Under the pieces are notes generated by a model that saw only the letters and a program-made list of their open reading frames with translations, was not told the origin of the DNA and searched no databases. A program made the position numbers and the translations under genes. A DNA stretch of 64,000 bases from Geothrix sp. PMB-07 (lineage in GTDB: Bacteria > Acidobacteriota > Holophagae > Holophagales > Holophagaceae), in the NCBI RefSeq assembly GCF_030758935.1, contig NZ_CP132333.1, forward strand, positions 1,984,992-2,048,991. The letters run 5' to 3'. Below, piece by piece: positions 1 through 64,000 of the stretch. Positions within the stretch are counted from its first letter, which is position 1. Each line of letters starts with the position of its first letter.

Positions 1-2
1 TC

Positions 3-1340
3 AACACAGGGGCCTCGGTGGGGCATGACGGCATCCTTGAAGACGGCGTTCATGTGGCCCCCGGCGTGCGGCTGGCGGGCGGTGTGTCGGTGGGGGAATG
101 CAGTTGGGTGGGGATTGGCGCCGTGGTCAAAGAGTGTCTATCCATCGGCAGCGGCGTGATGATTGGGGCTGGTTCCACGATCATCACGGATGTTCCGGAC
201 GGGGTGACCGTGGTGGGGTCTCCTGCGAAGGTCATCGGCACCCGGGCGCCGAAGGCGGGCTCTGGAAAGACCGAAGGGGTCATCCGGATTCTGGATGCTG
301 CCCTGGCGTCGGATTTTGACGAATGGGTGGCGTTCTGGCGGCGCTGGCCGGATCGGGAAGTTTCGGCCCATCCGGCCTACGTGCGTCTGTTCACCCATGC
401 CCATGACCGCGTGGTGGGCGTGGTTCGTGAAACGGAAGCGGGAGGCATCTTGTTTCCCCTCATCCTCAGGCCGATCGCTGCCGAATCCTGGGCTGGAGGG
501 CAGGAGCAGGCCTGGGATGCCGTCACGGCCTATGGTTACGGCGGGCCATTCACCTGGGGCGATGGTCGGGCGGGTGCAGACGCGTTCTGGAAGGCCTTCT
601 CTGGGTGGGCGATGGATCAGAAGATCGTGTCCACCTTTGCGCGGCTCTCACTCTTTCCCGAACAGTTGTTGGATGCGCCCATGGAAACTGTGGTGGACCG
701 CAGCAATGTCGTGCGGGCCCTGCAGCTGGATGAATCAGCCCTGTGGATGGATTACGCGCACAAGGTGAGGAAGAACGTCAACAAGGCCCGGCAGCTGGGG
801 GTCGAGATTCGCCTGGATCCCGAGGGGGCAGAACTGGATGCCTTCCTCAAGATCTATGAATCCACCCTGGATCGCCGGGAGGCCTCCGGCGGCTACTTCT
901 TCGGCCGACCCTTCTTTGAATCGATCATTCGCGATCTCGAAGGCCAGTTCATGTTTTTCCATGCGTGGCTCGATGGGCAGATTGTGTCCACAGAACTGGT
1001 GCTGGTCGCGGAGCGAAACCTCTATTCGTTCCTGGGTGGAACCTTGGCCGAGGCCTTCCATGCCCGTCCCAATGACCTGCTAAAACACGCGGTCATCGAG
1101 TGGGGACGACAAACGGGCAAGTCCACTTTCGTGCTGGGCGGAGGCTGGCAGGAAGCCGATGGGATCTTCAACTACAAGCTGGCCTTCGCACCCCACGGGG
1201 CCGTGGATTTCCGGGTGGGGAAGTGGGTGCACGATGCGGAGGCCTATGGACGCCTCCTGAAACGCCGGAGCGAGTGGGAGTCAGCGCAAGGGCGTGAATG
1301 GGTGCCGAAGGCGGGATTCTTTCCGGAATACCGGGGGTAA
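3..1340 (+). CDS. NeuD-type hexapeptide acyltransferase fused to FemAB/GNAT-like domain (5' partial)
   Basis: The reading frame is open to the left edge, so the N-terminus is missing. The first ~80 visible residues form a left-handed beta-helix: NTGASVGHD, then HVAPGVRLAGG, IGAGSTIITDVPDGVTVVGSPAKV, the signature of NeuD/PglD-type sugar O- or N-acyltransferases. After a short linker, ~350 residues resemble the FemAB-related GNAT fold (BioF2-like), with YGYGGPFTWG, VRKNVNKARQLGVEI, HARPNDLLKHAVIEWG and FVLGGGWQEADGIFNYK near the C-terminus. Such domains transfer acyl or aminoacyl groups to envelope precursors. The next genes are lipid-A-sugar-like, so a role in surface polysaccharide or lipid modification is inferred. 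The fusion is unusual, since the two domains are normally separate proteins. The specific substrate cannot be read from the sequence. Confidence 0.75.
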   Translation, partial: NTGASVGHDGILEDGVHVAPGVRLAGGVSVGECSWVGIGAVVKECLSIGSGVMIGAGSTIITDVPDGVTVVGSPAKVIGTRAPKAGSGKTEGVIRILDAALASDFDEWVAFWRRWPDREVSAHPAYVRLFTHAHDRVVGVVRETEAGGILFPLILRPIAAESWAGGQEQAWDAVTAYGYGGPFTWGDGRAGADAFWKAFSGWAMDQKIVSTFARLSLFPEQLLDAPMETVVDRSNVVRALQLDESALWMDYAHKVRKNVNKARQLGVEIRLDPEGAELDAFLKIYESTLDRREASGGYFFGRPFFESIIRDLEGQFMFFHAWLDGQIVSTELVLVAERNLYSFLGGTLAEAFHARPNDLLKHAVIEWGRQTGKSTFVLGGGWQEADGIFNYKLAFAPHGAVDFRVGKWVHDAEAYGRLLKRRSEWESAQGREWVPKAGFFPEYRG

Positions 1341-1427
1341 AGCCGCGGCTCCACTTGGAAGGGGACAAACCGGATGTTCAAGGGGCACCTCAGGCTATAA
1401 ACTGGAACGTTTGAGCTAGGAGCCTGC

Positions 1428-2480
1428 GTGAAAGTCCTCATTCTCGGTGTCAACGGATTCATCGGCTCCCATCTGGTGGACCGCATCATGGCGGATACGG
1501 ATTGGGAGGTCTACGGCCTGGATCTGGGCGCCCACAAGGTGTCGGACCATCTGGCCAACCCGCGCTTTCATTTCGTGGAAGGCGACGTGACCATTTCCAA
1601 GGAATGGATCGAGTACCACATCAAGAAGTGCGATGTGGTGCTGCCCCTGGTGGCCATCGCCACGCCCAAGATCTACGTGACCGACCCCCTGCGCGTGTTC
1701 GAGCTGGATTTCGAGGAGAACCTCCGCGTCGTCCGGCAGTGTGTGAAGTACAAGAAGCGCGTCATCTTCCCCAGCACTTCCGAGGTGTATGGCATGTGCC
1801 CGGACGAGGAGTTCGACGAGTACGAATCTCCCCTGGTCACCGGGCCCATTCCCATGAACCGCTGGATCTACAGCACCAGCAAGCAGCTGCTGGACCGCGT
1901 GATCTGGGCCTACGGCTTCCAGCAGGGCCTGAAGTTCACCCTCTTCCGCCCCTTCAACTGGATGGGCCCCAAGCTCGACAGCCTCAACACTGCCAAGGAA
2001 GGCAGCAGCCGCCTGGTGACCCAGTTCAGCTGGAACCTGTTCAATGGCGAGCCCCTGCAGCTGGTGGATGGCGGTACCGCGCGTCGCTGCTTCATCGACG
2101 TGGCCGATGCCATGGACGGCCTCATGGCCATCCTGCGCAACGAGGGCGGCAAGGCCAACGGGGAGATCTTCAACATCGGCAACCCCGCCAACGACTTCAG
2201 CGTACGTGAGATCGCCGAGCAGATGATTGCCATCTGGAAGGACCATCCTTTCCGCATCGAGCGCGGCATTCCCGAGGGCCGCATGGTCGAGGTGGGCAGC
2301 GGCGACTTCTACGGCAAGGGCTACCAGGATGTGACCCGCCGCACGCCCAGCATCAAGCGCATGCAGACCACCTTCGGCTTCCAACCCAAGGTGTCCATGA
2401 AGGATTCGCTCAAGAAAGCCATCGACTTCTTCGTCGAGGAGCACAAGGCGCTGGAAAAGATCGTCGAGACCGAAAACTAG
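1428..2480 (+). CDS. ArnA-type UDP-glucuronate dehydrogenase/decarboxylase (stand-alone C-terminal domain)
   Basis: This 350-aa short-chain dehydrogenase has GVNGFIG at residues 7-13 (NAD binding) and Y148-xxx-K152. It also carries the ArnA-specific STSEVYGMC and GRMVEVGSGDFYGKGYQDV segments; the Ser-Glu pair and Arg there are the decarboxylation residues of ArnA. The family oxidises UDP-glucuronate and decarboxylates it to UDP-4-keto-pentose. Stand-alone homologues (U4kpxs type) can release UDP-xylose. The N-terminal formyltransferase domain of E. coli ArnA is absent, and no arnB, arnC or arnD is visible here; they could lie left of the window. The GTG start is chosen because AGGAG lies six bases upstream. 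Two ArnT-like genes and an ArnE/F-like gene downstream support a role in sugar-modified lipid A or another lipid-linked pentose. Confidence 0.85.
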   Translation: MKVLILGVNGFIGSHLVDRIMADTDWEVYGLDLGAHKVSDHLANPRFHFVEGDVTISKEWIEYHIKKCDVVLPLVAIATPKIYVTDPLRVFELDFEENLRVVRQCVKYKKRVIFPSTSEVYGMCPDEEFDEYESPLVTGPIPMNRWIYSTSKQLLDRVIWAYGFQQGLKFTLFRPFNWMGPKLDSLNTAKEGSSRLVTQFSWNLFNGEPLQLVDGGTARRCFIDVADAMDGLMAILRNEGGKANGEIFNIGNPANDFSVREIAEQMIAIWKDHPFRIERGIPEGRMVEVGSGDFYGKGYQDVTRRTPSIKRMQTTFGFQPKVSMKDSLKKAIDFFVEEHKALEKIVETEN

Positions 2481-2499
2481 CACGCCGGCAGGAGTGGAC

Positions 2500-3279
2500 A
2501 TGCGATGGGGTTTGTGGGCCTTGTTGGCGACGCTGGGCTTGCTGCCGCTGTCGGCCCAGGTCTTCCCTTCTGAACCTACCCCCGAGCTGCAGGGGCAGGC
2601 CCGGGCTCGCCTGGAAGCCTGGCGTGCCAGCCGATTGGCGAGCCTGTGCAATGACTGGGGGGAGCTGAATCGCTACCGCTCGGAAAACCGGTTGCTGCCA
2701 CCCCCGAAGGCCGGGGAGGCACGGGTGGTGTTCCTGGGGGATTCCATCACCGAGGCCTGGCCGCTCCAGAAATCCTTTCCGGGCCGTCCCTTCGTGAACC
2801 GGGGCATCAGCGGCCAGACCACGGCCCAGCTTCTGCTGCGGTTCCGGCCGGATGTCATTGATCTGAAACCCCAGGTCGTCTTCATCCTCGCCGGTACCAA
2901 CGACATCGCAGGAAATACCGGTCCGGTGACCGAGGCGGAGATTCTCGGCAACCTGGCCTCCATGGGTGAGCTGGCCCAGGCCCACGGGGTTCGGCCCGTC
3001 TTCTGTTCGGTGCTACCCGTGCACCGCGCCACACCTACCAGCCTCGATTTCTGGGCCACCCGGCCCATGTCCCGCATCCGTGCCCTCAACCAGGGCCTGC
3101 AGCAGTTGTGCAAGTCCAAGGGGTATACCTACCTTGACGCCTTCACCCCGATGCTCGATGAGGCGGGCCAGCTGAGGCCCGACCTCGCAGACGACGGCTT
3201 GCACCCCAACGAGGCCGGCTACCGGCAGCTGGGGACCCTCGTCACGGCCGCGCTCCGGGGCCTCCTGGGCGGGGGTTGA
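2500..3279 (+). CDS. Secreted SGNH/GDSL-family hydrolase
   Basis: About 259 aa starting with a signal peptide (MRWGLWALLATLGLLPLSAQ). SGNH blocks are present: block I GDSIT (Asp81, Ser82 nucleophile), Gly in RGISGQTT, block III GTNDIA with the oxyanion Asn, and block V DGLHPNEAGY with the Asp/His of the catalytic triad. It is probably a periplasmic esterase or acylhydrolase removing acetyl or acyl groups, but the substrate is unknown. The ATG at 2500 is preferred over an in-frame GTG six bases earlier because GGAG sits six to seven bases before the ATG. It lies 19 bases after the ArnA-like gene and 15 before the first ArnT-like gene, so it is likely co-transcribed and may act on the same surface glycan. 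Confidence 0.85.
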   Translation: MRWGLWALLATLGLLPLSAQVFPSEPTPELQGQARARLEAWRASRLASLCNDWGELNRYRSENRLLPPPKAGEARVVFLGDSITEAWPLQKSFPGRPFVNRGISGQTTAQLLLRFRPDVIDLKPQVVFILAGTNDIAGNTGPVTEAEILGNLASMGELAQAHGVRPVFCSVLPVHRATPTSLDFWATRPMSRIRALNQGLQQLCKSKGYTYLDAFTPMLDEAGQLRPDLADDGLHPNEAGYRQLGTLVTAALRGLLGGG

Positions 3280-3294
3280 GGCTAGTCTAAAGAG

Positions 3295-4959
3295 ATGACG
3301 CGCCGCGAACGCACCCGCCTCCTCCTGCTCTGGGTTTTCCTTGGCTTCCTTCCCTTGCTGGTACGCCCGCTGTGGGAGCCCGATGAAGGCCGCTATGCAG
3401 AGATCCCGCGGGAGATGCTCGCCACGGGCGATTGGCTGACCCCCCGCCTCAACGGCGTGCTCTATTTCGAGAAACCGCCACTGCAGTACTGGCTGTCCGC
3501 GCTCAGCATGAAGCTCTTCGGGCTGAATGGCGCGGCGGCGCGGCTACCCCTGGCCCTGGCTTCTGGGCTGATGATCTGGGCGGCCTGGCGGCTTGCCAAG
3601 CGGCTCGGCGCCCGGGATCCCCTTTGGGCGCCTTTCATGGCCGCCACGGGGCTGCTGGGCTTTCTGGTGGGTCAGCTGCTCACCCTGGATGCCCTCTTCA
3701 GCGCATTCCTGGTGGCGGCCGTCGCTGCGTTCGTGGAGGCCGTGGCGCGTCGGCGGGAAGGCTCGCCCGCCCGGGCCTGGACCCTGCTGACCTTCCTGCT
3801 GCTGGCTGGGGCCATGCTTACAAAAGGCTTGGCGGAATTGATCCTCACCGGAGGCATTCTGCTGTTCTCCCTGGCTTTTGCATGGAAGGACCCGGAATTG
3901 CGCCGCACCGTCATCCGCACGGCGCTCGATCCGCTGGGTTGGCTGCTCTACCTCCTGCTGGCCGTGCCCTGGTTCTGGGCCGTCAACCGCGCGAATCCTG
4001 GTCACGCCCAGTTTTTCTTCATCCACGAACACTTCACGCGTTTCCTTACCCACGAGCATGCGCGCCAAGGCTCCAACAACTGGTTCTTGGACAAGCTCTA
4101 CTTCGTGGGAGTGCTGGCTCTGGGCTTGCTGCCCTGGCTGTCGGCCACCCTGGTGGGATTGAAACGCAGCTGGATTTTCTTGAAGGGCAGGGGCCCCCAG
4201 GGGCAGGATCAGCTGGCGCGCTGGATTGTCGGCATCACTGTGCTGGGCTTCCTCTGGCCATTGGCTTTCTTCAGCCTTTCCGGCTCCAAACTCGCCCCTT
4301 ACATCCTTCCCGCACTGGTGCCCCTGGCGGCCCTGGCCTGCACCTTCGAGCGCGAAGGCGAGGAGGGCGCGGCCCTGCGGCGCATGGGCTGGGAATTGTT
4401 GGTGCTTGGCGGTATTTTCCTTCTTGCGGCCTTTCTGTTCCGGAAGGATCTGGAGGGCCTGGGCTGGGTGCTGGCCATGGGAGCGGGTTTCGCAGGCCTG
4501 GGGCTTTGGGCCCAGAGGCCCTCCGGGCTCTCCGCACCGCGCCTCCAGGCAGCTCTGGGGGTGGCGCTGTGGCTGCTGGTGTTGGCCGTGCAGTCCGCCG
4601 CCGGGCCGGGCAAGGCCGTGGCCGATCTGGTGCGCAAGGCGCCAAAGGATGCTCAGTGGATCAGCTATGGCAACTATTTTCAGGGCCTGCCTTTCTACGC
4701 CCACACCAGGGCCGTGGTGGTGGCGGGGACCGGCGAGCTGGCTTTTGGCCGTGACCGCCTTGCGGATGCGGAACGCTGGTTCAGCGAGGATCCCATGGCC
4801 CTTGGGGCCGTGGCCGACCGCCTGAAGCGGGAGGATCCCAGCCGCCCCGTTCTGGTCATGGCCAAGGCTTCCAGCTGGGAGCACCTGGATGCCGCTGAGA
4901 AGGCCCGTTGGGCGGAATTGGTTCGCAATCCCGCTGCCGTGGTGGCCCAACGGCGCTAG
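3295..4959 (+). CDS. ArnT-like lipid-linked glycosyltransferase (PMT_2/GT83 family)
   Basis: A 554-aa integral membrane protein with about a dozen hydrophobic segments. The first periplasmic loop carries the family signature EPDEGRYAEIPREML, followed by GDWLTPRLNGVLYFEKPPLQYW, as in ArnT (4-amino-arabinose transferase to lipid A) and related PMT_2 enzymes. The acidic pair in PDEGRYA corresponds to the catalytic/donor-binding acid of the family. A central SLSGSKLAPYILPALVPLAAL block and a soluble C-terminal part containing GNYFQGLPFYAHTRAVVV complete the architecture. The expected reaction moves a sugar from undecaprenyl phosphate to a lipid or protein acceptor in the periplasm. The donor sugar is not determined; the ArnA-like neighbour suggests a pentose derivative. 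Confidence 0.85.
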   Translation: MTRRERTRLLLLWVFLGFLPLLVRPLWEPDEGRYAEIPREMLATGDWLTPRLNGVLYFEKPPLQYWLSALSMKLFGLNGAAARLPLALASGLMIWAAWRLAKRLGARDPLWAPFMAATGLLGFLVGQLLTLDALFSAFLVAAVAAFVEAVARRREGSPARAWTLLTFLLLAGAMLTKGLAELILTGGILLFSLAFAWKDPELRRTVIRTALDPLGWLLYLLLAVPWFWAVNRANPGHAQFFFIHEHFTRFLTHEHARQGSNNWFLDKLYFVGVLALGLLPWLSATLVGLKRSWIFLKGRGPQGQDQLARWIVGITVLGFLWPLAFFSLSGSKLAPYILPALVPLAALACTFEREGEEGAALRRMGWELLVLGGIFLLAAFLFRKDLEGLGWVLAMGAGFAGLGLWAQRPSGLSAPRLQAALGVALWLLVLAVQSAAGPGKAVADLVRKAPKDAQWISYGNYFQGLPFYAHTRAVVVAGTGELAFGRDRLADAERWFSEDPMALGAVADRLKREDPSRPVLVMAKASSWEHLDAAEKARWAELVRNPAAVVAQRR

Positions 4960-4981
4960 GGCCTTCGGTTGCAGCCCGATC

Positions 4982-5227
4982 CTACTTCACGGCCTCTTTC
5001 ACGCCCCTGGCCGCTTCCTTGGCGCCCTTGGCGATGCCTTTGCCGGCCTGTTTGGCTCCGCGGCCCACGGCCTTGCCCCCTTCGGCGGCGGCCTGGCCAA
5101 CGGTTTTACCGCCCTTTTTGAACCCTTGGCCGATCTCTTTACCTGCCTGCTTGAGGTCGGCCTTCACGCCATCGGGATCAAGGATGGGCGTGGCCAAGAG
5201 GCACAGGCTGAGCAGGGTGGGAGTCAT
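4982..5227 (-). CDS. Small Lys/Gly/Ala-rich repeat protein with signal-like N-terminus (LEA-like)
   Basis: An 81-aa ORF antisense to, and between, the two ArnT-like genes. Residues 1-15 (MTPTLLSLCLLATPI) look like a short signal peptide. The rest is an amphipathic basic repeat with a period of about eleven, containing units such as GKEIGQGFKKGGK, GKAVGRGAKQAGK and GIAKGAKEAARG. Such 11-mer patterns resemble LEA group 3 or apolipoprotein-type helices that fold on membranes or on drying. No family is assigned. The ribosome-binding site is weak. The consistent repeat and its placement in a real gap support coding, but an isolated low-complexity ORF could still be spurious. Confidence 0.5.
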   Translation of the reverse strand: MTPTLLSLCLLATPILDPDGVKADLKQAGKEIGQGFKKGGKTVGQAAAEGGKAVGRGAKQAGKGIAKGAKEAARGVKEAVK

Positions 5228-5279
5228 GGAGCCATTCTAACCGGGTGGCGGGAAGGCTTTTCCGGGAGAAGATGGAAGC

Positions 5280-6992
5280 ATGCGTGGCATGAACCCCCGG
5301 CAGTCCTTTCTCATCCGTTGCACCGTTTGGTTGCGCGCCCACGCGCCGGAGCTGCTCATGGCCGCGCTCCTTCTGGCGGTGCTACCCATGCGGGATCTCT
5401 GGACCCCAGATGAGCCGGATTTCGCGCAGTGCGTGAAAGAAATGAGGCTGCGCGGAGACTGGCTGCTGCCCTACCTGAACGGTGTGCCCTACAGCGAGAA
5501 GCCGATTCTGTATTACTGGGTGATGAAGGCCTCGGCGGTCACCATGGATGCCCTGACCGGGGGCCTGGGTTTCACCCAGGGTGTGGCTGCCTGGGCGCTT
5601 CGGTTGCCATCGGTGGTGGTGTCAGTGGCCTTCCTGTCGTCTTTCCGCCGCTGGGTGCAGCGTTTCATGGAGCCGGGCCTCGCCGAACCCGCGGCCCTGG
5701 TTCTCGCGACCACGCCCCTCTGGTTCTGGCAAAGCCAGTTCATCCAGATCGACCTGCTGTTCACGGCGCTGCTGGCCTGGAGCTGGCTGTGCTGGCTGGC
5801 GGGCTACCTTCTGCTTCGCGGTCCGAATGCGTCGGGCAAGGGTGAGGAGCACCGCCTCTGGTTCCTGAAAGCCTACGTGTGGCTGGCTCTGGCCTTCCTG
5901 GCCAAGGGACCTCTGGCACCTGTGCTTTCGGTGCTTCTTCTGGTGGCCTTCCTGGCCTGGCAACGCGATTTCCCGGTGCTGCGCAGGGCAGGGCTTTTCG
6001 CAGGGTTGGCGCTCATTGTGCTGTTGGTGGCGCCCTGGTACGTGGCCGCGGGCTGGCGCGGCGGAGCGAGGTACGCCTACGAGCTGATCGTGTTCCAGAA
6101 CTTCGAGAGAGCCACGAAAGCCTGGGATCACATCCATCCCTGGTGGAAGTACGGCGAATACATCCTGGGGGACTTCTTTCCATGGGTGCTGCTGCTACCT
6201 GCCACCCTCCTGCATCTGCGGCGGGGAAACCGACTGACGGATCCGTCCAGGCGCTTCCTTCTGCTGGCCTTCCTGGTACCCGTGGTCTTCCTCAGTCTGG
6301 TGCAAAGCAAGCAGGGCAAGTATCTCCTCATGGCCTATCCTTTTCTGGCCCTGCTGGTGGCAGACCTCTTCCATCAGGTGGACCCTGCTCGGGACCGTCG
6401 TTTGGGGGGATGGCTCGGCGGCGGCCTGGCCCTGCTCGGGGCGGCGCTCACCGCCCTGGCCCTCGGCGTGGGGGGAGCCGACCTCCAGGCCCAGCTCGCT
6501 CCCTTTCAGACGCCCGTGCGCATCCTGGCCATGGTCATGATCTCTGGCACGGCGTACGTCCTTGTTCAGGCCACCCGGGGGCGTGGGGCCCGGTTGATAC
6601 CTGGCACCGCCATCACCCTGGGGCTGCTCTACCTCCTGGGTGGCACCTGGGGCTTCCGTCTGTTGGATCCGATGAAGTCCTACCGGCGTTGGACAGCCGC
6701 TGTCCAACCACTTATCCACGGCCGCCAGGTCTTCACCTGGCAGACCATCCGGAGTGGGTTCATGGTCTACACGGACCATCTCATGCCGGAGCTTCGTTCT
6801 GCGGAGGCTCTGGAGCACATGGATTTCGAGGCAAGACTGGTGGCCCGCCGCGGGGATTGGGAACAGGATGCCTGGGGTATGACACCGGCTTTGCGTGCCG
6901 GGTACGAGGTGATCCTTTCCGTTCCCACAGGCGGGGATGAGATCCTGCTGTTGAAGAAGCGCCCGCGATCCGTTTCCCAGGAGGCCCCATGA
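5280..6992 (+). CDS. Second ArnT-like lipid-linked glycosyltransferase
   Basis: A 570-aa polytopic membrane protein paralogous to the enzyme two genes upstream. It has the loop-1 signature TPDEPDFAQCVKEMRLRGDW, then LLPYLNGVPYSEKPILYYWVMK, and about a dozen hydrophobic segments, including a Leu/Val-rich run around residues 240-260. VFLSLVQSKQGKYLLMAYPFLALL matches the conserved SKQGKYLL segment of ArnT-like proteins. Expected role: periplasmic transfer of a sugar from polyprenyl phosphate to a lipid or glycan. Identity with the first copy is limited outside the motifs, so the two may use different donors or acceptors. It overlaps the ArnE/F-like gene by four bases (ATGA), so the two are translationally coupled. 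Confidence 0.85.
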   Translation: MRGMNPRQSFLIRCTVWLRAHAPELLMAALLLAVLPMRDLWTPDEPDFAQCVKEMRLRGDWLLPYLNGVPYSEKPILYYWVMKASAVTMDALTGGLGFTQGVAAWALRLPSVVVSVAFLSSFRRWVQRFMEPGLAEPAALVLATTPLWFWQSQFIQIDLLFTALLAWSWLCWLAGYLLLRGPNASGKGEEHRLWFLKAYVWLALAFLAKGPLAPVLSVLLLVAFLAWQRDFPVLRRAGLFAGLALIVLLVAPWYVAAGWRGGARYAYELIVFQNFERATKAWDHIHPWWKYGEYILGDFFPWVLLLPATLLHLRRGNRLTDPSRRFLLLAFLVPVVFLSLVQSKQGKYLLMAYPFLALLVADLFHQVDPARDRRLGGWLGGGLALLGAALTALALGVGGADLQAQLAPFQTPVRILAMVMISGTAYVLVQATRGRGARLIPGTAITLGLLYLLGGTWGFRLLDPMKSYRRWTAAVQPLIHGRQVFTWQTIRSGFMVYTDHLMPELRSAEALEHMDFEARLVARRGDWEQDAWGMTPALRAGYEVILSVPTGGDEILLLKKRPRSVSQEAP

Positions 6993-7366
6993 GCCCCAAT
7001 GTGAAGGCCATCCCGCTCATCGTCCTGGGGGTGCTGCTCAATGCCGCCGCTCAGATCTGCCTGAAGAAGGGGCTGCAGGCGGCCGGCGGCATGCAGGTGG
7101 CCGTGGGTCCCCTGTTCCGCCTGATGCTTGAACCATGGGTGTTGGCAGGACTGGCCTGCTATGCCGTGAGTGTGGTGGTGTGGCTGGGGGCGCTGTCCCT
7201 GGTGCAGGTGAACTACGCCTACCCCTTTCTGGCCCTCGGGTTCATCGCCAACGCCCTCATGGCCCGGGCCTTCCTGGGCGAGGCCATGACCCCCATGCGC
7301 TGGGTGGCCCTGGGGATCATCGTCCTCGGCGTGGGTTTGCAGGCCCTGAGCGGACGAGGGAACTAA
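6989..7366 (+). CDS. ArnE/ArnF-like small-multidrug-resistance-fold flippase subunit
   Basis: 125 aa with four predicted membrane helices: IPLIVLGVLLNAAAQICLKKG, VLAGLACYAVSVVVWLGALS, YPFLALGFIANALMA and WVALGIIVLGVGLQAL. The layout matches EmrE-fold proteins of the ArnE/ArnF branch (AAQICLKKG, VQVNYAYPFLALGFI). Those proteins flip undecaprenyl-phosphate-aminoarabinose across the inner membrane to feed ArnT. E. coli uses an ArnE-ArnF heterodimer, whereas only one subunit is seen here, so a homodimer is possible. The ATGA overlap with the upstream ArnT-like gene links flippase and transferase in one pathway. The substrate is inferred. Confidence 0.82.
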   Translation: MSPNVKAIPLIVLGVLLNAAAQICLKKGLQAAGGMQVAVGPLFRLMLEPWVLAGLACYAVSVVVWLGALSLVQVNYAYPFLALGFIANALMARAFLGEAMTPMRWVALGIIVLGVGLQALSGRGN

Positions 7367-7387
7367 AGGCCAGGTGGACCTTCCGGC

Positions 7388-7416
7388 TTGTCCAGTGCTC
7401 CGCCATTCCTTGATAT
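7388..7416 (+). promoter_or_regulatory. Predicted sigma70-type promoter for the hexosaminidase gene
   Basis: TTGTCC and TGATAT are separated by 17 bases and sit ~30 bases before the GH20 start codon. A purine-rich GAGGT before the ATG would serve as ribosome-binding site. Based on sequence match only. Confidence 0.4.
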
Positions 7417-7446
7417 CCTGACCCTTCACTACCCAGAGGTCCCCCC

Positions 7447-9948
7447 ATGAATCCTCTCTGGCTTCTGGCCACTGTGCCTGTCCTGGCTGCTCCTGCGCCC
7501 AACGCTTCGCCTTCATTGGCCGTGCGGTGGGAACTGCTTTCCAACCGGGACCAGGGCCAGGAGAAAGTGCGCATGGCCTTCCACCTGCGCAACAGTGGCA
7601 AGGAGCCCTGGGCCATGGAGGGGTGGTCGCTCTATTTCCACTTTGCCATGGCGGCGCACAAGGAGCCCCTGGCTTCAGGCCTGCGCATCGAGCATGTCTC
7701 TGGCGATCTGTTCCGCCTCCGCGCGCAGGGCGCGCCGGCGCTGGCCCCAGGCCAGATCCTGCGTGTCGAGTTCACCAGCGATCCCTGGGTGATCAAGCAG
7801 TCCGATGCGCCCAGCGGGGCCTTCCTCGTATTCGATTCGGCCCCGGCCAAGGGACAGCCCCTGGCCCTGGAGATCACGCCCCTCACCAGTCAGGCTTTGG
7901 AGCGTCCCGCGGGCCAGCGCACACCCGGCATCTCACCCGAGCAACGCTACGCGGAGAACGCTCGGCAGGGCCATCAGGCCCCGGCGGACTTGCTTCCCAC
8001 GCCCGTGTCCCTCAGCCTGGGCCAGGGCACCTTCAAACCTGCGGCCGACTTCCAGGTGGTGGCAGAGTCGTCCCTGGCGCAGGAAGCTCAGCTCGCGGCC
8101 GACATCCTCCAGCCGCGGTTGGGACGCAGGCCCGTCGTAGCTGCCCAGGGACACGGCTTGGTGTTGGCCCTGGGCGCGGTGCCCGGTCAGACCAGCCCGG
8201 AGGCCTACCAGCTGAGTGTCCGCGAAGGCGGGCTGCGGTTGACTGCACCCAGCCCGGCAGGGCTCTTCTATGGCCTGCAGTCGCTGCAGCGTCTGTGGCC
8301 ATCCAAAGGCTCCCTGCGCCTGCTGGAACTCACGGATGCGCCCCGCTTCGCCTACCGTGGCTTCATGCTGGATGTGGCCCGCAATTTCCAATCCAAGGAA
8401 GCTATGCTGCGGGTGCTCGATTTGATGGCCCGCCTCAAACTGAACACGCTGCACTTCCATCTCACCGACGACGAGGGATGGCGGGTGGAAATCCCGTCGC
8501 TCCCCGAGCTCACCCAGGTGGGTTCCCAGCGGGGCTTCGGTAACGGCACAGCCACCCTTCCGCCCGCCTGGGGGTCAGGTCCCGAGGCCGGGAAGGCCCC
8601 TGGCAGCGGGTTCTATTCGCGCAAGGATTTCATCGAGATCCTTCGCTACGCCACGGCTCGTCACATCGAGGTGATTCCCGAAATCGAGATGCCGGGCCAT
8701 GCCCGGGCGGCCGTGCAGTCCATGAAGGAGCGCACGCGGCGCCTCCAGGCGGCAGGTGATCCCGGGGCCGCGGCCTTTTTGTTGCAGGATCCCGGCGATC
8801 AGTCCAAGTACACCTCCGTCCAGCTTTATTCCGATAACGTGATGGATCCGGGAATGCCCTCCACCTTTGCCTTCATCGAGCGGGTGGTGGATGAGGTGCA
8901 GAGCCAATTCAAAGAAGCCGGTGCTCCCCTGCGCACCTTGCACATGGGCGGCGACGAGTTGCCTGGGGGGGCCTGGACGGGTTCGCCAGCCTCCCTGCGG
9001 CGCGTCGCTGAAGCCAAGCTGAAGGGGCCTGACGACCTCTGGTACGACTTCTATGATCGCGTGCAGACGCTGCTGCAGCGGCGGGGCATCGCCACCGCAG
9101 GCTGGGAGGAAATCGCCCTGCGCCGCACCACCCTGGATGGTCAGCCCCACAACATCCCCAACCCCGATTTCGCCACGCGCAACCTGCGCAGCTATGTCTG
9201 GAACAACATGATCGGATGGGGCGCCGAGGATCTGGCCTACCGCCTCGCGAACGCCGGCTATCCCGTGGTGCTTTGCCCGGTGTCGAATCTCTACTTCGAC
9301 ATGGCCTACGATCCCGATCCCCGCGAGGCCGGCTACTACTGGGGCGGCTTCAATGATCTGGACAAGCCCTTCCGCTTCATTCCCCTGGACTACCTGCGCA
9401 ACACCACCGAGGACCGCCTCGGCGCGCCGGTGGATCCCAAGGTCTTCGTGGGCAAGGACCGGCTGACGGCCTATGGCGCCGAGTGCATCGCGGGCATCCA
9501 GGGCTGTCTATGGTCCGAAACGCTCACCTCGCCCGAACGGCTGGACTACCAACTGGTGCCCAAGCTCTTCGCCCTGGCAGAACGGGCCTGGGCGCCCAAT
9601 CCCGCTTGGGCCACAGAGCCCGATGCTGCCAAGGCCGAAGCCCAGTACCAGGCCGCCTGGGGCACCTTTGCAAGCACCGTGGGTCTGAAGGAACTGCCCC
9701 GCCTCGATGCCGAGGGCCCGACCTTCCGCTACCACATTCCCACGCCGGGCTTGAAGGTGGAGCAGGGCCTGATTTACGCCAACCTGCAGGTGCCGGGCTT
9801 CACGCTGCGCTACACCACCGATGGCAGCGAGCCAGGGCCCACCAGCCCGGTGTGGTCGGCACCCGTCAGCCTCCACGGCACCATCCGCGTGGCGGCCTTC
9901 AATGCCAAGGGGCGCAGGGGACTCAGTTCCTCCGTGACCATGCCCTGA
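7447..9948 (+). CDS. Secreted family 20 beta-N-acetylhexosaminidase
   Basis: 833 aa. A signal peptide (MNPLWLLATVPVLAAPAPNA) precedes an N-terminal CHB_HEX-type carbohydrate-binding domain (residues ~20-150), a GH20b domain (~175-290) and the catalytic GH20 barrel. In the barrel, FHLTDDEGWRVEIP leads to HMGGDELPGGAW with the catalytic Asp503-Glu504 pair. A C-terminal CHB_HEX_C/Ig-like domain has LRYTTDGSEPGPTSP. The enzyme removes terminal GlcNAc/GalNAc from chitooligosaccharides or glycoconjugates by substrate-assisted catalysis in the periplasm or outside the cell. It probably has its own promoter. Functionally it pairs with the glucosamine-related locus further along the window. Confidence 0.93.
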   Translation: MNPLWLLATVPVLAAPAPNASPSLAVRWELLSNRDQGQEKVRMAFHLRNSGKEPWAMEGWSLYFHFAMAAHKEPLASGLRIEHVSGDLFRLRAQGAPALAPGQILRVEFTSDPWVIKQSDAPSGAFLVFDSAPAKGQPLALEITPLTSQALERPAGQRTPGISPEQRYAENARQGHQAPADLLPTPVSLSLGQGTFKPAADFQVVAESSLAQEAQLAADILQPRLGRRPVVAAQGHGLVLALGAVPGQTSPEAYQLSVREGGLRLTAPSPAGLFYGLQSLQRLWPSKGSLRLLELTDAPRFAYRGFMLDVARNFQSKEAMLRVLDLMARLKLNTLHFHLTDDEGWRVEIPSLPELTQVGSQRGFGNGTATLPPAWGSGPEAGKAPGSGFYSRKDFIEILRYATARHIEVIPEIEMPGHARAAVQSMKERTRRLQAAGDPGAAAFLLQDPGDQSKYTSVQLYSDNVMDPGMPSTFAFIERVVDEVQSQFKEAGAPLRTLHMGGDELPGGAWTGSPASLRRVAEAKLKGPDDLWYDFYDRVQTLLQRRGIATAGWEEIALRRTTLDGQPHNIPNPDFATRNLRSYVWNNMIGWGAEDLAYRLANAGYPVVLCPVSNLYFDMAYDPDPREAGYYWGGFNDLDKPFRFIPLDYLRNTTEDRLGAPVDPKVFVGKDRLTAYGAECIAGIQGCLWSETLTSPERLDYQLVPKLFALAERAWAPNPAWATEPDAAKAEAQYQAAWGTFASTVGLKELPRLDAEGPTFRYHIPTPGLKVEQGLIYANLQVPGFTLRYTTDGSEPGPTSPVWSAPVSLHGTIRVAAFNAKGRRGLSSSVTMP

Positions 9949-9952
9949 GGCT

Positions 9953-12900
9953 TCAGACCTTCGGCAGTTCCAACCAGAAAATGGCTCCTTGGCCCTGGCC
10001 GCTCTCCACGCCCACGGAGCCGCCCATGGCTTCGGCCATGCGCTTCACCAGGGAGAGCCCCAGTCCTACTGACGCCTCTCCGGCGGTAGGCTGGGCGCTG
10101 AGGCGGGCGTACTCGCAGAAGACCCGGTCCATGTCCTCGGGAGTGAGGCCGGGCCCCTGATCCTGCACCGAGACCCGCCACCACAGCTCCGAGCCCTCCA
10201 GTCGAAGGGTGACGGTGGTTCCGGGGGTTGAGAACTTGGTGGCGTTGCTGAGGAAGTTGTCGAGGATCTGGCCCACCTGAGCGGCATCGCCCTTGGCCAG
10301 GGCGGGGCCGGGTGACTGCAGGGCCAGGGCGATGCCTTTGCGCTCGGCAGCTTTGCGGGCTCGCTCAAGGGCGCCTGCAAGGATGGCGGCGAGGTCCAAT
10401 TCGCTCATCTCGGGCGCGGCGGCATGGCCCGCCTCGATGGCGTGGACATCCAGCAGGCGCTGGATGAGGCTTCGCATGGTTTCGCCCAAGGCCCGGATGG
10501 CTCCCACGGTTTTCCTGCCTTCTGGATTCTGCACATCCTCTTCCAGGAGTTCGCAATTGAGGAGGATTCCGGAAAGCGGGTTGCGGAGATCGTGGGCGGC
10601 GAGCCCGATGATTCGATTCTTGGCGTCGTTCAGTTCGTAGAGGCGGCGGTTCACCAGCTCGAGGTCCCGCTCTCGAGAGCGCAATCCCTCCGTGGCTTGC
10701 GCCACAGCGAGGCTCAATTCCCGGTTGCGCTGGTTGATGCGGCGCATGCGCCAACGGACGGCCAGCCACAAGCAGCCCAGCGCCAGCAGGCCCCACAGCG
10801 CGTAGGCGAGGGGATGCTGGTACCACGGGGGCCGCACGTGGATTTCCAGGCTTCGACTGGGCCCGGTCTGGCCCAGGAAGGACACCATCCGCACCTCGTA
10901 GGTGTGGTGCCCTGGGGAAATCTCCGGGAATTGCAGCGCCGTGCCCGCCAGGGCGGCCCAGGTACCGCCCGGTTCCCGGAATTCGAATTGGGCCCCTTCT
11001 CCCCGCACCGCACCAGGGAATCCCAGTTCCCAGACCACAGATCCCTGGCCGTGGCCAATGGTCAGGACTGGCTCCGGGCCGGGCCGCACCCAGGCCCCGC
11101 AGCGGGCTTCCAGCAACAGAGGCGCCGCCAGCGGAGGGAGGGTGGATACCTTGTCAGCCCTGATCTCGCCAAGGCCGAGGGCCGTGCCCACCCAGATGCG
11201 GTCTCCTTCCAGCAGCAGGGCATTCTGATTGGTGTCTTCGGCGGGCAGTCCCAGATCGCTGCCGAACCGCTGCAGTTGCCAAGGGCTTCCCGAAGCGCGA
11301 ACCACGCCCCGGTCTGTGTTGAGCCAGATGGCGCCCGCCGCATCCTGGCGCACGGCATACAGGGTGCCGATGCCTGGCAGGGCCTCCGGGCCCAGGAGGG
11401 TGCGCAGCGTCCAGCCTGAGGCGCTCCGCTCCAGGCCAAAGACTGTCGGAGGATTGAACTGCACGGCCAGCCCCTGCGTCGGAGTGGGGAAGGTGAGATC
11501 CACCAACCGTCGCCCCTGCATCGGGATTTCCTCCCAGGTGCTGCCGACTCGGCAGAACACCCGATGTTCATGGATCAGCCATGGGCGACCCTGCTCATCC
11601 ATGAGGAGCCCTGGATTCCCGCCTGCCGGGGCCTGCAGAGCTTCCCAGCCCCAGACCCAGTGCCGGGCCTTCCAGGTGGCCACGGCCAGCCGACCTTCTG
11701 GATCCACCACCCACAGGTGATCGCCCTGGATCACCGGGCCCCGCACGACATCCATGCCACTTGGCTCCAATGCGATGACCAGCACTCTGGCTTGAAGGGT
11801 GCGGGGATCCACCCGTAGCAGCCTGCCCCGGCTCCGCAGGTACATGCAGCCATCGGGTCCCGGCTCCAGGCCATGGGCGGAGGGCGTGTTCGGCACGGAC
11901 CGCCAGCCCTGGCCGTCCTGGCGGAAAAGCCCCGCCTCCGAGGTCACCCAGAGGGCACCGGAGGGATCCCTCTTGATGTTCCAGATTTCCTTGGCCGGCG
12001 GAAAGCCGGGTCCGGCGTGGGCCGAGACCAGGCCAGGCACGGGGATCCTCACGAGGTCCGTCCGCGCGATCCAAAGGTTGCCCTCCGCATCCAGGCAACG
12101 GGCCTCGGCCCCATACAGGCTCAGGTCTCGCGGCATGGGAAGGCTGATCAGGGTTCCGGCTCGCCCACAGTGCGCTTGGCCATCCTGCAGAATCCAAATC
12201 CGCCCGTCGCGGAGGCTGGTCATGCGGTTGCCATCTCCGGCGGGTGTGAAATCCAGCGTCCGCCAGCCCAGGCCGCCCGGCGGAAGATGGCACAACCGAC
12301 GATTGGTCAGGAGGTAGAGATGCCCCTCGGCATCACAGCGCAGGGGCCCCTGCACACGTTCGGCGCCGATCAGTTCCAGCGTGGGCAGGGCCGCCCACCC
12401 CTGGCCATCCTCCCGCCAACAGCGCCCCCCGCGGTTCGCCACCAGGCGATTTCCCTGCCAGGCCAGGCTGGGGGAACCTTCGGCCTCATCACCGGGAAGG
12501 GCCAGGGGTTCCGGCGTTCCGCCGGGCGATAAGCGAAAAGCCCGCCCCGAGGCCACCACCGCCAGGGTTCCGTCGGGCCGTCCAAAGAGCCCCTCGGTCC
12601 GGCGGCGGCTCTTCACGGCGCGATCCCGAATGCTGGTATCCACCCGCCAGGCTCCGTGCTCCCAGCAACCCAGGCCCGCGATGGACAGCACCCAGATGCG
12701 GCCATGGCCATCCTGGGCCATGTCACCAATGCTTCTCCCCTTGAGTGCCTCGGGAAGCTCCACCTTCAGGAAGCGGAGGCCGTCGCCCAGGAAGAGGCCC
12801 CCCAGGTCTGTGGCCACCCAAAGGCGGCCCTCGGCATCTTCGACCACGGATCGGGGATAGGCGCCTGTGAAGCCGCTTCGCGGCGTGAGAATCTGCGCCG

Positions 12901-12982
12901 AGGGAAGGCCCTTCGGAGACGGCGCTTCCCCCGCCCAGGCCAAGCCCAGGAGCAGCATCAAACCGATGGGACGGAGGTCCAT
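9953..12982 (-). CDS. Two-component sensor: beta-propeller, Y_Y_Y domain and histidine kinase
   Basis: 1009 aa with a signal peptide (MDLRPIGLMLLLGLAWAG). Two seven-bladed propeller-type repeats of the regulator-propeller family follow (recurring G-x-LWVAT/IWVGT elements to about residue 640). Then come a Y_Y_Y domain, one membrane helix (LAYALWGLLALGCLWLAV), a HisKA domain with the phospho-acceptor in LAAHDLRNPLSG, and an HATPase with NFLSNATKFS, DQGPGLT and GLGLSLVKRM. The layout resembles hybrid two-component sensors that detect oligosaccharides in Bacteroides, but without receiver or AraC domains, so a separate regulator is needed. GGAGG lies four bases before the ATG. It is convergent with the hexosaminidase, and sensing of its products is only a suggestion. 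Confidence 0.9.
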   Translation of the reverse strand: MDLRPIGLMLLLGLAWAGEAPSPKGLPSAQILTPRSGFTGAYPRSVVEDAEGRLWVATDLGGLFLGDGLRFLKVELPEALKGRSIGDMAQDGHGRIWVLSIAGLGCWEHGAWRVDTSIRDRAVKSRRRTEGLFGRPDGTLAVVASGRAFRLSPGGTPEPLALPGDEAEGSPSLAWQGNRLVANRGGRCWREDGQGWAALPTLELIGAERVQGPLRCDAEGHLYLLTNRRLCHLPPGGLGWRTLDFTPAGDGNRMTSLRDGRIWILQDGQAHCGRAGTLISLPMPRDLSLYGAEARCLDAEGNLWIARTDLVRIPVPGLVSAHAGPGFPPAKEIWNIKRDPSGALWVTSEAGLFRQDGQGWRSVPNTPSAHGLEPGPDGCMYLRSRGRLLRVDPRTLQARVLVIALEPSGMDVVRGPVIQGDHLWVVDPEGRLAVATWKARHWVWGWEALQAPAGGNPGLLMDEQGRPWLIHEHRVFCRVGSTWEEIPMQGRRLVDLTFPTPTQGLAVQFNPPTVFGLERSASGWTLRTLLGPEALPGIGTLYAVRQDAAGAIWLNTDRGVVRASGSPWQLQRFGSDLGLPAEDTNQNALLLEGDRIWVGTALGLGEIRADKVSTLPPLAAPLLLEARCGAWVRPGPEPVLTIGHGQGSVVWELGFPGAVRGEGAQFEFREPGGTWAALAGTALQFPEISPGHHTYEVRMVSFLGQTGPSRSLEIHVRPPWYQHPLAYALWGLLALGCLWLAVRWRMRRINQRNRELSLAVAQATEGLRSRERDLELVNRRLYELNDAKNRIIGLAAHDLRNPLSGILLNCELLEEDVQNPEGRKTVGAIRALGETMRSLIQRLLDVHAIEAGHAAAPEMSELDLAAILAGALERARKAAERKGIALALQSPGPALAKGDAAQVGQILDNFLSNATKFSTPGTTVTLRLEGSELWWRVSVQDQGPGLTPEDMDRVFCEYARLSAQPTAGEASVGLGLSLVKRMAEAMGGSVGVESGQGQGAIFWLELPKV

Positions 12983-13322
12983 TTCACCTCCGGGGTGTGG
13001 GTGGGGAATCCCGGTATCTGCCTATCGGGGGGTGTCCGAACAGGCATGAGGAAAGGCCGGCGGGTTCCTGCCGCGGGTGGAGGCTGGGAACACGAAGGGG
13101 GCGCGGCCACATGGCTGACTTTGCCGGGCACCGCTTCCAGGGGCCCTTCTGCGCTAACGTGGTTGAGGCTCCGGTATTGATGCCAGAGCTGAACCTGCTT
13201 TGAAGCCAACCCCGTGCGAGAAACCCCGGCGAGCCCTTCTTTCCGCGACTGAGCCAGTACCAGCGTAAAGTGCCCGAAGCCTTTGCTTCGCGGCATGAGG
13301 GATCCTTACTCTTGGACGCGTC
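12983..13322. other. Divergent intergenic region, no gene recognised
   Basis: This 340-base gap lies between the propeller kinase (leftward) and the acyl-CoA ligase (rightward) and should hold both promoters. I found no convincing -35/-10 pair, RNA gene or conserved short ORF. A small hairpin (GAAGC-CTTT-GCTTC) lies about 40 bases before the ligase start; its role is unknown. Confidence 0.4.
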
Positions 13323-15119
13323 ATGCCCCATCAGCACCTGATCGACATCTTCCGGCAGCATGCGCGGGACTGGGCGGATCAGCCCGCCCAGCGGGTAAAG
13401 GTGGAGGGCGCCTGGCGGGACACGTCCTGGGCTGAACTGGGCGGGGCCATGGATGCCGTGGCCCGGGGCCTCATCCGTCTGGGCCATCAGCCTGGCGACA
13501 TGGTGGGCCTCTGCGCTCGCAACATGCCGGAATGGACCCAGGCCGACCTGGGCATCCTCGCGGCCCGGGGCGTCACTGTGCCGCTGTATCCCAACAGCAC
13601 GCCGGATCAGGCGCAGTTCATCCTGCGGGATGCGGGCATCCGGATCCTCTTCGCGGGAGAGCAGCCAGAAGCTGATCTGGGGCTGCGCTTCCTGGCCTCC
13701 GGCGACATCGACCACCTGATCGCCCTGGACCCGGCTGTGGATCTCCATGGCCACCCAGCGGCCATGACCTTCGAGGCTCTGCTGGCCCTGGATGCGGATG
13801 GTTCCTGCGGGGAAGCCTTGGCGGAAAGGGCCGCCAACCGCCGCATGGATGATCTGCTGACCCTGGTCTACACCTCGGGCACCACGGGCGAACCCAAGGG
13901 CGTGATGCTGGATCACGCGAACCTCTCCGAGGCCATGCACCTTCATGATCTGCGCCTGAAGCTGGAGCGGGGCGATGTCTCCCTGGCCATGCTGCCTCTC
14001 TGCCATATCTTCGAGCGGGCCTGGACCTTCTACGTGCTCTACCGCGGCGCGGTGAACGTCTACCTGCGGGATCCGCAAACCGTCATCCAGATCATCGGCG
14101 AAGTGAAGCCCACGCACATGTGCGCGGTGCCGCGGGTGTACGAAAAGGCCTTTGCCGGCATCCATGGCCGCATCGCCAAGGCTGGCTGGCCCGTGCGGCG
14201 CCTCTTCCGCTGGGCCATGGGCGTGGGCACCGAGGTGGTGAAGCTCCGTCTGGCGGGGCGCAAGCCCACGGGCTGGCTGGCCCTGAAGCACCGTCTGGCG
14301 GAGCGGTTGATCTTCCGGAAGCTGCGCGATCTGTTTGGCGGTCGCTGTCGCTTCTTCCCCGTGGCGGGGGCGGCCCTGGCCGATGACGTCAACGTGTTCT
14401 TCCAGGCCATCGGACTCAACCTGAAGTACGGCTACGGGTTGTCCGAAACCTGCGCCACGGTCTCCTGCTATCCCGATGACACGCTGCCCATCGGGACTTT
14501 GGGGCAGCCGCTCGAAGGGCTGGAAGTGAAGCTGGGCGAGGACAACGAGATCCTCGTGAAGGGGCCCACGGTCATGCGGGGCTACTGGAACCGCCCGGAG
14601 GAGACGGCCAAGGCCATGACGACCGATGGATTTCTCCGCACCGGGGATGCGGGATCCATGGATGCGCGCGGCAACCTCGTTTTCATCGAACGCATCAAGG
14701 AGCTGATGAAGACCTCCAACGGGAAGTACATTGCCCCTCAGAGGGTGGAGGGAACCCTCGGCAAGGATGCCTTCATCGATCAGATCGCCATCATCGCGGA
14801 TTCCCGGAACTTCGTGTCCGCCCTGATCGTGCCCCACTTCGAGGGGCTGGAGGAGCACGCCCGGTCCATCGGACTGAAATACCGCACGCTGGCGGATCTG
14901 GTGGAGCACAGCAAGGTCGTGGAGTTCTTCGAGAGCCGCATCCAGCATCTGCAGAAGGAGCTGGCCCACTTCGAGCAGGTGAAGAAATTCACCCTGCTGA
15001 AGCGGCCCTTCTCCATGGAGATGGGCGAGCTGACGCCCACCCTGAAGCTGCGCCGCAAATCCATCGAGGCCGCGTTCAAGGCCGAGATCGAAGCCATGTA
15101 CCGCAGTGCGAAAGCCTGA
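13323..15119 (+). CDS. Long-chain fatty acid-CoA ligase (AMP-binding)
   Basis: 598 aa, the usual length for FadD/FAA-type synthetases. It has the AMP-binding P-loop LVYTSGTTGEPKGVMLDHANL, the YGLSETCATVSC motif, FLRTGDAGSMDARGNLVFIERIKELMKTSNGKYIAP in the C-terminal hinge, and a QLHPxxx-free C-terminus ending LTPTLKLRRKSIEAAFK. NGKYIAPQRVE supplies the A8 motif, and the catalytic Lys lies in LTPTLKLRR. It activates long-chain fatty acids to acyl-CoA via acyl-adenylate in the cytoplasm or at the membrane. It appears monocistronic. Confidence 0.93.
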   Translation: MPHQHLIDIFRQHARDWADQPAQRVKVEGAWRDTSWAELGGAMDAVARGLIRLGHQPGDMVGLCARNMPEWTQADLGILAARGVTVPLYPNSTPDQAQFILRDAGIRILFAGEQPEADLGLRFLASGDIDHLIALDPAVDLHGHPAAMTFEALLALDADGSCGEALAERAANRRMDDLLTLVYTSGTTGEPKGVMLDHANLSEAMHLHDLRLKLERGDVSLAMLPLCHIFERAWTFYVLYRGAVNVYLRDPQTVIQIIGEVKPTHMCAVPRVYEKAFAGIHGRIAKAGWPVRRLFRWAMGVGTEVVKLRLAGRKPTGWLALKHRLAERLIFRKLRDLFGGRCRFFPVAGAALADDVNVFFQAIGLNLKYGYGLSETCATVSCYPDDTLPIGTLGQPLEGLEVKLGEDNEILVKGPTVMRGYWNRPEETAKAMTTDGFLRTGDAGSMDARGNLVFIERIKELMKTSNGKYIAPQRVEGTLGKDAFIDQIAIIADSRNFVSALIVPHFEGLEEHARSIGLKYRTLADLVEHSKVVEFFESRIQHLQKELAHFEQVKKFTLLKRPFSMEMGELTPTLKLRRKSIEAAFKAEIEAMYRSAKA

Positions 15120-15164
15120 TCTCCTTCGCTGAGGGAGAGGATCCGGCACCATGCAAAATTCCTG

Positions 15165-15194
15165 TTGGGATGTCTACGAAAATTATCGTATCAT
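15165..15194 (+). promoter_or_regulatory. Promoter with overlapping inverted-repeat operator (BlaI/CopY-like candidate)
   Basis: TTGGGA, an 18-base spacer and TATCAT form a plausible sigma70 promoter 25 bases before the serine hydrolase start. Within the spacer, TACGAAAATTATCGTA (15175-15190) is a near-palindrome with half-sites TACGA/TCGTA. Penicillinase-repressor family proteins (BlaI, MecI, CopY) bind dyads with TACA/TGTA-like arms placed in this way, so repression of a beta-lactamase-fold gene is plausible. No BlaI/BlaR gene is in the window. Confidence 0.4.
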
Positions 15195-15219
15195 GACCAA
15201 ACCCCAACCAGGAGCATTC

Positions 15220-16692
15220 ATGACAGCCATTCTGAGGCGCATCCTGTTCGTGACCATTCCGCTTCTGCTCGTGGCCCCTTGGCTCTGGGCGGGAGATGTC
15301 CAGGCGCCGGTGGCCAAGCAGGTGGAGGCCTACCTGCGGAGCGAAATGCACGAGCGCCGCATCCCGGGGCTACAAGTGGCCGTGGTGCAACACGGAAAGA
15401 TCGTGCAGTTGGGTGCCTACGGCCTGGCCAACCTCCAGCACCAGGTAGCCGTCACCGACCACACGGTCTTCTCCATCAACTCGGCCACCAAGGCTTTCAC
15501 GGGCGTGGCCATGATGCAGCTGGCCGAGGAAGGGAAGGTGGATCTCGATGCGCCGGTATCCCGATACCTTGAGGGCCTTCCCGCACCTTGGCAGCCGGTC
15601 ACCCTCCGGCAGCTGCTGACCCATGTCTCGGGCATTCCCAACATCGTGAATCAGCGCACGTCGAATCTGACGCGGGAGGGAGGCGATGAGGCCGCTTGGG
15701 CCCACATCCAAACCGTACCCGTGGAATTCCCCGCGGGTACCCGGTTCAGCTACAACCAGACAAACTATCTCCTGCTGGGGAAGATCATCGACAAGCTCAG
15801 CGGCATGCCTTTCACAAAGTTCATCACGAAACGGCAGTTCAAAGTGGCGGGTATGGCAGGCAGCGGGTTTGGTGATTCCCGCGATGTCATTCCGCAGAAG
15901 GCCGATGCCTACCGAGTGCGGCCCGGTGGTGGATGGGGCACCGTCTATGAAGAATTCCCCGCCTTCCTGCGCACAGGCGCGGGCTTGAACAGCACCGCCG
16001 AGGAGGTGGCCCGATGGATCCTCGCCCTACGGCAGGGCCAGTTGTTCAGGCAGGCTTCCAGCTTGAAGGCGCTCTGGACTCCGGGCCAGTTCAAGGATGG
16101 CACGCCAGCCCCCTGGGCTCTCGGGTGGCCGACCATCCGGCGCCCCCAGCATCGGGCCGTGGCGGGAATCGGTGGTGCCCGGTCGGCGTTCTACGTGTAC
16201 CCCGAAGATGATTTGGCCGTGGTGATCCTCAGCAACCTGTCCGGCGGATCGCCGGAAGAATTGATCGATACGGTAGCCGGGTTCTACCTTCCGGCATTGC
16301 GTGAGGTGAACGGCAGCGGCTTCGCCCTTTATGAATTGCGCACTCGGCTGGAGCAGCGCGGATTCGGGCAGGCTGCCCAGTTGGTGCGCGAGGCTAGGCA
16401 GAAGGATCCGAATTACCAGTTGGGAGAGAACGACCTCATCGCCTGGGCCTACCGCCTGCTTGAACGGCGCCAGACCGCTGAAGCCATCCACATCTTCCAA
16501 TTGGCCGCCAGCCTCCATCCCGCCAGTTCGAATGCCTACGACAGCCTGGCGGAGGCCTATGAAGCTGCATCGGACAAGGCCTCGGCGCTATCGAACTATC
16601 GGCGTTCCCTGGAGCTGGATCCGAAAAACGAGCACGCCATCGAGCGAATCAAGGCGCTGCAGTCAGTCACCGGTGGGTCTCCGTCCAAGTGA
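15220..16692 (+). CDS. Serine hydrolase of the beta-lactamase (class C/AmpC-like) fold with C-terminal TPR-like region
   Basis: 490 aa. The signal peptide is MTAILRRILFVTIPLLLVAPWLWAG. The catalytic SxxK is S88-A-T-K91 in FSINSATKAFTG. The Tyr motif is Y178 in FSYNQTNYLLLGKI, where the usual YxN reads YNQ. The remainder of the beta-lactamase domain extends to about residue 370 (IGGARSAFYVYPEDDLAVVILSN). The last ~100 residues carry TPR-like helices (NAYDSLAEAYEAASDKASALSNYRRSLELDPKN). ATG 15220 is preferred to an ATG 69 bases upstream because AGGAG sits six bases before it and the upstream ATG would lie inside the predicted promoter. It probably acts as a periplasmic peptidase or esterase; true beta-lactamase activity is uncertain. 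Confidence 0.85.
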   Translation: MTAILRRILFVTIPLLLVAPWLWAGDVQAPVAKQVEAYLRSEMHERRIPGLQVAVVQHGKIVQLGAYGLANLQHQVAVTDHTVFSINSATKAFTGVAMMQLAEEGKVDLDAPVSRYLEGLPAPWQPVTLRQLLTHVSGIPNIVNQRTSNLTREGGDEAAWAHIQTVPVEFPAGTRFSYNQTNYLLLGKIIDKLSGMPFTKFITKRQFKVAGMAGSGFGDSRDVIPQKADAYRVRPGGGWGTVYEEFPAFLRTGAGLNSTAEEVARWILALRQGQLFRQASSLKALWTPGQFKDGTPAPWALGWPTIRRPQHRAVAGIGGARSAFYVYPEDDLAVVILSNLSGGSPEELIDTVAGFYLPALREVNGSGFALYELRTRLEQRGFGQAAQLVREARQKDPNYQLGENDLIAWAYRLLERRQTAEAIHIFQLAASLHPASSNAYDSLAEAYEAASDKASALSNYRRSLELDPKNEHAIERIKALQSVTGGSPSK

Positions 16693-16706
16693 GGAGCGGC
16701 TCAGCC

Positions 16707-19268
16707 CTAGCGGAACTCCCCGAACCGGATGAGCTGCAGCACAGGCTGCCTCGCCTCCCGGGAGGCGGCGAGGTCCACTTCCACTTCCAGGGCCCAGTCG
16801 TTCAGTTCAGCCCGGTCCACCAGCATCTGCTGCACCACGAGGGTGCCCGCATCGTCAGCCTTGGGCTGGACGTAGGTGTGGCGGAGGTTGCGGCCTTCAG
16901 GATCGAAGCGTGGGCCTTCGTGAGTGGCGGCGTACGACGCGGTAAGGGCTTTAAGACGGTCGGAGGTCCACGGTTCGCCTTCACCATCACAGGGCTCGCT
17001 CCCCGCACCAGTAGCTTCCTGCAGCACACCCATGGCCTCCTCCCAGTCCTGGGCGTGGAGGGCGTGGAGCAGGGCGAAGAGGCGGGCTCGGATGGCGGCG
17101 GTGAAGGCCTTGCGGTCGCGGGTGATGTCCCGGGCTGCTTCTTCGGCGCCGGGCATGGCCAGGGCCTCCTCTCTGCGCTCGAAGGCGGGGTTCTGCATCT
17201 GTTCCCAGGCATCCAGCAGGCTGGAATCCACCTGACGCAGCATGGCGGCGAGGTAGGCCTCCATCTCGCGGACTTCGTCGGTTTTCGCGGCGTCGGGCAC
17301 GGTCCTGGCCAGCACCTTGAACGTGCTGTTGATGTGCCGCAGCAGCAGGCCCTCCGCCCGCTGCAGCTCGTAGGTGCGCACGTAGTCGGCGAAGCTCAGG
17401 TAGCTCTCGAACATCTCGCGCACGATGGATTTGGGGCGGATGTTTTCCTGGCCCACCCAGGGATGCTTGTCGGCGAATTCGTTGAAGGTGGCATAGATGA
17501 AATCCCGTAGCGGCTTGGGGTATTCCAGCTTCTCCAGTTCCTCCATGCGCTGCTCGTATTCGATGCCCGCCAGTTTCATCTCAGCGACAGCCTGGCCCTT
17601 CAGCTTGTGGAGCTGGCTGCGCAGGATGAAATCGGGATCCTCCAGGATGCTTTCCACCAGGGTGATGAGATCCAGGGCGTACTCCGGCGATTGGGGATCC
17701 AGCAGCGGCAAGGTGTCCAGCAGGTAGAGGCTGAGGGTCTCGTCCATGCCGAAATCCGCCTGGAGATCAGCATTCACCCGCACTTTTCGTCCTGCTTCGT
17801 CAGGCGCCTGGAACTCGACGATGCCGCGCACCACCAGGGTTTTGAAGAGCTGCCAGCCGCGCCGGAAATGCACTGCCTTCTGGAATGCCGTTTCATGGCA
17901 GTCGTGAATGAGCCGACGCATGGCTTGGCACCCATCGCCCCGGCGGCTCAGCACGTTCAGCAACATGCCGTGGCTGACCTGGAAGCGGCTGACGAGGCGC
18001 TCGGGGGCCGCAGCCTGCAGCTTCTCGAAGGTGGTCTTGTCCCAGTGGGCGTAGTTGCGCTCCGGGGCCGGGCGCTTGACGAACTTCTTCCCGGGCTTCT
18101 GCGACAGGCGCATGTTCTCGATGACATGCTCAGGGGCCTGGGCCACCACGTACCCCACGCGATCGAAGCCCTTGCGGCCGGCGCGGCCCGAGATCTGGTG
18201 GAAGTCGCGGGCCGAGAGAATGCTCGTCTTCTGGCCGCCGTACTTGCAGAGCTTGGTGAAGAGCACCGTGCGGATGGGCACGTTGATGCCCACGCCCAGG
18301 GTGTCGGTGCCGCAGATGACCTTGAGCAGACCCTTCTGGGCCAGGCGCTCCACCAGGATGCGGTACTTGGGCAGCAGGCCCGCGTGGTGCAGGCCGATGC
18401 CCTGGCGCAGCCAGCGCTTGAGGTCGGGGCCATAGGGGCTGTTGAATTTGAAGTCGCCGATCTCCGCGGCTAGGGCCGTCTTCTCGTCGCGGGTGCTCAC
18501 GTTGAGGCTCGTCACATCCTGGGCGCTGGTGGCGGCTTCGGCCTGGGTGAAATGCACCAGGTAGACCGGCCCCTTGCCTTCCAGGAGCAGGTTCTCCAGG
18601 GTGCTGGAGAGGGGCAGTTCTGCGTAGGTGAACTCCAGCGGCACTGGCCGGTCCGTGGCCTTCACGGCCACCGTGGGCAGGCCGTTGAGGCGGGTGAGTT
18701 CGGTCTCAAAGAAACTGGTGTCACCCAGCGTGGCGCTCATGAGCAGGAAGCGGGTCTGCGGCATGGCCAGCAGGGGCACCTGCCAGGCGAAGCCCCTATC
18801 CCGGTCGGCGTAGTAGTGGAACTCGTCCATCACCACATCCTGGATATCTGCCTCGGCACCTTCGCAGAGGGCCATGTTGGCCAGGATTTCCGCTGTGCAG
18901 CAGAGGATCGGTGCGCCGCGGTTGACGGTGGCATCCCCCGTGGACAGGCCCACATTCTCGGGGCCGAACTCGCGGCAGAGGGCCATCCACTTTTCGTTCA
19001 CCAGGGCTTTGATGGGGCAGGTGTAGATGGAGCGCCGCCCCGCAGCCAGGGCGCCGAAATGCATGGCCGAGGCCACCAGGGATTTGCCCGACCCCGTGGG
19101 CGTGTTCAAGATGACGTTCTTCCCCTCGAAGAGTTCGAGGATGGCCTCCTCCTGGGCCGGATAGAGGCTCAGTCCCTTGGCATCGGCGTAGGCCAGGAAG
19201 GCGCCAAGAAGGTCATCAGGGCTGGTACTGCCATCGGCGGGCAAATGGGCGATGAGGCTGGACGTCAT
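16707..19268 (-). CDS. Ski2-like DEAD/DEAH-box helicase with C-terminal DUF3516-type region
   Basis: 853 aa. Motif I is TPTGSGKS, motif II DEFH ([15 protein letters not shown]), motif [11 protein letters not shown], and motif [14 protein letters not shown], typical of superfamily 2 Ski2/Mtr4-like RNA helicases. Between helicase domain 2 and the end is a long helical region ([38 protein letters not shown]) matching the DUF3516 tail of bacterial members. ATP-dependent RNA remodelling in the cytoplasm is expected; targets in bacteria are poorly known. The gene faces the serine hydrolase tail to tail with a 14-base gap and has GGAG seven bases before its ATG. Confidence 0.9.
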
Positions 19269-19309
19269 GCAAAGGCTCCAGAGCCATCATCGCAGGTGCG
19301 GCGGTGGAT

Positions 19310-19879
19310 CTAGGGTTCCGGGCTGACGGCGACCTCCACCAGGTGCAGCAGCTCTTCCACCACCTCGCGGCGGGTGGAGTCCAGCTCGTAGAGGCCTGAG
19401 ACCTTCTTGCGGGCGGCGGCCACGTCGCCGCAGGCCTTGCCGCGGGCGATGAGCTCCTTGCAGCGCTCGGGCATGGGCCCCCAGCTGCCGCATTCCACGA
19501 ACCGCTCGCTGAGGAAGATGAACTTGGGAATGGCCTCTCCGCCGTTGGTGAGGAAGCGCACGAACACATGGGGATGCTGCTCGCGACTGATGTAGCGCAC
19601 CTTCAGGGCAGGGCCCGCCTCGGCCATGCGTTCTAGCACGGGGGCGTGGCGCACCACATCGCCGCACCAATCCTCGGCGATGGCCACCACATGCACGGGC
19701 CGGGGCAGGGCGGCCAGATAGGCGGCGACGGGCTTGTCTAGATTCAGAGCCAGTCGCTGGGCTTCGATCTTGTCCCGCTGATCGCCTGATTCCGCAGCAT
19801 CAAGCCAAGCCTGGTAGCCCAGCCCGGAATCGAAGATGGCCTTCCAGTCAATAACAGGCAGCGTGGCGGGGCGGGGCAT
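19310..19879 (-). CDS. Thioredoxin-fold protein with WCGD in place of CxxC
   Basis: 189 aa from the chosen ATG, which has GGAGGTCCC immediately upstream; the frame stays open for 35 codons further upstream but without comparable support. The thioredoxin-like core contains VHVVAIAEDWCGDVVRHAPVLERM and GGEAIPKFIFLSERF with the cis-Pro. The active site has a single Cys (WCGD) instead of WCxxC, as in the Thioredoxin_9/YtpP-like group, so classical dithiol exchange is unlikely and a monothiol or non-redox role is possible. It lies 41 bases upstream of the helicase on the same strand. Confidence 0.8.
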   Translation of the reverse strand: MPRPATLPVIDWKAIFDSGLGYQAWLDAAESGDQRDKIEAQRLALNLDKPVAAYLAALPRPVHVVAIAEDWCGDVVRHAPVLERMAEAGPALKVRYISREQHPHVFVRFLTNGGEAIPKFIFLSERFVECGSWGPMPERCKELIARGKACGDVAAARKKVSGLYELDSTRREVVEELLHLVEVAVSPEP

Positions 19880-20007
19880 GGGACCTCCAGGGGAAGGGAC
19901 GCGACTCTCGTTCCGCATCCTACACCTGGCGGCAGGCAGTACCCCGGGTTCATGGCGCGCCATCATGAGCCGATAACTGGGCATTCACCTGATCCCAGCG
20001 AGGCCCC

Positions 20008-20370
20008 ATGATCCTCAACCGACGCCATCACCCGCGCATCATGCTGTCTATGGCCCTGAAAGCGACGTTCCAGTTGGAAAGCGGCGCGAGCGTCGAGGCA
20101 CACATCGATTCCATCGGGCTCGGCGGCCTGGGCGGCTGGCTGGATGACCGCCACCAGCCTGATTTCGGTCCGGAGACAAGGATTCGGAACCTTCATTTGG
20201 ACCATGCGGCCTTCCCATCGCCAGTTCCCGATCTGCGGGTGGTCTTCAACACCCAGAAGGGACAGGGCTCCAGGCCGGGGCTCATGATGTTCGGGGCCCA
20301 GTTTCTTGAGCCTTCGCCCCGATTCCAGAGTGCTCTGAAAGATTTCTTGGAGCTGGCGAATCTGGACTGA
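20008..20370 (+). CDS. PilZ-like domain protein (degenerate c-di-GMP motif)
   Basis: 120 aa. The N-terminus NRRHHPRIML resembles the RxxxR motif of PilZ domains, and IDSIGLGGLGGWL follows about 25 residues later where the second motif D/NxSxxG is expected. Here the Ser is not in register, so c-di-GMP binding may be weak or absent. The C-terminal part (VVFNTQKGQGSRPGLMMFGAQFLEPSP) matches the closing beta strand and helix of PilZ. It stands alone; the diguanylate cyclase ~4 kb away could supply ligand. An alternative is a PilZ-fold protein that does not bind nucleotide. Confidence 0.6.
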   Translation: MILNRRHHPRIMLSMALKATFQLESGASVEAHIDSIGLGGLGGWLDDRHQPDFGPETRIRNLHLDHAAFPSPVPDLRVVFNTQKGQGSRPGLMMFGAQFLEPSPRFQSALKDFLELANLD

Positions 20371-20490
20371 AGGACCGCTTGCGGGGCTGCTTGCCTCGCG
20401 GCGCTGGGCCTAGGCCAGGGTCATACCTTCCAAACTTGGCTTTTGCTTCACCTTACCGAAAAGGAGGGAAACAAGCTGCTGGAGGCAAGC

Positions 20491-21129
20491 ATGCGCGGTT
20501 CTTGGTTTGACAACTTGATGATCAGGCGCAAGCTCCTGCTGACTTTCGGCTGTCTCATCTTTCTGCTGGTCGCCGTGGGCGGAGCAGGTCTCGTGGCCCT
20601 GTGGAAGGCTCAGGCCGCCTCCAAGGCGGCCTACGAAGAGAATTTCCTCCCTGTGTCCGCTCTGGCTGAGGCGAATGCCACTCGGCTGAGAATGCAATTT
20701 CGAGCGGCCCAGCATGTGGTAAGCCTCAGCGAGGCCGATATGGCCGCGGCTGAAGCAGCCATCAAGGAGTTGGATGCTGCGTTCCAGAAACAGATCGTGC
20801 CCTTTGAGAAGGCCATCTCAACGGATGTCGAGCGAGAGGTCTTCCCAAAATTCAAGAGCACCTATGGCCGTCTTATCACCATGCTGAATGCAGAACTTCT
20901 TCCTGCCTCACGAAGTGGTCAGAAAGCGAAGGCAGCTGAACTGCTTTCATCACAGCTGGTGCCGCTCAGCCAGGAGATGAATGGGTTCGAGACGAAACTG
21001 CGCGGCGCGAACTTGAAAGAAGCCGAAGACCAGGTCGAGGCGACGGCTCGAAACTTCAGCCTAACGCTTACGGTCATGATCGTTCTCGGCGTGACTTCGT
21101 TTCTTTTCGCGATCTGGCTCGGATGTTGA
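20491..21129 (+). CDS. Methyl-accepting chemotaxis protein, N-terminal sensor half (frame disrupted)
   Basis: 212 aa from the ATG with GGAGG six bases upstream. It has a short cytoplasmic stretch, membrane helix 1 ([24 protein letters not shown]), a ~145-residue four-helix-bundle periplasmic sensor (4HB_MCP-like) and membrane helix 2 ([21 protein letters not shown]). The frame then hits a TGA. The HAMP and signalling domains continue in the -1 frame from an ATG overlapping this stop (ATGTTGA). Homologues are single polypeptides, so this is either a frameshift mutation, an assembly error, or a genuinely split receptor with coupled translation. I see no slippery heptamer at the junction. Confidence 0.75.
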
Positions 21130-22085
21130 TCTTCCGAAGCATTGCAGGTCCCCTGCACGCCTTTAGCGAAGTGCTCGAGACCATCGCCCAGGGCGATCTG
21201 CGGGCCCGCTGCGCCATCAGCACCAAAGAGGAATTTGGTGCCATGGCGGCGTCCCTGAATACCATGGGCGAAAGGCTTCAGGGCACGGTGAAAACCATTG
21301 CCAGCGCAGTGGACCAAGTGGCCAGCGGCTCCCATGAACTGTCGGCGGCTGCTGATGAGATGGCGCGCACCACGGCTTCCATCGCCCAGAGCTCCAGCAT
21401 CCAGAAGGAGGGCTCCGAGCGCATGGCGGCGGCCATCACGGAGCTTAGCGCCAGTATTTCCGAAGTGGCCACCGGGGCCACCCAGAGCCAGCGCCAGCTG
21501 CAGGAGACCGAGCATGCCACGGATCATGGTGTGACCTCCGGCGCTTCCACCACTCAGGCCATGGCGGACATCACCCGCACGGCCACTGACATTTCCCGGG
21601 CGGTGACGGTCATCCAGGAGATCGCGCGCCAGACCAACCTGCTGAGCCTCAACGCCGCCATCGAGGCCGCGAAGGCTGGGGCCATGGGCAAGGGCTTCGC
21701 CGTGGTGGCCGAGGAAGTGCGGAAACTGGCCGAACGCTCCGGGGCCGCCGCCAAGGAGATCGGGGGTCTGCTCCAGGAGGCCCAGGATGCCGTGGCCAAA
21801 GGCGACACCACCGTGGCCAGCACCGTGCAAGCCCTGGAGACCATCCAGCGCAACTTGCATGGGTTCGGGCAGGTGGTAAGGCACATCACCCAAGCGACCT
21901 TGGAACAGAACCGCACGGGCGAGGAGGCGGCCCGGCAAGTGGAGGCCGGGGTTTCCGAGGCCATGCAGACGGCTTCCGCGGCCACTCAGCTTTCCGCCAC
22001 CACGGATGAGATCGCCCGCACAGCGCAGAGCCTGGCCCAGCTTTCCCAAAACCTGGCGGCCCAGACCGCAGGGTTCAAGGTCTGA
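21123..22085 (+). CDS. Methyl-accepting chemotaxis protein, HAMP and signalling half (frame disrupted)
   Basis: 320 aa beginning exactly where the previous frame stops. HAMP domain: [22 protein letters not shown] and [16 protein letters not shown]. It is followed by a long coiled-coil signalling domain with the conserved hairpin tip [21 protein letters not shown], then [16 protein letters not shown], which contacts CheA and CheW. No membrane segment is present, so on its own it would be soluble. ATG 21123 has no good ribosome-binding site, so expression would depend on coupling to the upstream frame. No che genes are nearby. Confidence 0.78.
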
Positions 22086-22592
22086 TCAGGCGGTCCACCG
22101 GTAGACAGCCACCTCATCACCGGGCGTCAGTTCCATGGTTTTCTGGAACTGGAAGCGCAGGGCCTCCAGCAATCGGATGGAGCCCGCATTTCCGGGCGAA
22201 ACGATGGCCAGCACGGATTGCAGCCCCTTATCATCGCGGCCCCAGGCCAGACAGGCTTCCGCGGCTTCCCGGGCATAGCCCAGGCCCCAGAATTCGGGGC
22301 AGAAGGCATAACCCAGATCCACTTCCGGCAAGCTGTCGCGCTTGATGAGGCCGCACATGCCCATGGGCTTGCCCGTGGTCCCGTGCTGCACCATCCACAA
22401 GCCGTGGCCATGGGTGGCGTAGCTGGCCAGGGGGCCATCGGTCAGATAGGCCTCGGCCTGCGCCAAGGTGCGCACGCCCTTGTCGGCGATGTTGTCGATG
22501 AAGGAGGGCTCGTTCAGCAGCCGCAGGATGAAGGGGGCATCCTCCAGGGTGAAGGGGCGGATGAGCAGCCGTTCCGTCGACAGGGGCGTCAT
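22086..22592 (-). CDS. GNAT N-acetyltransferase (RimJ/RimL-like)
   Basis: 168 aa. TERLLIRPFTLEDAPFILRLLNEPSF is the typical N-terminus of RimJ/L-type acetyltransferases. MCGLIKRDSLPEVDLGYAFCPEFWGLGYAREAAEACLAWG holds the acetyl-CoA-binding region (GLGYAREA in the usual Q/RxxGxG/A position). Its likely role is acetylation of a small molecule or a protein N-terminus; the substrate is unknown. Its stop lies directly after the chemoreceptor stop (convergent). Confidence 0.88.
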   Translation of the reverse strand: MTPLSTERLLIRPFTLEDAPFILRLLNEPSFIDNIADKGVRTLAQAEAYLTDGPLASYATHGHGLWMVQHGTTGKPMGMCGLIKRDSLPEVDLGYAFCPEFWGLGYAREAAEACLAWGRDDKGLQSVLAIVSPGNAGSIRLLEALRFQFQKTMELTPGDEVAVYRWTA

Positions 22593-22694
22593 GCGTCCAG
22601 GATCGCCGGAGAACGGCCCCTTGCCAACCGTTGCGCACTTGGAGGTGCCTGTTGGGCAGTGGGGCTAGAGTGGAGAGGTCACCCAGGAGTTCCC

Positions 22695-23738
22695 ATGACC
22701 CTCGCCAAAGCCTATGCCGCCTTCGCCGCCAACACGCCCCTGGGGCCCTACGAGGTCGAGCGCCGAGCGGTCGGCCCCCAGGATGTCCAGATCGAGATCG
22801 CCTACTGCGGCATCTGCCACTCCGACCTGCATCAGGTCCGCGACGAATGGAAGGGCGCCAAGTTCCCCATGGTGCCCGGCCACGAAATTGTCGGCAGAGT
22901 CACCGCCGTGGGCGCCGAGGTGAAGCGCTTCCAGGTGGGCGACCTCGCAGGCGTGGGCTGCCTCGTGGACAGCTGCCGCACCTGTCCCAGCTGCCAGCGC
23001 AACCTCGAGCAGTTCTGCCAGAAAGGCGCCGCCTTCACCTACAACAGCACCGAGATGGACCGGAAGACGCTCACCTACGGCGGCTACTCCTCCAGCGTGG
23101 TGGTGACCGAGGCCTTTGTCCTGAAGGTGTCGCCCAAACTGGATCTGGCGGCGACGGCGCCGCTGCTTTGCGCGGGCATTACCACCTACTCGCCCCTGCG
23201 CCACTGGAACACCAAGAAGGGCGACAAGGTGGGCGTGGTGGGTCTGGGTGGCCTGGGCCACATGGCCGTCAAGCTGGCCGCGGCCATGGGCGCCGAGGTC
23301 ACCATGCTCAGCACCTCCAAGGCCAAGGAGGAGGATGCCCGCAAACTGGGGGCCCACCACTTCGGCCTCACGTCCGATCCCGTCACTTTCAAGAAGCTGG
23401 CGGGCCAGTTCGATCTCATCATCGACACCATTTCTGCGCCCCACGACTACAACAAGTATCTGGGCCTGCTCCGCATCGAGGGGGCCATGGTGCTGCTGGG
23501 CGTTCCACCCGAGCCCACGCCGGTGGCCGCTGGATCGCTGATCTTCGGCCGCAAGACGCTCAGCGGCTCGCTCATCGGTGGCATCGAGGAGACCCAGGAG
23601 ATGCTGGATTTCTGCGCCGAGCACAACATCGTTTCCGAGATCGAGCTCATCCCCGTGCAGCAGGTCAACGAAGCCTACGAGCGCATGCTCAAGAACGATG
23701 TGCGTTATCGCTTCGTGCTGGACATGAAGACGCTTTAG
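22695..23738 (+). CDS. Zinc-dependent NAD(P) alcohol/aldehyde dehydrogenase (YahK/cinnamyl-type)
   Basis: 347 aa. Catalytic zinc site: CGICHSDLH and GHEIVGRV. Structural zinc loop: four Cys in VDSCRTCPSCQRNLEQFC. Rossmann motif: GVVGLGGLGHMAVKLAAAMGAEV. Close in pattern to YahK-type aldehyde reductases, which reduce a broad range of aldehydes to alcohols. The ATG has AGGAG six bases before it. Divergent from the GNAT gene across ~100 bases; no clear promoter was picked out. Confidence 0.92.
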   Translation: MTLAKAYAAFAANTPLGPYEVERRAVGPQDVQIEIAYCGICHSDLHQVRDEWKGAKFPMVPGHEIVGRVTAVGAEVKRFQVGDLAGVGCLVDSCRTCPSCQRNLEQFCQKGAAFTYNSTEMDRKTLTYGGYSSSVVVTEAFVLKVSPKLDLAATAPLLCAGITTYSPLRHWNTKKGDKVGVVGLGGLGHMAVKLAAAMGAEVTMLSTSKAKEEDARKLGAHHFGLTSDPVTFKKLAGQFDLIIDTISAPHDYNKYLGLLRIEGAMVLLGVPPEPTPVAAGSLIFGRKTLSGSLIGGIEETQEMLDFCAEHNIVSEIELIPVQQVNEAYERMLKNDVRYRFVLDMKTL

Positions 23739-23739
23739 G

Positions 23740-24897
23740 TCAGTCCGCCACCACCCGATTGCGGCCGCCCGCCTTGGCGCGATAGAGGCGGGCGTCCGCC
23801 AATTGGAACAGGGCCGCGAGGTCGGAATCCGTTTCCGCGGTGCTGGCCACGCCGATGCTGATGGTCACGGAGATGATCCGGCCCTCCCAGGAGACCTCCA
23901 TGGCCTCCACAGCCTGGCGGATGCGCTCGGCCACGGGCGCCGCGAATGATTGGTGGGTATCCGGAAGGAGCACGGTCAGTTCTTCGCCCCCGTGGCGCCC
24001 AGCGCCATCCCGTTCCCGCAGATGCTGGTGGAGCAGGTCTCCGAGGGATTCCAGCACCAGGTCGCCAGCGCCATGGCCATAGGTGTCGTTGACCCGCTTG
24101 AAATGGTCCACGTCCAGCATGAGCAGGGAGGTGAACTGCCCCTGCGTGCGCGCCCGCGCCAGCACTCGCGTGGCGTAGGCCTCGAAGCCTCGGCGGTTGG
24201 ACAGGCCTGTCAGCAGGTCTGATTGAGCGAAGCGCTGCTGCCGCGCTTCCAGGCGCTGAGCCAGCACCAGGGCCAGGCCCAGTCCCATGAAGGCGTAGAG
24301 AATCAAGCCTGCCACGAGCATGGGCAGGCTGATGGACAGCACATCCAAGGGCCCAACTCCGGTGGGCATCCGATAGAGCTTCAGACTCTGGCTGAGTTCG
24401 GCCAGGCCGAACCCCAGGAATACGGCCGCGCAGAGCCAGCGGGGGCCGACCCAGACCTCGTCGCGGGATTTCCGGCTGAATTCCCAGGCCACGGCCAATG
24501 CCGTGACGCCCAGCAGCAGGCTGGCCAGGGCGAGCCGGGCCTGGGTGTTCTCCTGCAGGAAGGTGATCCGGAGAAAGGCGAAGCCAACCAGGGCGCCCGC
24601 CGCCAGCGGATACCAGAAGCTAACCCTGCGGCCGTAGAACAGTCGAACGGCGAGGAAGAGGTGGCAGGTTCCGCCGAGGAGCAGGGCGTTGCCCAGGCCG
24701 ATGACGAGGGTTGCTGGAAGGATGTTCCGGAACACCAGGGCCAGACCTGCGCCCAGCGTCTGGCTGAGGATGGCGAACCCTGCATGCTTGATGCCCCGCT
24801 CCTGCGGGTGTCCCAGGGCCAGGAAAAGCAGCGCGGCTGCGGCCTGGGCCATGAGGAACACCAGCACAATGGCAAGCGTCAGGGGGTCGATGGACAC
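23740..24897 (-). CDS. Membrane diguanylate cyclase (GGDEF domain)
   Basis: About 385 aa. Six to seven hydrophobic segments occupy the first ~210 residues (LTLAIVLVFLMAQAAAALLFLALG, ALVGFAFLRITFL, AAVFLGFGLAELS, MLVAGLILYAFMGLGLALVLA), followed by a complete GGDEF domain. That domain has DLLTGLSNRRGFEAYA, DVDHFKRVNDTYGHGAGDLVL and the active-site motif RHGGEELTVLLP (GGEEL). It is expected to make c-di-GMP at the inner membrane. No RxxD inhibitory site is obvious. The GTG start is chosen for the GGAG six to seven bases upstream; a TTG six codons earlier is also possible. Confidence 0.9.
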   Translation of the reverse strand: MSIDPLTLAIVLVFLMAQAAAALLFLALGHPQERGIKHAGFAILSQTLGAGLALVFRNILPATLVIGLGNALLLGGTCHLFLAVRLFYGRRVSFWYPLAAGALVGFAFLRITFLQENTQARLALASLLLGVTALAVAWEFSRKSRDEVWVGPRWLCAAVFLGFGLAELSQSLKLYRMPTGVGPLDVLSISLPMLVAGLILYAFMGLGLALVLAQRLEARQQRFAQSDLLTGLSNRRGFEAYATRVLARARTQGQFTSLLMLDVDHFKRVNDTYGHGAGDLVLESLGDLLHQHLRERDGAGRHGGEELTVLLPDTHQSFAAPVAERIRQAVEAMEVSWEGRIISVTISIGVASTAETDSDLAALFQLADARLYRAKAGGRNRVVAD

Positions 24898-24967
24898 GGC
24901 ATCTCCGGGAACCAAGGGACTGATCGGCTCGAAGGCGGAAGGGGATGATTATGTCCAGCCGAGGGAT

Positions 24968-25483
24968 CTACAGATCTTCTGGCGCCAGCAGTGCCTTGGT
25001 CATCTGCACGAGGTGCAGGGGCCGCAGAGCCTTCTCTGGGCGCGGGAAGGGCAGGATGGCCACGGGCGTGAAGCCCAGTCTGAGGTAGAAGGGGAACAGA
25101 TCCTTGCGCAGGTTGACCACGGAGATGTCCAGGAAGCGGCAGTCCTCCTGTCGGCAGCGCTCCTCTGCGGCGAGCACCAGTGCCTTGGCCAGGCCCTGAC
25201 CCTGGAACGCCGGGTCCACGGAGAGCGTGCCCAGGTACCCCCGGTCGGCCTCGATGGAGAGGTAGGCCAGGGCGCTCAAGGTGCCCATCTGGCCCGGCAC
25301 ATCAATCACCAGGAAGCGCCCAGTGCGCATGCGGGAGGCCACATCCGGGGTGTCGGTGCGGTCGCCGCGCAGGCAGAACTGCTCGACCACGTAAGCCTGG
25401 TTGGTCACCCGGACAATCTCAGCCACATCCACGGCGGAGGCGACGCGGATGGGAGGGATGGCATCAAGCGATGAGCTGCTCAT
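24968..25483 (-). CDS. GNAT N-acetyltransferase
   Basis: 171 aa. The acetyl-CoA-binding core is YLGTLSVDPAFQGQGLAKALVLAAEERC with the Q-x-x-G-x-A signature, followed by ISVVNLRKDLFPFYLRLGFTPV, typical of the beta5/alpha4 part of GNATs. Substrate unknown. It lies ~70 bases upstream of the diguanylate cyclase on the same strand. Confidence 0.88.
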   Translation of the reverse strand: MSSSSLDAIPPIRVASAVDVAEIVRVTNQAYVVEQFCLRGDRTDTPDVASRMRTGRFLVIDVPGQMGTLSALAYLSIEADRGYLGTLSVDPAFQGQGLAKALVLAAEERCRQEDCRFLDISVVNLRKDLFPFYLRLGFTPVAILPFPRPEKALRPLHLVQMTKALLAPEDL

Positions 25484-25575
25484 GGAAGCGTCCCAGGCGA
25501 TTGGGCAGGAGATGTCAGCGCATTGTGGCAGCAGTCCCGGCCTGTGGGTATGACCGGAATGGGGGGAATCGGCGC

Positions 25576-26028
25576 TCAGTGGATAGAGATGTGGATGAAG
25601 ACGGTATCGTCTGGCCCATAGGATTCAAAATCCGTCTGGAACTGCCGCCTGGGGGCTTCCGGGTTCTCAAAGTAGGACCAGACCCGGGCCCAGGTGTCCA
25701 TGACCGCCTGGGGCAGGGGACCGCGGCCCTCGAACACCAGGTACCGCCCCGCGGCGACGGTGACCGAATCGAAGGCCGGCTGGGCGTGCGGGACTGTCAC
25801 GCCCACCGTGATTTGGTAGGAGCCACGATGATCGGATTCATAAGCGGAATACACGCCGTGGATGGCTGGAGATGCGCCACCCAGCTTCCCGGCGAGGTCC
25901 TCGGCCATGAAACGCTCCCAGAGGCCGGGGATGCGTGCGGCGGCGAGATCAGCTTCCTCCGCATTATTCGTCCGCAGGCTGTGGCCGGACACGGTGAAGG
26001 GTTCGAGCAGGACGCTTCGGGGTTCCAT
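25576..26028 (-). CDS. Stand-alone GyrI-like/effector-binding domain protein
   Basis: 150 aa without a DNA-binding domain. The sequence follows the AraC effector-binding (GyrI-like, YdeE) pattern: an N-terminal strand VLLEPFTVSGHSLRT, IPGLWERFMAEDL, GVYSAYESDHRGSYQITVGV, then AAGRYLVFEGRGPLPQAVMDTWARVWSYF and a C-terminal DFESYGPDDTVFIHISI. Family members bind small hydrophobic or cationic ligands, and some hydrolyse xenobiotics. Its function here is unknown. GAGGAG precedes the ATG. Confidence 0.82.
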   Translation of the reverse strand: MEPRSVLLEPFTVSGHSLRTNNAEEADLAAARIPGLWERFMAEDLAGKLGGASPAIHGVYSAYESDHRGSYQITVGVTVPHAQPAFDSVTVAAGRYLVFEGRGPLPQAVMDTWARVWSYFENPEAPRRQFQTDFESYGPDDTVFIHISIH

Positions 26029-26050
26029 GGAGGGGCTCCTCGAGTGGGAC

Positions 26051-26596
26051 TTAGCCCGTGGGGCCGGGCCTCTTGGGCGGGAAGGTCTCGTCCAGGGCGC
26101 TGAGATCCAGGTGCTCGAGGCTCAGGGTGGGGGGCGCAGCCACGTAGACGTCCGGCGCTTCCTCCTGCAGGTGGCGGCGGGTGCGGTCCATGAGCGATTC
26201 GACTTCCCGGAGGAATTTCAGCCGCTCCATCTTGAGGCTGCGCAGCTGGACTTCCATCTCCACCACGTGCTGCTGGGCCTCGCGGATGATCTCTTCGGCC
26301 TTGAACTGGGCCTCGCGAAGGATCAGTTCTTTTTCGCGGTTGGCCCCATCCAGCACGTCCTCGCGGGTGCGCTGGGCCTGGAGCAGGGTCTCGCGGAAGA
26401 TGCGATCCTGATCCTGGTATTGGCGCAGACGCTCACGGCTGTCGAGGATTTCCTCCTTGAGCTTCTGGTTTTCGGCCAGGACTTCCTCCCATTCCCCGGC
26501 GATCTCGTGGAGGAAGGTGCGGACCTCGGCTTCTTCGAGGCCCCGGAAGGCCTTCTCGAATTCCCGGCGTTGGATGTCGAGGGGGGTGTATTTCAT
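26051..26596 (-). CDS. DivIVA-domain coiled-coil protein
   Basis: 181 aa. The N-terminal lipid-binding signature of DivIVA is present: YTPLDIQRREFEKAFRGLEEAEVRTFLHEIAGEWE. A long coiled coil (residues ~35-150, AENQKLKEEILDSRERLRQY; LILREAQFKAEEIIREAQQHVVEME) and a disordered Pro-rich tail follow. DivIVA proteins sense membrane curvature and organise division or polar growth. It lies just downstream of a yggT gene on the same strand, as in many division clusters (ylmG-divIVA). Confidence 0.9.
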   Translation of the reverse strand: MKYTPLDIQRREFEKAFRGLEEAEVRTFLHEIAGEWEEVLAENQKLKEEILDSRERLRQYQDQDRIFRETLLQAQRTREDVLDGANREKELILREAQFKAEEIIREAQQHVVEMEVQLRSLKMERLKFLREVESLMDRTRRHLQEEAPDVYVAAPPTLSLEHLDLSALDETFPPKRPGPTG

Positions 26597-26613
26597 GGAT
26601 GCGCCTCACTGGC

Positions 26614-26877
26614 TCAGGAAACGAGGGCCCGGAGGAAGACCCGCTGGATGACGCCGAGCAGCAGCACGGCGATGAGGATGTCGAAGCTGAAACCGCCGAT
26701 GGGGGGGACGATGGCCCGGATGGGGTGGAGGATCGGATCGGTGATCGAGTGGAGCAGCCGGATCCAGCGGTTCCGGGGATCGATGGGGAACCAGGAGAGG
26801 ATGGCCACCGCCAGCAGGAGGTAGATGAGGACATCCAGGGCGTGGTAGGCGATGGTGAAGAGAAGAGGCATGGGCAT
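26614..26877 (-). CDS. YggT/YlmG family membrane protein
   Basis: 87 aa with two hydrophobic helices: LFTIAYHALDVLIYLLLAVAILSWF and FDILIAVLLLGVIQRVFL. The conserved middle IDPRNRWIRLLHSITDPILHPIRAIVPPIGG is diagnostic for YggT. The family is linked to division and osmotic or membrane homeostasis. Likely co-transcribed with the DivIVA-like gene, 17 bases away. Confidence 0.9.
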   Translation of the reverse strand: MPMPLLFTIAYHALDVLIYLLLAVAILSWFPIDPRNRWIRLLHSITDPILHPIRAIVPPIGGFSFDILIAVLLLGVIQRVFLRALVS

Positions 26878-26921
26878 GATCCTGGGAACCCGATCATCAT
26901 AGCGGGGAGGGAACCCAATCC

Positions 26922-28031
26922 ATGCGCATAGGCATCTCCTGCTACAGCACCTTCGGCGGCTCGGGCGTCGTGGCCACGGAAGTGGGCAAGGCCCTGGCCG
27001 CCCGCGGCCACGAGATCCACATCCTCAGCCCGAGCCTTCCCCCCCGGCTGGTGGGCTTCGAGGACCGCATCAATTTCCACGAGGTGCGGGCCAGCCCCTA
27101 CCCCCTGTTCGAGGACGCCCCCTATTCCATCGCCCTGGGCTCGAAGATGGCGGATGTGGCTGAACACTACGGCCTGGATATCCTCCATGCGCACTATGCG
27201 ATTCCTCACGCCATGGCGGCGCTGCTGGCGCGCATGGCCATCCCCAGCCTGAAAGTCGTGACGACCCTCCATGGCACGGATATCACGGTGGTGGGCAGCG
27301 ATCCCAGCTACCTGCCCATGGTGAAAATGGCCATCCGGGAAAGCGACGGCGTCACCGCGGTTTCAGAGTATCTGCGCCAGGAGACCATCCGCACCTTTGA
27401 GGTGGATTCCCGCATCGATGTCATCGGCAATTTCGTAGAGCCCCCCGGGCAGGAGCGCCCGGATTGCCGTGCCTGGCTGGCCCCCAAGGCCGCCTTCGTG
27501 ATGACCCACATCTCCAATTTCCGCCCCGTGAAGCGGGTCATGGATGTGCTCAAGGTCTTCGAGCAGGTGCGCCAGGAGGTGCCCACCCGCCTGGTGATGG
27601 TGGGCGATGGCCCGGATCGCATGGAGGCCGAGGCCTTCTGCCGCGATAAGGGCTTCGCTTCCGAAGTGCGCTTCACGGGCAAGCAACTGGATATCGGCAC
27701 CGTGCTGGCCTGCTCGGATCTCTTCATTTTGCCCAGCGCCACGGAGAGCTTTGGTCTGGCCGCCCTGGAGGCCATGGCCCATCGCGTGCCGGTGATCGCC
27801 AGCCGCGTGGGTGGCCTGCCCGAGGTGGTGCGCCACGGGGTGGATGGTTACCTCGAAGAATTGGGTGATGTGGAGGCCATGGCTGCCGATGCGGTGCGGC
27901 TGCTGCGGGATGAAGATCTCCGCCTGAGCATGGGCCAGGCTGCGCGCGAACGGGCCCTGGGCACCTTCGCGGAAGGCCCCATCGTGGATCAGTACGAGGC
28001 CCTGTACCGGAGGGTGTTGGGCCAGGCGTGA
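26922..28031 (+). CDS. bshA: BshA-type N-acetyl-alpha-D-glucosaminyl L-malate synthase
   Basis: 369 aa GT4 glycosyltransferase. The N-terminus MRIGISCYSTFGGSGVVATEVGKALAARGHE and the segments YPLFEDAPYSIALGSKM, LHAHYAIPHAMAALLAR and TTLHGTDITVVGSDPSYLPMVKMAI are characteristic of BshA. The C-terminal nucleotide-binding region has the EX7E motif (ESFGLAALE). BshA joins UDP-GlcNAc and L-malate in the first step of bacillithiol synthesis. No bshB or bshC is in the window. GGAGG lies upstream of the ATG. Bacillithiol or a relative in this organism is an inference from this gene. Confidence 0.88.
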   Translation: MRIGISCYSTFGGSGVVATEVGKALAARGHEIHILSPSLPPRLVGFEDRINFHEVRASPYPLFEDAPYSIALGSKMADVAEHYGLDILHAHYAIPHAMAALLARMAIPSLKVVTTLHGTDITVVGSDPSYLPMVKMAIRESDGVTAVSEYLRQETIRTFEVDSRIDVIGNFVEPPGQERPDCRAWLAPKAAFVMTHISNFRPVKRVMDVLKVFEQVRQEVPTRLVMVGDGPDRMEAEAFCRDKGFASEVRFTGKQLDIGTVLACSDLFILPSATESFGLAALEAMAHRVPVIASRVGGLPEVVRHGVDGYLEELGDVEAMAADAVRLLRDEDLRLSMGQAARERALGTFAEGPIVDQYEALYRRVLGQA

Positions 28032-28108
28032 TGGGCGGGCTATAGCCTCGGGTTGGATTGTCAATTCCGAGCAGCGGCGGCCGATGAGTAGGATCTTAAG
28101 GAGTGTGC

Positions 28109-30661
28109 GTGAAGGCCTTGCGGATCCTGCTCGTGGTTATGGCCGCATGGGTGGCCTGGGCAGGCGAGGGCTGGCGCAGGCCGTTCGCCCTCTACGGGCC
28201 GGACCAGGGCCTGCCCAGCGGCGGCATCATGTGCATCGCCCAGGATGCCGATGGCTTCATTTGGCTGGGAACGGAGCATGGCCTGCTGCGCTACGAGGGT
28301 GGCCGTTGTTCCCGGTGGACGCGGGACCAGGGTCTTCCTTCCGATCATGTGGAGCACCTCTTCGCCTTGAAGGATGGCGGGCTCTGGGTATCCACGGCCC
28401 AGGGTCTGGTCCGCTTCCGGAATGGGCAGGTGGAGCCGACGCGATTTGCGGGAGAGGAGGGTTTCCCGGGCCTTCGCGCCATGGCCGAGGATCCCTTCGG
28501 GCGCCTCTGGGTGGCCACGCGGAAGGGCCTGTTTCTTCAGTCCCAGGGCCTGGATTTCGTCCGGCACCCGCGGGCCCCGGCCGGGGAGGCGCTCGCACTG
28601 GCCAATGGAAGAGCTGGAACGATGCTGGTGGGCACCGATCTGGGGTTGACCTCCTTCACGCCCTACGGCATCGGGGAAACCTGGACCGAGGCCCAGGGGC
28701 TTCCCAAAGGCGGGGCGGCCTTGGTGGGAGAAGATGGAACCGGCCGGTTGTGGGTCTGTTCCGGCCGTACGCTGGTGGTGAAAGAAGCAGGGGCGGCCCG
28801 ATTCAGCGATCAGTCCCGCCTCATGAAGGCTGCAGCGACGCCGTTCGGTGCCTTCTTCAAGGACCGCGATGGCGCTCTGTGGCTTTCCACGCTGAAGGGG
28901 GCCTTGCGCTTGAATGGCACTGAGGCCAGCCTGCTGGATGAATCCGCCGGTCTGCCCATGCGCTGGGTCGGCGAGGTGTTTCGCGACAGGGAGGACGGCC
29001 TGTGGATTCTGGGTACCACCATCGCCCGCCTCCAGGGAGAGGATCGTGTGTGGAACCATCCCCTGTCGACGGGATCTTCCGGTGAACTGGTCTGGTCCAT
29101 CCTGCGGCACCCTCAGGGCGATCTCCTGGTGGGCACGGATGATGGTGTGATCCGGATGATGGCCTCCGGCAACCGGAGGATCCCGGGAACAGAGGGATGT
29201 CGGATCAACGGAATGACCGTGGACCGTTCCGGAGTGCTGTGGATGGTGGGCGCCACGGGCCCCGCCCTATGGCTTAGACCCGACGAGGGCAGGGCCAGGG
29301 TGGCGCCCCTCGGGGCCCTCGGCACAGGCCTGAACTCCGTGATGACCGATGCTTCAGGACAAGTCTGGGCGGGCCACGTCCGTCAAGGCATCCTTCGCTG
29401 GAACCCGGGCGAAAAGCGCCTGATCCAGGTGGTTGGCCCCGATGGAAAGCGGGCCAAGACCCTATGCGCCTTTCAGATCCGGGAGGATGCCTCGGGCCGC
29501 CTTTGGGTGGCCAGCACCCTGGGCCTCCACCTTCGCGAAAAGGGCGGTGGCTGGCGCCTGTTCACCGAACAGGATGGCCTCCTCCCCTTCGGCCTTCATG
29601 GGTTAGCCTTCCTGCCGGATGGCAGTGCCTGGATTCATCCCATCGAGCCTCAAGGGATCATGCGGATTCGCATCGACCGGGACAAAGTAACGGTTCTGGA
29701 TCGGCGTCACGCGGGGCAGGGCCTCAGTTCGGATCTGGTCTATGCGGTGGGAGTGGATCCCCTTGGCCGCACCTGGGTGACCACGGACCAGGGGTTTGAT
29801 TGCCTCGACACCCAGGTCCACGTGGGCCGCCGCCAGGGGATCATCTCGGAGGACTGTAACCTGCTGGCCCTGCTGCCGGAGCGGGATCGCATCTGGGTGG
29901 GGACTTCCGCCGGATTGGTTCGGTATGAAGCCCATGTGGACGAGCCCAAGCTCGTGGGCCCTGTGCCGCACATCTTGCAGGTGACCCTCGGGGATCGGCT
30001 CATCGAGGGGCCTGCCACCAGTCTTGGTTCCATCCAGCCCGAGCAGGCCACCCTGGGTTTCCGCGTGGCCGTGCCCACGTATCAGCACGAAGGCCAACTG
30101 AAACTCCAGGTGCGCATGGTGGGGCTGCAGGAGAGCTGGAGGGATTTGGAAGCCCCCGTGACCCGCTACTCGCACCTGCCGGGAGCCTCCTACCGTTTCG
30201 AGGCCCGCGCGGCCCAGCCCAACGGCAGCTTCGGCCCGCCCGTCAGCCTCTCCTTTAAGGTGCTGCCCGCCTGGTGGGGCACCTGGTGGGCGCGTTCCCT
30301 CTGGGGCCTGGCTGGCCTGGGCTTCATCCTGCTGATCGTCCGCCTCAGGGTGGCGAAGCTGGCGCGGAGAAAAGCGGAACTGGAAATACAAGTGGAGGAA
30401 CGGACCTGGGAACTGCAGAACCGGAACCAGGAACTCACCGATGCCTTGGGAAAGGTGAAGCAGCTGTCGGGCCTGCTGCCCATTTGCGCGTCCTGCAAAA
30501 AAATTCGGGATGACCGCGGCTATTGGAACCAACTGGAGCACTACTTCAGCGAACACACCGAAGTGGGTTTCTCGCACGGGATCTGTCCGGAATGCGCGGA
30601 TACGTTGTATCCGGGTGCCCGCAGCCGGAGGGCGCGGCAATCCTCCGAGCCAGAGCGGTGA
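28109..30661 (+). CDS. Beta-propeller/Y_Y_Y sensor protein ending in a CxxC-CxxC tail, no kinase domain
   Basis: 850 aa. A signal peptide (VKALRILLVVMAAWVAWAG) is followed by two regulator-propeller domains with repeated D-x-x-GxLWVST/LWVAT elements, a Y_Y_Y domain (~residues 640-710), a membrane helix (WWARSLWGLAGLGFILLIVRL) and a coiled coil (ELEIQVEERTWELQNRNQEL). Where a histidine kinase would follow, the protein ends in LSGLLPICASCKKIRDDRGYW and HGICPECADTLYP, with two CxxC pairs, probably binding zinc or sensing redox. This tail occurs after PAS or receiver domains in other bacteria; its function is not known. The GTG with AAGGAG five bases upstream is preferred over a GTG two codons earlier. 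Confidence 0.85.
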   Translation: MKALRILLVVMAAWVAWAGEGWRRPFALYGPDQGLPSGGIMCIAQDADGFIWLGTEHGLLRYEGGRCSRWTRDQGLPSDHVEHLFALKDGGLWVSTAQGLVRFRNGQVEPTRFAGEEGFPGLRAMAEDPFGRLWVATRKGLFLQSQGLDFVRHPRAPAGEALALANGRAGTMLVGTDLGLTSFTPYGIGETWTEAQGLPKGGAALVGEDGTGRLWVCSGRTLVVKEAGAARFSDQSRLMKAAATPFGAFFKDRDGALWLSTLKGALRLNGTEASLLDESAGLPMRWVGEVFRDREDGLWILGTTIARLQGEDRVWNHPLSTGSSGELVWSILRHPQGDLLVGTDDGVIRMMASGNRRIPGTEGCRINGMTVDRSGVLWMVGATGPALWLRPDEGRARVAPLGALGTGLNSVMTDASGQVWAGHVRQGILRWNPGEKRLIQVVGPDGKRAKTLCAFQIREDASGRLWVASTLGLHLREKGGGWRLFTEQDGLLPFGLHGLAFLPDGSAWIHPIEPQGIMRIRIDRDKVTVLDRRHAGQGLSSDLVYAVGVDPLGRTWVTTDQGFDCLDTQVHVGRRQGIISEDCNLLALLPERDRIWVGTSAGLVRYEAHVDEPKLVGPVPHILQVTLGDRLIEGPATSLGSIQPEQATLGFRVAVPTYQHEGQLKLQVRMVGLQESWRDLEAPVTRYSHLPGASYRFEARAAQPNGSFGPPVSLSFKVLPAWWGTWWARSLWGLAGLGFILLIVRLRVAKLARRKAELEIQVEERTWELQNRNQELTDALGKVKQLSGLLPICASCKKIRDDRGYWNQLEHYFSEHTEVGFSHGICPECADTLYPGARSRRARQSSEPER

Positions 30662-30713
30662 GGGGGCGAATTCGTAGGCCTTCCAGGTGTCCAGCCCCAT
30701 CGATCTATTCGAT

Positions 30714-30749
30714 TCAAAGGTATAAAAAATAACACTTTGTAGCCTTTGA
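30714..30749. repeat. Inverted repeat in an AT-rich intergenic stretch upstream of the hemerythrin gene
   Basis: TCAAAGG and CCTTTGA form a perfect 7-bp inverted repeat with a 22-base AT-rich centre (contains TATAAAAAATAA). The 159-base gap is much richer in A+T than its surroundings. It could be an operator, part of a promoter, or a weak terminator for the propeller gene; sequence alone does not decide. Confidence 0.35.
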
Positions 30750-30820
30750 TTACTTTTTGCGACACTTGCAGCCATTCAGGACTAGGCTGATCGTTCTTCT
30801 CTGCATCCCTGGAGGCGCGC

Positions 30821-31303
30821 GTGTCGAGGCAGTGGAAGTCATCCTTCTGCTCTCAGGATCCCCAAATCGATGAGGATCACCAGGCGCTGTTCAAACTCCT
30901 GGACCGGCTGGCCACCCATCGCCGGGAATCGGATATCGAGGATTTGAACGGGCTGCTGGACCAGTTGCTGGAGCACACCTTTTCCCATTTCTTCAGGGAA
31001 GAGGCGGCCATGCGTGTCCAGGGCTATCCGAAACTGGCGCGGCATGCCGAGCAGCATGAGGTCATGCGGAAGGCCCTGATCGAATCCCTGCGCACCGTGA
31101 CGAAAGGCCAGCTGGCCCTGCCCACCTTCATCCAACACCTGAAGGACAGCTTCATCTATCACTTTGAAACCGATGACATGACCTTCGTGACTTGGCAGAA
31201 GGCGCAGCAGACACCGGCAAAAGGAAACGACCTGCCCATCCAGGCTGGTCGGCACCCCAGGCCAGGGCCGGTGCCGACGTATTCCCTAGGACCCGGCTGC
31301 TGA
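30821..31303 (+). CDS. Bacteriohemerythrin-like O2-binding protein
   Basis: 160 aa. Di-iron ligand pattern of bacteriohemerythrins: His in QIDEDHQALF, His-x3-Glu in HTFSHFFREEAAM, His-x3-His in LARHAEQHEVM, and His-x4-Asp in YHFETDDMTF. It probably binds oxygen (or NO) in the cytoplasm. The GTG start has GGAGG before it. It is convergent with the NarL-type regulator. Confidence 0.88.
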   Translation: MSRQWKSSFCSQDPQIDEDHQALFKLLDRLATHRRESDIEDLNGLLDQLLEHTFSHFFREEAAMRVQGYPKLARHAEQHEVMRKALIESLRTVTKGQLALPTFIQHLKDSFIYHFETDDMTFVTWQKAQQTPAKGNDLPIQAGRHPRPGPVPTYSLGPGC

Positions 31304-31310
31304 ACGCAGC

Positions 31311-31964
31311 TTAGAGATGCGCCTTGTTCTCCAGGGCGAATTTCAGCAGGCTATAGCTGCCATGAATGCCCAACTTGGAGCTGATGTGGGCCCGGTGGTT
31401 CTCCACGGTTCGTTGGCTGATGGAGAAAGCCTCGGCAATCTCCTTGCTCGTTTTCGATTCGGCGATGAGCTTCAGGATCTTTCGCTCCGTGGGGGAGATG
31501 CCATTGGGCAGTGTCTGGCGGAGGGGCACCGCTGGTTGGGACCGCCGCGCCACCATGAGGTCCATCAAGAGGGGGCTGATGAAATGGCGCCCGGCCACCA
31601 CGGTTTCAATGGCGGCCACCACATCGTTCACGGCGGATTCTTTCGAGACATAACCCATGACGCCCAGATCCATGGCGGCATTGAAGGTTTCCTCATCGTC
31701 GTACATGGTCAGAAAAATCACATCGGTGGCCAGGTTGCGCTGGCGCAGTTCCCGCGCGACCTGCAGGCCGCTGAGCCTGGGCATGCGGATGTCCATCACG
31801 GCGAGGGCGGGCTTTTCCGCCTCGATGGCCCGAAGCGCCGCCTCGCCATCGGAGGCCTCAGCCACCAGCTGCAGGGTGGGCACTTCTTCCAGGGTTCGCC
31901 GGATGCCGGCCAGAAACAGCGGATGGTCGTCGGCGATGAGGACCGTGACTTGATTAGGCTCCAT
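31311..31964 (-). CDS. NarL/FixJ-family response regulator
   Basis: 217 aa. The receiver domain has DDH near the N-terminus, the phospho-acceptor Asp in LAVMDIRMPRLSG, Thr in VIFLTMYDDEETF and Lys in YVSKESAVND. The C-terminal LuxR-type helix-turn-helix contains ISPTERKILKLIAESKTSKEIAEAFSISQRTVENHR. Its start overlaps the stop of the histidine kinase gene by 11 bases, so they form a coupled two-component pair. Confidence 0.93.
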   Translation of the reverse strand: MEPNQVTVLIADDHPLFLAGIRRTLEEVPTLQLVAEASDGEAALRAIEAEKPALAVMDIRMPRLSGLQVARELRQRNLATDVIFLTMYDDEETFNAAMDLGVMGYVSKESAVNDVVAAIETVVAGRHFISPLLMDLMVARRSQPAVPLRQTLPNGISPTERKILKLIAESKTSKEIAEAFSISQRTVENHRAHISSKLGIHGSYSLLKFALENKAHL

Positions 31965-33090
31965 GCAGGCCTTCCTTGATGGGCAGGATGACGGAAAGGG
32001 TGGTGCCCAAACCGGGATCGGACTTCAGTTCGAACTCTCCCCCCATCATATTCGCCCGTTCCGCCATGATCATGAGGCCGAAACTGGCGTGGCGTTCGGC
32101 GCCGCGGGTCAGAGCCTCGACCTCGAATCCGCAGCCGTCATCCACCACGCGGAGCAGCACGCTGTGGCCCGTCCGCCGCAGCACAACGGTGACCGCCTTG
32201 GCGTCGGCGTGCTTCACGACATTGTTCAGGCTTTCCTGGGCGATGCGATAGAGATTGATCTCAGCATCTTTGGCCAACAGCCGATCCACGGGCTCGATAT
32301 CCATCGTGGCCGCCAGTTGAGAGCTGCGGGCCAGGCGGCGGACCATGGATTCGATGCTCTTGCTCAGGCCCAACTCGTCGATGAGGTGCGGCCGAAGGCT
32401 GTGCGAGATCTCCCGCACATCCTGAAGGGCTTCGGTCACCAGCGCGAGGGCTTCGTCCAGGTCCACTGCGGACTCTCCCTGCTGGGCTGCCCGGGAGGCG
32501 AGCAGCATGTGGTTTTTCACCAGCAGCAGCTTCTGGCCCAGGTGGTCGTGGAGTTCAGCCGCGATTCGCTTGCGCTCCAGTTCCTGCGAATCGATGAGCT
32601 GCCGCGCGAATTTCTGGTGGACCAGGCTTTCCCGGACGGCCTCCTCCATTTTCTTATGGGAGGTGATATCCCGGCTCACGCCCACCAGGCCGATGACTTC
32701 TCCCTCCAGATTGCGCAGGGGAACCGTGGTGGTCAGGTGCCAGCCCCAGGTGCCGGTCTGAGGGTAGTAGTTGGGCTCTTCCCGGCTGATGAGCGGGGTG
32801 CCGGAAGCCATGACCCGCTGCTCGTCCTCGTAGAACTGCCGGGCCAAGGCCTCAGGGAAGAAATCGAAATCGCTTTTGCCGTTCACCTGCTCGGAAGTCA
32901 TGCCCAGGTTTTGGGCCACGGCCGCGTTGTTGACCACGAAACGGCTCTGGCGGTCTTTCACATAGATGTAGTCAGGCACGATGTCGATGACGGTGCGGAG
33001 CAGGCGTCGCTCCGAGCCCTGGTCCTCCGCCTCCGGCCGGTGTTGGCCAGGGGCGTCAGTCGGCGCAGAGGAGGGATTCAGGTCAGGCAC
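31954..33090 (-). CDS. Soluble PAS sensor histidine kinase (NarX/HisKA_3 type)
   Basis: About 378 aa from a GTG with TGGAG six bases upstream; the frame is open further but runs toward the preceding gene. A PAS domain (IVPDYIYVKDRQSRFVVNNAAVAQ; GVSRDITSHKKMEEAV) is followed by HisKA_3 with the phospho-acceptor His in ERKRIAAELHDHLGQKLLLVKN and an HATPase_c (LNNVVKHADAKAVTV, VVDDGCGF, FGLMIMAERA). There is no membrane helix, so a cytoplasmic signal is sensed. It partners with the overlapping NarL-type regulator. It lies downstream of the sugar kinase and may report on this locus. Confidence 0.9.
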   Translation of the reverse strand: MPDLNPSSAPTDAPGQHRPEAEDQGSERRLLRTVIDIVPDYIYVKDRQSRFVVNNAAVAQNLGMTSEQVNGKSDFDFFPEALARQFYEDEQRVMASGTPLISREEPNYYPQTGTWGWHLTTTVPLRNLEGEVIGLVGVSRDITSHKKMEEAVRESLVHQKFARQLIDSQELERKRIAAELHDHLGQKLLLVKNHMLLASRAAQQGESAVDLDEALALVTEALQDVREISHSLRPHLIDELGLSKSIESMVRRLARSSQLAATMDIEPVDRLLAKDAEINLYRIAQESLNNVVKHADAKAVTVVLRRTGHSVLLRVVDDGCGFEVEALTRGAERHASFGLMIMAERANMMGGEFELKSDPGLGTTLSVILPIKEGLHGA

Positions 33091-33179
33091 GGCGGCTCCA
33101 GGCGGAGATCGTGGGTGGGGCGTCCCATTCTCACAGCCAGAAGGGCCAAGCTCCAGCCCAACCATGGGCAGGCCATGCG

Positions 33180-34049
33180 TCAAGACCGAAGGGCCGATAT
33201 ATGCTGGGCTTCCAGACAAAGGGCGGCCGCGCCGAGCACGGCGATGTGGGGTTCTTCGCTCACCCGAATGAGGAGCCGCCGGAGTGCGTGCTGGTAGGCG
33301 TAGCCACCCAGGGTCTGGCGCATGCCGGTCTCGAAGAATGGGAAGGCTTTGGAAACGGAGCCACCGAGGACGATGAGTTCGGGATCAAAGGCGTACAAGG
33401 TGGCCATGATCACCTGTCCGAAATCCCGCCCGAAGGCCGTCAGAATCTCCAGGGCCTTGGGGTCGCCCTTCATGGCGCGGGAGTGGACCACGGATCCTGC
33501 GAGGCCGAAGTCCCGCTCGAAGGTCTGGCCGCTGGCGTAGTGTTCGAAGGTGTGGTCGCGGTAGGGCATGGTGCCCAGTTCCCCGGCGCCGCAGTTGGAG
33601 CCCGTGTAGAGCTGGCCGTTCATGATCACGCCGGCGCCGAGCCCCGTGCCCACCACCATGCCGATCATGTGGCGGAAGCCCTGGCCCAGGCCGAAGTGGA
33701 ATTCCCCCACGGCGAAGCAGTTGGCGTCATTGTTGACGAACACGGGTCGGTCGAATCGCCTCATGAGGAATTCGCCCAGGTGGACTTCCTGCCAGGAGGG
33801 GATGTTCTCCACGTGGTAGACGATTCCCAGGGTTTCATCCACCACGCTGGGCACACCCACGCCAATGGCGCTGACGTTCGGGGTGAACACCTCGGCGATG
33901 AGGGCGGCGAGGGCCTCCAGCACAGCCTCTTCCGGGGCGGTGGCCGGGGTTGACCGGGAGGCGAGGGCCACGACTTGGCCGTCCTCGATGCGTCCCACGC
34001 GCATGTTGGTACCGCCGAGATCCACACCAATGAGGGTTTTCGATTCCAT
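33180..34049 (-). CDS. ROK-family sugar kinase lacking the zinc motif
   Basis: 289 aa. ATP-binding N-terminus: LIGVDLGGTNMRVGRIEDG. Sugar-binding and catalytic Asp: FVNNDANCFAVGEF. ROK signature: VVGTGLGAGVIMNGQLYTGSNCGAGELGTM. The usual ROK zinc site (GH..CxCGxxGC) is replaced by PYRDHTFEHYASGQTF, without Cys residues. It phosphorylates glucose, N-acetylglucosamine or a similar hexose. The transporter gene ends seven bases upstream and the GH2 glucosaminidase precedes that, so amino-sugar phosphorylation after uptake is the likely job. Confidence 0.88.
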   Translation of the reverse strand: MESKTLIGVDLGGTNMRVGRIEDGQVVALASRSTPATAPEEAVLEALAALIAEVFTPNVSAIGVGVPSVVDETLGIVYHVENIPSWQEVHLGEFLMRRFDRPVFVNNDANCFAVGEFHFGLGQGFRHMIGMVVGTGLGAGVIMNGQLYTGSNCGAGELGTMPYRDHTFEHYASGQTFERDFGLAGSVVHSRAMKGDPKALEILTAFGRDFGQVIMATLYAFDPELIVLGGSVSKAFPFFETGMRQTLGGYAYQHALRRLLIRVSEEPHIAVLGAAALCLEAQHISALRS

Positions 34050-34056
34050 GATGACC

Positions 34057-35322
34057 TCAGGCGGGATCGGGCTGGGCGTTCTTGGACTGGCCCAGGGTGG
34101 CGTTGGAAATGAGGGGGCGGGCCCAGAGGCCGATGCTGATGATGTAGCCCAGGGTTCCCAGCAGGGCGAGCATGCCGAAGCGGAGGCCGAAGGCATCCCC
34201 CAGGCGGCCGACCAGGGGGGGCAGGAAGGCCCCGCCCACGATGGCGGTGCAAAGAATGCCAGCGAAGGATCCGTGGTGCTTGTCCACAGAATTCAGGGCC
34301 AGGGCGAAGATGAGGGGCCACATGACGGAACACCAGAAGCCCATCAGCGGGAAGGCCACCAGGGCCACTGCCCGCGAACCGAAGAGGGCGGTCAGGAGGG
34401 TGGCCACAGCACAGAGGCCGAAGACGAAGAGGATTTTCCGCTGGTCAAAGAGTTTCAGCAGCACGAGCCCCAGGGCGCAGCCCACCATCATCAATCCCCA
34501 GAAACCGGCCACGGCGCTGTGTCCGCCCTGGGCCGGATCCACGCCATGGTAGGTTTCCAGGAATTTGGAAATCCAGAATGCGACGCCTTGCTCGGTGCCT
34601 ACGTAGCAGAAGATTCCGATGAAATAGAGCCAGACGATGCGGTTCTTGAGAAGCGTGCCCAGGGTGGAGAAGGATTCCACGCGCTCGTCATCCTTGAGCT
34701 CCATGCGGGGCATGCGGATCAGCGCCACGACGAGGATCATGACCAGCATGATGACCGCGAACACCCAGTAGAGAGACAGCCAGGGAAGGCTTGGCGGCAC
34801 CATGCGTCCCAGCGTGGTGGTGACCAGGTTCTGGGAGAGGTGGGAGTCCTTCAGGTGCTGCACCAGGTAGGAGTAGACATGGGGGCTCAGGAAGGAGGCC
34901 CCGCCGAAAACCAGCTGGGAGAGGTTGCCGAAGAAGGCGTAGTGCGCCTCACCGCCCGACGTTCGCAGCAGGGGATTGATGACCACCTGCAGCATGGCGA
35001 AGCCCACCGCGATGGTGAACAGCGAGGGCAGGGCCACGGCGTAGGATGGCCACAGGGCGAAAACACTGGAGCCGAGAAAGGCCAGCACAAAGGCTGCGAG
35101 GAGCACGGGCTTGGCGTCGAAACGCTCGATGAGCATGCCCGCGGGAATGGACATGACACCATAGGCCGCGAAGAAGGCGAAGGGCATGAGCCCCACAGCG
35201 AAGGCGCTGAGCTGGAACGATGCCTGGATGTTGGGTTCCAGTGGATCCAGGATGTTCGTCACGAACGAGATGACGAAGAAGGTGAGCATCACCAGCAGGA
35301 CCATAAAGCGATTGCGGGCCAT
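34057..35322 (-). CDS. FucP/NagP-like MFS sugar transporter
   Basis: 421 aa with twelve hydrophobic helices. The start MARNRFMVLLVMLTFFVISFVTNILDPLEPNIQ is typical of the fucose:H+ symporter branch, which includes NagP, GluP and FucP. Other family segments are AAYGVMSIPAGMLIERF, FAMLQVVINPLLRTSGG, and EQGVAFWISKFLETYHGVDP. GGAG lies six bases before the ATG. It probably imports glucosamine, N-acetylglucosamine or glucose across the inner membrane. Placed between the GH2 glucosaminidase and the ROK kinase. Confidence 0.88.
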   Translation of the reverse strand: MARNRFMVLLVMLTFFVISFVTNILDPLEPNIQASFQLSAFAVGLMPFAFFAAYGVMSIPAGMLIERFDAKPVLLAAFVLAFLGSSVFALWPSYAVALPSLFTIAVGFAMLQVVINPLLRTSGGEAHYAFFGNLSQLVFGGASFLSPHVYSYLVQHLKDSHLSQNLVTTTLGRMVPPSLPWLSLYWVFAVIMLVMILVVALIRMPRMELKDDERVESFSTLGTLLKNRIVWLYFIGIFCYVGTEQGVAFWISKFLETYHGVDPAQGGHSAVAGFWGLMMVGCALGLVLLKLFDQRKILFVFGLCAVATLLTALFGSRAVALVAFPLMGFWCSVMWPLIFALALNSVDKHHGSFAGILCTAIVGGAFLPPLVGRLGDAFGLRFGMLALLGTLGYIISIGLWARPLISNATLGQSKNAQPDPA

Positions 35323-35335
35323 GTCCAGCTCCGGT

Positions 35336-37921
35336 CTAGGATTTCGGCGGCGTGTTCCAGCCGCGGAGGGTGAGGCGGGGTTCAGTCCCGCGAAGATCCA
35401 CACCCGGCAGGCGCACGTGAATCTTCCGCTTCTCTCCGGGCAGCAGGGACAGGTCGTTGTCATCCCAGAGGACCGGCACCAGGGACTCGCCCTTGGCATC
35501 CACCAGGCCCAGTTCCAGGAAGAAGGCGATGTGGTTCGAGGTGTTGGTGAGGGTCACCTCAGCCTCCCAGTCCTGGCCCTTGCGGGGGCTCATTTCCAGG
35601 CGAATCTCGGTTGGAGGCAGCTTTGACAGCGAGGTGAAATCCGCGAAGGACTTGTTCGGCGTGAGGTACCAGTTGGTGCCGGCCTCGTCGAGCACATCCG
35701 GCTTGGCGGACAGCCAGTAGAAGTTGGTCGCCAGCTCCTGCCCGTTGGCCCCGGTGAGGCGAAGGTCCAGGAAGGAAACGGGCGTTTCCGGAGCGGGCGG
35801 AAGGGTCAGAGCCTTGTGGCCACTTCCTGCGGGCTCATCAGCCGCCACTTCCCGGTCGAACACCAGGGTGCTGTTCTGATCATAGAGGCGCACCCGCAGG
35901 CGGGCGCCTTCCAGGTTCTTCATGGAATCATTGACCACGTACACTGCGCGCTCCACCGGATGGAACACCGCTGCCACCGGCTGGGCGCCTTTGCGGGCCC
36001 CATAGAAGGCGCCATTGGGCATGAGGAAGTGATCGTAGAGCTGCCAGTAGAACTTGGGCCAGGCGGCGTTCAACATCCACTGGATGAGACCTGTTGTCCG
36101 GGGGCGGTTCACGGCAAAGGCCTCGTACATGGCGCGCATGGCCTCGTAGTTGGCGGCCTGGGCCTTGAAGGCGAACTCTTCGGCGGAGGCTGATTCGCCG
36201 TAGCGGGCCTTGAAGGCTTTCAGGTAGGTGTCCAGGCTTCCGAATTGGAATCGTCCGCAGTGGTAGTTCCAATCCTCGTTGATGGGCCAGAGCTTTTCCG
36301 GCGGCAGCATCCGCTTGAGCGAGGACATGGGCGGAATCTGGGGACCAGGGCCCGTTTCGGTGTTGAAGCCGTAGGCGCCGCCATTCTTGGTGTCCTCCCA
36401 CCAGTAGTTGGGGGTGACGTAGTCATAGGGGCCGGCCATCTTCACTGCGCTGGGGCCGCTGACCGGGCTGGTGAGGGACTTGCATGACGTCAGGAGGGGC
36501 CTGGAGGGGTCCAGGGTCTTCAGGTCCGCGATGTAGCGGGCCTCCACCTCGGGCCAGGGCAACTTGTCGCTGCCCACCACCCACACGAAGAGGCTGGGAT
36601 GGTTGCGCAGCCACCGCACCTGATCACGAAGGCAGGCGGTGACGAGGTCGACGTCCTTGGGGGCCTTGGGGCCGCCGAAGGTTTCATTCTCCACAATGGC
36701 CGAACCCATGTATTCGGGCCATTCCCACTGGCAGCTCCAGCCCACCATGAGCAGCACACCCTCGCGGTCGGCCAGATCGTAGAGGCGCTGGCTGCTGCCC
36801 CAGAAGCCTTCCAGACGCACGGTGTTGAGGTTCAGCTGCTTCACATACTGGAACTGGGCCTCGAGGTTTTTGGGATCCTCGCGGAGGAAGAGGTCGTCCA
36901 CCCAGCCGCCGCCCAGGATCAGGAGCTTGCGCCCGTTGATGATGTAGCCGCGGTGCCCTTCGGGCGTGAGGTAGTCCGACACTTGGCGGATGCCGAAGGT
37001 CACTCGCTTTTCATCCAGGGGCTGGCCCTTTTCCAGGGCCTTCAGATCGAGGGTGTACAGCTCTGGTTTGCCCAGGGTATGGGGCCACCAGAGGCGCGGC
37101 TTCTGGATTTTCAGGCCTGGGACTTCGTGCGGCCCCAGGTGGAGGGTCTTCTGCTCCTTGGCCGCCAGATGATAGGGCACCTGGAACTGGATGGATCCGA
37201 TGGTTCCATGCAATGAACCGGATACGGGCCGGTCTTCGTGGTTCACCAGCCGGGTTTCGATCTGAAGGGCGGCCGAGGCCAGGGTCTTGAGATCAATGGC
37301 GCTGCGGACAAAGGTGTCATCCAGCGACACGGCGCCGCTGCGCCGGAGCCGGACTTCACGGAAAAGCCCCATGTTGCGGTCCGGGGGCAGGGGGTTCCAG
37401 TCCACGAAGCCCATGGTGAAGTCGCCAGGTTTGGGCGGATGCACCTCCACCGCGAGGGCATTTTTTCCGGCTTTCAGGAAAGGCGTGATGTCCAGATCGA
37501 AAGTCCGGAAGGCGCCAAAGACCTGGTCGGCTCCCGCCACCTTCTGCCCGTTCAGCCAGATGTCGGCCCGGTAGTTGATGCCATCAAAACAAAGCCGTGT
37601 GTGGGCGTCCTTGGCAGGAGCCTCATCGAATTCGGTGCGGAACCACCAGGAGGTTTTGAACGGCTCGGGAGAGATGGCTTCCAGGTTCCGGCCAAACAGG
37701 GGTTCCTTGTGGACCTCCAGACGTGTCAGGGCGCCCATGACGGTGCTGGGCACTTCGGTGGCATACCATTGGCCCACGTCGAACCCAGGCTGGGAGAGGG
37801 TGGCTCCCGGGGAAGACACCTTGACTGAAGACTGGATCGCCCACCCGCGAGAGAGCACCCGGTCTGGCGCTGCCAAGAGGAAAGTGGCGCATAGGCAGAG
37901 CAGCACCGTGCGGGCGCTCAT
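35336..37921 (-). CDS. Secreted GH2 exo-beta-D-glucosaminidase-like enzyme (CsxA type)
   Basis: 861 aa with signal peptide. The GH2 sugar-binding domain lies at ~20-190 (FDGINYRADIWLNGQKVAG), the Ig-like domain at ~200-320, the catalytic barrel at ~325-640, and C-terminal Ig-like domains follow. Catalytic acids in CsxA-type chitosanases are an Asp in the acid/base site and a Glu nucleophile. Here VVGSDKLP gives Asp452, replacing the NE pair of beta-galactosidases, and GFNTETGPG gives Glu522. This Asp is the hallmark of exo-beta-D-glucosaminidases, so removal of glucosamine from chitosan oligosaccharides in the periplasm is likely. AGGAGG precedes the ATG. Confidence 0.88.
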   Translation of the reverse strand: MSARTVLLCLCATFLLAAPDRVLSRGWAIQSSVKVSSPGATLSQPGFDVGQWYATEVPSTVMGALTRLEVHKEPLFGRNLEAISPEPFKTSWWFRTEFDEAPAKDAHTRLCFDGINYRADIWLNGQKVAGADQVFGAFRTFDLDITPFLKAGKNALAVEVHPPKPGDFTMGFVDWNPLPPDRNMGLFREVRLRRSGAVSLDDTFVRSAIDLKTLASAALQIETRLVNHEDRPVSGSLHGTIGSIQFQVPYHLAAKEQKTLHLGPHEVPGLKIQKPRLWWPHTLGKPELYTLDLKALEKGQPLDEKRVTFGIRQVSDYLTPEGHRGYIINGRKLLILGGGWVDDLFLREDPKNLEAQFQYVKQLNLNTVRLEGFWGSSQRLYDLADREGVLLMVGWSCQWEWPEYMGSAIVENETFGGPKAPKDVDLVTACLRDQVRWLRNHPSLFVWVVGSDKLPWPEVEARYIADLKTLDPSRPLLTSCKSLTSPVSGPSAVKMAGPYDYVTPNYWWEDTKNGGAYGFNTETGPGPQIPPMSSLKRMLPPEKLWPINEDWNYHCGRFQFGSLDTYLKAFKARYGESASAEEFAFKAQAANYEAMRAMYEAFAVNRPRTTGLIQWMLNAAWPKFYWQLYDHFLMPNGAFYGARKGAQPVAAVFHPVERAVYVVNDSMKNLEGARLRVRLYDQNSTLVFDREVAADEPAGSGHKALTLPPAPETPVSFLDLRLTGANGQELATNFYWLSAKPDVLDEAGTNWYLTPNKSFADFTSLSKLPPTEIRLEMSPRKGQDWEAEVTLTNTSNHIAFFLELGLVDAKGESLVPVLWDDNDLSLLPGEKRKIHVRLPGVDLRGTEPRLTLRGWNTPPKS

Positions 37922-37954
37922 GAAGGCCTCCTGTTGCTGGATATCGATGTTGAT

Positions 37955-38545
37955 TTAGAAGCGCCAGCGCAGGTCGAGCTCAAACCAGCCGGGATTGACC
38001 CCGCCGCGGCGAACCTGGGGATCTGAAAGGTCCTTGCCCGCCAATTCCGTCTGCTGGTAGAGCACTTCGAGGCTCCAGTGGTCGGACACGGTGAAGGCGG
38101 CACCCACGCGCAGGCCCAGCTTCATGCCACTGGCATCGCGGACGGGGAAGTGATGGTCCACATCGGCCGGGTCAGCGGACTCGGTGCCCGTGCGGGACAT
38201 GCTGTAGTGGTTCAGCGAGAGTCCCACCAGGCCGTGTACGGACGGGGAGCCGGTATCGATGAAGACATCCCCGTGGAGCTGGGTGAGGGCCAGAGACGTC
38301 TTGAGCCCATTGGATTCCTTACCCGGCATGGAGGCGAAGGCAAGGCCCAGGCGGGCTGGAACCTCCGTTCCGATCACGCGAGTGCCGTAATCCGCCCCCA
38401 AAAGGAATCCGGAGGACTGGTTGGTGGCCTTCTTGAGACTGTCACTGCCCGCCAACAGTCCGCCGGCGAGGCTGAATCCTGCGCCCTGGGCCGCGAGGGG
38501 CAGCGCCAGTAAGCCGAGCACAGAGGTGCGAAGGGTCTTGATCAT
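37955..38545 (-). CDS. Small outer-membrane beta-barrel protein
   Basis: 196 aa. Signal peptide MIKTLRTSVLGLLALPLAAQG. Alternating hydrophobic strands follow (FLLGADYGTRVIG, RLGLAFASMP, VHGLVGLSLNHYSM, KLGLRVGAAFTV, WSLEVLYQQTEL), and the protein ends in WFELDLRWRF with the C-terminal Phe recognised by BamA. Probably eight strands. Function unknown; the setting suggests a porin-like or surface role in the sugar locus. GGAG precedes the ATG. Confidence 0.8.
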   Translation of the reverse strand: MIKTLRTSVLGLLALPLAAQGAGFSLAGGLLAGSDSLKKATNQSSGFLLGADYGTRVIGTEVPARLGLAFASMPGKESNGLKTSLALTQLHGDVFIDTGSPSVHGLVGLSLNHYSMSRTGTESADPADVDHHFPVRDASGMKLGLRVGAAFTVSDHWSLEVLYQQTELAGKDLSDPQVRRGGVNPGWFELDLRWRF

Positions 38546-38569
38546 GGGGTCTCCTTCCTGTGCCAGGGA

Positions 38570-41500
38570 TCAGAACTTCAGGCCGACGCTGAATTCGGTG
38601 AAGGTGCGGCCGCCGCTGTAGTAGGTGTTGTCGCCAGCAAAGCCCCAGGGGGTGCTGAAGCCGCCCAGGGGGCGACCATTGATGGGGGCGCTGCTACCGA
38701 CGGAACCGCCTGTTCCGAATTCAGGCGAACCGTTGGGCGAGCCGCTCCAGTCGTAGACGCTGACCCGTTGCAGGTGGTTGAAAATGTTCCTGACCTGCAC
38801 GTACGAGGTGAGCATCAGCTTGCCTGCCAGCGGCATCTGGGCCTGGAGCTTGAAATCCACGGTGCTGATGTCGGTGCCCCGGGTGAAGGCGCCCACGGGA
38901 GACAGATACTTGTTGTAGTTCAAGTTGATGTTCTGACCCGCGATGGAATCAATGGGTGCCACGCTGTGACCGCCGAAGGCCGGGTTGGATTCATCAATGG
39001 TGGCAACGTTCAGGGTGCCCACGCCGTTGGGCTGACGCACGCCGGAAGTGGAGTAGGTTCCCAGCAGTGAGGCGGAGACGTTGCCCTTGCCCACGGGATA
39101 CACGTAGGTGAGGAAGGCATGCACCACGGTTGAGCGGGTGAGCACCCCCTCTGGTGCAAAGGTGTCCTCGCTGAGGCCGTTGCGCAGCTTCTCGTCGCGG
39201 TAGTTGTAGTAGTCGATGGAATTGCGCCCGGTGATCTGCGAGTAGGTGAAGTTGCCGCCGAAGTTCAACCGGGATGTGATGTTCTCGTTCCAGGCCACCT
39301 CGACGCCACGGTAAACCTGATCCAGACCTGAATTCAGGAAGCGATGAGTCTGCTGCCACTGGGACATGCCGGATCCGCTGGGATCGTGAACCAGGGTGAG
39401 GTATTTCGTGGGGTTGCTGGGATCGTAGTAGCCATCGTGGATGAAGGACAGCCACTCCTTCTTGTAGGTGCGCTGGACGAAATTGATACGTGCCGAGCCT
39501 GTGTCGAAGTTCCGCAGATAACCCAGCGAGAATTCGATGGCGTAGGGCACCTGAAGCCCTTCGGTCATCGCGGTCTGGCTGAGGTCGATGATGGCATCGG
39601 GCGGGCCGTAGTTGTTCGGATCGATGAGGGTGTTATAGTCCACCCAGCGCACGCCTGCAGTGGGATCGCTGGCGGCTTGGGGGCTATCCACAGCGGGCTG
39701 ACCGGGCAGGCCCTTCCAGGAGTGGACCGTGCGAGTGGTCCAGCCATTGGTGCGGAACCAGGCGGCCATCTCATCCGAGTAGGCGCTGGCCGGCTTCGCA
39801 GCGGTGAAGGTGTAGACCTCCTTGCCCTTGCCATCGGGGTTCCACTTCAGCTGGAGGCGGGGCTCTGTGACATTGATGTTGGCCAGTTCCTTTTCGTTGG
39901 TATCGCGGATGGTGAACTGGTTGTAGCGCAGGCCCAGCATGAGCACCCAGGATGAATTAAAGGTCCAGCTGTCATTCACCCACAGGCCGTTGCTCTTGTT
40001 CCTGGCGGCTGCCTGGCCGGCCCAGTAGCGCTCCATGTGGGCGCTGGGCCCGCGCATGGGCAACTCACCGAACTGCACCAGGGCCGGGTCCGCCGAACCG
40101 TTGGCATCCACGGGCACCAAGGGGGTGCCAGGACTGGCATAGAAGGTGGGGTAGAGGTAGTCCTTCGTGTCGGGGTTGTAGATGAAGCCGCCTTCGAAGA
40201 TGCCTCGATTGCCGCTGCGTTCACGGCCGAACTGGTGTTTGGTCTGGAACAGTTCGGCGCCGAAGTCGATGTCGTGCTGCCCTGCGGCCTCCTGGAAGGT
40301 CTTGATGTTGAAGGTGAAGGCCTGGTTGCCGCGAATGTTGGGGGACACATCGCTGGAGGAACGGCGGTTGTAGAAGACGCCGAAATAGGCGGCCTGGCCG
40401 TTGCCCGAGGCCAAGCCCTGACCATCGGTGCTCTGGATCTGGATGTTGGGATCGCCGCTGCTCAACTGGGACTGGACGAAGATCGGGTACTGGGTGGGGC
40501 CATGCACATCGCCGAGGGTGACTTCGGCTTTGAAGGCGCGGGCCTCCAGGAACCACCGCTCGTTGAGGGTGGAATTCCAGCCCAGGGTCCAGGCCTTCGT
40601 CTCCGTGGTGAGGGTTCCGACGAAGGCCTGATCGACGGCGACGTTGGGAGGATAGGTGCGTTCGCCAGTGCGGCCACCTTGTTCGGTCTTGTCATAGAGG
40701 TAGGTGAGAGAGAGGGTGTTGTTCTGATTCACCAACCCCGTGAGCTTGCCCTCGTACTTGTGGTACGTGGTGTCGGCGGGAACCACCTTGTTCCAGTCGG
40801 AATATTTGGCCAGGTCGTAGTTGCCGTACCCGGTGGGGTAGGGCGTGCCGACGCCCTTCAGAACGTTGTCGACGTTGGGGAAGGCGCCCCAGGTGATCAA
40901 GGGGTACTTCATGACGCTGGGCAGCGTGGCACCAGGAATGGGCTCCCACTGCCCGGCGTTGTACTGAACCGGATTGCCGTTCCAGCCCAGCGTGGCTGTT
41001 CCCGACTGGGAGGGCTGGAGGCGGGTGCCCACATAGAACCAAAGCCTGTCCTTGATGATGGGGCCGCTGAGGGTGATATCGGTGTGCCGGGAATAGCTCT
41101 CGTTGGCGCCGCTTTCGTAGGCCGCGTTGCCGCTGCCCGCCACGGGCCCATGGGGCAGGTCGGTGGTCCAGGAATTGCGGCTCAGGGTGGTGCGGACACT
41201 GCCCTCGAAGGTGTTGGAGCCAGACCGTGTGACCACATTCACCTGACCACCCTGGCTGCGGCCATTGCGGGCGTTGAGGGCGGACAGCACCACCTGGACA
41301 TCCTCGATGGAATCAGGCAGCGGTTCATAGAGCTGGGCACGCGCGGGGCCATCCCACTGCGTTCCCGAATCGTCCTTCACATCGATGCCATCGATGCGGT
41401 ACATCACCTGGGAGTATCCGCCGCCACCCTTGGTCTGGCCGCCGAAGCTGCCGCCGCGGATGCTGGTGCCGAGGCCGTTGCCCATGACGCCGGGGGCCAG

Positions 41501-41974
41501 GGCGAGGGCCCCATCAAAGGAGCGGTCGGTGGGCAGGCGGAGCAGTTCCTCGGCGGAGTAGTTGACGCTGACCTTGTCCGAGGTCTTGGCTTCTTCAGCG
41601 GAGGCGACGATCTCCACCACAGCACCTGCCTGCTGCACCGGACTCAGGGTGAAATCCAAGGCGAGTGTGCTGCCCAGGCCCACGCGCACATTTGTGGCGC
41701 TCTTGCCCAGCCAGCCATCGGCGCTGACCTTGACCGAGTAGGTGCCCACGGGCAGAAGCTGGCCGCGGTACTCGCCATTGGCATCGGTCTTGTACTCGCG
41801 AGGCCGGAAGAGGGCCGGGCTTTCCAGAGCGACGCGGACCCCGGCCAGGGGCTTGCCCTGGTTGTCCGTCACCCGGCCGCTGAGGGCTCCGGTGGTCACT
41901 TGGGCCACGAGGGTTACCTGCCCGGCGATAAGCAGGGCAAGGGTGGAGAGGTTCCTGACGCTTCGGCAATTCAT
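38570..41974 (-). CDS. Oar-like TonB-dependent receptor with CarboxypepD_reg domain
   Basis: 1134 aa. Signal peptide, then a carboxypeptidase-regulatory-like Ig domain (~28-110: GALSGRVTDNQGKPLAGVRVALE) and a plug domain (VSVNYSAEELLRLPTDRSFDGALALAPGV; SIRGGSFGG; YRIDGIDVKDD; GGQVNVVTRSGSN). A 22-strand barrel follows, ending FTEFSVGLKF with terminal Phe. This is the Oar-like type common in Acidobacteriota, thought to import large substrates such as oligosaccharides. The second of two ATGs is chosen because GGAGG abuts the first and is six bases from the second. Chitosan-oligomer uptake is inferred from the neighbours. Confidence 0.9.
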   Translation of the reverse strand: MNCRSVRNLSTLALLIAGQVTLVAQVTTGALSGRVTDNQGKPLAGVRVALESPALFRPREYKTDANGEYRGQLLPVGTYSVKVSADGWLGKSATNVRVGLGSTLALDFTLSPVQQAGAVVEIVASAEEAKTSDKVSVNYSAEELLRLPTDRSFDGALALAPGVMGNGLGTSIRGGSFGGQTKGGGGYSQVMYRIDGIDVKDDSGTQWDGPARAQLYEPLPDSIEDVQVVLSALNARNGRSQGGQVNVVTRSGSNTFEGSVRTTLSRNSWTTDLPHGPVAGSGNAAYESGANESYSRHTDITLSGPIIKDRLWFYVGTRLQPSQSGTATLGWNGNPVQYNAGQWEPIPGATLPSVMKYPLITWGAFPNVDNVLKGVGTPYPTGYGNYDLAKYSDWNKVVPADTTYHKYEGKLTGLVNQNNTLSLTYLYDKTEQGGRTGERTYPPNVAVDQAFVGTLTTETKAWTLGWNSTLNERWFLEARAFKAEVTLGDVHGPTQYPIFVQSQLSSGDPNIQIQSTDGQGLASGNGQAAYFGVFYNRRSSSDVSPNIRGNQAFTFNIKTFQEAAGQHDIDFGAELFQTKHQFGRERSGNRGIFEGGFIYNPDTKDYLYPTFYASPGTPLVPVDANGSADPALVQFGELPMRGPSAHMERYWAGQAAARNKSNGLWVNDSWTFNSSWVLMLGLRYNQFTIRDTNEKELANINVTEPRLQLKWNPDGKGKEVYTFTAAKPASAYSDEMAAWFRTNGWTTRTVHSWKGLPGQPAVDSPQAASDPTAGVRWVDYNTLIDPNNYGPPDAIIDLSQTAMTEGLQVPYAIEFSLGYLRNFDTGSARINFVQRTYKKEWLSFIHDGYYDPSNPTKYLTLVHDPSGSGMSQWQQTHRFLNSGLDQVYRGVEVAWNENITSRLNFGGNFTYSQITGRNSIDYYNYRDEKLRNGLSEDTFAPEGVLTRSTVVHAFLTYVYPVGKGNVSASLLGTYSTSGVRQPNGVGTLNVATIDESNPAFGGHSVAPIDSIAGQNINLNYNKYLSPVGAFTRGTDISTVDFKLQAQMPLAGKLMLTSYVQVRNIFNHLQRVSVYDWSGSPNGSPEFGTGGSVGSSAPINGRPLGGFSTPWGFAGDNTYYSGGRTFTEFSVGLKF

Positions 41975-42004
41975 GATCATCCTCCGCAGATCGACGGCCC
42001 AGGG

Positions 42005-42790
42005 CTAGAAGTGGAAGACGTAGCCGAACTCGAGGTGCGGCACGAGGCGGTTGGACTTGGTGAGCGTATCGGTCGGGAAGGCGTTGTGGGGCGCGATGCG
42101 GCCCACGGTGGCATCCGACGCGGGATCCGTGTCCAGAGCGTATTGCCCGGTTCCGGGCTTGTGCTGGTAGCTCACGGCCGTGTAGTTGAGCAGCATGAGG
42201 TTGATCTCCAGGCTGGAGTGACCATTCAGCTTCCAGCTGGTGCCGACGTAGGGGCTGACCTTGATGCCGCCCTCCACCGGCGTGCCCGAATAGGTGTCTC
42301 GCCAGGAGGTGGGATTGGTCGCGACCCAGTTCTGGCCTCGGACATCCCCGAAATACTCATGCTTGAAGCGGGTTCCGCCCAGCATGGCGCCAGCCTGCCA
42401 GCTCCAATCCGCATCGATTTTCTGGGAGTAGGATAGGCGCAGGGCCAAGCCGTCGAGCTGGTTGCGGCGGGAATCCCCGGCATTGGGCAGGTCCACAGGA
42501 TCGAGGCCTGCGGGGGGCGTCCCCGCCACGGGCTCGATGAAGATGTCTCCGGTCTTGTAGTAGTAGCCCACCTCTGCGGCATAGGTGCCTGCCGCCGTCG
42601 TGTAGGCGAAATTCAAACCGAAGCCGAGGGAGGATTGGCGCAGGTTGTCCTTGGCCTGCGGCGCCCAGGCGGTCCGGATCTTCAGATCCTTGGAAAAGCC
42701 AAGCTCCTGGGCCCCGAGCATGCCGGTGGCCATGGCCATGGCCACGGCCATAAGCCCCTGGCCGAATCGGGAAACGCGTTGCTTCGACAT
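42005..42790 (-). CDS. Outer-membrane beta-barrel protein, function unknown
   Basis: 261 aa from the ATG with GAGGAG seven bases upstream. Signal peptide (VSRFGQGLMAVAMAMATGMLGAQ). Amphipathic strands such as LGFGLNFAYTTAAGTYAAEVGYYYKT, LALRLSYSQKI and SLEINLMLLNYT follow. It terminates LVPHLEFGYVFHF with the C-terminal Phe of BAM substrates. It is the first gene of the receptor/GH2/MFS/kinase series, 30 bases before the receptor. Confidence 0.8.
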   Translation of the reverse strand: MSKQRVSRFGQGLMAVAMAMATGMLGAQELGFSKDLKIRTAWAPQAKDNLRQSSLGFGLNFAYTTAAGTYAAEVGYYYKTGDIFIEPVAGTPPAGLDPVDLPNAGDSRRNQLDGLALRLSYSQKIDADWSWQAGAMLGGTRFKHEYFGDVRGQNWVATNPTSWRDTYSGTPVEGGIKVSPYVGTSWKLNGHSSLEINLMLLNYTAVSYQHKPGTGQYALDTDPASDATVGRIAPHNAFPTDTLTKSNRLVPHLEFGYVFHF

Positions 42791-42863
42791 GGTGCGACTC
42801 CTCAGCCTGAAGTGGACGTGCATTCAAATTCACTCGTTTACGCGGAAGATACAATAGAGGAAC

Positions 42864-42891
42864 ACTCACGAATATCATGAGTAGTTCTACT
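42864..42891 (-). promoter_or_regulatory. Overlapping inverted repeats upstream of the beta-barrel/receptor operon
   Basis: ACTCACGAATATCATGAGT (42864-42882) is an imperfect dyad with arms ACTCAyGA/TCrTGAGT. It overlaps AGTAG-TT-CTACT (42880-42891), a perfect 5-bp dyad. They lie ~75-100 bases upstream of the first gene of the sugar-utilisation series, where a repressor or activator site would be expected. No -35/-10 pair was assigned with confidence. Confidence 0.35.
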
Positions 42892-42955
42892 TAATTTGAA
42901 GCCAATGCAAGGCACAGAGGCTGTTTAGCCCCTTGCTCCAGGACGCATTCCACCC

Positions 42956-44596
42956 TCAGTAGGATTCGGGATGCACCACACGGTCATCGTCTGGAAGTTT
43001 GAAGGCGGTGGGTTTGGTGCGCAGGACTTCGCGGAGCCAATCTTCGGGATATCCCAACTCTTGAGAATGGCCCTTGGCATCCTGCACATAGCCATCGTTG
43101 TAGCGCGCGAAGAGGCTCTCGCCCAGCTGGCGCCAGCGTTTCACCACCATTTCACCGGAAGTGACTGAGTAATCCGTAAGGATTTGCCGGGCTGCTTGGG
43201 GATCCTTTTTGTAAAGGTCCAAAACCGCCTTTTCGAACACCGGCTGGAAGCGGAAGAAACGCGATTCCAGATCCTTCTGAACGGTCTGGATGTCCTTCAC
43301 CATGTAGCTGTATTTCAACTGCGCGTAGTTTGCGACGAGGCTGAACACCCAGAAGGCGCCATCCCAGCTGAAGCGATTCAGACTGCCTCCTGCACAAGAT
43401 GGCGGTACCGCGGAGATGCCTGCATACAGCGGGAAGTAGCAGGTGGTGTAGGTATCGTCGAGGCCGTACCACAACACGCCACCGATGGCATCCGGCAGCC
43501 AGCTCCGACATTCGGCAAGGTAGGAACAGGCGGTTTGCGGTGTGGAGATGGGGCGCTCCCAGGTGTAGGCTTTGGCGTCCACCTTGAAGGCCATGGGCCT
43601 CGCCCGGTAGGGGGATCCGAAAGGCCCCGCATCCGCGCCCTTGGTCATGTCGTAGGGCGTGCCTTCGTAGTGATCACGCATGAGCGCCATGACATCGGCG
43701 GCATCCAGCTTGTGATCAGGAGTGATCCAGAGGGGGTAGCGCTTCGCCCCCGGCACACCGCGATGGTAGTCAGGGCTGAAAGCCTGAGTGGGCGCGGCAC
43801 GGCGGAACACTGACCACACGCGGGTTTCGGTATAGCGCAGCTCCTGCGCGGTGGCGGGACAGTAGGCTTCGCAGAAGCGGAAGGCACCGTCCCGCTTGGG
43901 ATCGTAATAGCCCTTGGCTTGGGCGAAGGATACTACCTCCGAAGAGTAGAGGCAGTTTTCAGGATCCTTCAGAGGAAAGGTGCCAATGCGCGCGCGGTTG
44001 GCATGGGCCGCGATGGCGCCATCGGGTACGCGGATCGCCACCCAATGGGCACCATGTCCGCCTTTTCCAGGGCCAATCATTTCAAGGATCCAGGCTTCGT
44101 TCGGATCGACGATGGAAAAGGATTCGCCGGTGGAGCAGTAGCCGAATTCGGCCACCAGATCGGTCATGACCTTGATGGCTTCACGGGCTGTGCGCGCCCG
44201 CTGCAAGGTGACATCCATGAGGGTCCAGTAGGGGAAAGCCCCATCCGGATTTTCCAGTTCGGGGCGACCATCGAACGTGGTTTCACCGATGGCCAGTTGA
44301 TGCTCGTTCATGATTCCGAAAATGGCGTAGGTGTGGCTGGGCTGCGGGATGCGCAGGCGCACCTTGCCATTCCAATCCGTGATGTCAAAGGTGGCGCCGG
44401 GGACGTGGTCCTTGGCGGGAATGACCTCCAAGGAGGGATGGAATGGGCCATCCACGGAATAGGTCAACAGGGTGGAGCCCGTTTTAGAGGCACCCTTGGT
44501 GACGAGGATGTTGGTGCAGGCGAATGCCCCAGGCGCGAATGACACTGCGCTGAACGCAGCCAACAAGAGGGCGAAGGATAGCCGGAGCGCGTGCAC
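42956..44596 (-). CDS. Secreted C69-family dipeptidase (Ntn-hydrolase fold)
   Basis: 546 aa from a GTG preceded by GGAGG. The signal peptide ends in PGAFA directly before Cys27 in ACTNILVTKGASKTGSTLLTYSVD. In C69 dipeptidases this Cys is the N-terminal nucleophile, so signal-peptidase cleavage would expose it. Other family segments are YAIFGIMNEHQLAIGETTFDGR, SIVDPNEAWILEMIGPGKGG and HWVAIRVPDGAIAAHANRARIG. It probably hydrolyses dipeptides in the periplasm. A separate in-frame ATG 47 codons upstream would put 47 non-signal residues ahead of the signal peptide, so it was not used. Confidence 0.88.
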   Translation of the reverse strand: MHALRLSFALLLAAFSAVSFAPGAFACTNILVTKGASKTGSTLLTYSVDGPFHPSLEVIPAKDHVPGATFDITDWNGKVRLRIPQPSHTYAIFGIMNEHQLAIGETTFDGRPELENPDGAFPYWTLMDVTLQRARTAREAIKVMTDLVAEFGYCSTGESFSIVDPNEAWILEMIGPGKGGHGAHWVAIRVPDGAIAAHANRARIGTFPLKDPENCLYSSEVVSFAQAKGYYDPKRDGAFRFCEAYCPATAQELRYTETRVWSVFRRAAPTQAFSPDYHRGVPGAKRYPLWITPDHKLDAADVMALMRDHYEGTPYDMTKGADAGPFGSPYRARPMAFKVDAKAYTWERPISTPQTACSYLAECRSWLPDAIGGVLWYGLDDTYTTCYFPLYAGISAVPPSCAGGSLNRFSWDGAFWVFSLVANYAQLKYSYMVKDIQTVQKDLESRFFRFQPVFEKAVLDLYKKDPQAARQILTDYSVTSGEMVVKRWRQLGESLFARYNDGYVQDAKGHSQELGYPEDWLREVLRTKPTAFKLPDDDRVVHPESY

Positions 44597-45110
44597 AGAA
44601 CCTCCAGGGGGATGCTTTTCATTCTGGCGCGATGGATTGGAACCAGCGCAAGAAATCGGGAGCGGCGCTCGCAATGAACTCCGAAAGACTGGCCGCCACT
44701 CAGGCTCTTCCTCGCATCGCTGGCAGAAAAACCGCATGAAAAGTGGACCACCGGATTATGTGATGGGTGGATCTACCTCTTTTCAGGGATTGGGCCAAAG
44801 ATTTTCACCAATCCAGATGACGACTTCACGTCTTCCCAACCCGTCTGCGACCCGGGAAATTCGGGTCGCCCCACCGGGGCCTCCCGGAGAGGGACCGGCC
44901 CGCCGAAACGCTGATGGGCTCGCGGAAGGGACCCGACTTCTGCCTAACGGAGTGCCCATGATCAGGCCCATGCCCAAGTCCATCCCATTCGTGTCGAATC
45001 CGGATCATCGGGGGGTATCGGGGTGACGCCCTGGGGCTGCTGCAGTGTCGGTTCGGAGGGACCTCAGTCGAGGGGAGCCCCATGGGATCCGCCTGGAGCC
45101 ACGGCTTGGC
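44597..45110. other. Intergenic region between dipeptidase and LytS-like kinase
   Basis: About 510 bases that separate the leftward dipeptidase from the rightward regulatory genes. It contains the first copy of the GTGGACC repeat (44741-44783). Short ORFs here have no family resemblance, compositional bias or ribosome-binding site. The promoter for the kinase gene must lie here but was not identified. Confidence 0.4.
44741..44783 (+). repeat. GTGGACC double-repeat element, copy A
   Basis: AAGTGGACCACCGG (from 44741) and GGGTGGATCTACCT (from 44765) are two related units 24 bases apart. The same ordered pair occurs at 47058 on this strand and at 58767 on the opposite strand. It lies ~330 bases upstream of the LytS-like kinase. 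Confidence 0.55.
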
Positions 45111-46118
45111 ATGGGCGAAGGCTGGAAATGGTGTGTGGGCATGGCCATCTCATGGTTCAGCTATGAACTGATTCGGAGCTTCAGCTCCGGGGCCATCCCC
45201 TCTCTGGTCATGCTGCTCCGGATGGCCATCCATCCCGCGGCCTTCCTCTGGGGGAGCTTTGTCCTTGCGCCGACCCTTTGGAGCGCTTTGCCATGGAAGG
45301 GCGCCCTGCGGGGGGTTGGGTGCCTGGCCTGCGCCATGGGCTATTGGGCCCTTCTGTGGCGGATTGAAACCTTGATCGTCAAGGTTTATCTGGAGGCGCC
45401 TCCCTCATTGTCCGGTCTCTATCGGGATGTGATTGTGCTGGCACCGGCCATGCTGGGAGTCGGCGCCGCCCTCACCGAGTGGTTTGCCATGAGCTCGGAT
45501 CGCGACCGCATGGCCGAGCTCATGGTCCAGGACCGCTGCAGCCTTCTGCAGAATCAACTGCATCCCCACCTGCTCTGCAATGCGCTCAACGGACTGGTGG
45601 AATTGTCCAGAACTCATCCAGGCCTGGTGGAGCCTTCGCTGCTCGACCTGTCTGATTTCCTTCGCAAGCTCAGCGAAGCGTGCGTTCGATCCCTTCACTC
45701 CCTGGAAGAAGAAGGCGAATTGCTGGCCGCCTACCTTGATCTCCGCTGCCTAAGCTCCGGGCGCGCCGTCCCAGTGGAATGGGATTGGGATGACGCTCTG
45801 AATGCCTGCCAGGTCCCCACCCTGCTGCTTCAGCCGCTGCTGGAAAATGCCCTGAAACATGGAGATCTAAGCTCGCTTGGGGCTTGTGTTCGTTTGCACG
45901 CCAAGTGCGAGGCGGGAAACCTGGTGCTGGAAGTCTGGAACCCTGGATCCCTAGGCCCCCAACTGGAAGCCAAGGGCATTGGGCTTCGAAACCTGGAGGA
46001 GCGGCTTGAGGCGACCTACCAGGGGAGGGCTTCGTTCAGCCTCTTAGGCGAAAGGGGCTGGATCCTGGCCCGGGTCAGCCTGCCCATTGAAGTCCGGAAA
46101 CAGGGCCATGCCGCTTAG
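45111..46118 (+). CDS. LytS/YehU-type membrane sensor histidine kinase
   Basis: 335 aa. About four membrane helices lie in the first ~130 residues (WCVGMAISWFSYELI, MAIHPAAFLWGSFVLAPTLWSAL, GVGCLACAMGYWALL, DVIVLAPAMLGVGAALTEWF). A His_kinase domain (PF06580 type) follows, with the phospho-acceptor in LLQNQLHPHLLCNALNGLVEL and HATPase motifs LLQPLLENALKHGD and GIGLRNLEERLEATYQG. The start is uncertain: ATG 45111 is used (GGAG twelve bases upstream), but an upstream GTG at 45045 is possible. It overlaps the LytTR regulator by 11 bases. Kinases of this type sense peptides in Gram-positive bacteriocin systems; the lanthipeptide genes nearby suggest the same here. Confidence 0.88.
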   Translation: MGEGWKWCVGMAISWFSYELIRSFSSGAIPSLVMLLRMAIHPAAFLWGSFVLAPTLWSALPWKGALRGVGCLACAMGYWALLWRIETLIVKVYLEAPPSLSGLYRDVIVLAPAMLGVGAALTEWFAMSSDRDRMAELMVQDRCSLLQNQLHPHLLCNALNGLVELSRTHPGLVEPSLLDLSDFLRKLSEACVRSLHSLEEEGELLAAYLDLRCLSSGRAVPVEWDWDDALNACQVPTLLLQPLLENALKHGDLSSLGACVRLHAKCEAGNLVLEVWNPGSLGPQLEAKGIGLRNLEERLEATYQGRASFSLLGERGWILARVSLPIEVRKQGHAA

Positions 46119-46860
46119 GGTGGCGGTTGTCGATGACGAACCTATGGGCCGCAGCCGCCTCGTGCGCCTGATGAAAGAACAGGGCTGTGAGGTGGTGGCG
46201 GAACTTGAGAACGGCCCTGACTTTCTGGCATGGCTCGGTCTGGAAAGAGACAGCTTGGATGGCGTCTTCCTCGATGTGGAAATGCCTGGGGTCAACGGGC
46301 TCGAACTGATGGCCGAGTTACCGGCGATGCTTCCTGTGGTCTTCGTGACCGCCCATCCGGGGCATGCCGTGCAGGCCTTCGAGTCGGAGGCGGTGGACTA
46401 CCTGATGAAGCCCGTGAGGGCCACGCGCCTTGAGATCGCCCTGGCCCGCCTGACCCGCCGGAAAGGCGAGCCATTGATCCAAGACCGAAAAAAGGGAGCG
46501 CCGCCCGCACCTGAAAGAACCCAGCCGGGAACGCGGTTCCCGGTGCGGGCTGGGAAGGGGCAGCTTCTGATCGAATTCCGGAAGGTTACCCGTTTCGAGG
46601 TAAAGGGCGAAATCGTGTGGGCATGGGTGGAGGGTGAATGCTACCGTACCTACTGGACGGCCCTCACCCAGTTGGAGCCCAAGCTCACTGGCCTGGGATT
46701 CATCCGCATCCAACGGAGCATGCTGCTGCGCATGAGCACGGTCATCGGCATGAGGTCCCTGCCCAGTGGGCGCTGCATGGCGCGGTTGAGTGATGGGGTG
46801 GAAGTGGAGGTTAGTCGGCAACAGACCCCCTCCTTTAAACGGGCTTTGGGAGTTTGTTGA
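46108..46860 (+). CDS. LytTR-family response regulator 1
   Basis: 250 aa. The receiver domain has VAVVDDEPMGRSRL, phospho-acceptor Asp in GVFLDVEMPGVNGLELM, Thr in VVFVTAHPGHAVQAFE and Lys in YLMKPVRATRL. The C-terminal LytTR DNA-binding domain has FPVRAGKGQLLIEFRKVTRFEV, FIRIQRSMLLRMSTVIGM and LPSGRCMARLSDGVEVEVSRQQTPSFK. Overlaps the LytS-like kinase gene, forming a coupled pair. The regulator gene at 47420 is a clear paralogue. Confidence 0.92.
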   Translation: MPLRVAVVDDEPMGRSRLVRLMKEQGCEVVAELENGPDFLAWLGLERDSLDGVFLDVEMPGVNGLELMAELPAMLPVVFVTAHPGHAVQAFESEAVDYLMKPVRATRLEIALARLTRRKGEPLIQDRKKGAPPAPERTQPGTRFPVRAGKGQLLIEFRKVTRFEVKGEIVWAWVEGECYRTYWTALTQLEPKLTGLGFIRIQRSMLLRMSTVIGMRSLPSGRCMARLSDGVEVEVSRQQTPSFKRALGVC

Positions 46861-47419
46861 GGCCCATGAGGATCCATTAGGCCTGCCTGGTCGGTCTCCC
46901 CGACGTTCTTGATTCCAGTCCATGCCCGCACAGTGGTGCGATAGATCTGATGGCGGAATGAGGGCTGCCCGTCGGAGCTTAAAAGGCGCTTGCATTGCCC
47001 GCCGCTTAGACGAGGTGGACATGGCTCCGGCTCATTCGATTTGCTCAATCGGGGGCCAAGTGGACCACCCGATTTTGTTCTCAAGTGGACCTACTCCTTT
47101 CGGTCGAGCCGAATGAAGATCAATGATCAACCACATGCCCCACACGACCGGGAAGGCCAGTCTTCGCTTAGAAGGTTTGCGTGTGTCCGAACCGAACAGG
47201 CACACCCAGTCCGGTTTTCGGAGTGTTGTCCCTCCCATCCCGAAAAGGCATGTGATTCCCGTGGCCTCTCAAATCATTTTTGAAAAGTCATAAAAACCAT
47301 GCCTTTCCCTAGCATGCTGCCTCGCTCATATAGGTCCCTCGACGGGGTCCGGGGCTTCGCACGCTCCCTCCCCGGCCGGATTCGACGAACCTCGTTCGAG
47401 TCCGAATCCAGATTCGCCC
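46861..47419. other. Intergenic region between the two LytTR regulators
   Basis: About 560 bases without a convincing gene. Short ORFs (for example 46990-47283) show no family, no ribosome-binding site and Arg/Pro-rich shadow-like composition. It contains repeat copy B (47058-47100), a further AGGTGGACA-like unit at 47013, and an A/T-rich stretch around 47270-47300 that may hold the promoter for the second regulator. Given the paralogous regulators, loss of a second kinase gene from this gap is possible but unproven. Confidence 0.45.
47058..47100 (+). repeat. GTGGACC double-repeat element, copy B
   Basis: AAGTGGACCACCCG (from 47058) and AAGTGGACCTACTC (from 47083) are 25 bases apart and match copies A and C in order and orientation relative to the downstream gene. 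It lies ~320 bases upstream of the second LytTR regulator. Confidence 0.55.
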
Positions 47420-48163
47420 ATGTGTCTTAAAGTCGCCCTGGTTGACGACGAGTCCTGGGGCCGTGAACGACTGGCCAGCCTCCTCAGGGACCTCGATTGT
47501 GAGGTTATCGCGGAACTGGACCATGGACTGGCCTTGCTGTCCTGGCTGAAATCGGGCCCAGCAGTCGACTGCCTGTTCCTTGATGTGGATATGCCGGGAG
47601 TGAACGGTCTGGATGTATGGGCGGCCCTCGTACAGCCACCCCCGGTGGTGTTCATTTCTGCTCATTCCGGCCACGCCTTTCGGGCGTTCGAATGCGAGGC
47701 CCTGGACTACCTCCTCAAGCCTGTGATGCTTCCGCGCCTTCAACAAACCATCACCCGTTTGAATCGAATCAAGGCTGGCATGCCGGGGGCGCTTCAAGTC
47801 CTTTCCAAGGATGAACCCACCCGCTCGAAAGGTGATCGTTTCCCTGTGAGGGCGGGGAAGGGGCAATTGCTGTTGGAAACCCGCCGGGTGATCCTCTTCG
47901 AGGTCGAGGATGAAACCGTCTGGGCCTGGTGCGGCGGGGAGCGCTTCCGGACGTTCTGGAAATCGCTGTCGGAGGTGGAAGCCGAACTGCCCATGTCAGG
48001 CTTCGCCAAAATCCACCGCGGCGCACTGCTTCGCCTTTCAGCGGTGGTGGGGGTCCGCCCCTTGCCCAGTGGCCGTTGCCGGGCCCGGTTGAACGATGGC
48101 ACTGAAATGGATGTAAGCCGGGTGATGACGCCCACCTTCAAAGCCGCTCTGGGGGCGCGGTGA
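47420..48163 (+). CDS. LytTR-family response regulator 2 (orphan, next to lanA)
   Basis: 247 aa, paralogous to the regulator ~600 bases upstream along its whole length. Receiver: VALVDDESWGRERLASL, Asp in CLFLDVDMPGVNGLDVW, VVFISAHSGHAFRAFE, YLLKPVMLPRL. LytTR domain: FPVRAGKGQLLLETRRVILFEV, FAKIHRGALLRLSAVVGV, LPSGRCRARLNDGTEMDVSRVMTPTFK. No kinase adjoins it, so it may share the LytS-like kinase or respond to another signal. It sits immediately before the lanthipeptide precursor and is the best candidate for its activator. No clear Shine-Dalgarno sequence precedes the ATG. Confidence 0.9.
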   Translation: MCLKVALVDDESWGRERLASLLRDLDCEVIAELDHGLALLSWLKSGPAVDCLFLDVDMPGVNGLDVWAALVQPPPVVFISAHSGHAFRAFECEALDYLLKPVMLPRLQQTITRLNRIKAGMPGALQVLSKDEPTRSKGDRFPVRAGKGQLLLETRRVILFEVEDETVWAWCGGERFRTFWKSLSEVEAELPMSGFAKIHRGALLRLSAVVGVRPLPSGRCRARLNDGTEMDVSRVMTPTFKAALGAR

Positions 48164-48257
48164 TTTCGAGTGAGGCCACGGCTCCGTATCGTCACGGAAG
48201 CCTGGAGCTGTCGTTCCTCCTGCAATCCCTGCAGTCTTGTGAGCACCCGATATGTGC

Positions 48258-48287
48258 CACTCAGCTATCTGAGCATGTCACTCAGCC
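48258..48287 (+). promoter_or_regulatory. Candidate LytTR-binding direct repeats upstream of lanA
   Basis: CACTCAGCT (48258-48266) and CACTCAGCC (48279-48287) are 9-bp direct repeats separated by 12 bases, a 21-base period. LytTR regulators such as AgrA, PlnC and ComE bind paired 9-bp direct repeats with 12-13 base gaps. A possible -10 (TAGGAT, 48330-48335) with no good -35 lies 42 bases after the second repeat, as at activator-dependent promoters. Confidence 0.55.
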
Positions 48288-48388
48288 TGATCTTGGTGCC
48301 AAGCAGCCCCTGCGGCAGTTCCATCCGCTTAGGATCACTTTCACAAACCCCCGGATCCCGACGGATCCCCAAAAAATTGGAGGCTTCC

Positions 48389-48547
48389 ATGGAGAAGCAG
48401 GACGGCAAGAAGAAGTTGAGCTTGAACAAGGAAACGCTCAAGTCCCTGACCCAGAAAGAAGAGGGTGAGGTTGCTGCCGGTGGCCTGTCTTATTTTGTTT
48501 GCCGCACGGATTACTGTGGGACCAAAGGCCGTTCCTGCTGGTGCTAG
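48389..48547 (+). CDS. lanA: Class I lanthipeptide precursor peptide
   Basis: 52 aa; the ATG has GGAGG five bases upstream. The 32-residue leader is Lys-rich with KKLSLNKETLKSL, the leader signature of class I lanthipeptides from Bacteroidota/Acidobacteriota, and ends in EVAAGG, a double-Gly site for a C39 protease. The predicted 20-residue core is LSYFVCRTDYCGTKGRSCWC, with four Ser/Thr (S34, T40, T45, S49) and four Cys (C38, C43, C50, C52). S34-C38 and T40-C43 have the spacing of nisin rings A and B. The mature product would be secreted and is likely antimicrobial or a signal. It is convergent with the biosynthesis/export operon, with a shared terminator between them. Confidence 0.9.
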   Translation: MEKQDGKKKLSLNKETLKSLTQKEEGEVAAGGLSYFVCRTDYCGTKGRSCWC

Positions 48548-48562
48548 GCGGTTAAATCCTTC

Positions 48563-48603
48563 CCAAGGCCACGCGGCTTCCTGCTTCATCCGCGTGGCCT
48601 TGG
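48563..48603. terminator. Bidirectional rho-independent terminator between lanA and the export operon
   Basis: CCAAGGCCACGCGG and CCGCGTGGCCTTGG form a perfect 14-bp stem around a 13-base loop, followed on the + strand by TTTG. It starts 16 bases after the lanA stop and ends 40 bases before the stop of the convergent transporter gene, so it can serve both directions. Confidence 0.85.
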
Positions 48604-48643
48604 TTTGTACAAGCCATGGTGCTGCTGCCATCCGGCCATGATT

Positions 48644-50659
48644 TCATGGCGTTTCAGAACAGGTCGGGATTGGGGATGATCCATCGTGGTGGTTTCCAGA
48701 TTCAGAAAGCAGCTCTTCATGGCTGGCGTAGATAACCGTGCGACCCGCCAGGAAGGGGCTATGGATGATGCGGTTCCGGCTGATCCAATCCAGGTTGGAA
48801 AGGGCTTCGTCCAGCAGCAGCAGGGGTCGATCCGAGGCGAGAATGGCGGTGATTGCCACCAGTTGGCGTTGCCCTCCCGAGAGGTTCTCGCCTCCGCTGG
48901 CCACCATGGTCTGATACCCCATGGGGAGGGTGCCCACCCAGGCATCCAGTCCCGTCTGCTTGGCCACTTTCATGAGATGGGACTGGTTTGCCCCGGCCGA
49001 GAAAAGTTTCAGATTTTCAAGAATGGATCCGCTGCTTAACCCCGGAAACTGGGGGAGGAAGGCCGTGAGGGACGAGGCGGAAAAAGTATCCAGTCCGCCA
49101 ATGCTGATGTTCCCTGCTTCGGGTGCGTAGAGTCCGGCCAGCAGTTTCAACAGAGTGCTCTTGCCCGAACCTGACGCCCCCTTCACCTGATGGAAGGTGC
49201 CTGGTTGTACCAAAAGCCTGGCGCCCTGCAGCACCCAGGGGGCTTCGGGGGCATATCGGAACCAGACCTCATCCGCCTTGATGGGGCCGCTCAAATCCTT
49301 GGGGCCCCGACGGGGCAGCTTGGGCGACCGCGTCTCCGCAAAGGTTTCTTGCACGGCCTCAAGTTGCGGTCGCAGAGCCAGGAAGGTGACACCGGTTTGT
49401 GCCAGGGCCAGGAGGGCCGCGGTGAAGGCACCGCTGAGCTGCACAAATACCAGCAAACTTCCCAGGCTGAGTTCCCCGGCCAGCACCCTTTGGCCACCCC
49501 AGATCAGAACCCCTGCCAGAAGCCCCTCATTGAGCAGGATGTTGCCTCCCTCAGTCCAAAGGCCGTGACGTTCCCGCCTTAGGCCGTGGTGGAGCTGAAG
49601 GCGCAACCGCTTCGCCCAGCGTTTGAAGGCCCAGGATTGGCTGGCGGTGGCCTTGAGGGTGGTGGCGCCTGTCAGGAGTTCCAACAGGGCGCTGTTTTCG
49701 GCCTGGGCGGCTTTCACTTCCTGCTGTTGTTCTCGGGCCTGCAGGAAGCCCACGCCGAAGGCGAGAGCGCTGATCGCCATCGCTCCCGCCAGGACCACCG
49801 CAGCGGGACCAGGCATGACCAGGGCCATGTAGGCGAGGTAGAACACCGCTGCCACACCACTGAACAGGGCTCCGAGCCCCTGATCCAACAGCAGTGAACG
49901 CGCCCGGCGGAGGCCGCTGAAGGTCTGAAGCAACTGCCCCAGGGTTTTTGATTGAAGGTATTTGAATGGCAGTGCCAGCAGGTGTTCGCAGAGCCCTTTT
50001 TCGAGAGTGGCTTCAAACGGCGTGGTGAAGGCCAGCAGGCTGACCTCTCGAAGCCAACCGACCCAGGCTTGGAAAAGCGATGCCAACAGCAGGCCCAGGC
50101 AAAGGATCGACAACAGGCTCGGCACTCCCCTTGAAAGGGATAGATCCACGAGTTTCCCCGTGAGCCAGGGCGGGAGCAGCGCCAACCCCTGGCCCACCAG
50201 CGTGATCATGGCCACTTGCCCGAGCACGCGGCGGTGCCGCGGCAGCAGGTTTCCCATGCGTGACCAAAGGCTGCCAGTGGGGGCCAAGGGCTCTGAGATG
50301 TCGATGGCGGGACCAGCCAAGTCCTGGCTCAGCCTCCCCAGCGGCGCGAGCTGCAGGCCTCCCATGCCCTGTTCCACAAGGTAGCCCCGGGCCACCCGCT
50401 TCCTGAGGAGAATCCAGCTGCCGTTGGTGAGCTGGGCGAGGGTGGGCAGCTCCAGGTGATGCAGGTCCTGCTCCTGGATGGTGATGCCCCGGGCCTCGAA
50501 GCCCCTGACCTGGAGCTCCTGGACCAGGTTTTCGAGGCTGAACTCCCAGAGCAGCGTTTCCTCGAGAGCCTGCAGCGATACCTCGATGCCCTTGAGCGAG
50601 AGCAGCCGCCAGAGGGCCAGGTTGCCGGGGATTCCCACCAGGGGCATCCGTTCAGACAC
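48644..50659 (-). CDS. ABC exporter with degenerate C39-like domain (lanthipeptide export)
   Basis: 671 aa. Residues ~5-130 follow the C39-peptidase fold pattern but lack the catalytic Cys and His (NLALWRLLSLKGIEVSLQALEE in the Cys region). Six membrane helices follow at ~150-430. The ATPase has Walker A GASGSGKST, Q-loop LPQFPGL, signature LSGGQRQ, Walker B LLLLDEALSNLD and H-loop ASHEE. GTG 50659 is chosen because GGAGG lies six bases before it; it overlaps the upstream exporter by eight bases. It probably forms a heterodimer with the peptidase-active exporter or binds leader peptide without cutting. Confidence 0.88.
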   Translation of the reverse strand: MSERMPLVGIPGNLALWRLLSLKGIEVSLQALEETLLWEFSLENLVQELQVRGFEARGITIQEQDLHHLELPTLAQLTNGSWILLRKRVARGYLVEQGMGGLQLAPLGRLSQDLAGPAIDISEPLAPTGSLWSRMGNLLPRHRRVLGQVAMITLVGQGLALLPPWLTGKLVDLSLSRGVPSLLSILCLGLLLASLFQAWVGWLREVSLLAFTTPFEATLEKGLCEHLLALPFKYLQSKTLGQLLQTFSGLRRARSLLLDQGLGALFSGVAAVFYLAYMALVMPGPAAVVLAGAMAISALAFGVGFLQAREQQQEVKAAQAENSALLELLTGATTLKATASQSWAFKRWAKRLRLQLHHGLRRERHGLWTEGGNILLNEGLLAGVLIWGGQRVLAGELSLGSLLVFVQLSGAFTAALLALAQTGVTFLALRPQLEAVQETFAETRSPKLPRRGPKDLSGPIKADEVWFRYAPEAPWVLQGARLLVQPGTFHQVKGASGSGKSTLLKLLAGLYAPEAGNISIGGLDTFSASSLTAFLPQFPGLSSGSILENLKLFSAGANQSHLMKVAKQTGLDAWVGTLPMGYQTMVASGGENLSGGQRQLVAITAILASDRPLLLLDEALSNLDWISRNRIIHSPFLAGRTVIYASHEELLSESGNHHDGSSPIPTCSETP

Positions 50660-52790
50660 GGTTTTCCTCCCGGGCCAGGACCACGTCCCGGAGCACCCCG
50701 GGCTGCGCGCACAGCGCCTCGAAGGTGCCTTGCTGGACGATGGCGCCATCCTGCATGGCCAGGATGCGGTCCGCATCCTTCAGGGTTTCCAGGCGGTGGG
50801 CGATGACGATGCGGGTGCAGCCCAGCTTGGCCAGGTTGGCATGCACCAGGGCTTCGGTCTCGAGGTCCAGGGAACTGGTGGCTTCATCCAGGAGCAGGAT
50901 GGCCGGCTGGCTGGCGATGGCGCGGGCCAGGCAGAGGCGCTGGCGCTCTCCGCCGCTCAAGGTGCGGCCGTTCTCGCCAAGCCGGGTCTTGTACCCCGCA
51001 GGCAAGCGCTTGATGACCTCGTGAACCTGGGCCAGGCCCGCAGCCCAGCGGATGCGCTCCATGGGCATGTTGGGATCGCGGAGGCTCAGGTTCGCCCGGA
51101 CCATATCGTCGAACAGAAAGGAATCCTGCAGTACCACCCCCAACTGGCTTCGCAGTTTCGAGAGGTCCAGCTGCCTGAGGTCCCATCCGTCGAAGGTGAT
51201 GCGTCCTGCCGTGGGCAGCAGCATGCCCATGAGCAGCCGGGCCAGGGTGCTTTTCCCAGCCCCGCTGCGGCCCACCAGGGCGATCTTTTCTCCGGGGCGG
51301 ATGGCGAGGTTGATGTCCTTGAGAATCCAGGGTGATCCCTCGGCATAACGGAAAGAAACACCCTCCAGGGTGATGGCGCCACAGAGTTGGCCTGGGTCCT
51401 GGGTTCCAGACGTTTCCTGGGCGTGCTCCAGCACATCGTCCAACCGTGCCAGATGGCTGCCGAGGAACTGGAGGTCGGTCAAAGCCCCCAGCAGGGATTC
51501 CAGGGGCCCCAGGAAGAGGGCCTGCAGGGAAAGGAAGGCCGTGAATACCCCTAGGGTCATGCGCTCGTCCAGAACCTCCCTGCCGCCCACCCAGAACACC
51601 GCCACGGTGGCCATTCCCTGGAGCAAGGTCATGAACTGGTGCGCCGCGATGCGGATCTTCTGGCGTTCCATGGCCACGTTCAGGCGGCGCACCATGCGCG
51701 GTGTCCACCGCGAGAGGACCTGCTCCTGGGAGGATGTGGCCTTCATCGTCTCGATGCCGACCAGGGCCTCCACCAGGATGGATTGCTCCTGACCGATGAC
51801 GGTCAGTTCGTTGGCCATCAGCTGCTCATTCTGCCGGCGCAGGAGAACAAGCAGGGCGACCCGGAGGCTCGCCAGCAGAAGCACGATGGCCCCCAGGCGC
51901 CAGTGGTAGGCGAGCATCAGGGCGGCGTACCCCAGCAGCAGGAAGGCGTCCAGGAGGGAGGACACGGTCCGCGACGACAGCAGGTCGCGGATCTGGGTGT
52001 TGCTTTCGACCCGGTTCACCAGATCGCCTGGCCGGCGCTGAAGGAAGAAGCCCAGGGGGAGCCGCACCAGATGCTCCACGAAGCCTTCCATGAGGCGGGC
52101 ATCCATGGCGTTCTGCACGCCCTGCAGCACAAAGCTGCGCAGCACCGAGATCAGGGCCTTGGCCACCACCGCGCCCCCCAACCCCAGGGCCAGTCCCCAA
52201 AGCCAGGGCAGGTACTTCGGCATGATCACGAAATCCACCAACAGCTGGTTGCCCAGGGGGAAGACCATGCCCACCACCTGGAGCATCAGCGAGGCCGCCA
52301 GCATCTGCGCGAGGGAAGGGCGCATGTCACGGATCAAGCCCAGGTACCGCCTCAGGCTGGGAAAGCGCCTTGGGCGCAGGGCAAAGCCATCGTCCGGGGC
52401 GAACGCGAGGGCCACGCCCGTGAAGCGCAGGCCCAGATCGGATTGACTGATGAACCGCCTTCCTTCGGCCGGATCGACAATCCTCACGCCCTTGGAGGTG
52501 AGTTTCTCCAGCACGACGAAGTGGCGGAACTCCCAATGGAGGATGGCGGGAAGGGGGAGGTCGCCCAGGTGCTCCAGCTCCACTTTGACGGCCTCCGCCT
52601 CCAGCCCGTAGGCCCGCGCAGCCTCCAGCAGGCTTGCGGCGTTGGCACCATCCCGGGAGACCTTGCAAGCCTCGCGCACTTCCGGGAGGGGGGCGTGGTG
52701 GCCCCAATGGGCCAGGATCATGGCCAGGCAGGCAGCTCCGCATTCGACCATCTCCATCTGCGGGATGTAGGGCACACGGTCGTAGGCCAC
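50652..52790 (-). CDS. lanT: Peptidase-containing ABC exporter (C39, LanT/PCAT type)
   Basis: 712 aa. C39 protease domain: oxyanion Gln11, catalytic Cys17 in MVECGAACLAMIL, His90 in FRHFVVLE and Asp106 in RIVDPAEGR. Transmembrane region ~155-430. ATPase: Walker A GRSGAGKST, signature LSGGERQR, Walker B ILLLDEATSSLDLE, H-loop IAHRLE. It should cut the precursor after Gly-Gly and export the modified core with HlyD across the envelope. The GTG start is preceded by GGAG six bases upstream and lies just past the HlyD stop. Such PCATs are more typical of class II lanthipeptides; here it serves a LanB/LanC system. Confidence 0.92.
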   Translation of the reverse strand: MAYDRVPYIPQMEMVECGAACLAMILAHWGHHAPLPEVREACKVSRDGANAASLLEAARAYGLEAEAVKVELEHLGDLPLPAILHWEFRHFVVLEKLTSKGVRIVDPAEGRRFISQSDLGLRFTGVALAFAPDDGFALRPRRFPSLRRYLGLIRDMRPSLAQMLAASLMLQVVGMVFPLGNQLLVDFVIMPKYLPWLWGLALGLGGAVVAKALISVLRSFVLQGVQNAMDARLMEGFVEHLVRLPLGFFLQRRPGDLVNRVESNTQIRDLLSSRTVSSLLDAFLLLGYAALMLAYHWRLGAIVLLLASLRVALLVLLRRQNEQLMANELTVIGQEQSILVEALVGIETMKATSSQEQVLSRWTPRMVRRLNVAMERQKIRIAAHQFMTLLQGMATVAVFWVGGREVLDERMTLGVFTAFLSLQALFLGPLESLLGALTDLQFLGSHLARLDDVLEHAQETSGTQDPGQLCGAITLEGVSFRYAEGSPWILKDINLAIRPGEKIALVGRSGAGKSTLARLLMGMLLPTAGRITFDGWDLRQLDLSKLRSQLGVVLQDSFLFDDMVRANLSLRDPNMPMERIRWAAGLAQVHEVIKRLPAGYKTRLGENGRTLSGGERQRLCLARAIASQPAILLLDEATSSLDLETEALVHANLAKLGCTRIVIAHRLETLKDADRILAMQDGAIVQQGTFEALCAQPGVLRDVVLAREENRV

Positions 52791-52793
52791 GGG

Positions 52794-54014
52794 CTACTCC
52801 AGCCAGCGGCGGAGCGGATCCAGCGCCAGCGTGATGATCGATTGGCGTTTCAAAGTGAACCGGACCTGAAGCAGCATGTTCGGCCGCAGGGTCACATGCG
52901 AGAGGCGTTTGGGGCGATCCGGGAGGATCTCGATCTCCACGCGGAAGGAAGGCACCTCGAGTTTGGCTTCCTCCCCGAGAACCTCCCGGATCTCGTAGGG
53001 GGAAACCAGGTCGTTGCCGATGCGGGAGACTCGCCCTTTCAGGGTGCCGTGCTGGGCGAAGGGATAGGCTTCCAGCTCCAGGTTCACCAGGCTTCCGGGC
53101 CGCACGTAAGGCCGATCCTTTTCGGCGAGAAAGGCCACCGCCTGCAGCGTTGAATCCTCGGGGATGAGCTTGGCCAGGGTCTGGCCGGCTTGCACCACAT
53201 CTCCGGGTCGGGCCACCAGCGCCTCCAGGAAACCGTCCACCGGGGCGAGGATCTCTGTTTGGCGAAGGGTGGCATCCAGGGCATCCCGCTTGGATTGAAT
53301 CCCACTCATCTCCTGGGAATGCTGCCAAAGCTGGCGCTGTCTCGCGCTTTCCAGGGCGCTCAGTTCTTGCATGATCTGCACCAGCTGCTGTTCGGCGGCT
53401 TCCTGCTGGCGCAGCCCGGCATTGAGGGCATCCTTGGCTTCCGCGACGTCGCTCTGGGAGGTGTAACCCTCTTTGAGGAGCCTCTCGGACTTCTGGGCTT
53501 TTCCGCGCAGGTGCTCGACCGAACTCCGGAAGCTGGCGATCTGGGCCTTCTGCTTGGCAATCTTGCTCTGGATGGCCTGGATCTGATCCTGGGTCAGCTT
53601 CTCTTCGCGGGCTGTGAATCCCTGGCCTTCTGACCGCAGCAACTGCAGCTGGCGATCCGTTTCGATGAGGGTGCTCTGCAGTTGTGCGGCCTCGATGCGG
53701 GCGACGGGCTGACCCTGGCGCAACCGGTCGCCGCTGTGGCCATAGAGCTTGCTTACCACCCCTGCGACTTGGGCCTGCAGCTGCCTGACGCCGGCGGCGG
53801 GCTGGAGGATGCCGTGGCTCGTTGAGATCATCTCCACTTTCCCGAAGATGCTGACGGCGATGGAGGAGGCCACGAGGGCCGCCATGACCCAGAGCAGGGA
53901 CCAGGTCCACGGGGGAGACACCCGGAGTGGCTCCCGGACGTCCTCTTCCTGAAACAGGTGTTCCAGGGCTTCTTTACGGAAGAGGGATTCCTTCGGGCCT
54001 TGGTTCGGGTCCAA
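52794..54014 (-). CDS. HlyD-family periplasmic adaptor for the peptide exporter
   Basis: 406 aa. Cytoplasmic N-terminus, one membrane helix (SLLWVMAALVASSIAVSIFG), lipoyl-like half-motifs (GVVSKLYGHSGDRLRQGQPVARIE and ILAPVDGFLEALVARPGDVVQAGQTLAKL), a long coiled-coil hairpin at ~110-260 and a beta-barrel domain. Like HlyD and LanT-associated adaptors, it would link the inner-membrane exporter to an outer-membrane channel (TolC-like, not in the window). The TTG start is supported by GGAG six bases upstream. It lies directly before the PCAT gene. Confidence 0.9.
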   Translation of the reverse strand: MDPNQGPKESLFRKEALEHLFQEEDVREPLRVSPPWTWSLLWVMAALVASSIAVSIFGKVEMISTSHGILQPAAGVRQLQAQVAGVVSKLYGHSGDRLRQGQPVARIEAAQLQSTLIETDRQLQLLRSEGQGFTAREEKLTQDQIQAIQSKIAKQKAQIASFRSSVEHLRGKAQKSERLLKEGYTSQSDVAEAKDALNAGLRQQEAAEQQLVQIMQELSALESARQRQLWQHSQEMSGIQSKRDALDATLRQTEILAPVDGFLEALVARPGDVVQAGQTLAKLIPEDSTLQAVAFLAEKDRPYVRPGSLVNLELEAYPFAQHGTLKGRVSRIGNDLVSPYEIREVLGEEAKLEVPSFRVEIEILPDRPKRLSHVTLRPNMLLQVRFTLKRQSIITLALDPLRRWLE

Positions 54015-54047
54015 AACGGGCTCCGTGAAACGCTTGAGGATTGAGGC

Positions 54048-57000
54048 TCAGGCCGATAGGACGTCGGGACGGTTATTGGCTGACCGAGCTAAACGGGATT
54101 CGTACAGTCGCTCAAGAAAGTCGTAGAGGACGAATTCCTGGGCCCTCTGGGAAGAGCGGAAGAGGCGGTTGAGATGCATGTGGATGTAACTCCGGACGAG
54201 GGCCTCCAGAGGCTGAGTCAGGCGGCCTTCGGTTTCCTTCTGCCGGAGGCGTTGAAAGCATTCAGAGGTGCTCTGGTTGAAACGGTTCAGGAGCGCCAGA
54301 CCAGGCCTGAGGTCGTCCAAAGGTTCCGCTTCCGCGAACAACCAGGCATCCATCTCCTTCCGCCACTGCCTGAACCGTTCCCCCAATTTCACATCCAGTC
54401 CACGCTTTGACTGGAACTCCTGAGCAAAGGCGATCCGCGCCTTCCGGACGATGTCAAGCCTGGCAGGGAGGTCGAACCCCAAACCAGACAGGAGGCCATC
54501 CATGGCTTTCAAGCCAAGGCGCCAGCGGTGGGCTCCGCCAGCGTCTCCCGGGTAGGTCTGCACGAGGCCCAGCACCAGCTCGCTGTCGTGCCAGAAGAAA
54601 TCCTCGGCCAGTTGGAGTCCCTCCACGCCGCCGTACCGTTCCAGTTCAGGCTCATACGTATCCGATTGCAGTTTCCAGCACCATCCATCGGCCATCAGGG
54701 GTGCCAGCATCGCGTGGGCCCGAGGAAGCAACTCCTCCATCAGGCCCTTGGGGTTTCCATGGAATCGCAACCTCAAGTGGTTCCCGGGGTCGCCGTAGCG
54801 CAGAAAGAACCAGCGGTCCCATAGGCCCCGGGTCTCCTCGAGAAGAGGCACCAGACCTTGGATCAGGATCTGGTCGGCGGTGCTGGAACCGGCATATAGC
54901 TTGAGGTAGAGCCACTCGGATCCCGGCGCGAAGTGCCGAACAGGGGCGTCGGCGTCTGGCACGAGCTTGGCCCAGGCCGCTTCTGGGTTGCGGCTCCGGA
55001 GCGGCTGTGGTTCGGGCGACCTGGTGTAGGAGATGACCAACTCGTGGGTATGGCGTCCTTCTGGACTCTCGGCCAAGAGTTCCTGCGGGGAGGGATAGAA
55101 CTCCTGCAGTTGGAACCCTGGACGTTTGGCCACCAATCGCAGCAGCGTTTCCACCCATGGCGCGTGGTCCAGGTCTGCGAGAAGTTCGTTGTCGCCATCG
55201 GCCAACACCACGAAGCGGGGCAGGTTCCGACTTGTCCGGAAGGATTGGAATCGCAGGTACGCCTCGGATCCTGTGGTATCGAGGATGGCCTTGATCTCCT
55301 TGCCTTCGATATTCCACCGCGCCTTGGCCAGGATGTGGCGTCCCCTGCGCACTCGCGGCAGGTAAGGCAGGTCCGAAAGGCAGCCCCAGTCCCATCCCGC
55401 GAACGAGCCGTCCTGATCCTGCAGGCGACCCAGGAAGCGATAGACGCTCAGGCCTCGGGAGTAGCTGTGAGCCGACGTCAGCCGGGGGATGACCTCGCAG
55501 CCAAGCTGTCTGGACCGGAGGGCCACGCGAGAGCCCACCACGGAGACCAGAAGATCCTGCATGGGGATCTGGCAGGAGGGCTGAGCACCACCTGCGCCCA
55601 GAAAGGGAATCTCATGGTCCCGCAGCAGAGGGCGGCACAGGACATTGCCCATGCGCCCTTCGGGCAGGTGGACTACCTCCGCGTAGATGGCTTCCGGTCG
55701 GAATTTTGCCTCAGCCTCCAGATGCGCTTTCACCTGGGCTTCGAGCTGAGGGTCACCATGGCAGAAGCGCCCGAGGAGCCGGGCCCCGGAGGGGCCGGAA
55801 TAATTCCCCAGGATGAACTGGTAATCGCCAGCGTCCACAGCCTCGGCCGAGGCCGCCACCAGGGTGGCCATGGCGGCAAAGGCATCAGGCAGGGCTGGTG
55901 GGGCGGGATTTTCCAGTGCCTTGAGATCCTCATCGGTGAGCTCCCACTCAAGAGCCTTGCCGAGTGCCAATAGGCGTTTCGAAAGGAAGGCATCTCGCGG
56001 CGTGAAGCGCGGGTAGTCGGGCTCACCCGTGGCGGGGAAGGGCAGGCCCTCCAGCAGGGGGGTTGCCTCCATTGCCACAGAGCCACTGGACTCAAATCCA
56101 ATGCCGGTCTCCTCGTCCAAGGCCTCCAGAAGCGGCACCCAGCGGGCCTCGTAGCGTTCGTGGAAAGCGCTTCTGAAGGCCTTCATGGGGTCGGAGGTCC
56201 GGGAGCCGAGACGGTGCAGGAGGGCGATGCCATCGTCCAGATCCTTTCGGACGCGCGAGCTCAGTCGGGCTTCTGGTGCAGGTCGGTTGAGATCTACCTG
56301 GAAGAGGTGTTTGAGATTGATCTTGACCGGCAAGGATTCAAGATCCTTCGCCAAGGCGCGGTAGGCCTTTGGGGAATGGCCAAGCCCGGCCTCATCGATG
56401 CTCAGAAGGGCATCCCGGATGGAGGCCAGCTTCTCTCCGAGCCGGCGGGTTTCCTCCTGCGAGGCCAACTGGGCGATCACACCGTGGATCGGTTCTTGGC
56501 CGGTGACAGCCGGGTACAGATTCGAGACCAGCACCTGGCTGTCGATGAGTTCATGGATGAACGCGCCGGCATCCTGCTCATCCACCTCTTCTTCGAGCAT
56601 CAGGGAATGCGCGAGAGCAGCCATGGAGGTACCGTCAGCGGCGAGTTTCAGCACCGCTGCCAGGTAGTCGGGGCACTCCAGGGCCACCAGATGGTAATTC
56701 CGGCCCCGTTCCGCACCGAGGCGGGCTTCGGCGTAGCGGAGTCGCCCGGCTGCCTTGTAGAGGCTGCTGTTGGGGCGATAGGTGAGGGTTCTTCGAACTG
56801 CTGGGTCTTTCTCGAGGGCCTCCACGAGCGCGCACAGGTAGTCCATATCCAGTCGAGTCCGGCGCGCGCACTGAGCCAGACCTTCCACCCTGAGATGGGT
56901 ATCCTCACCCCAGCTGCCTGTGGAACAGGCCGCGAATAGGCCAAAGGGCGTCGGGCGGGAGGCCATACGGCTCAGATAGCGGATCAGGCTCTGTTCCAGG

Positions 57001-57281
57001 CGGCTGCGCTTGTCATCGGCGAGTGCGCCTTGCAGCCAGGGGTCGATCAGTTCGTCCAGGTCGGGAGAGGCCAGGAACAGGGCATCCCGAACTTCCGGCC
57101 GAAGGACGCTCTCTCTCAGGTGCTGACGCAGGCCCTCGCGGTCGGCCTGGAGGGCCGCTTCCAATTCGCCCCAGGTCGCCCCGGGAGCGCGGAGATCCTT
57201 GGACCAGCTGGACAGGACATCGAAGGGAAGGGTGGGTGTGCGAAACGCGAAGCGGGGATCGGAGTGAAAGGGATGCGCCAT
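54048..57281 (-). CDS. lanB: Full-length LanB lanthipeptide dehydratase
   Basis: 1077 aa, typical for class I LanB. The N-terminal glutamylation domain has IRYLSRMASRPTPFGLFAAC at residues 100-119, the Lant_dehydr_N hallmark. The C-terminal elimination domain (SpaB_C) starts near residue 790 (WLYLKLYAGSSTADQILIQG; WFFLRYGDPGNHLRLRF) and ends with RSYIHMHLNRLFRSS. Using Glu-tRNA, LanB glutamylates Ser/Thr of LanA and eliminates glutamate to give dehydroalanine/dehydrobutyrine. Both domains are in one chain, unlike split LanBs. ATG 57281 lies 17 bases after the lanC stop; its ribosome-binding site is weak, so coupling is likely. Confidence 0.95.
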   Translation of the reverse strand: MAHPFHSDPRFAFRTPTLPFDVLSSWSKDLRAPGATWGELEAALQADREGLRQHLRESVLRPEVRDALFLASPDLDELIDPWLQGALADDKRSRLEQSLIRYLSRMASRPTPFGLFAACSTGSWGEDTHLRVEGLAQCARRTRLDMDYLCALVEALEKDPAVRRTLTYRPNSSLYKAAGRLRYAEARLGAERGRNYHLVALECPDYLAAVLKLAADGTSMAALAHSLMLEEEVDEQDAGAFIHELIDSQVLVSNLYPAVTGQEPIHGVIAQLASQEETRRLGEKLASIRDALLSIDEAGLGHSPKAYRALAKDLESLPVKINLKHLFQVDLNRPAPEARLSSRVRKDLDDGIALLHRLGSRTSDPMKAFRSAFHERYEARWVPLLEALDEETGIGFESSGSVAMEATPLLEGLPFPATGEPDYPRFTPRDAFLSKRLLALGKALEWELTDEDLKALENPAPPALPDAFAAMATLVAASAEAVDAGDYQFILGNYSGPSGARLLGRFCHGDPQLEAQVKAHLEAEAKFRPEAIYAEVVHLPEGRMGNVLCRPLLRDHEIPFLGAGGAQPSCQIPMQDLLVSVVGSRVALRSRQLGCEVIPRLTSAHSYSRGLSVYRFLGRLQDQDGSFAGWDWGCLSDLPYLPRVRRGRHILAKARWNIEGKEIKAILDTTGSEAYLRFQSFRTSRNLPRFVVLADGDNELLADLDHAPWVETLLRLVAKRPGFQLQEFYPSPQELLAESPEGRHTHELVISYTRSPEPQPLRSRNPEAAWAKLVPDADAPVRHFAPGSEWLYLKLYAGSSTADQILIQGLVPLLEETRGLWDRWFFLRYGDPGNHLRLRFHGNPKGLMEELLPRAHAMLAPLMADGWCWKLQSDTYEPELERYGGVEGLQLAEDFFWHDSELVLGLVQTYPGDAGGAHRWRLGLKAMDGLLSGLGFDLPARLDIVRKARIAFAQEFQSKRGLDVKLGERFRQWRKEMDAWLFAEAEPLDDLRPGLALLNRFNQSTSECFQRLRQKETEGRLTQPLEALVRSYIHMHLNRLFRSSQRAQEFVLYDFLERLYESRLARSANNRPDVLSA

Positions 57282-57298
57282 GGCTGTCGTATGGTCGT

Positions 57299-58603
57299 TC
57301 AGCGGGTGGGGACAAGGGAGGGCGTGCTGATCAGCAGAAAGCGGTCCCAGGACAAGTCGGCGCCTTCCAGGAGGGACAGCAGGGCCAGGGCCACGCCCGC
57401 CGCGCCTTCCAGCAGGCCGGGGTCGGGGTGGCGATCCTGAGCGAGTGAGGGCGAGGTGGCGGGATCCGCGGGGCGGTAATGGTGGAACCCCGCGAAGCCT
57501 GTTCCGGGCTGGTGGGAATCCAGCACATGTTTGAGGTAGACCTGGCCCGCAGCCAGGAAAGCCAGATCGCCCGTGGCCTGGTGCAGGCGGTTGAAGATGT
57601 GAAGGTTCCCCGCGCTCCCGTGACAGAGCGACACATCCATCACGCCAGAGCGCTCGATGGGGCGGGAGGCAGCGAGTCGCGCCAGATTCAGCGCCAAGGC
57701 TTCCCAACGGACGTTTCCGACCAGTTGGGCGGTGTTCAGTAGGGCGATGGAAGCGCCCAGGTCTCCGTAGCACCAGGCAATGCGGTTGGAGGCCTGCGGA
57801 GCCCGGTCCATTTCGACTGGGCACCAGCCTGCGAGGTAGGCGCCACCGTCGGGATCCTGCAGCTGGGTTTTCAGCCAGGCCATCCCTGCCGTGAGAAGCC
57901 GTCCAGACCTCTTCGGGGCGATCCCGGCAGCGGCCATGGCCGCCAGCAGATGGAGCACACCAGGAATGCCGTGGGCCAATCCCAGATTCAGGTAACCCTG
58001 AGGGGCCTGCTCGCATTGCCATGACGGCAGGCGCTCCGGCGGAGTGATCCAGGCAAGGCCGGGCCCCCGGGGCGTGGCCTTGGCTTCGAGCCGGTCCAAC
58101 ACCTTCTCCAGAATCTTCCGCCCCGATGGTCTAGGCAGCCGCTCCAGGCCGTACACCCCCCAGCCCACCAGGCCGGAGATGAGATCGTATTCCTCGGTCC
58201 ATCGGCCCGACGCAAGGTGTTCCAGGAGGATGTCATCCATGTCGGCGTTGGGATCGTCCTCGGTCTCCATGAATACGTGCCGATTCAGGTGCTCCAAACA
58301 CCAGCCAATGCCCAGGTAGCCCCCATAGAGCGTTGGCGTCGGGGATTCCTCCACCTTGTCAATGGCCAGGGCCAGGAGATCATGGGCCCGTTGCCGCATG
58401 TCCTCGAAGCCGACGCGCCGCGATAGGTGCCCCAGGAGGAGGGCTGCGCCTGAAAGGCCTGAAGCCAGGCTCGGCCCCATCTGATCCCGGGCCTCCCACA
58501 GGGCTTCGGCGACCGACTCCACCAGGCCGAGGATGCGCGCGTGTTGGGCCGAGGACGTGGCGATGGTCAGGCGTTTCGTGGGCTGTGGGGAGATGACTGT
58601 CAC
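57299..58603 (-). CDS. lanC: LanC lanthionine synthetase (cyclase)
   Basis: 434 aa. Zinc ligands are all present: Cys278 in IAWCYGDLG and Cys327-His328 in VSLCHGSAG, plus the active-site His211 in GLAHGIPGVLHLLA. Gly-rich helical-toroid repeats (SGLSGAALLLG, LYGGYLGIGWCLEHL, ISGLVGWGVYGLERL, LLEGAAGVALALLS) fit LanC. It adds Cys thiols to dehydrated Ser/Thr to form (methyl)lanthionine rings. The GTG start is chosen for AAGGA seven bases upstream; the frame is open further upstream but the extra sequence is Pro-rich and unlike LanC. First gene of the lanCB-hlyD-PCAT-ABC operon. Confidence 0.95.
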   Translation of the reverse strand: MTVISPQPTKRLTIATSSAQHARILGLVESVAEALWEARDQMGPSLASGLSGAALLLGHLSRRVGFEDMRQRAHDLLALAIDKVEESPTPTLYGGYLGIGWCLEHLNRHVFMETEDDPNADMDDILLEHLASGRWTEEYDLISGLVGWGVYGLERLPRPSGRKILEKVLDRLEAKATPRGPGLAWITPPERLPSWQCEQAPQGYLNLGLAHGIPGVLHLLAAMAAAGIAPKRSGRLLTAGMAWLKTQLQDPDGGAYLAGWCPVEMDRAPQASNRIAWCYGDLGASIALLNTAQLVGNVRWEALALNLARLAASRPIERSGVMDVSLCHGSAGNLHIFNRLHQATGDLAFLAAGQVYLKHVLDSHQPGTGFAGFHHYRPADPATSPSLAQDRHPDPGLLEGAAGVALALLSLLEGADLSWDRFLLISTPSLVPTR

Positions 58604-58734
58604 GTTCGCATCCTTGGCGATGAGGTGGGACTCGCGTCCCTTGGGCAACCACGCATCGCCCGGGAACCTGCAGGGCGGCTTGGGTGCACAAGGGGGGTTC
58701 AAGGACTTTGAAGCCGACTCCAGCCCTGGACCTA

Positions 58735-58767
58735 GATCCACTTTGAAGATTTCCGAGTGGTCCACCT
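58735..58767 (-). repeat. GTGGACC double-repeat element, copy C
   Basis: On the minus strand, AGGTGGACCACTCGG (ending at 58767) and AAGTGGATCTAGG (from 58743) are 24 bases apart. This is the same two-unit order as copies A and B, in inverted orientation, ~130 bases upstream of lanC and just after the dinB stop. Confidence 0.55.
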
Positions 58768-58788
58768 GAGGATGGCGGTCTTCGCCCC

Positions 58789-59952
58789 TCAGCGGTCGAA
58801 CAGTCCCGGCTCCCGCACCACCTGAGGTTCGGGGGTTGTGAAGGGGGCATCGCATGGCTTCACCAGAGCCCCGGCACGGAGGCCCAGCAGGCGGATTTTT
58901 CGATCCAGGGGCACGCGCCTCAGGCAGGTTCGCGCGGCATCCCGAAGGGCTTCCGCATTCGCAATGGGCAGGGCCAGGGTGTGATCGCGGGTGATGGTGG
59001 AGAAATCTTCGTAGCGGAGTTTGATGCCGATGCACCCGGCCACATAACCCTTCCGGCCGAGGTCCTGGGCAAGGCGTTCACAGAGATCCAGGAGGATGCG
59101 GGTGAGGGCATCCCGATCCTGCTTCGGGTGAAGATCCCGCTCGAAGGTGGTTTCACGGCTGATGGATTTCGGTTCGCGGAAAGTGGTCAACGGTCGCTCG
59201 TCGCGGCCGTGGGCAGCTTCGTGCAGCCAGGCGCCGTAGCTTCGGCCGAAATGCTCCACCAGCCAGGTGCGATCCGCCGCAGCCAGCTCGCCGATGGTGC
59301 GGATGCCCAAGCCCTCCAGCTTCGCGGTGGCCTTGGGGCCGATGCCGTTCAGGGCTGAACAGCGCAGGGGCCAGATTCGGCTGGGGATGTCATCCAGGCC
59401 CAGAAGGGTGATGCCATCGGGTTTCTGGAGCTCGGATGCGAGTTTGGATAACAGCTTGTTGGGGGTGATGCCGATGGAGCAAGTCAGGCCCGTGGCCTCC
59501 CGCACCGCAGCCTTCAGCCGAAGGGCCAGTTCCCGGGATTCACCGGGCACCTCCGTCAGATCGATGTAGATCTCGTCGATGCCCCGATCCTCGATGCAGG
59601 GTGCGAGTTCCGCCACGGCGGCCTTGAACGCCCGCGACACCCGGCTGTAGGCCTCGAAGTGCGCGGGCAGGAGGATGGCCTCTGGGGCCAAAGCCGCCGC
59701 CTTCATCAGGCCCATGCCGGAGCGCACCCCGAAGGCCCGGGCCTCGTAGGTGGCCGTGGTGGCCACACCGCGGCCCACATAGTGCTTGAGCTTGGGGAAG
59801 GCTGCGCCCGCTTCCACCGCGCTCGCACGCCGCCCTCCCACTACCACCGGGAGCCCCTTCAGTTCTGGATGCTCCAGCAGTTCCACCGAGGCGAAGAAGG
59901 CATCCATGTCCAGATGGGCAATGCGGCGAGGTGAGGCGGAGGTGGACTCCAT
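58789..59952 (-). CDS. dinB: DNA polymerase IV (Y family)
   Basis: 387 aa. Catalytic palm motifs: HLDMDAFFASVELLEHPELKGLPVVVGG and EDRGIDEIYIDLTEV. The steric and finger region is ATTATYEARAFGVRSGMGL, the HhH region is LNGIGPKATAKLEGLGIRTIGELA, and the little-finger domain has ISRETTFERDL. Error-prone translesion synthesis is the expected role. The C-terminus EPGLFDR resembles a beta-clamp-binding motif (QxxLF-like). The ATG is preceded by AAGGA. I found no convincing LexA box. It borders the lanthipeptide operon and is transcribed in the same direction. Confidence 0.93.
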   Translation of the reverse strand: MESTSASPRRIAHLDMDAFFASVELLEHPELKGLPVVVGGRRASAVEAGAAFPKLKHYVGRGVATTATYEARAFGVRSGMGLMKAAALAPEAILLPAHFEAYSRVSRAFKAAVAELAPCIEDRGIDEIYIDLTEVPGESRELALRLKAAVREATGLTCSIGITPNKLLSKLASELQKPDGITLLGLDDIPSRIWPLRCSALNGIGPKATAKLEGLGIRTIGELAAADRTWLVEHFGRSYGAWLHEAAHGRDERPLTTFREPKSISRETTFERDLHPKQDRDALTRILLDLCERLAQDLGRKGYVAGCIGIKLRYEDFSTITRDHTLALPIANAEALRDAARTCLRRVPLDRKIRLLGLRAGALVKPCDAPFTTPEPQVVREPGLFDR

Positions 59953-60106
59953 GCGAGGATCCTTGCGGGAATCCAGGGTAACGAAAAATAATCGAATCGG
60001 CCAGTTGGGTGTGAGTCTCTGCGTTGGTTTGAACCGCCCAGAGCTGCATGCACGCACATGGGGATGAATGCGTGCAGGTTCAGCGGAGTTGCTCCGGTCT
60101 GTGGGT

Positions 60107-61633
60107 TTAATACCGAGGATGTCCCTTCTGCAGTTGCTGCACCGCCGCCACCAGCGCATCCAGATCGCTCCGGGTGTTGTACAGGGCAAGGGAAGGACGG
60201 ACGGAGGCCTCCAACCCAAATCGCCGCAGGGCGGGCTGCGCGCAGTGGTGGCCCGAGCGCACGGCGATGCCTTCCCGGTTCAAGGCGGCCCCCACCTCTT
60301 CGGGGCGATGCCCTTCGAGGACGAAGGACAGGACGCCCGCCTTCTCCCGGGCGGTGCCGATGATCCGCAGGCCCGGAATCCGGCTGAGCGCTTCGGTGCC
60401 GTAGACGAGCAACTCGTGTTCATGGCGCTGGACATTCTCGAGGCCGAGACGGCTGAGGTAGTCCAGCGCCGCGCCCAGCCCCACGGCGTCGGCGATGTTC
60501 CCGGTGCCGGCCTCAAAGCGTGCGGGAGCCGCGTGATACACGGTGCGCTCGAAGGTCACGTCTGCGATCATGTTGCCGCCGCCCTGCCAGGGCGGCGTGG
60601 CGTTCAGGATCTCCGAGCGTCCGTAGAGCACGCCGATCCCCGTGGGGCCGAAGACCTTGTGCCCTGAGAAGACGTAGAAATCGGCATCGATGTCCTGCAC
60701 GTCGGCCTGCAGGTGCGAGACGGCCTGGGCGCCGTCCACCAGAACCTTGGCGCCATGCCGGTGGGCCAGGGCAGTCAGATCCTTCACGGGGTTGATGGTG
60801 CCAAGCGCGTTGGAGACATGGGTGAGGGACACCAGGCGGGTGCGGCTGTTGAGCAGCTTCTCGTATTCCTCAAGGATGACTTCGCCGCGCTCATCGATGG
60901 GAGCCACGCGCAGCCTGGCCCCCTTTTCGGCCGCCAGCTGCTGCCAGGGGACGATGTTGGAATGGTGCTCCAGCCAGGTGATGACGATCTCATCGCCGGG
61001 GCCGATGAAGCGTCGCCCCCAGCTTTGAGCCACCAGGTTGATGGCCTCGGTGGCGCCCCGCACGAAGACGATGTCTTGAACGGAAGGCGCGTTGAGGAAG
61101 CGCCGCACCTTCTCGCGGGCCCCCTCGTAGGCATCCGTGGACCGCGCCGCCAGGTCATGGGCGGCTCGGTGGATGTTGGAGTTCTCATGCCGGTAGAAGG
61201 CCGCGATGCGATCAATGACGGCGTTGGGTTTCTGGGTGGTGGCGGCGTTGTCGAGCCAGACCAGCGGCTTGCCATGGATGCGCTCCGCCAGGATGGGGAA
61301 GTCGCGGCGGACCGTGTGGACATCGAAGGGACCCGGGGCCGGATCGAGGGAAGGCACCAACTCGGGCTGGAACGTATCCAAGCCGAAGGGCGCGGGGGCT
61401 TGGTTCCAGGGCGATCCTGTCGCTGCCGCCGGGGCCGGCTCCAGGAAGTAGTAGTCAGGGGTCGGGGCGCCGGGTTCGGAAGGGGGCAACTGAGGTGCGG
61501 GATTCGGCGGCGGATCCCTGAACAGGTCGTTGGCGAGCTGGGTGAGAAGCCCGGCATCGATGGCATCCGGCCCGGCTGACAGGCCGCTCGTCCCGCTGAG
61601 TGGATGCTGCGGAAGGAGGCTGGAATGGGTCAT
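60107..61633 (-). CDS. SufS-like cysteine desulfurase with encapsulation-type N-terminal extension
   Basis: 508 aa. The C-terminal ~405 residues are a type II cysteine desulfurase: PLP Lys in YVFSGHKVFGPTGIG, persulfide Cys in VRSGHHCAQPALRRFG, plus LDNAATTQKPNAVI and HHSNIVPWQQLA. The first ~100 residues are Pro/Ala-rich and disordered, with short conserved-looking blocks (QHPLSGTSGLSAG; PGAPTPDYYFLEP). In family 2A encapsulin systems such an extension directs the enzyme into the shell. Its ATG overlaps the stop of the encapsulin gene by four bases. The enzyme releases sulfur from cysteine, and the compartment may store it as elemental sulfur or polysulfide. Confidence 0.92.
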   Translation of the reverse strand: MTHSSLLPQHPLSGTSGLSAGPDAIDAGLLTQLANDLFRDPPPNPAPQLPPSEPGAPTPDYYFLEPAPAAATGSPWNQAPAPFGLDTFQPELVPSLDPAPGPFDVHTVRRDFPILAERIHGKPLVWLDNAATTQKPNAVIDRIAAFYRHENSNIHRAAHDLAARSTDAYEGAREKVRRFLNAPSVQDIVFVRGATEAINLVAQSWGRRFIGPGDEIVITWLEHHSNIVPWQQLAAEKGARLRVAPIDERGEVILEEYEKLLNSRTRLVSLTHVSNALGTINPVKDLTALAHRHGAKVLVDGAQAVSHLQADVQDIDADFYVFSGHKVFGPTGIGVLYGRSEILNATPPWQGGGNMIADVTFERTVYHAAPARFEAGTGNIADAVGLGAALDYLSRLGLENVQRHEHELLVYGTEALSRIPGLRIIGTAREKAGVLSFVLEGHRPEEVGAALNREGIAVRSGHHCAQPALRRFGLEASVRPSLALYNTRSDLDALVAAVQQLQKGHPRY

Positions 61634-62568
61634 TTGGGCCACACGTAGTCGTGGTAGGCATCGATCTCGACGTTCTCCAGCACGCCCAGCGCATCCTCGG
61701 TGAGCACGGCCGCCGAGCAGTAGAGGGAGACCAGATAGGAGGCGATGGCGGTGGCGTCGATGCCCATGTAGCGCACCGACAGACCGGGGGCCTGCTCGCC
61801 GGGCAGCCCGCCCTGGAAGAGCCCCACCACGCCCTGCTTGGCTTCGCCGGTGCGGATCAGGAGGATGCTGGATTTCGCGCTGCCCTTGGCGCCGCTGATG
61901 GGAAGCTTGTCGCTGGGCACCAGGGGGACGCCGCGCCAGGTGAGGAAGGGGTTGCCGAAGATCGTCACCGTCGGCGGCGGAACGCCCCGGCGGGTGCATT
62001 CCCGGCCAAAGGCCGCGATGGTGCGGGGGTGGGCGAGGAAGAAGGCCGGTTCCTTCCAGACCTTCGCCAGCAACTCATCCAGATCATCGGGAGTGGGTGG
62101 GCCCTTGCGGGTGGGAATGCGGAAGGCGGGCGCGGCGTTCTTCAGCAGTCCGTAGTCCTGGTTGTTGATGAGTTCGTATTCCTGCTTTTCCTTGAGGTGT
62201 TCCACCACCAGCCGGAGCTGTTCCTTGAGTTGGTCATGGGGATGGTTGTACAGATCGGTGATGCGGGTGTGGACGCCCACCACCGACTTGATGGAGCTGA
62301 GCACGTATTCCCGGGGCTTTTCCACGTAGTCCAGGTACGAGGTCGGAAGCTCCTGCTCCGCCTTGCTGGTGCAGACCACCGCCACCGCGGTGTCACTGTT
62401 CTTGGTCTGGTTCACACGGTAGACGCCCGCCTCGACCGGCACCCAGGACAGGAAGCGGGGCAGCCAGCGGGGCGTGATGATCGAGGTTTGCGCGACGGTT
62501 TTCTGGGCGTTGGCCAGTTGCCTCGCGCCGGCATCGCCGAGCACTCGACGGGGGGTTGGGTCGGACAT
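61630..62568 (-). CDS. Family 2A encapsulin shell protein (SrpI-like)
   Basis: 312 aa, an HK97-fold shell protein of the SrpI group. The N-terminal arm is LGDAGARQLANAQKTVAQTSIITPRWLPRFLSWVPVEAG. Other family segments are YRVNQTKNSD, NNQDYGLLKNAAPAFRI, FFLAHPRTIAAFGRECTRRGVPPPTV and RYMGIDATAIASYLVSLYCSAAVL, with the C-terminus ENVEIDAYHDYVWPK. GAGGAG precedes the ATG. Family 2A shells self-assemble into ~24-nm particles around cysteine desulfurase, which is the next, overlapping gene. There is no cyclic-nucleotide-binding insertion, which separates 2A from 2B. Confidence 0.93.
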   Translation of the reverse strand: MSDPTPRRVLGDAGARQLANAQKTVAQTSIITPRWLPRFLSWVPVEAGVYRVNQTKNSDTAVAVVCTSKAEQELPTSYLDYVEKPREYVLSSIKSVVGVHTRITDLYNHPHDQLKEQLRLVVEHLKEKQEYELINNQDYGLLKNAAPAFRIPTRKGPPTPDDLDELLAKVWKEPAFFLAHPRTIAAFGRECTRRGVPPPTVTIFGNPFLTWRGVPLVPSDKLPISGAKGSAKSSILLIRTGEAKQGVVGLFQGGLPGEQAPGLSVRYMGIDATAIASYLVSLYCSAAVLTEDALGVLENVEIDAYHDYVWPK

Positions 62569-62630
62569 GGGGGCTCCTCGTGGGATGGGGCGGCAAGGGG
62601 CCGCCTGGGGGGTGGAAGGTGGTGCCGGAA

Positions 62631-64000
62631 TCAGTAGCGGGGCAGGGAGTGGTCGATGCGTTCGGCCCAGGCATCCACGCCACCGGCGAGCACCTGGAGG
62701 TGGCCGAATCCCGCCTTCCGCAGCAGCCGGTAGGCCTCCAGGCTGCGTCCGCTCCTGTGGCAGTGGAGGGTGTAGCTGTTGGCGGAATCCAGTTCGTGCA
62801 GGCGCGCGGGAAGCTGGCTCAAGGGATAGCGGATGGCCCCGGGGATGCCGACGATCTGGGCCTCGTGGTCTTCGCGGACATCGAGCAAAGCCAACGTCTC
62901 TCCGCTTTGGCGGCGTGCATGGAATTCCTCCACCGTGACCGTGGGGATGCCTTGGCCATCTCCCTCGGGTTCGGCTCCCCGGACCTGGCAGAAGGCTTCG
63001 TAATCCACCAGGGCCGTGATGCTGGGGGAAGGCCCGCAGACGGCGCAGTGGGGATCCTTGCGCACCGAGAGTTCGCGGAACTGGAAATCCAGGGCGTCAA
63101 ACCAGGACAGGCGGCCCACCAACGGCTCACCCACGCCAAGGATGAGCTTGAGGACTTCCAGGGCCTGCAGGGAACCGATGATGCCCGGGAGCACCCCGAG
63201 CACGCCGCCTTCCGCACAGGAGGGCACCAGGCCCGGAGGCGGCGGCTCAGGGAAAAGACAGCGGTAACAGGGGCCACGGCTGGCATCAAACACGCTCACC
63301 TGGCCCTCGAAGCGGAAGATGCTGGCGTAGACATTGGGCTTGCCGGAGAGCACGCAGGCATCGTTCACCAGGTACCGGGTGGGAAAGTTGTCGGTGCCGT
63401 CGGCGATGATGTCGTAGCCCTCGAACAGCTCCAGGGCGTTCCAGCTGGCCAGTTGCAGGGAGTGCGTGACGACCTCGATCTCGGGATTGAGGTCCGTGAG
63501 CCGCTCCTTGGCGGCATCCAGCTTGGGCCGCCCCACATCCGCGGTGGAATAGAGCACCTGCCGCTGGAGGTTGGTGAGATCCAGGGTGTCGAAATCCACC
63601 AGTCCGATGGTGCCCACCCCCGCGGCGGCCAGGTAGAGGGCCAGCGGCGAACCCAGTCCCCCCGCGCCGATGCAGAGCACCTTCGCGCCCTTGAGGCGCT
63701 TCTGCCCTTCCAGGGTGACCTCCGGCATGATCAGGTGGCGGCTGTAGCGGAGGATCTCCTCGCGGGAGAAGCGGACCTCCGGGGCCCCACCCGCGATGGC
63801 GGGAACGATGGTGAGAACGTCGCCGTCCTTGAGACTCACTTCCTGGAGGGAAGGGGCCAGCACGCGCACGTTCTGATCCTCCAGGTAGAGGTTCACGAAG
63901 CTGCGAAGGGCGCCTTGTTCATCCAGCAGCTGGCTGGCTAGATCGGGGCTCAGGGCCGCCAGCGCGGCGATGGCTTCTTGGGCGGTGCTGGCCTCGACCT
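62631..64000 (-). CDS. MoaD/ThiS-MoeB-rhodanese fusion (5' partial at window edge)
   Basis: The frame is open from 64000, so the N-terminus is cut. The first visible ~65 residues match a MoaD-like beta-grasp domain (AIAALAALSPDLASQLLDEQ, SFVNLYLEDQNVRVL, DGDVLTIVPAIAGG). The E1-like MoeB domain follows: GAGGLGSPLALYLAAAGVG, Arg in NFPTRYLVND, zinc pairs CYRCLFPEP and CAVCGPSP, and Cys in VPSCAEGGVLG. The C-terminal rhodanese domain carries active-site LHCHRSGRS. MoeB adenylates the MoaD Gly-Gly end, and rhodanese can supply persulfide for a thiocarboxylate. The Gly-Gly is internal here. It probably draws sulfur from the neighbouring desulfurase. A methionine inside the MoaD domain should not be taken as the start. 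Confidence 0.88.
   Translation of the reverse strand, partial: VEASTAQEAIAALAALSPDLASQLLDEQGALRSFVNLYLEDQNVRVLAPSLQEVSLKDGDVLTIVPAIAGGAPEVRFSREEILRYSRHLIMPEVTLEGQKRLKGAKVLCIGAGGLGSPLALYLAAAGVGTIGLVDFDTLDLTNLQRQVLYSTADVGRPKLDAAKERLTDLNPEIEVVTHSLQLASWNALELFEGYDIIADGTDNFPTRYLVNDACVLSGKPNVYASIFRFEGQVSVFDASRGPCYRCLFPEPPPPGLVPSCAEGGVLGVLPGIIGSLQALEVLKLILGVGEPLVGRLSWFDALDFQFRELSVRKDPHCAVCGPSPSITALVDYEAFCQVRGAEPEGDGQGIPTVTVEEFHARRQSGETLALLDVREDHEAQIVGIPGAIRYPLSQLPARLHELDSANSYTLHCHRSGRSLEAYRLLRKAGFGHLQVLAGGVDAWAERIDHSLPRY

Follow-up and report, generated by a model that had tools for sequence, protein, structure and literature searches.

The gene at 48389-48547 of the window (the whole 64-kb stretch of DNA that was analysed, in which all coordinates without a locus prefix are positions) very probably encodes a Gly-Gly/C39-type class I lanthipeptide that would be made by the adjoining enzymes, switched by LytTR-type regulators and matured by an enzyme set shared with other precursors. 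Gene identity and lanthipeptide class are well supported by sequence comparison. The core sequence is new, and the kind of peptide, the Gly-Gly/C39 class I lanthipeptides, has already been described (Walker et al. 2020). The interest of the system rests mainly on its operator and on precursors that are unlinked to the cluster.

The precursor gene and its locus

The features of the locus are as follows.

45045..46118, + strand: sensor histidine kinase (PF06580 domain match; true start possibly downstream)
46108..46860, + strand: LytTR response regulator 1 (domain match)
47420..48163, + strand: LytTR response regulator 2 (shares 53% identity with regulator 1; missing from the sister-species cluster)
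48254..48308, + strand: candidate LytTR-type operator, half-sites GTGCCACTCAGCT (48254), ATGTCACTCAGCC (48275) and GTGCCAAGCAGCC (48296), 21-bp period
48330..48335, + strand: TAGGAT, possible -10 element (putative role), conserved 5' of precursors L010, L013 and L014
48379..48383, + strand: ribosome-binding site GGAGG of the precursor, inside GGAGGCTTCCATGG, a stretch common to four other precursors
48389..48547, + strand: LanA lanthipeptide precursor gene, 52 aa (open reading frame, leader model match, paralogues)
48389-48484, + strand: LanA leader, Gly-Gly at its end, MEKQDGKKKLSLNKETLKSLTQKEEGEVAAGG
48485-48544, + strand: LanA core, LSYFVCRTDYCGTKGRSCWC
48563..48603, + strand: hairpin 3' of the precursor, 14-bp stem, -28.9 kcal/mol, z -6.4
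48644..50647, - strand: second ABC transporter permease/ATPase, without a C39 match
50652..52790, - strand: C39-peptidase ABC exporter (PF03412, PF00664 and PF00005)
52794..54014, - strand: HlyD-family periplasmic adaptor (profile match)
54048..57281, - strand: LanB dehydratase, full length, with domains for glutamylation and elimination
57299..58603, - strand: LanC cyclase, zinc-ligand motifs kept (start codon uncertain; the frame opens at 59035)

The precursor begins with ATG a few bases 3' of GGAGG, and its stop codon is followed by the hairpin, which is likely a terminator between the precursor and the converging ABC transporter gene on the opposite strand. The reading frame, translation and residue numbering of the initial annotation (S34, T40, T45 and S49; C38, C43, C50 and C52) are exactly as claimed, and its call of a lanthipeptide precursor is borne out by the leader class, the ribosome-binding site, the hairpin, the paralogues and the adjoining LanB, LanC and C39 exporter. 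It had also stressed the balance of four Ser/Thr with four Cys; the counts are right, but balance alone is not evidence, because related precursors are unbalanced (L013 has three Cys and L075 two). The same annotation did not recognise the core and proposed a database comparison as a check. This bore it out: searches of the PDB, viral contigs, 72,556 plasmids and 100 related genomes gave no copy of LSYFVCRTDYCGTKGRSCWC, nor did one species-level genome scan, in which the sole match to the precursor was the leader of the sister species. No second convincing precursor came out of a mechanical search of the 64-kb window for other short peptides with Gly-Gly and Cys. No class I lanthipeptide characterised from this group of bacteria is known to us, and a full-text literature search with the genus name and 'lanthipeptide' found none.

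The leader fits the motif LxLxKx5L exactly (L10-x-L12-x-K14-x5-L20, LSLNKETLKSL) and ends in Gly-Gly. Against the NCBIfam model lant_leader_L1a (NF038153) it scores 21.4 bits (E 2e-4), 0.6 bit short of the curated cut-off of 22, which two sister-species precursors exceed with 25.1 and 33.1 bits. Walker et al. (2020, PMC7268733) noted in Bacteroidetes class I precursors whose leaders have the LxLxKx5L motif, many with Gly-Gly at the end, and whose clusters encode a C39 protease; by mining, the same study listed nearly 8,500 lanthipeptide precursors, most of them uncharacterised.

The class I locus is complete, with LanC, LanB, HlyD, the C39 exporter, a second ABC protein, the kinase and two LytTR regulators; the dehydratase is separate, the cyclase stands alone with its zinc ligands (Cys, Cys-His), and the precursor lies near the enzymes. 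LanB matches PF04738 (E 9e-167) and PF14028 over its full length, aligns along most of its sequence with the solved dehydratases 9g04 and 5ehk and partly with NisB, and carries RPTPFG and ERYGG, motifs present in these alignments. LanC matches PF05147 (E 4e-41), and its alignment with NisC (2g02/2g0d) retains AWCYG, CHG, the LAHG histidine and the YD-IxG aspartate. The C39 domain of the exporter (PF03412, E 1.7e-36) has the Cys, His and Asp motifs and is expected to cleave after Gly-Gly. Although related to the NHLP bacteriocin export system, the transporters fall below its equivalog cut-offs (TIGR03796, 653 of 853 bits; TIGR03797, 243 of 709; TIGR03794, 96 of 156). The strand of the precursor, opposite to that of the enzyme genes, counts against our preferred explanation, as do the transporter scores, the leader score just short of its cut-off and the lack of a precursor in the sister-species cluster. 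Between the two LytTR regulators lies a 560-base gap without a recognised gene (46861-47419), possibly the junction at which the cluster acquired regulator 2 and the precursor.

Predicted rings and maturation

When each Ser or Thr is paired with a downstream, non-adjacent Cys, the sole full matching is S34-C38, T40-C43, T45-C50 and S49-C52. The initial annotation had left two options for the C-terminus, interlocked (T45-C50/S49-C52) or nested (T45-C52/S49-C50). The former stands, whereas the nested option was rejected because it needs a bridge between the neighbouring residues Ser49 and Cys50, a 7-membered ring; excluding it leaves one full pairing. To our knowledge no natural lanthipeptide has a Ser-Cys bridge between neighbours. 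Because the full pairing is unique, the predicted ring pattern is sharp and testable. At their C-termini, related cores read T-T-N-R-H-I-C-W, T-V-N-R-H-I-C-W and T-H-N-R-L-C-P, as against T-K-G-R-S-C-W here; this shared C-terminal Thr...Cys spacing supports T45-C50, and S49 and C52 are peculiar to the window core.

In nisin, rings A and B abut (SxxxCTxxC) and rings D and E interlock. The nisin A/B spacing reported for this core holds for the ring sizes, SxxxC and TxxC, but not as a likeness to nisin, since these sizes are common and Arg39 separates the two rings. The core reads SYFVCRTDYC and lacks the lipid II motif SxxxCTP(G/S)C (Walker et al. 2020, PMC7268733). Nisin-like lipid II binding was therefore rejected; with Arg39 between the rings and the motif absent, lipid II binding is not to be inferred.

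The following scheme for chemistry, regulation and function is read from sequence. LanB would bind the LSLNKETLKSL leader and dehydrate the four core Ser/Thr via glutamyl-tRNA, after which LanC would join the cysteines to give S34-C38, T40-C43 and the interlocked T45-C50/S49-C52. The C39 exporter would cut after Gly32 and export the peptide with the HlyD adaptor. The fully dehydrated core has a predicted average mass of about 2276.7 Da. The kinase and LytTR regulators would switch transcription of the precursor through the operator at 48254-48308, and with the same operator 5' of an unlinked paralogue, one enzyme set would serve several dispersed precursors.

Dispersed precursors and a putative common operator

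The same genome has two further leader-type precursor genes, L010 and L011. The L010 paralogue MVKQNEKKLNLKKETLKDLTSEAADGVAGGGRVTYSCQTCYVNECFTTNRHICWWDK is unlinked, about 142 kb from the window precursor. A sister species of the same genus (G028) has three precursors, L013, L014 and L075, the first of which is flanked by the same genes as the L010 paralogue. The orthologous cluster of G028 (identities of 78% for LanB, 80% for LanC, 84% for HlyD and 70% for the regulator) has one regulator only and no precursor between the regulator and the ABC gene; the precursor and second regulator have thus each been gained or lost at this position. LanC is present as one copy each in the window genome and in G028, and an examination of 35 other genomes of the genus gave none. 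With only one LanC in the genome, the unlinked Cys-containing precursors are without any other stand-alone cyclase. Precursors like that of the window are sparse in the phylum and occur in 13 of 396 genomes. Two similar precursors, L049:9843-10031 (-) and L073, occur in G140, from another family of the phylum, and one of them lies near a LanB that is 46% identical to that of the window.

In the arrangement described for LytTR operators, two 9-bp direct repeats are set apart by a 12-bp spacer; the repeats lie 5' of the promoter and have a period of 21-22 bp (PMC2714321, PMC6193735). The direct repeat in the window follows this spacing (9 bp plus a 12-bp spacer, 21-bp period), and its half-site core GCCACTCAG resembles the ACCACTTAG-like repeats of the same two papers. 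The window precursor, L010, L013 and L014 each have a half-site pair at exactly 21 bp, with leave-one-out P<=0.001 for each of the four (2,000 dinucleotide shuffles). A pattern search of the 4.24-Mb genome with up to three mismatches matched only the window precursor (in two overlapping registers) and L010, and a reversed control pattern gave no match genome-wide; since the pattern derives from these sites their recovery is expected, and the informative result is that there are no others elsewhere. L075 was found after the four-site set was assembled, and its pair at spacing 21 scores 16.1, against 6.7 for the next best spacing. Thus all three G028 precursors have the direct repeat. The distance from the second half-site to TAGGAT differs between gene pairs by 11 bp, which is roughly one turn of the helix. 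No operator copy was found 5' of the kinase, regulator 2 or LanC, or in the G028 cluster; its absence from the first three counts against the preferred explanation. The initial annotation had missed the operator, the unlinked precursors and the lack of a precursor in the G028 cluster.

L011 was left out of the regulon since it has no such operator (P 0.26). This third leader-type precursor, MEFTKKLNLTRETLCHLGNEDLNHVVGGGGGIKHKGATYDGSDTNINCVNTSFTETGNCWGEVTVIY, lies at L011:6858-7061 (-), at 4.16 Mb, beside a transposase-like fragment. Further half-sites, spaced by 21 bp, lie some 490 bp 5' of the L010 operator (L010 8272-8217); they precede a 103-residue Cys-containing open reading frame, L010:7800-8108 (-), just upstream of the L010 precursor. 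This frame had no clear homologue in the fetched loci and is possibly an immunity or accessory protein.

The operator common to unlinked precursors suggests that one LanB/LanC/exporter set probably serves several of them under one switch. Whether this extends to a dispersed Acidobacteriota regulon, in which a single LanB/LanC/C39 set makes several different lanthipeptides from scattered precursors, switched together through a private LytTR operator, and precursors are gained and lost at the cluster, we judge to be an even matter. A shared operator would offer a simple route to the substrates of an enzyme set, even to those encoded at a distance from the cluster, which standard cluster mining misses.

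A second LanB (47% identical) lies elsewhere in the genome (L012:7559-11030, about 2.47 Mb), divergent from a short Cys-free open reading frame MNSSLSFRKESIQRSSSASETMNRALQAQNSGATREQRPISITVISTLTIK that is followed by a histidine kinase and a LytTR regulator. The short frame keeps its place beside LanB in 26 distinct versions from the genus and sister genera (also L022-L046, L052 and L053), none with Cys, most with GGGAG or a similar site 5', and with a Thr/Ser-rich tail; no NCBIfam model matched it, and 35 genomes of the same genus gave no LanC. The pair looks like a system for a dehydrated, ring-less peptide, and it may be more novel than the window precursor.

Function and known systems

The function of the mature peptide is most likely antibacterial, and otherwise that of a signalling peptide. 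That it serves mainly as a pheromone for the adjoining kinase, and not as an antibiotic, is a tentative reading that we consider rather unlikely. It would account for the kinase and two LytTR regulators adjoining the precursor, for an operator on precursor genes, and for the absence of the lipid II motif and of recognised immunity genes; two homologous LytTR regulators likewise act on one operator in the pln bacteriocin regulon, a quorum-sensing system (PMC2714321). However, bacteriocin systems use the same type of regulator, several divergent cores under one operator would be unusual for a single cognate signal, and the regulators here are without an autoregulatory operator.

Far less probable is that the window frame is a decaying or silent duplicate and the unlinked precursors are the working substrates. 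The absence of a precursor from the G028 cluster, and the presence of an unlinked one at a shared place in both species, would fit such a history, but the frame is intact, with a ribosome-binding site and putative terminator, its three half-sites make up the second-strongest operator found, and its leader is conserved as in its relatives. A disulfide-bonded double-glycine bacteriocin, exported through C39 but not modified by LanB and LanC, is the least probable reading of all. Four Cys, a Gly-Gly leader, the C39 exporter and a strand opposite to the enzymes are consistent with it; yet the leader belongs to the class I lanthipeptide type, the cluster holds no other precursor for LanB and LanC, and every Cys is preceded by a Ser/Thr of its own.

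Nisin of Lactococcus lactis is alike in its first two ring sizes and in an interlocked C-terminal pair ending S/T-C-x-C. Here, however, an Arg lies between rings A and B, CTP(G/S)C and the middle ring C are missing, the D-type ring is larger, a Gly-Gly leader stands in place of FNLD/NisP, and regulation would be of the LytTR and not the NisRK type. We know of no LytTR operator for the prochlorosins. In those peptides one enzyme, ProcM, likewise serves many precursors, but it is a class II enzyme and the leaders are of the Nif11 type (PMC10783134). The pinensins are also class I lanthipeptides from a Gram-negative group, the Bacteroidetes, but their LanB is split into two proteins (PMC7268733), as opposed to the full-length LanB here. 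The group of Walker et al. 2020 (PMC7268733, NF038153) shares the leader motif, Gly-Gly, separate LanB and LanC and C39 exporter; the present system differs in its new core, its Acidobacteriota host, a leader just below the curated cut-off, and dispersed precursors with a LytTR-type operator. A link between LytTR regulators and lanthipeptides was not found in the open-access literature. In the pln regulon of Lactobacillus plantarum (PMC2714321) the plantaricins are unmodified and the operator also drives the regulator and export operons; as here, a pair of homologous LytTR regulators (59% identity, against 53% here) goes with several peptide genes under one operator of 9-12-9 bp repeats.
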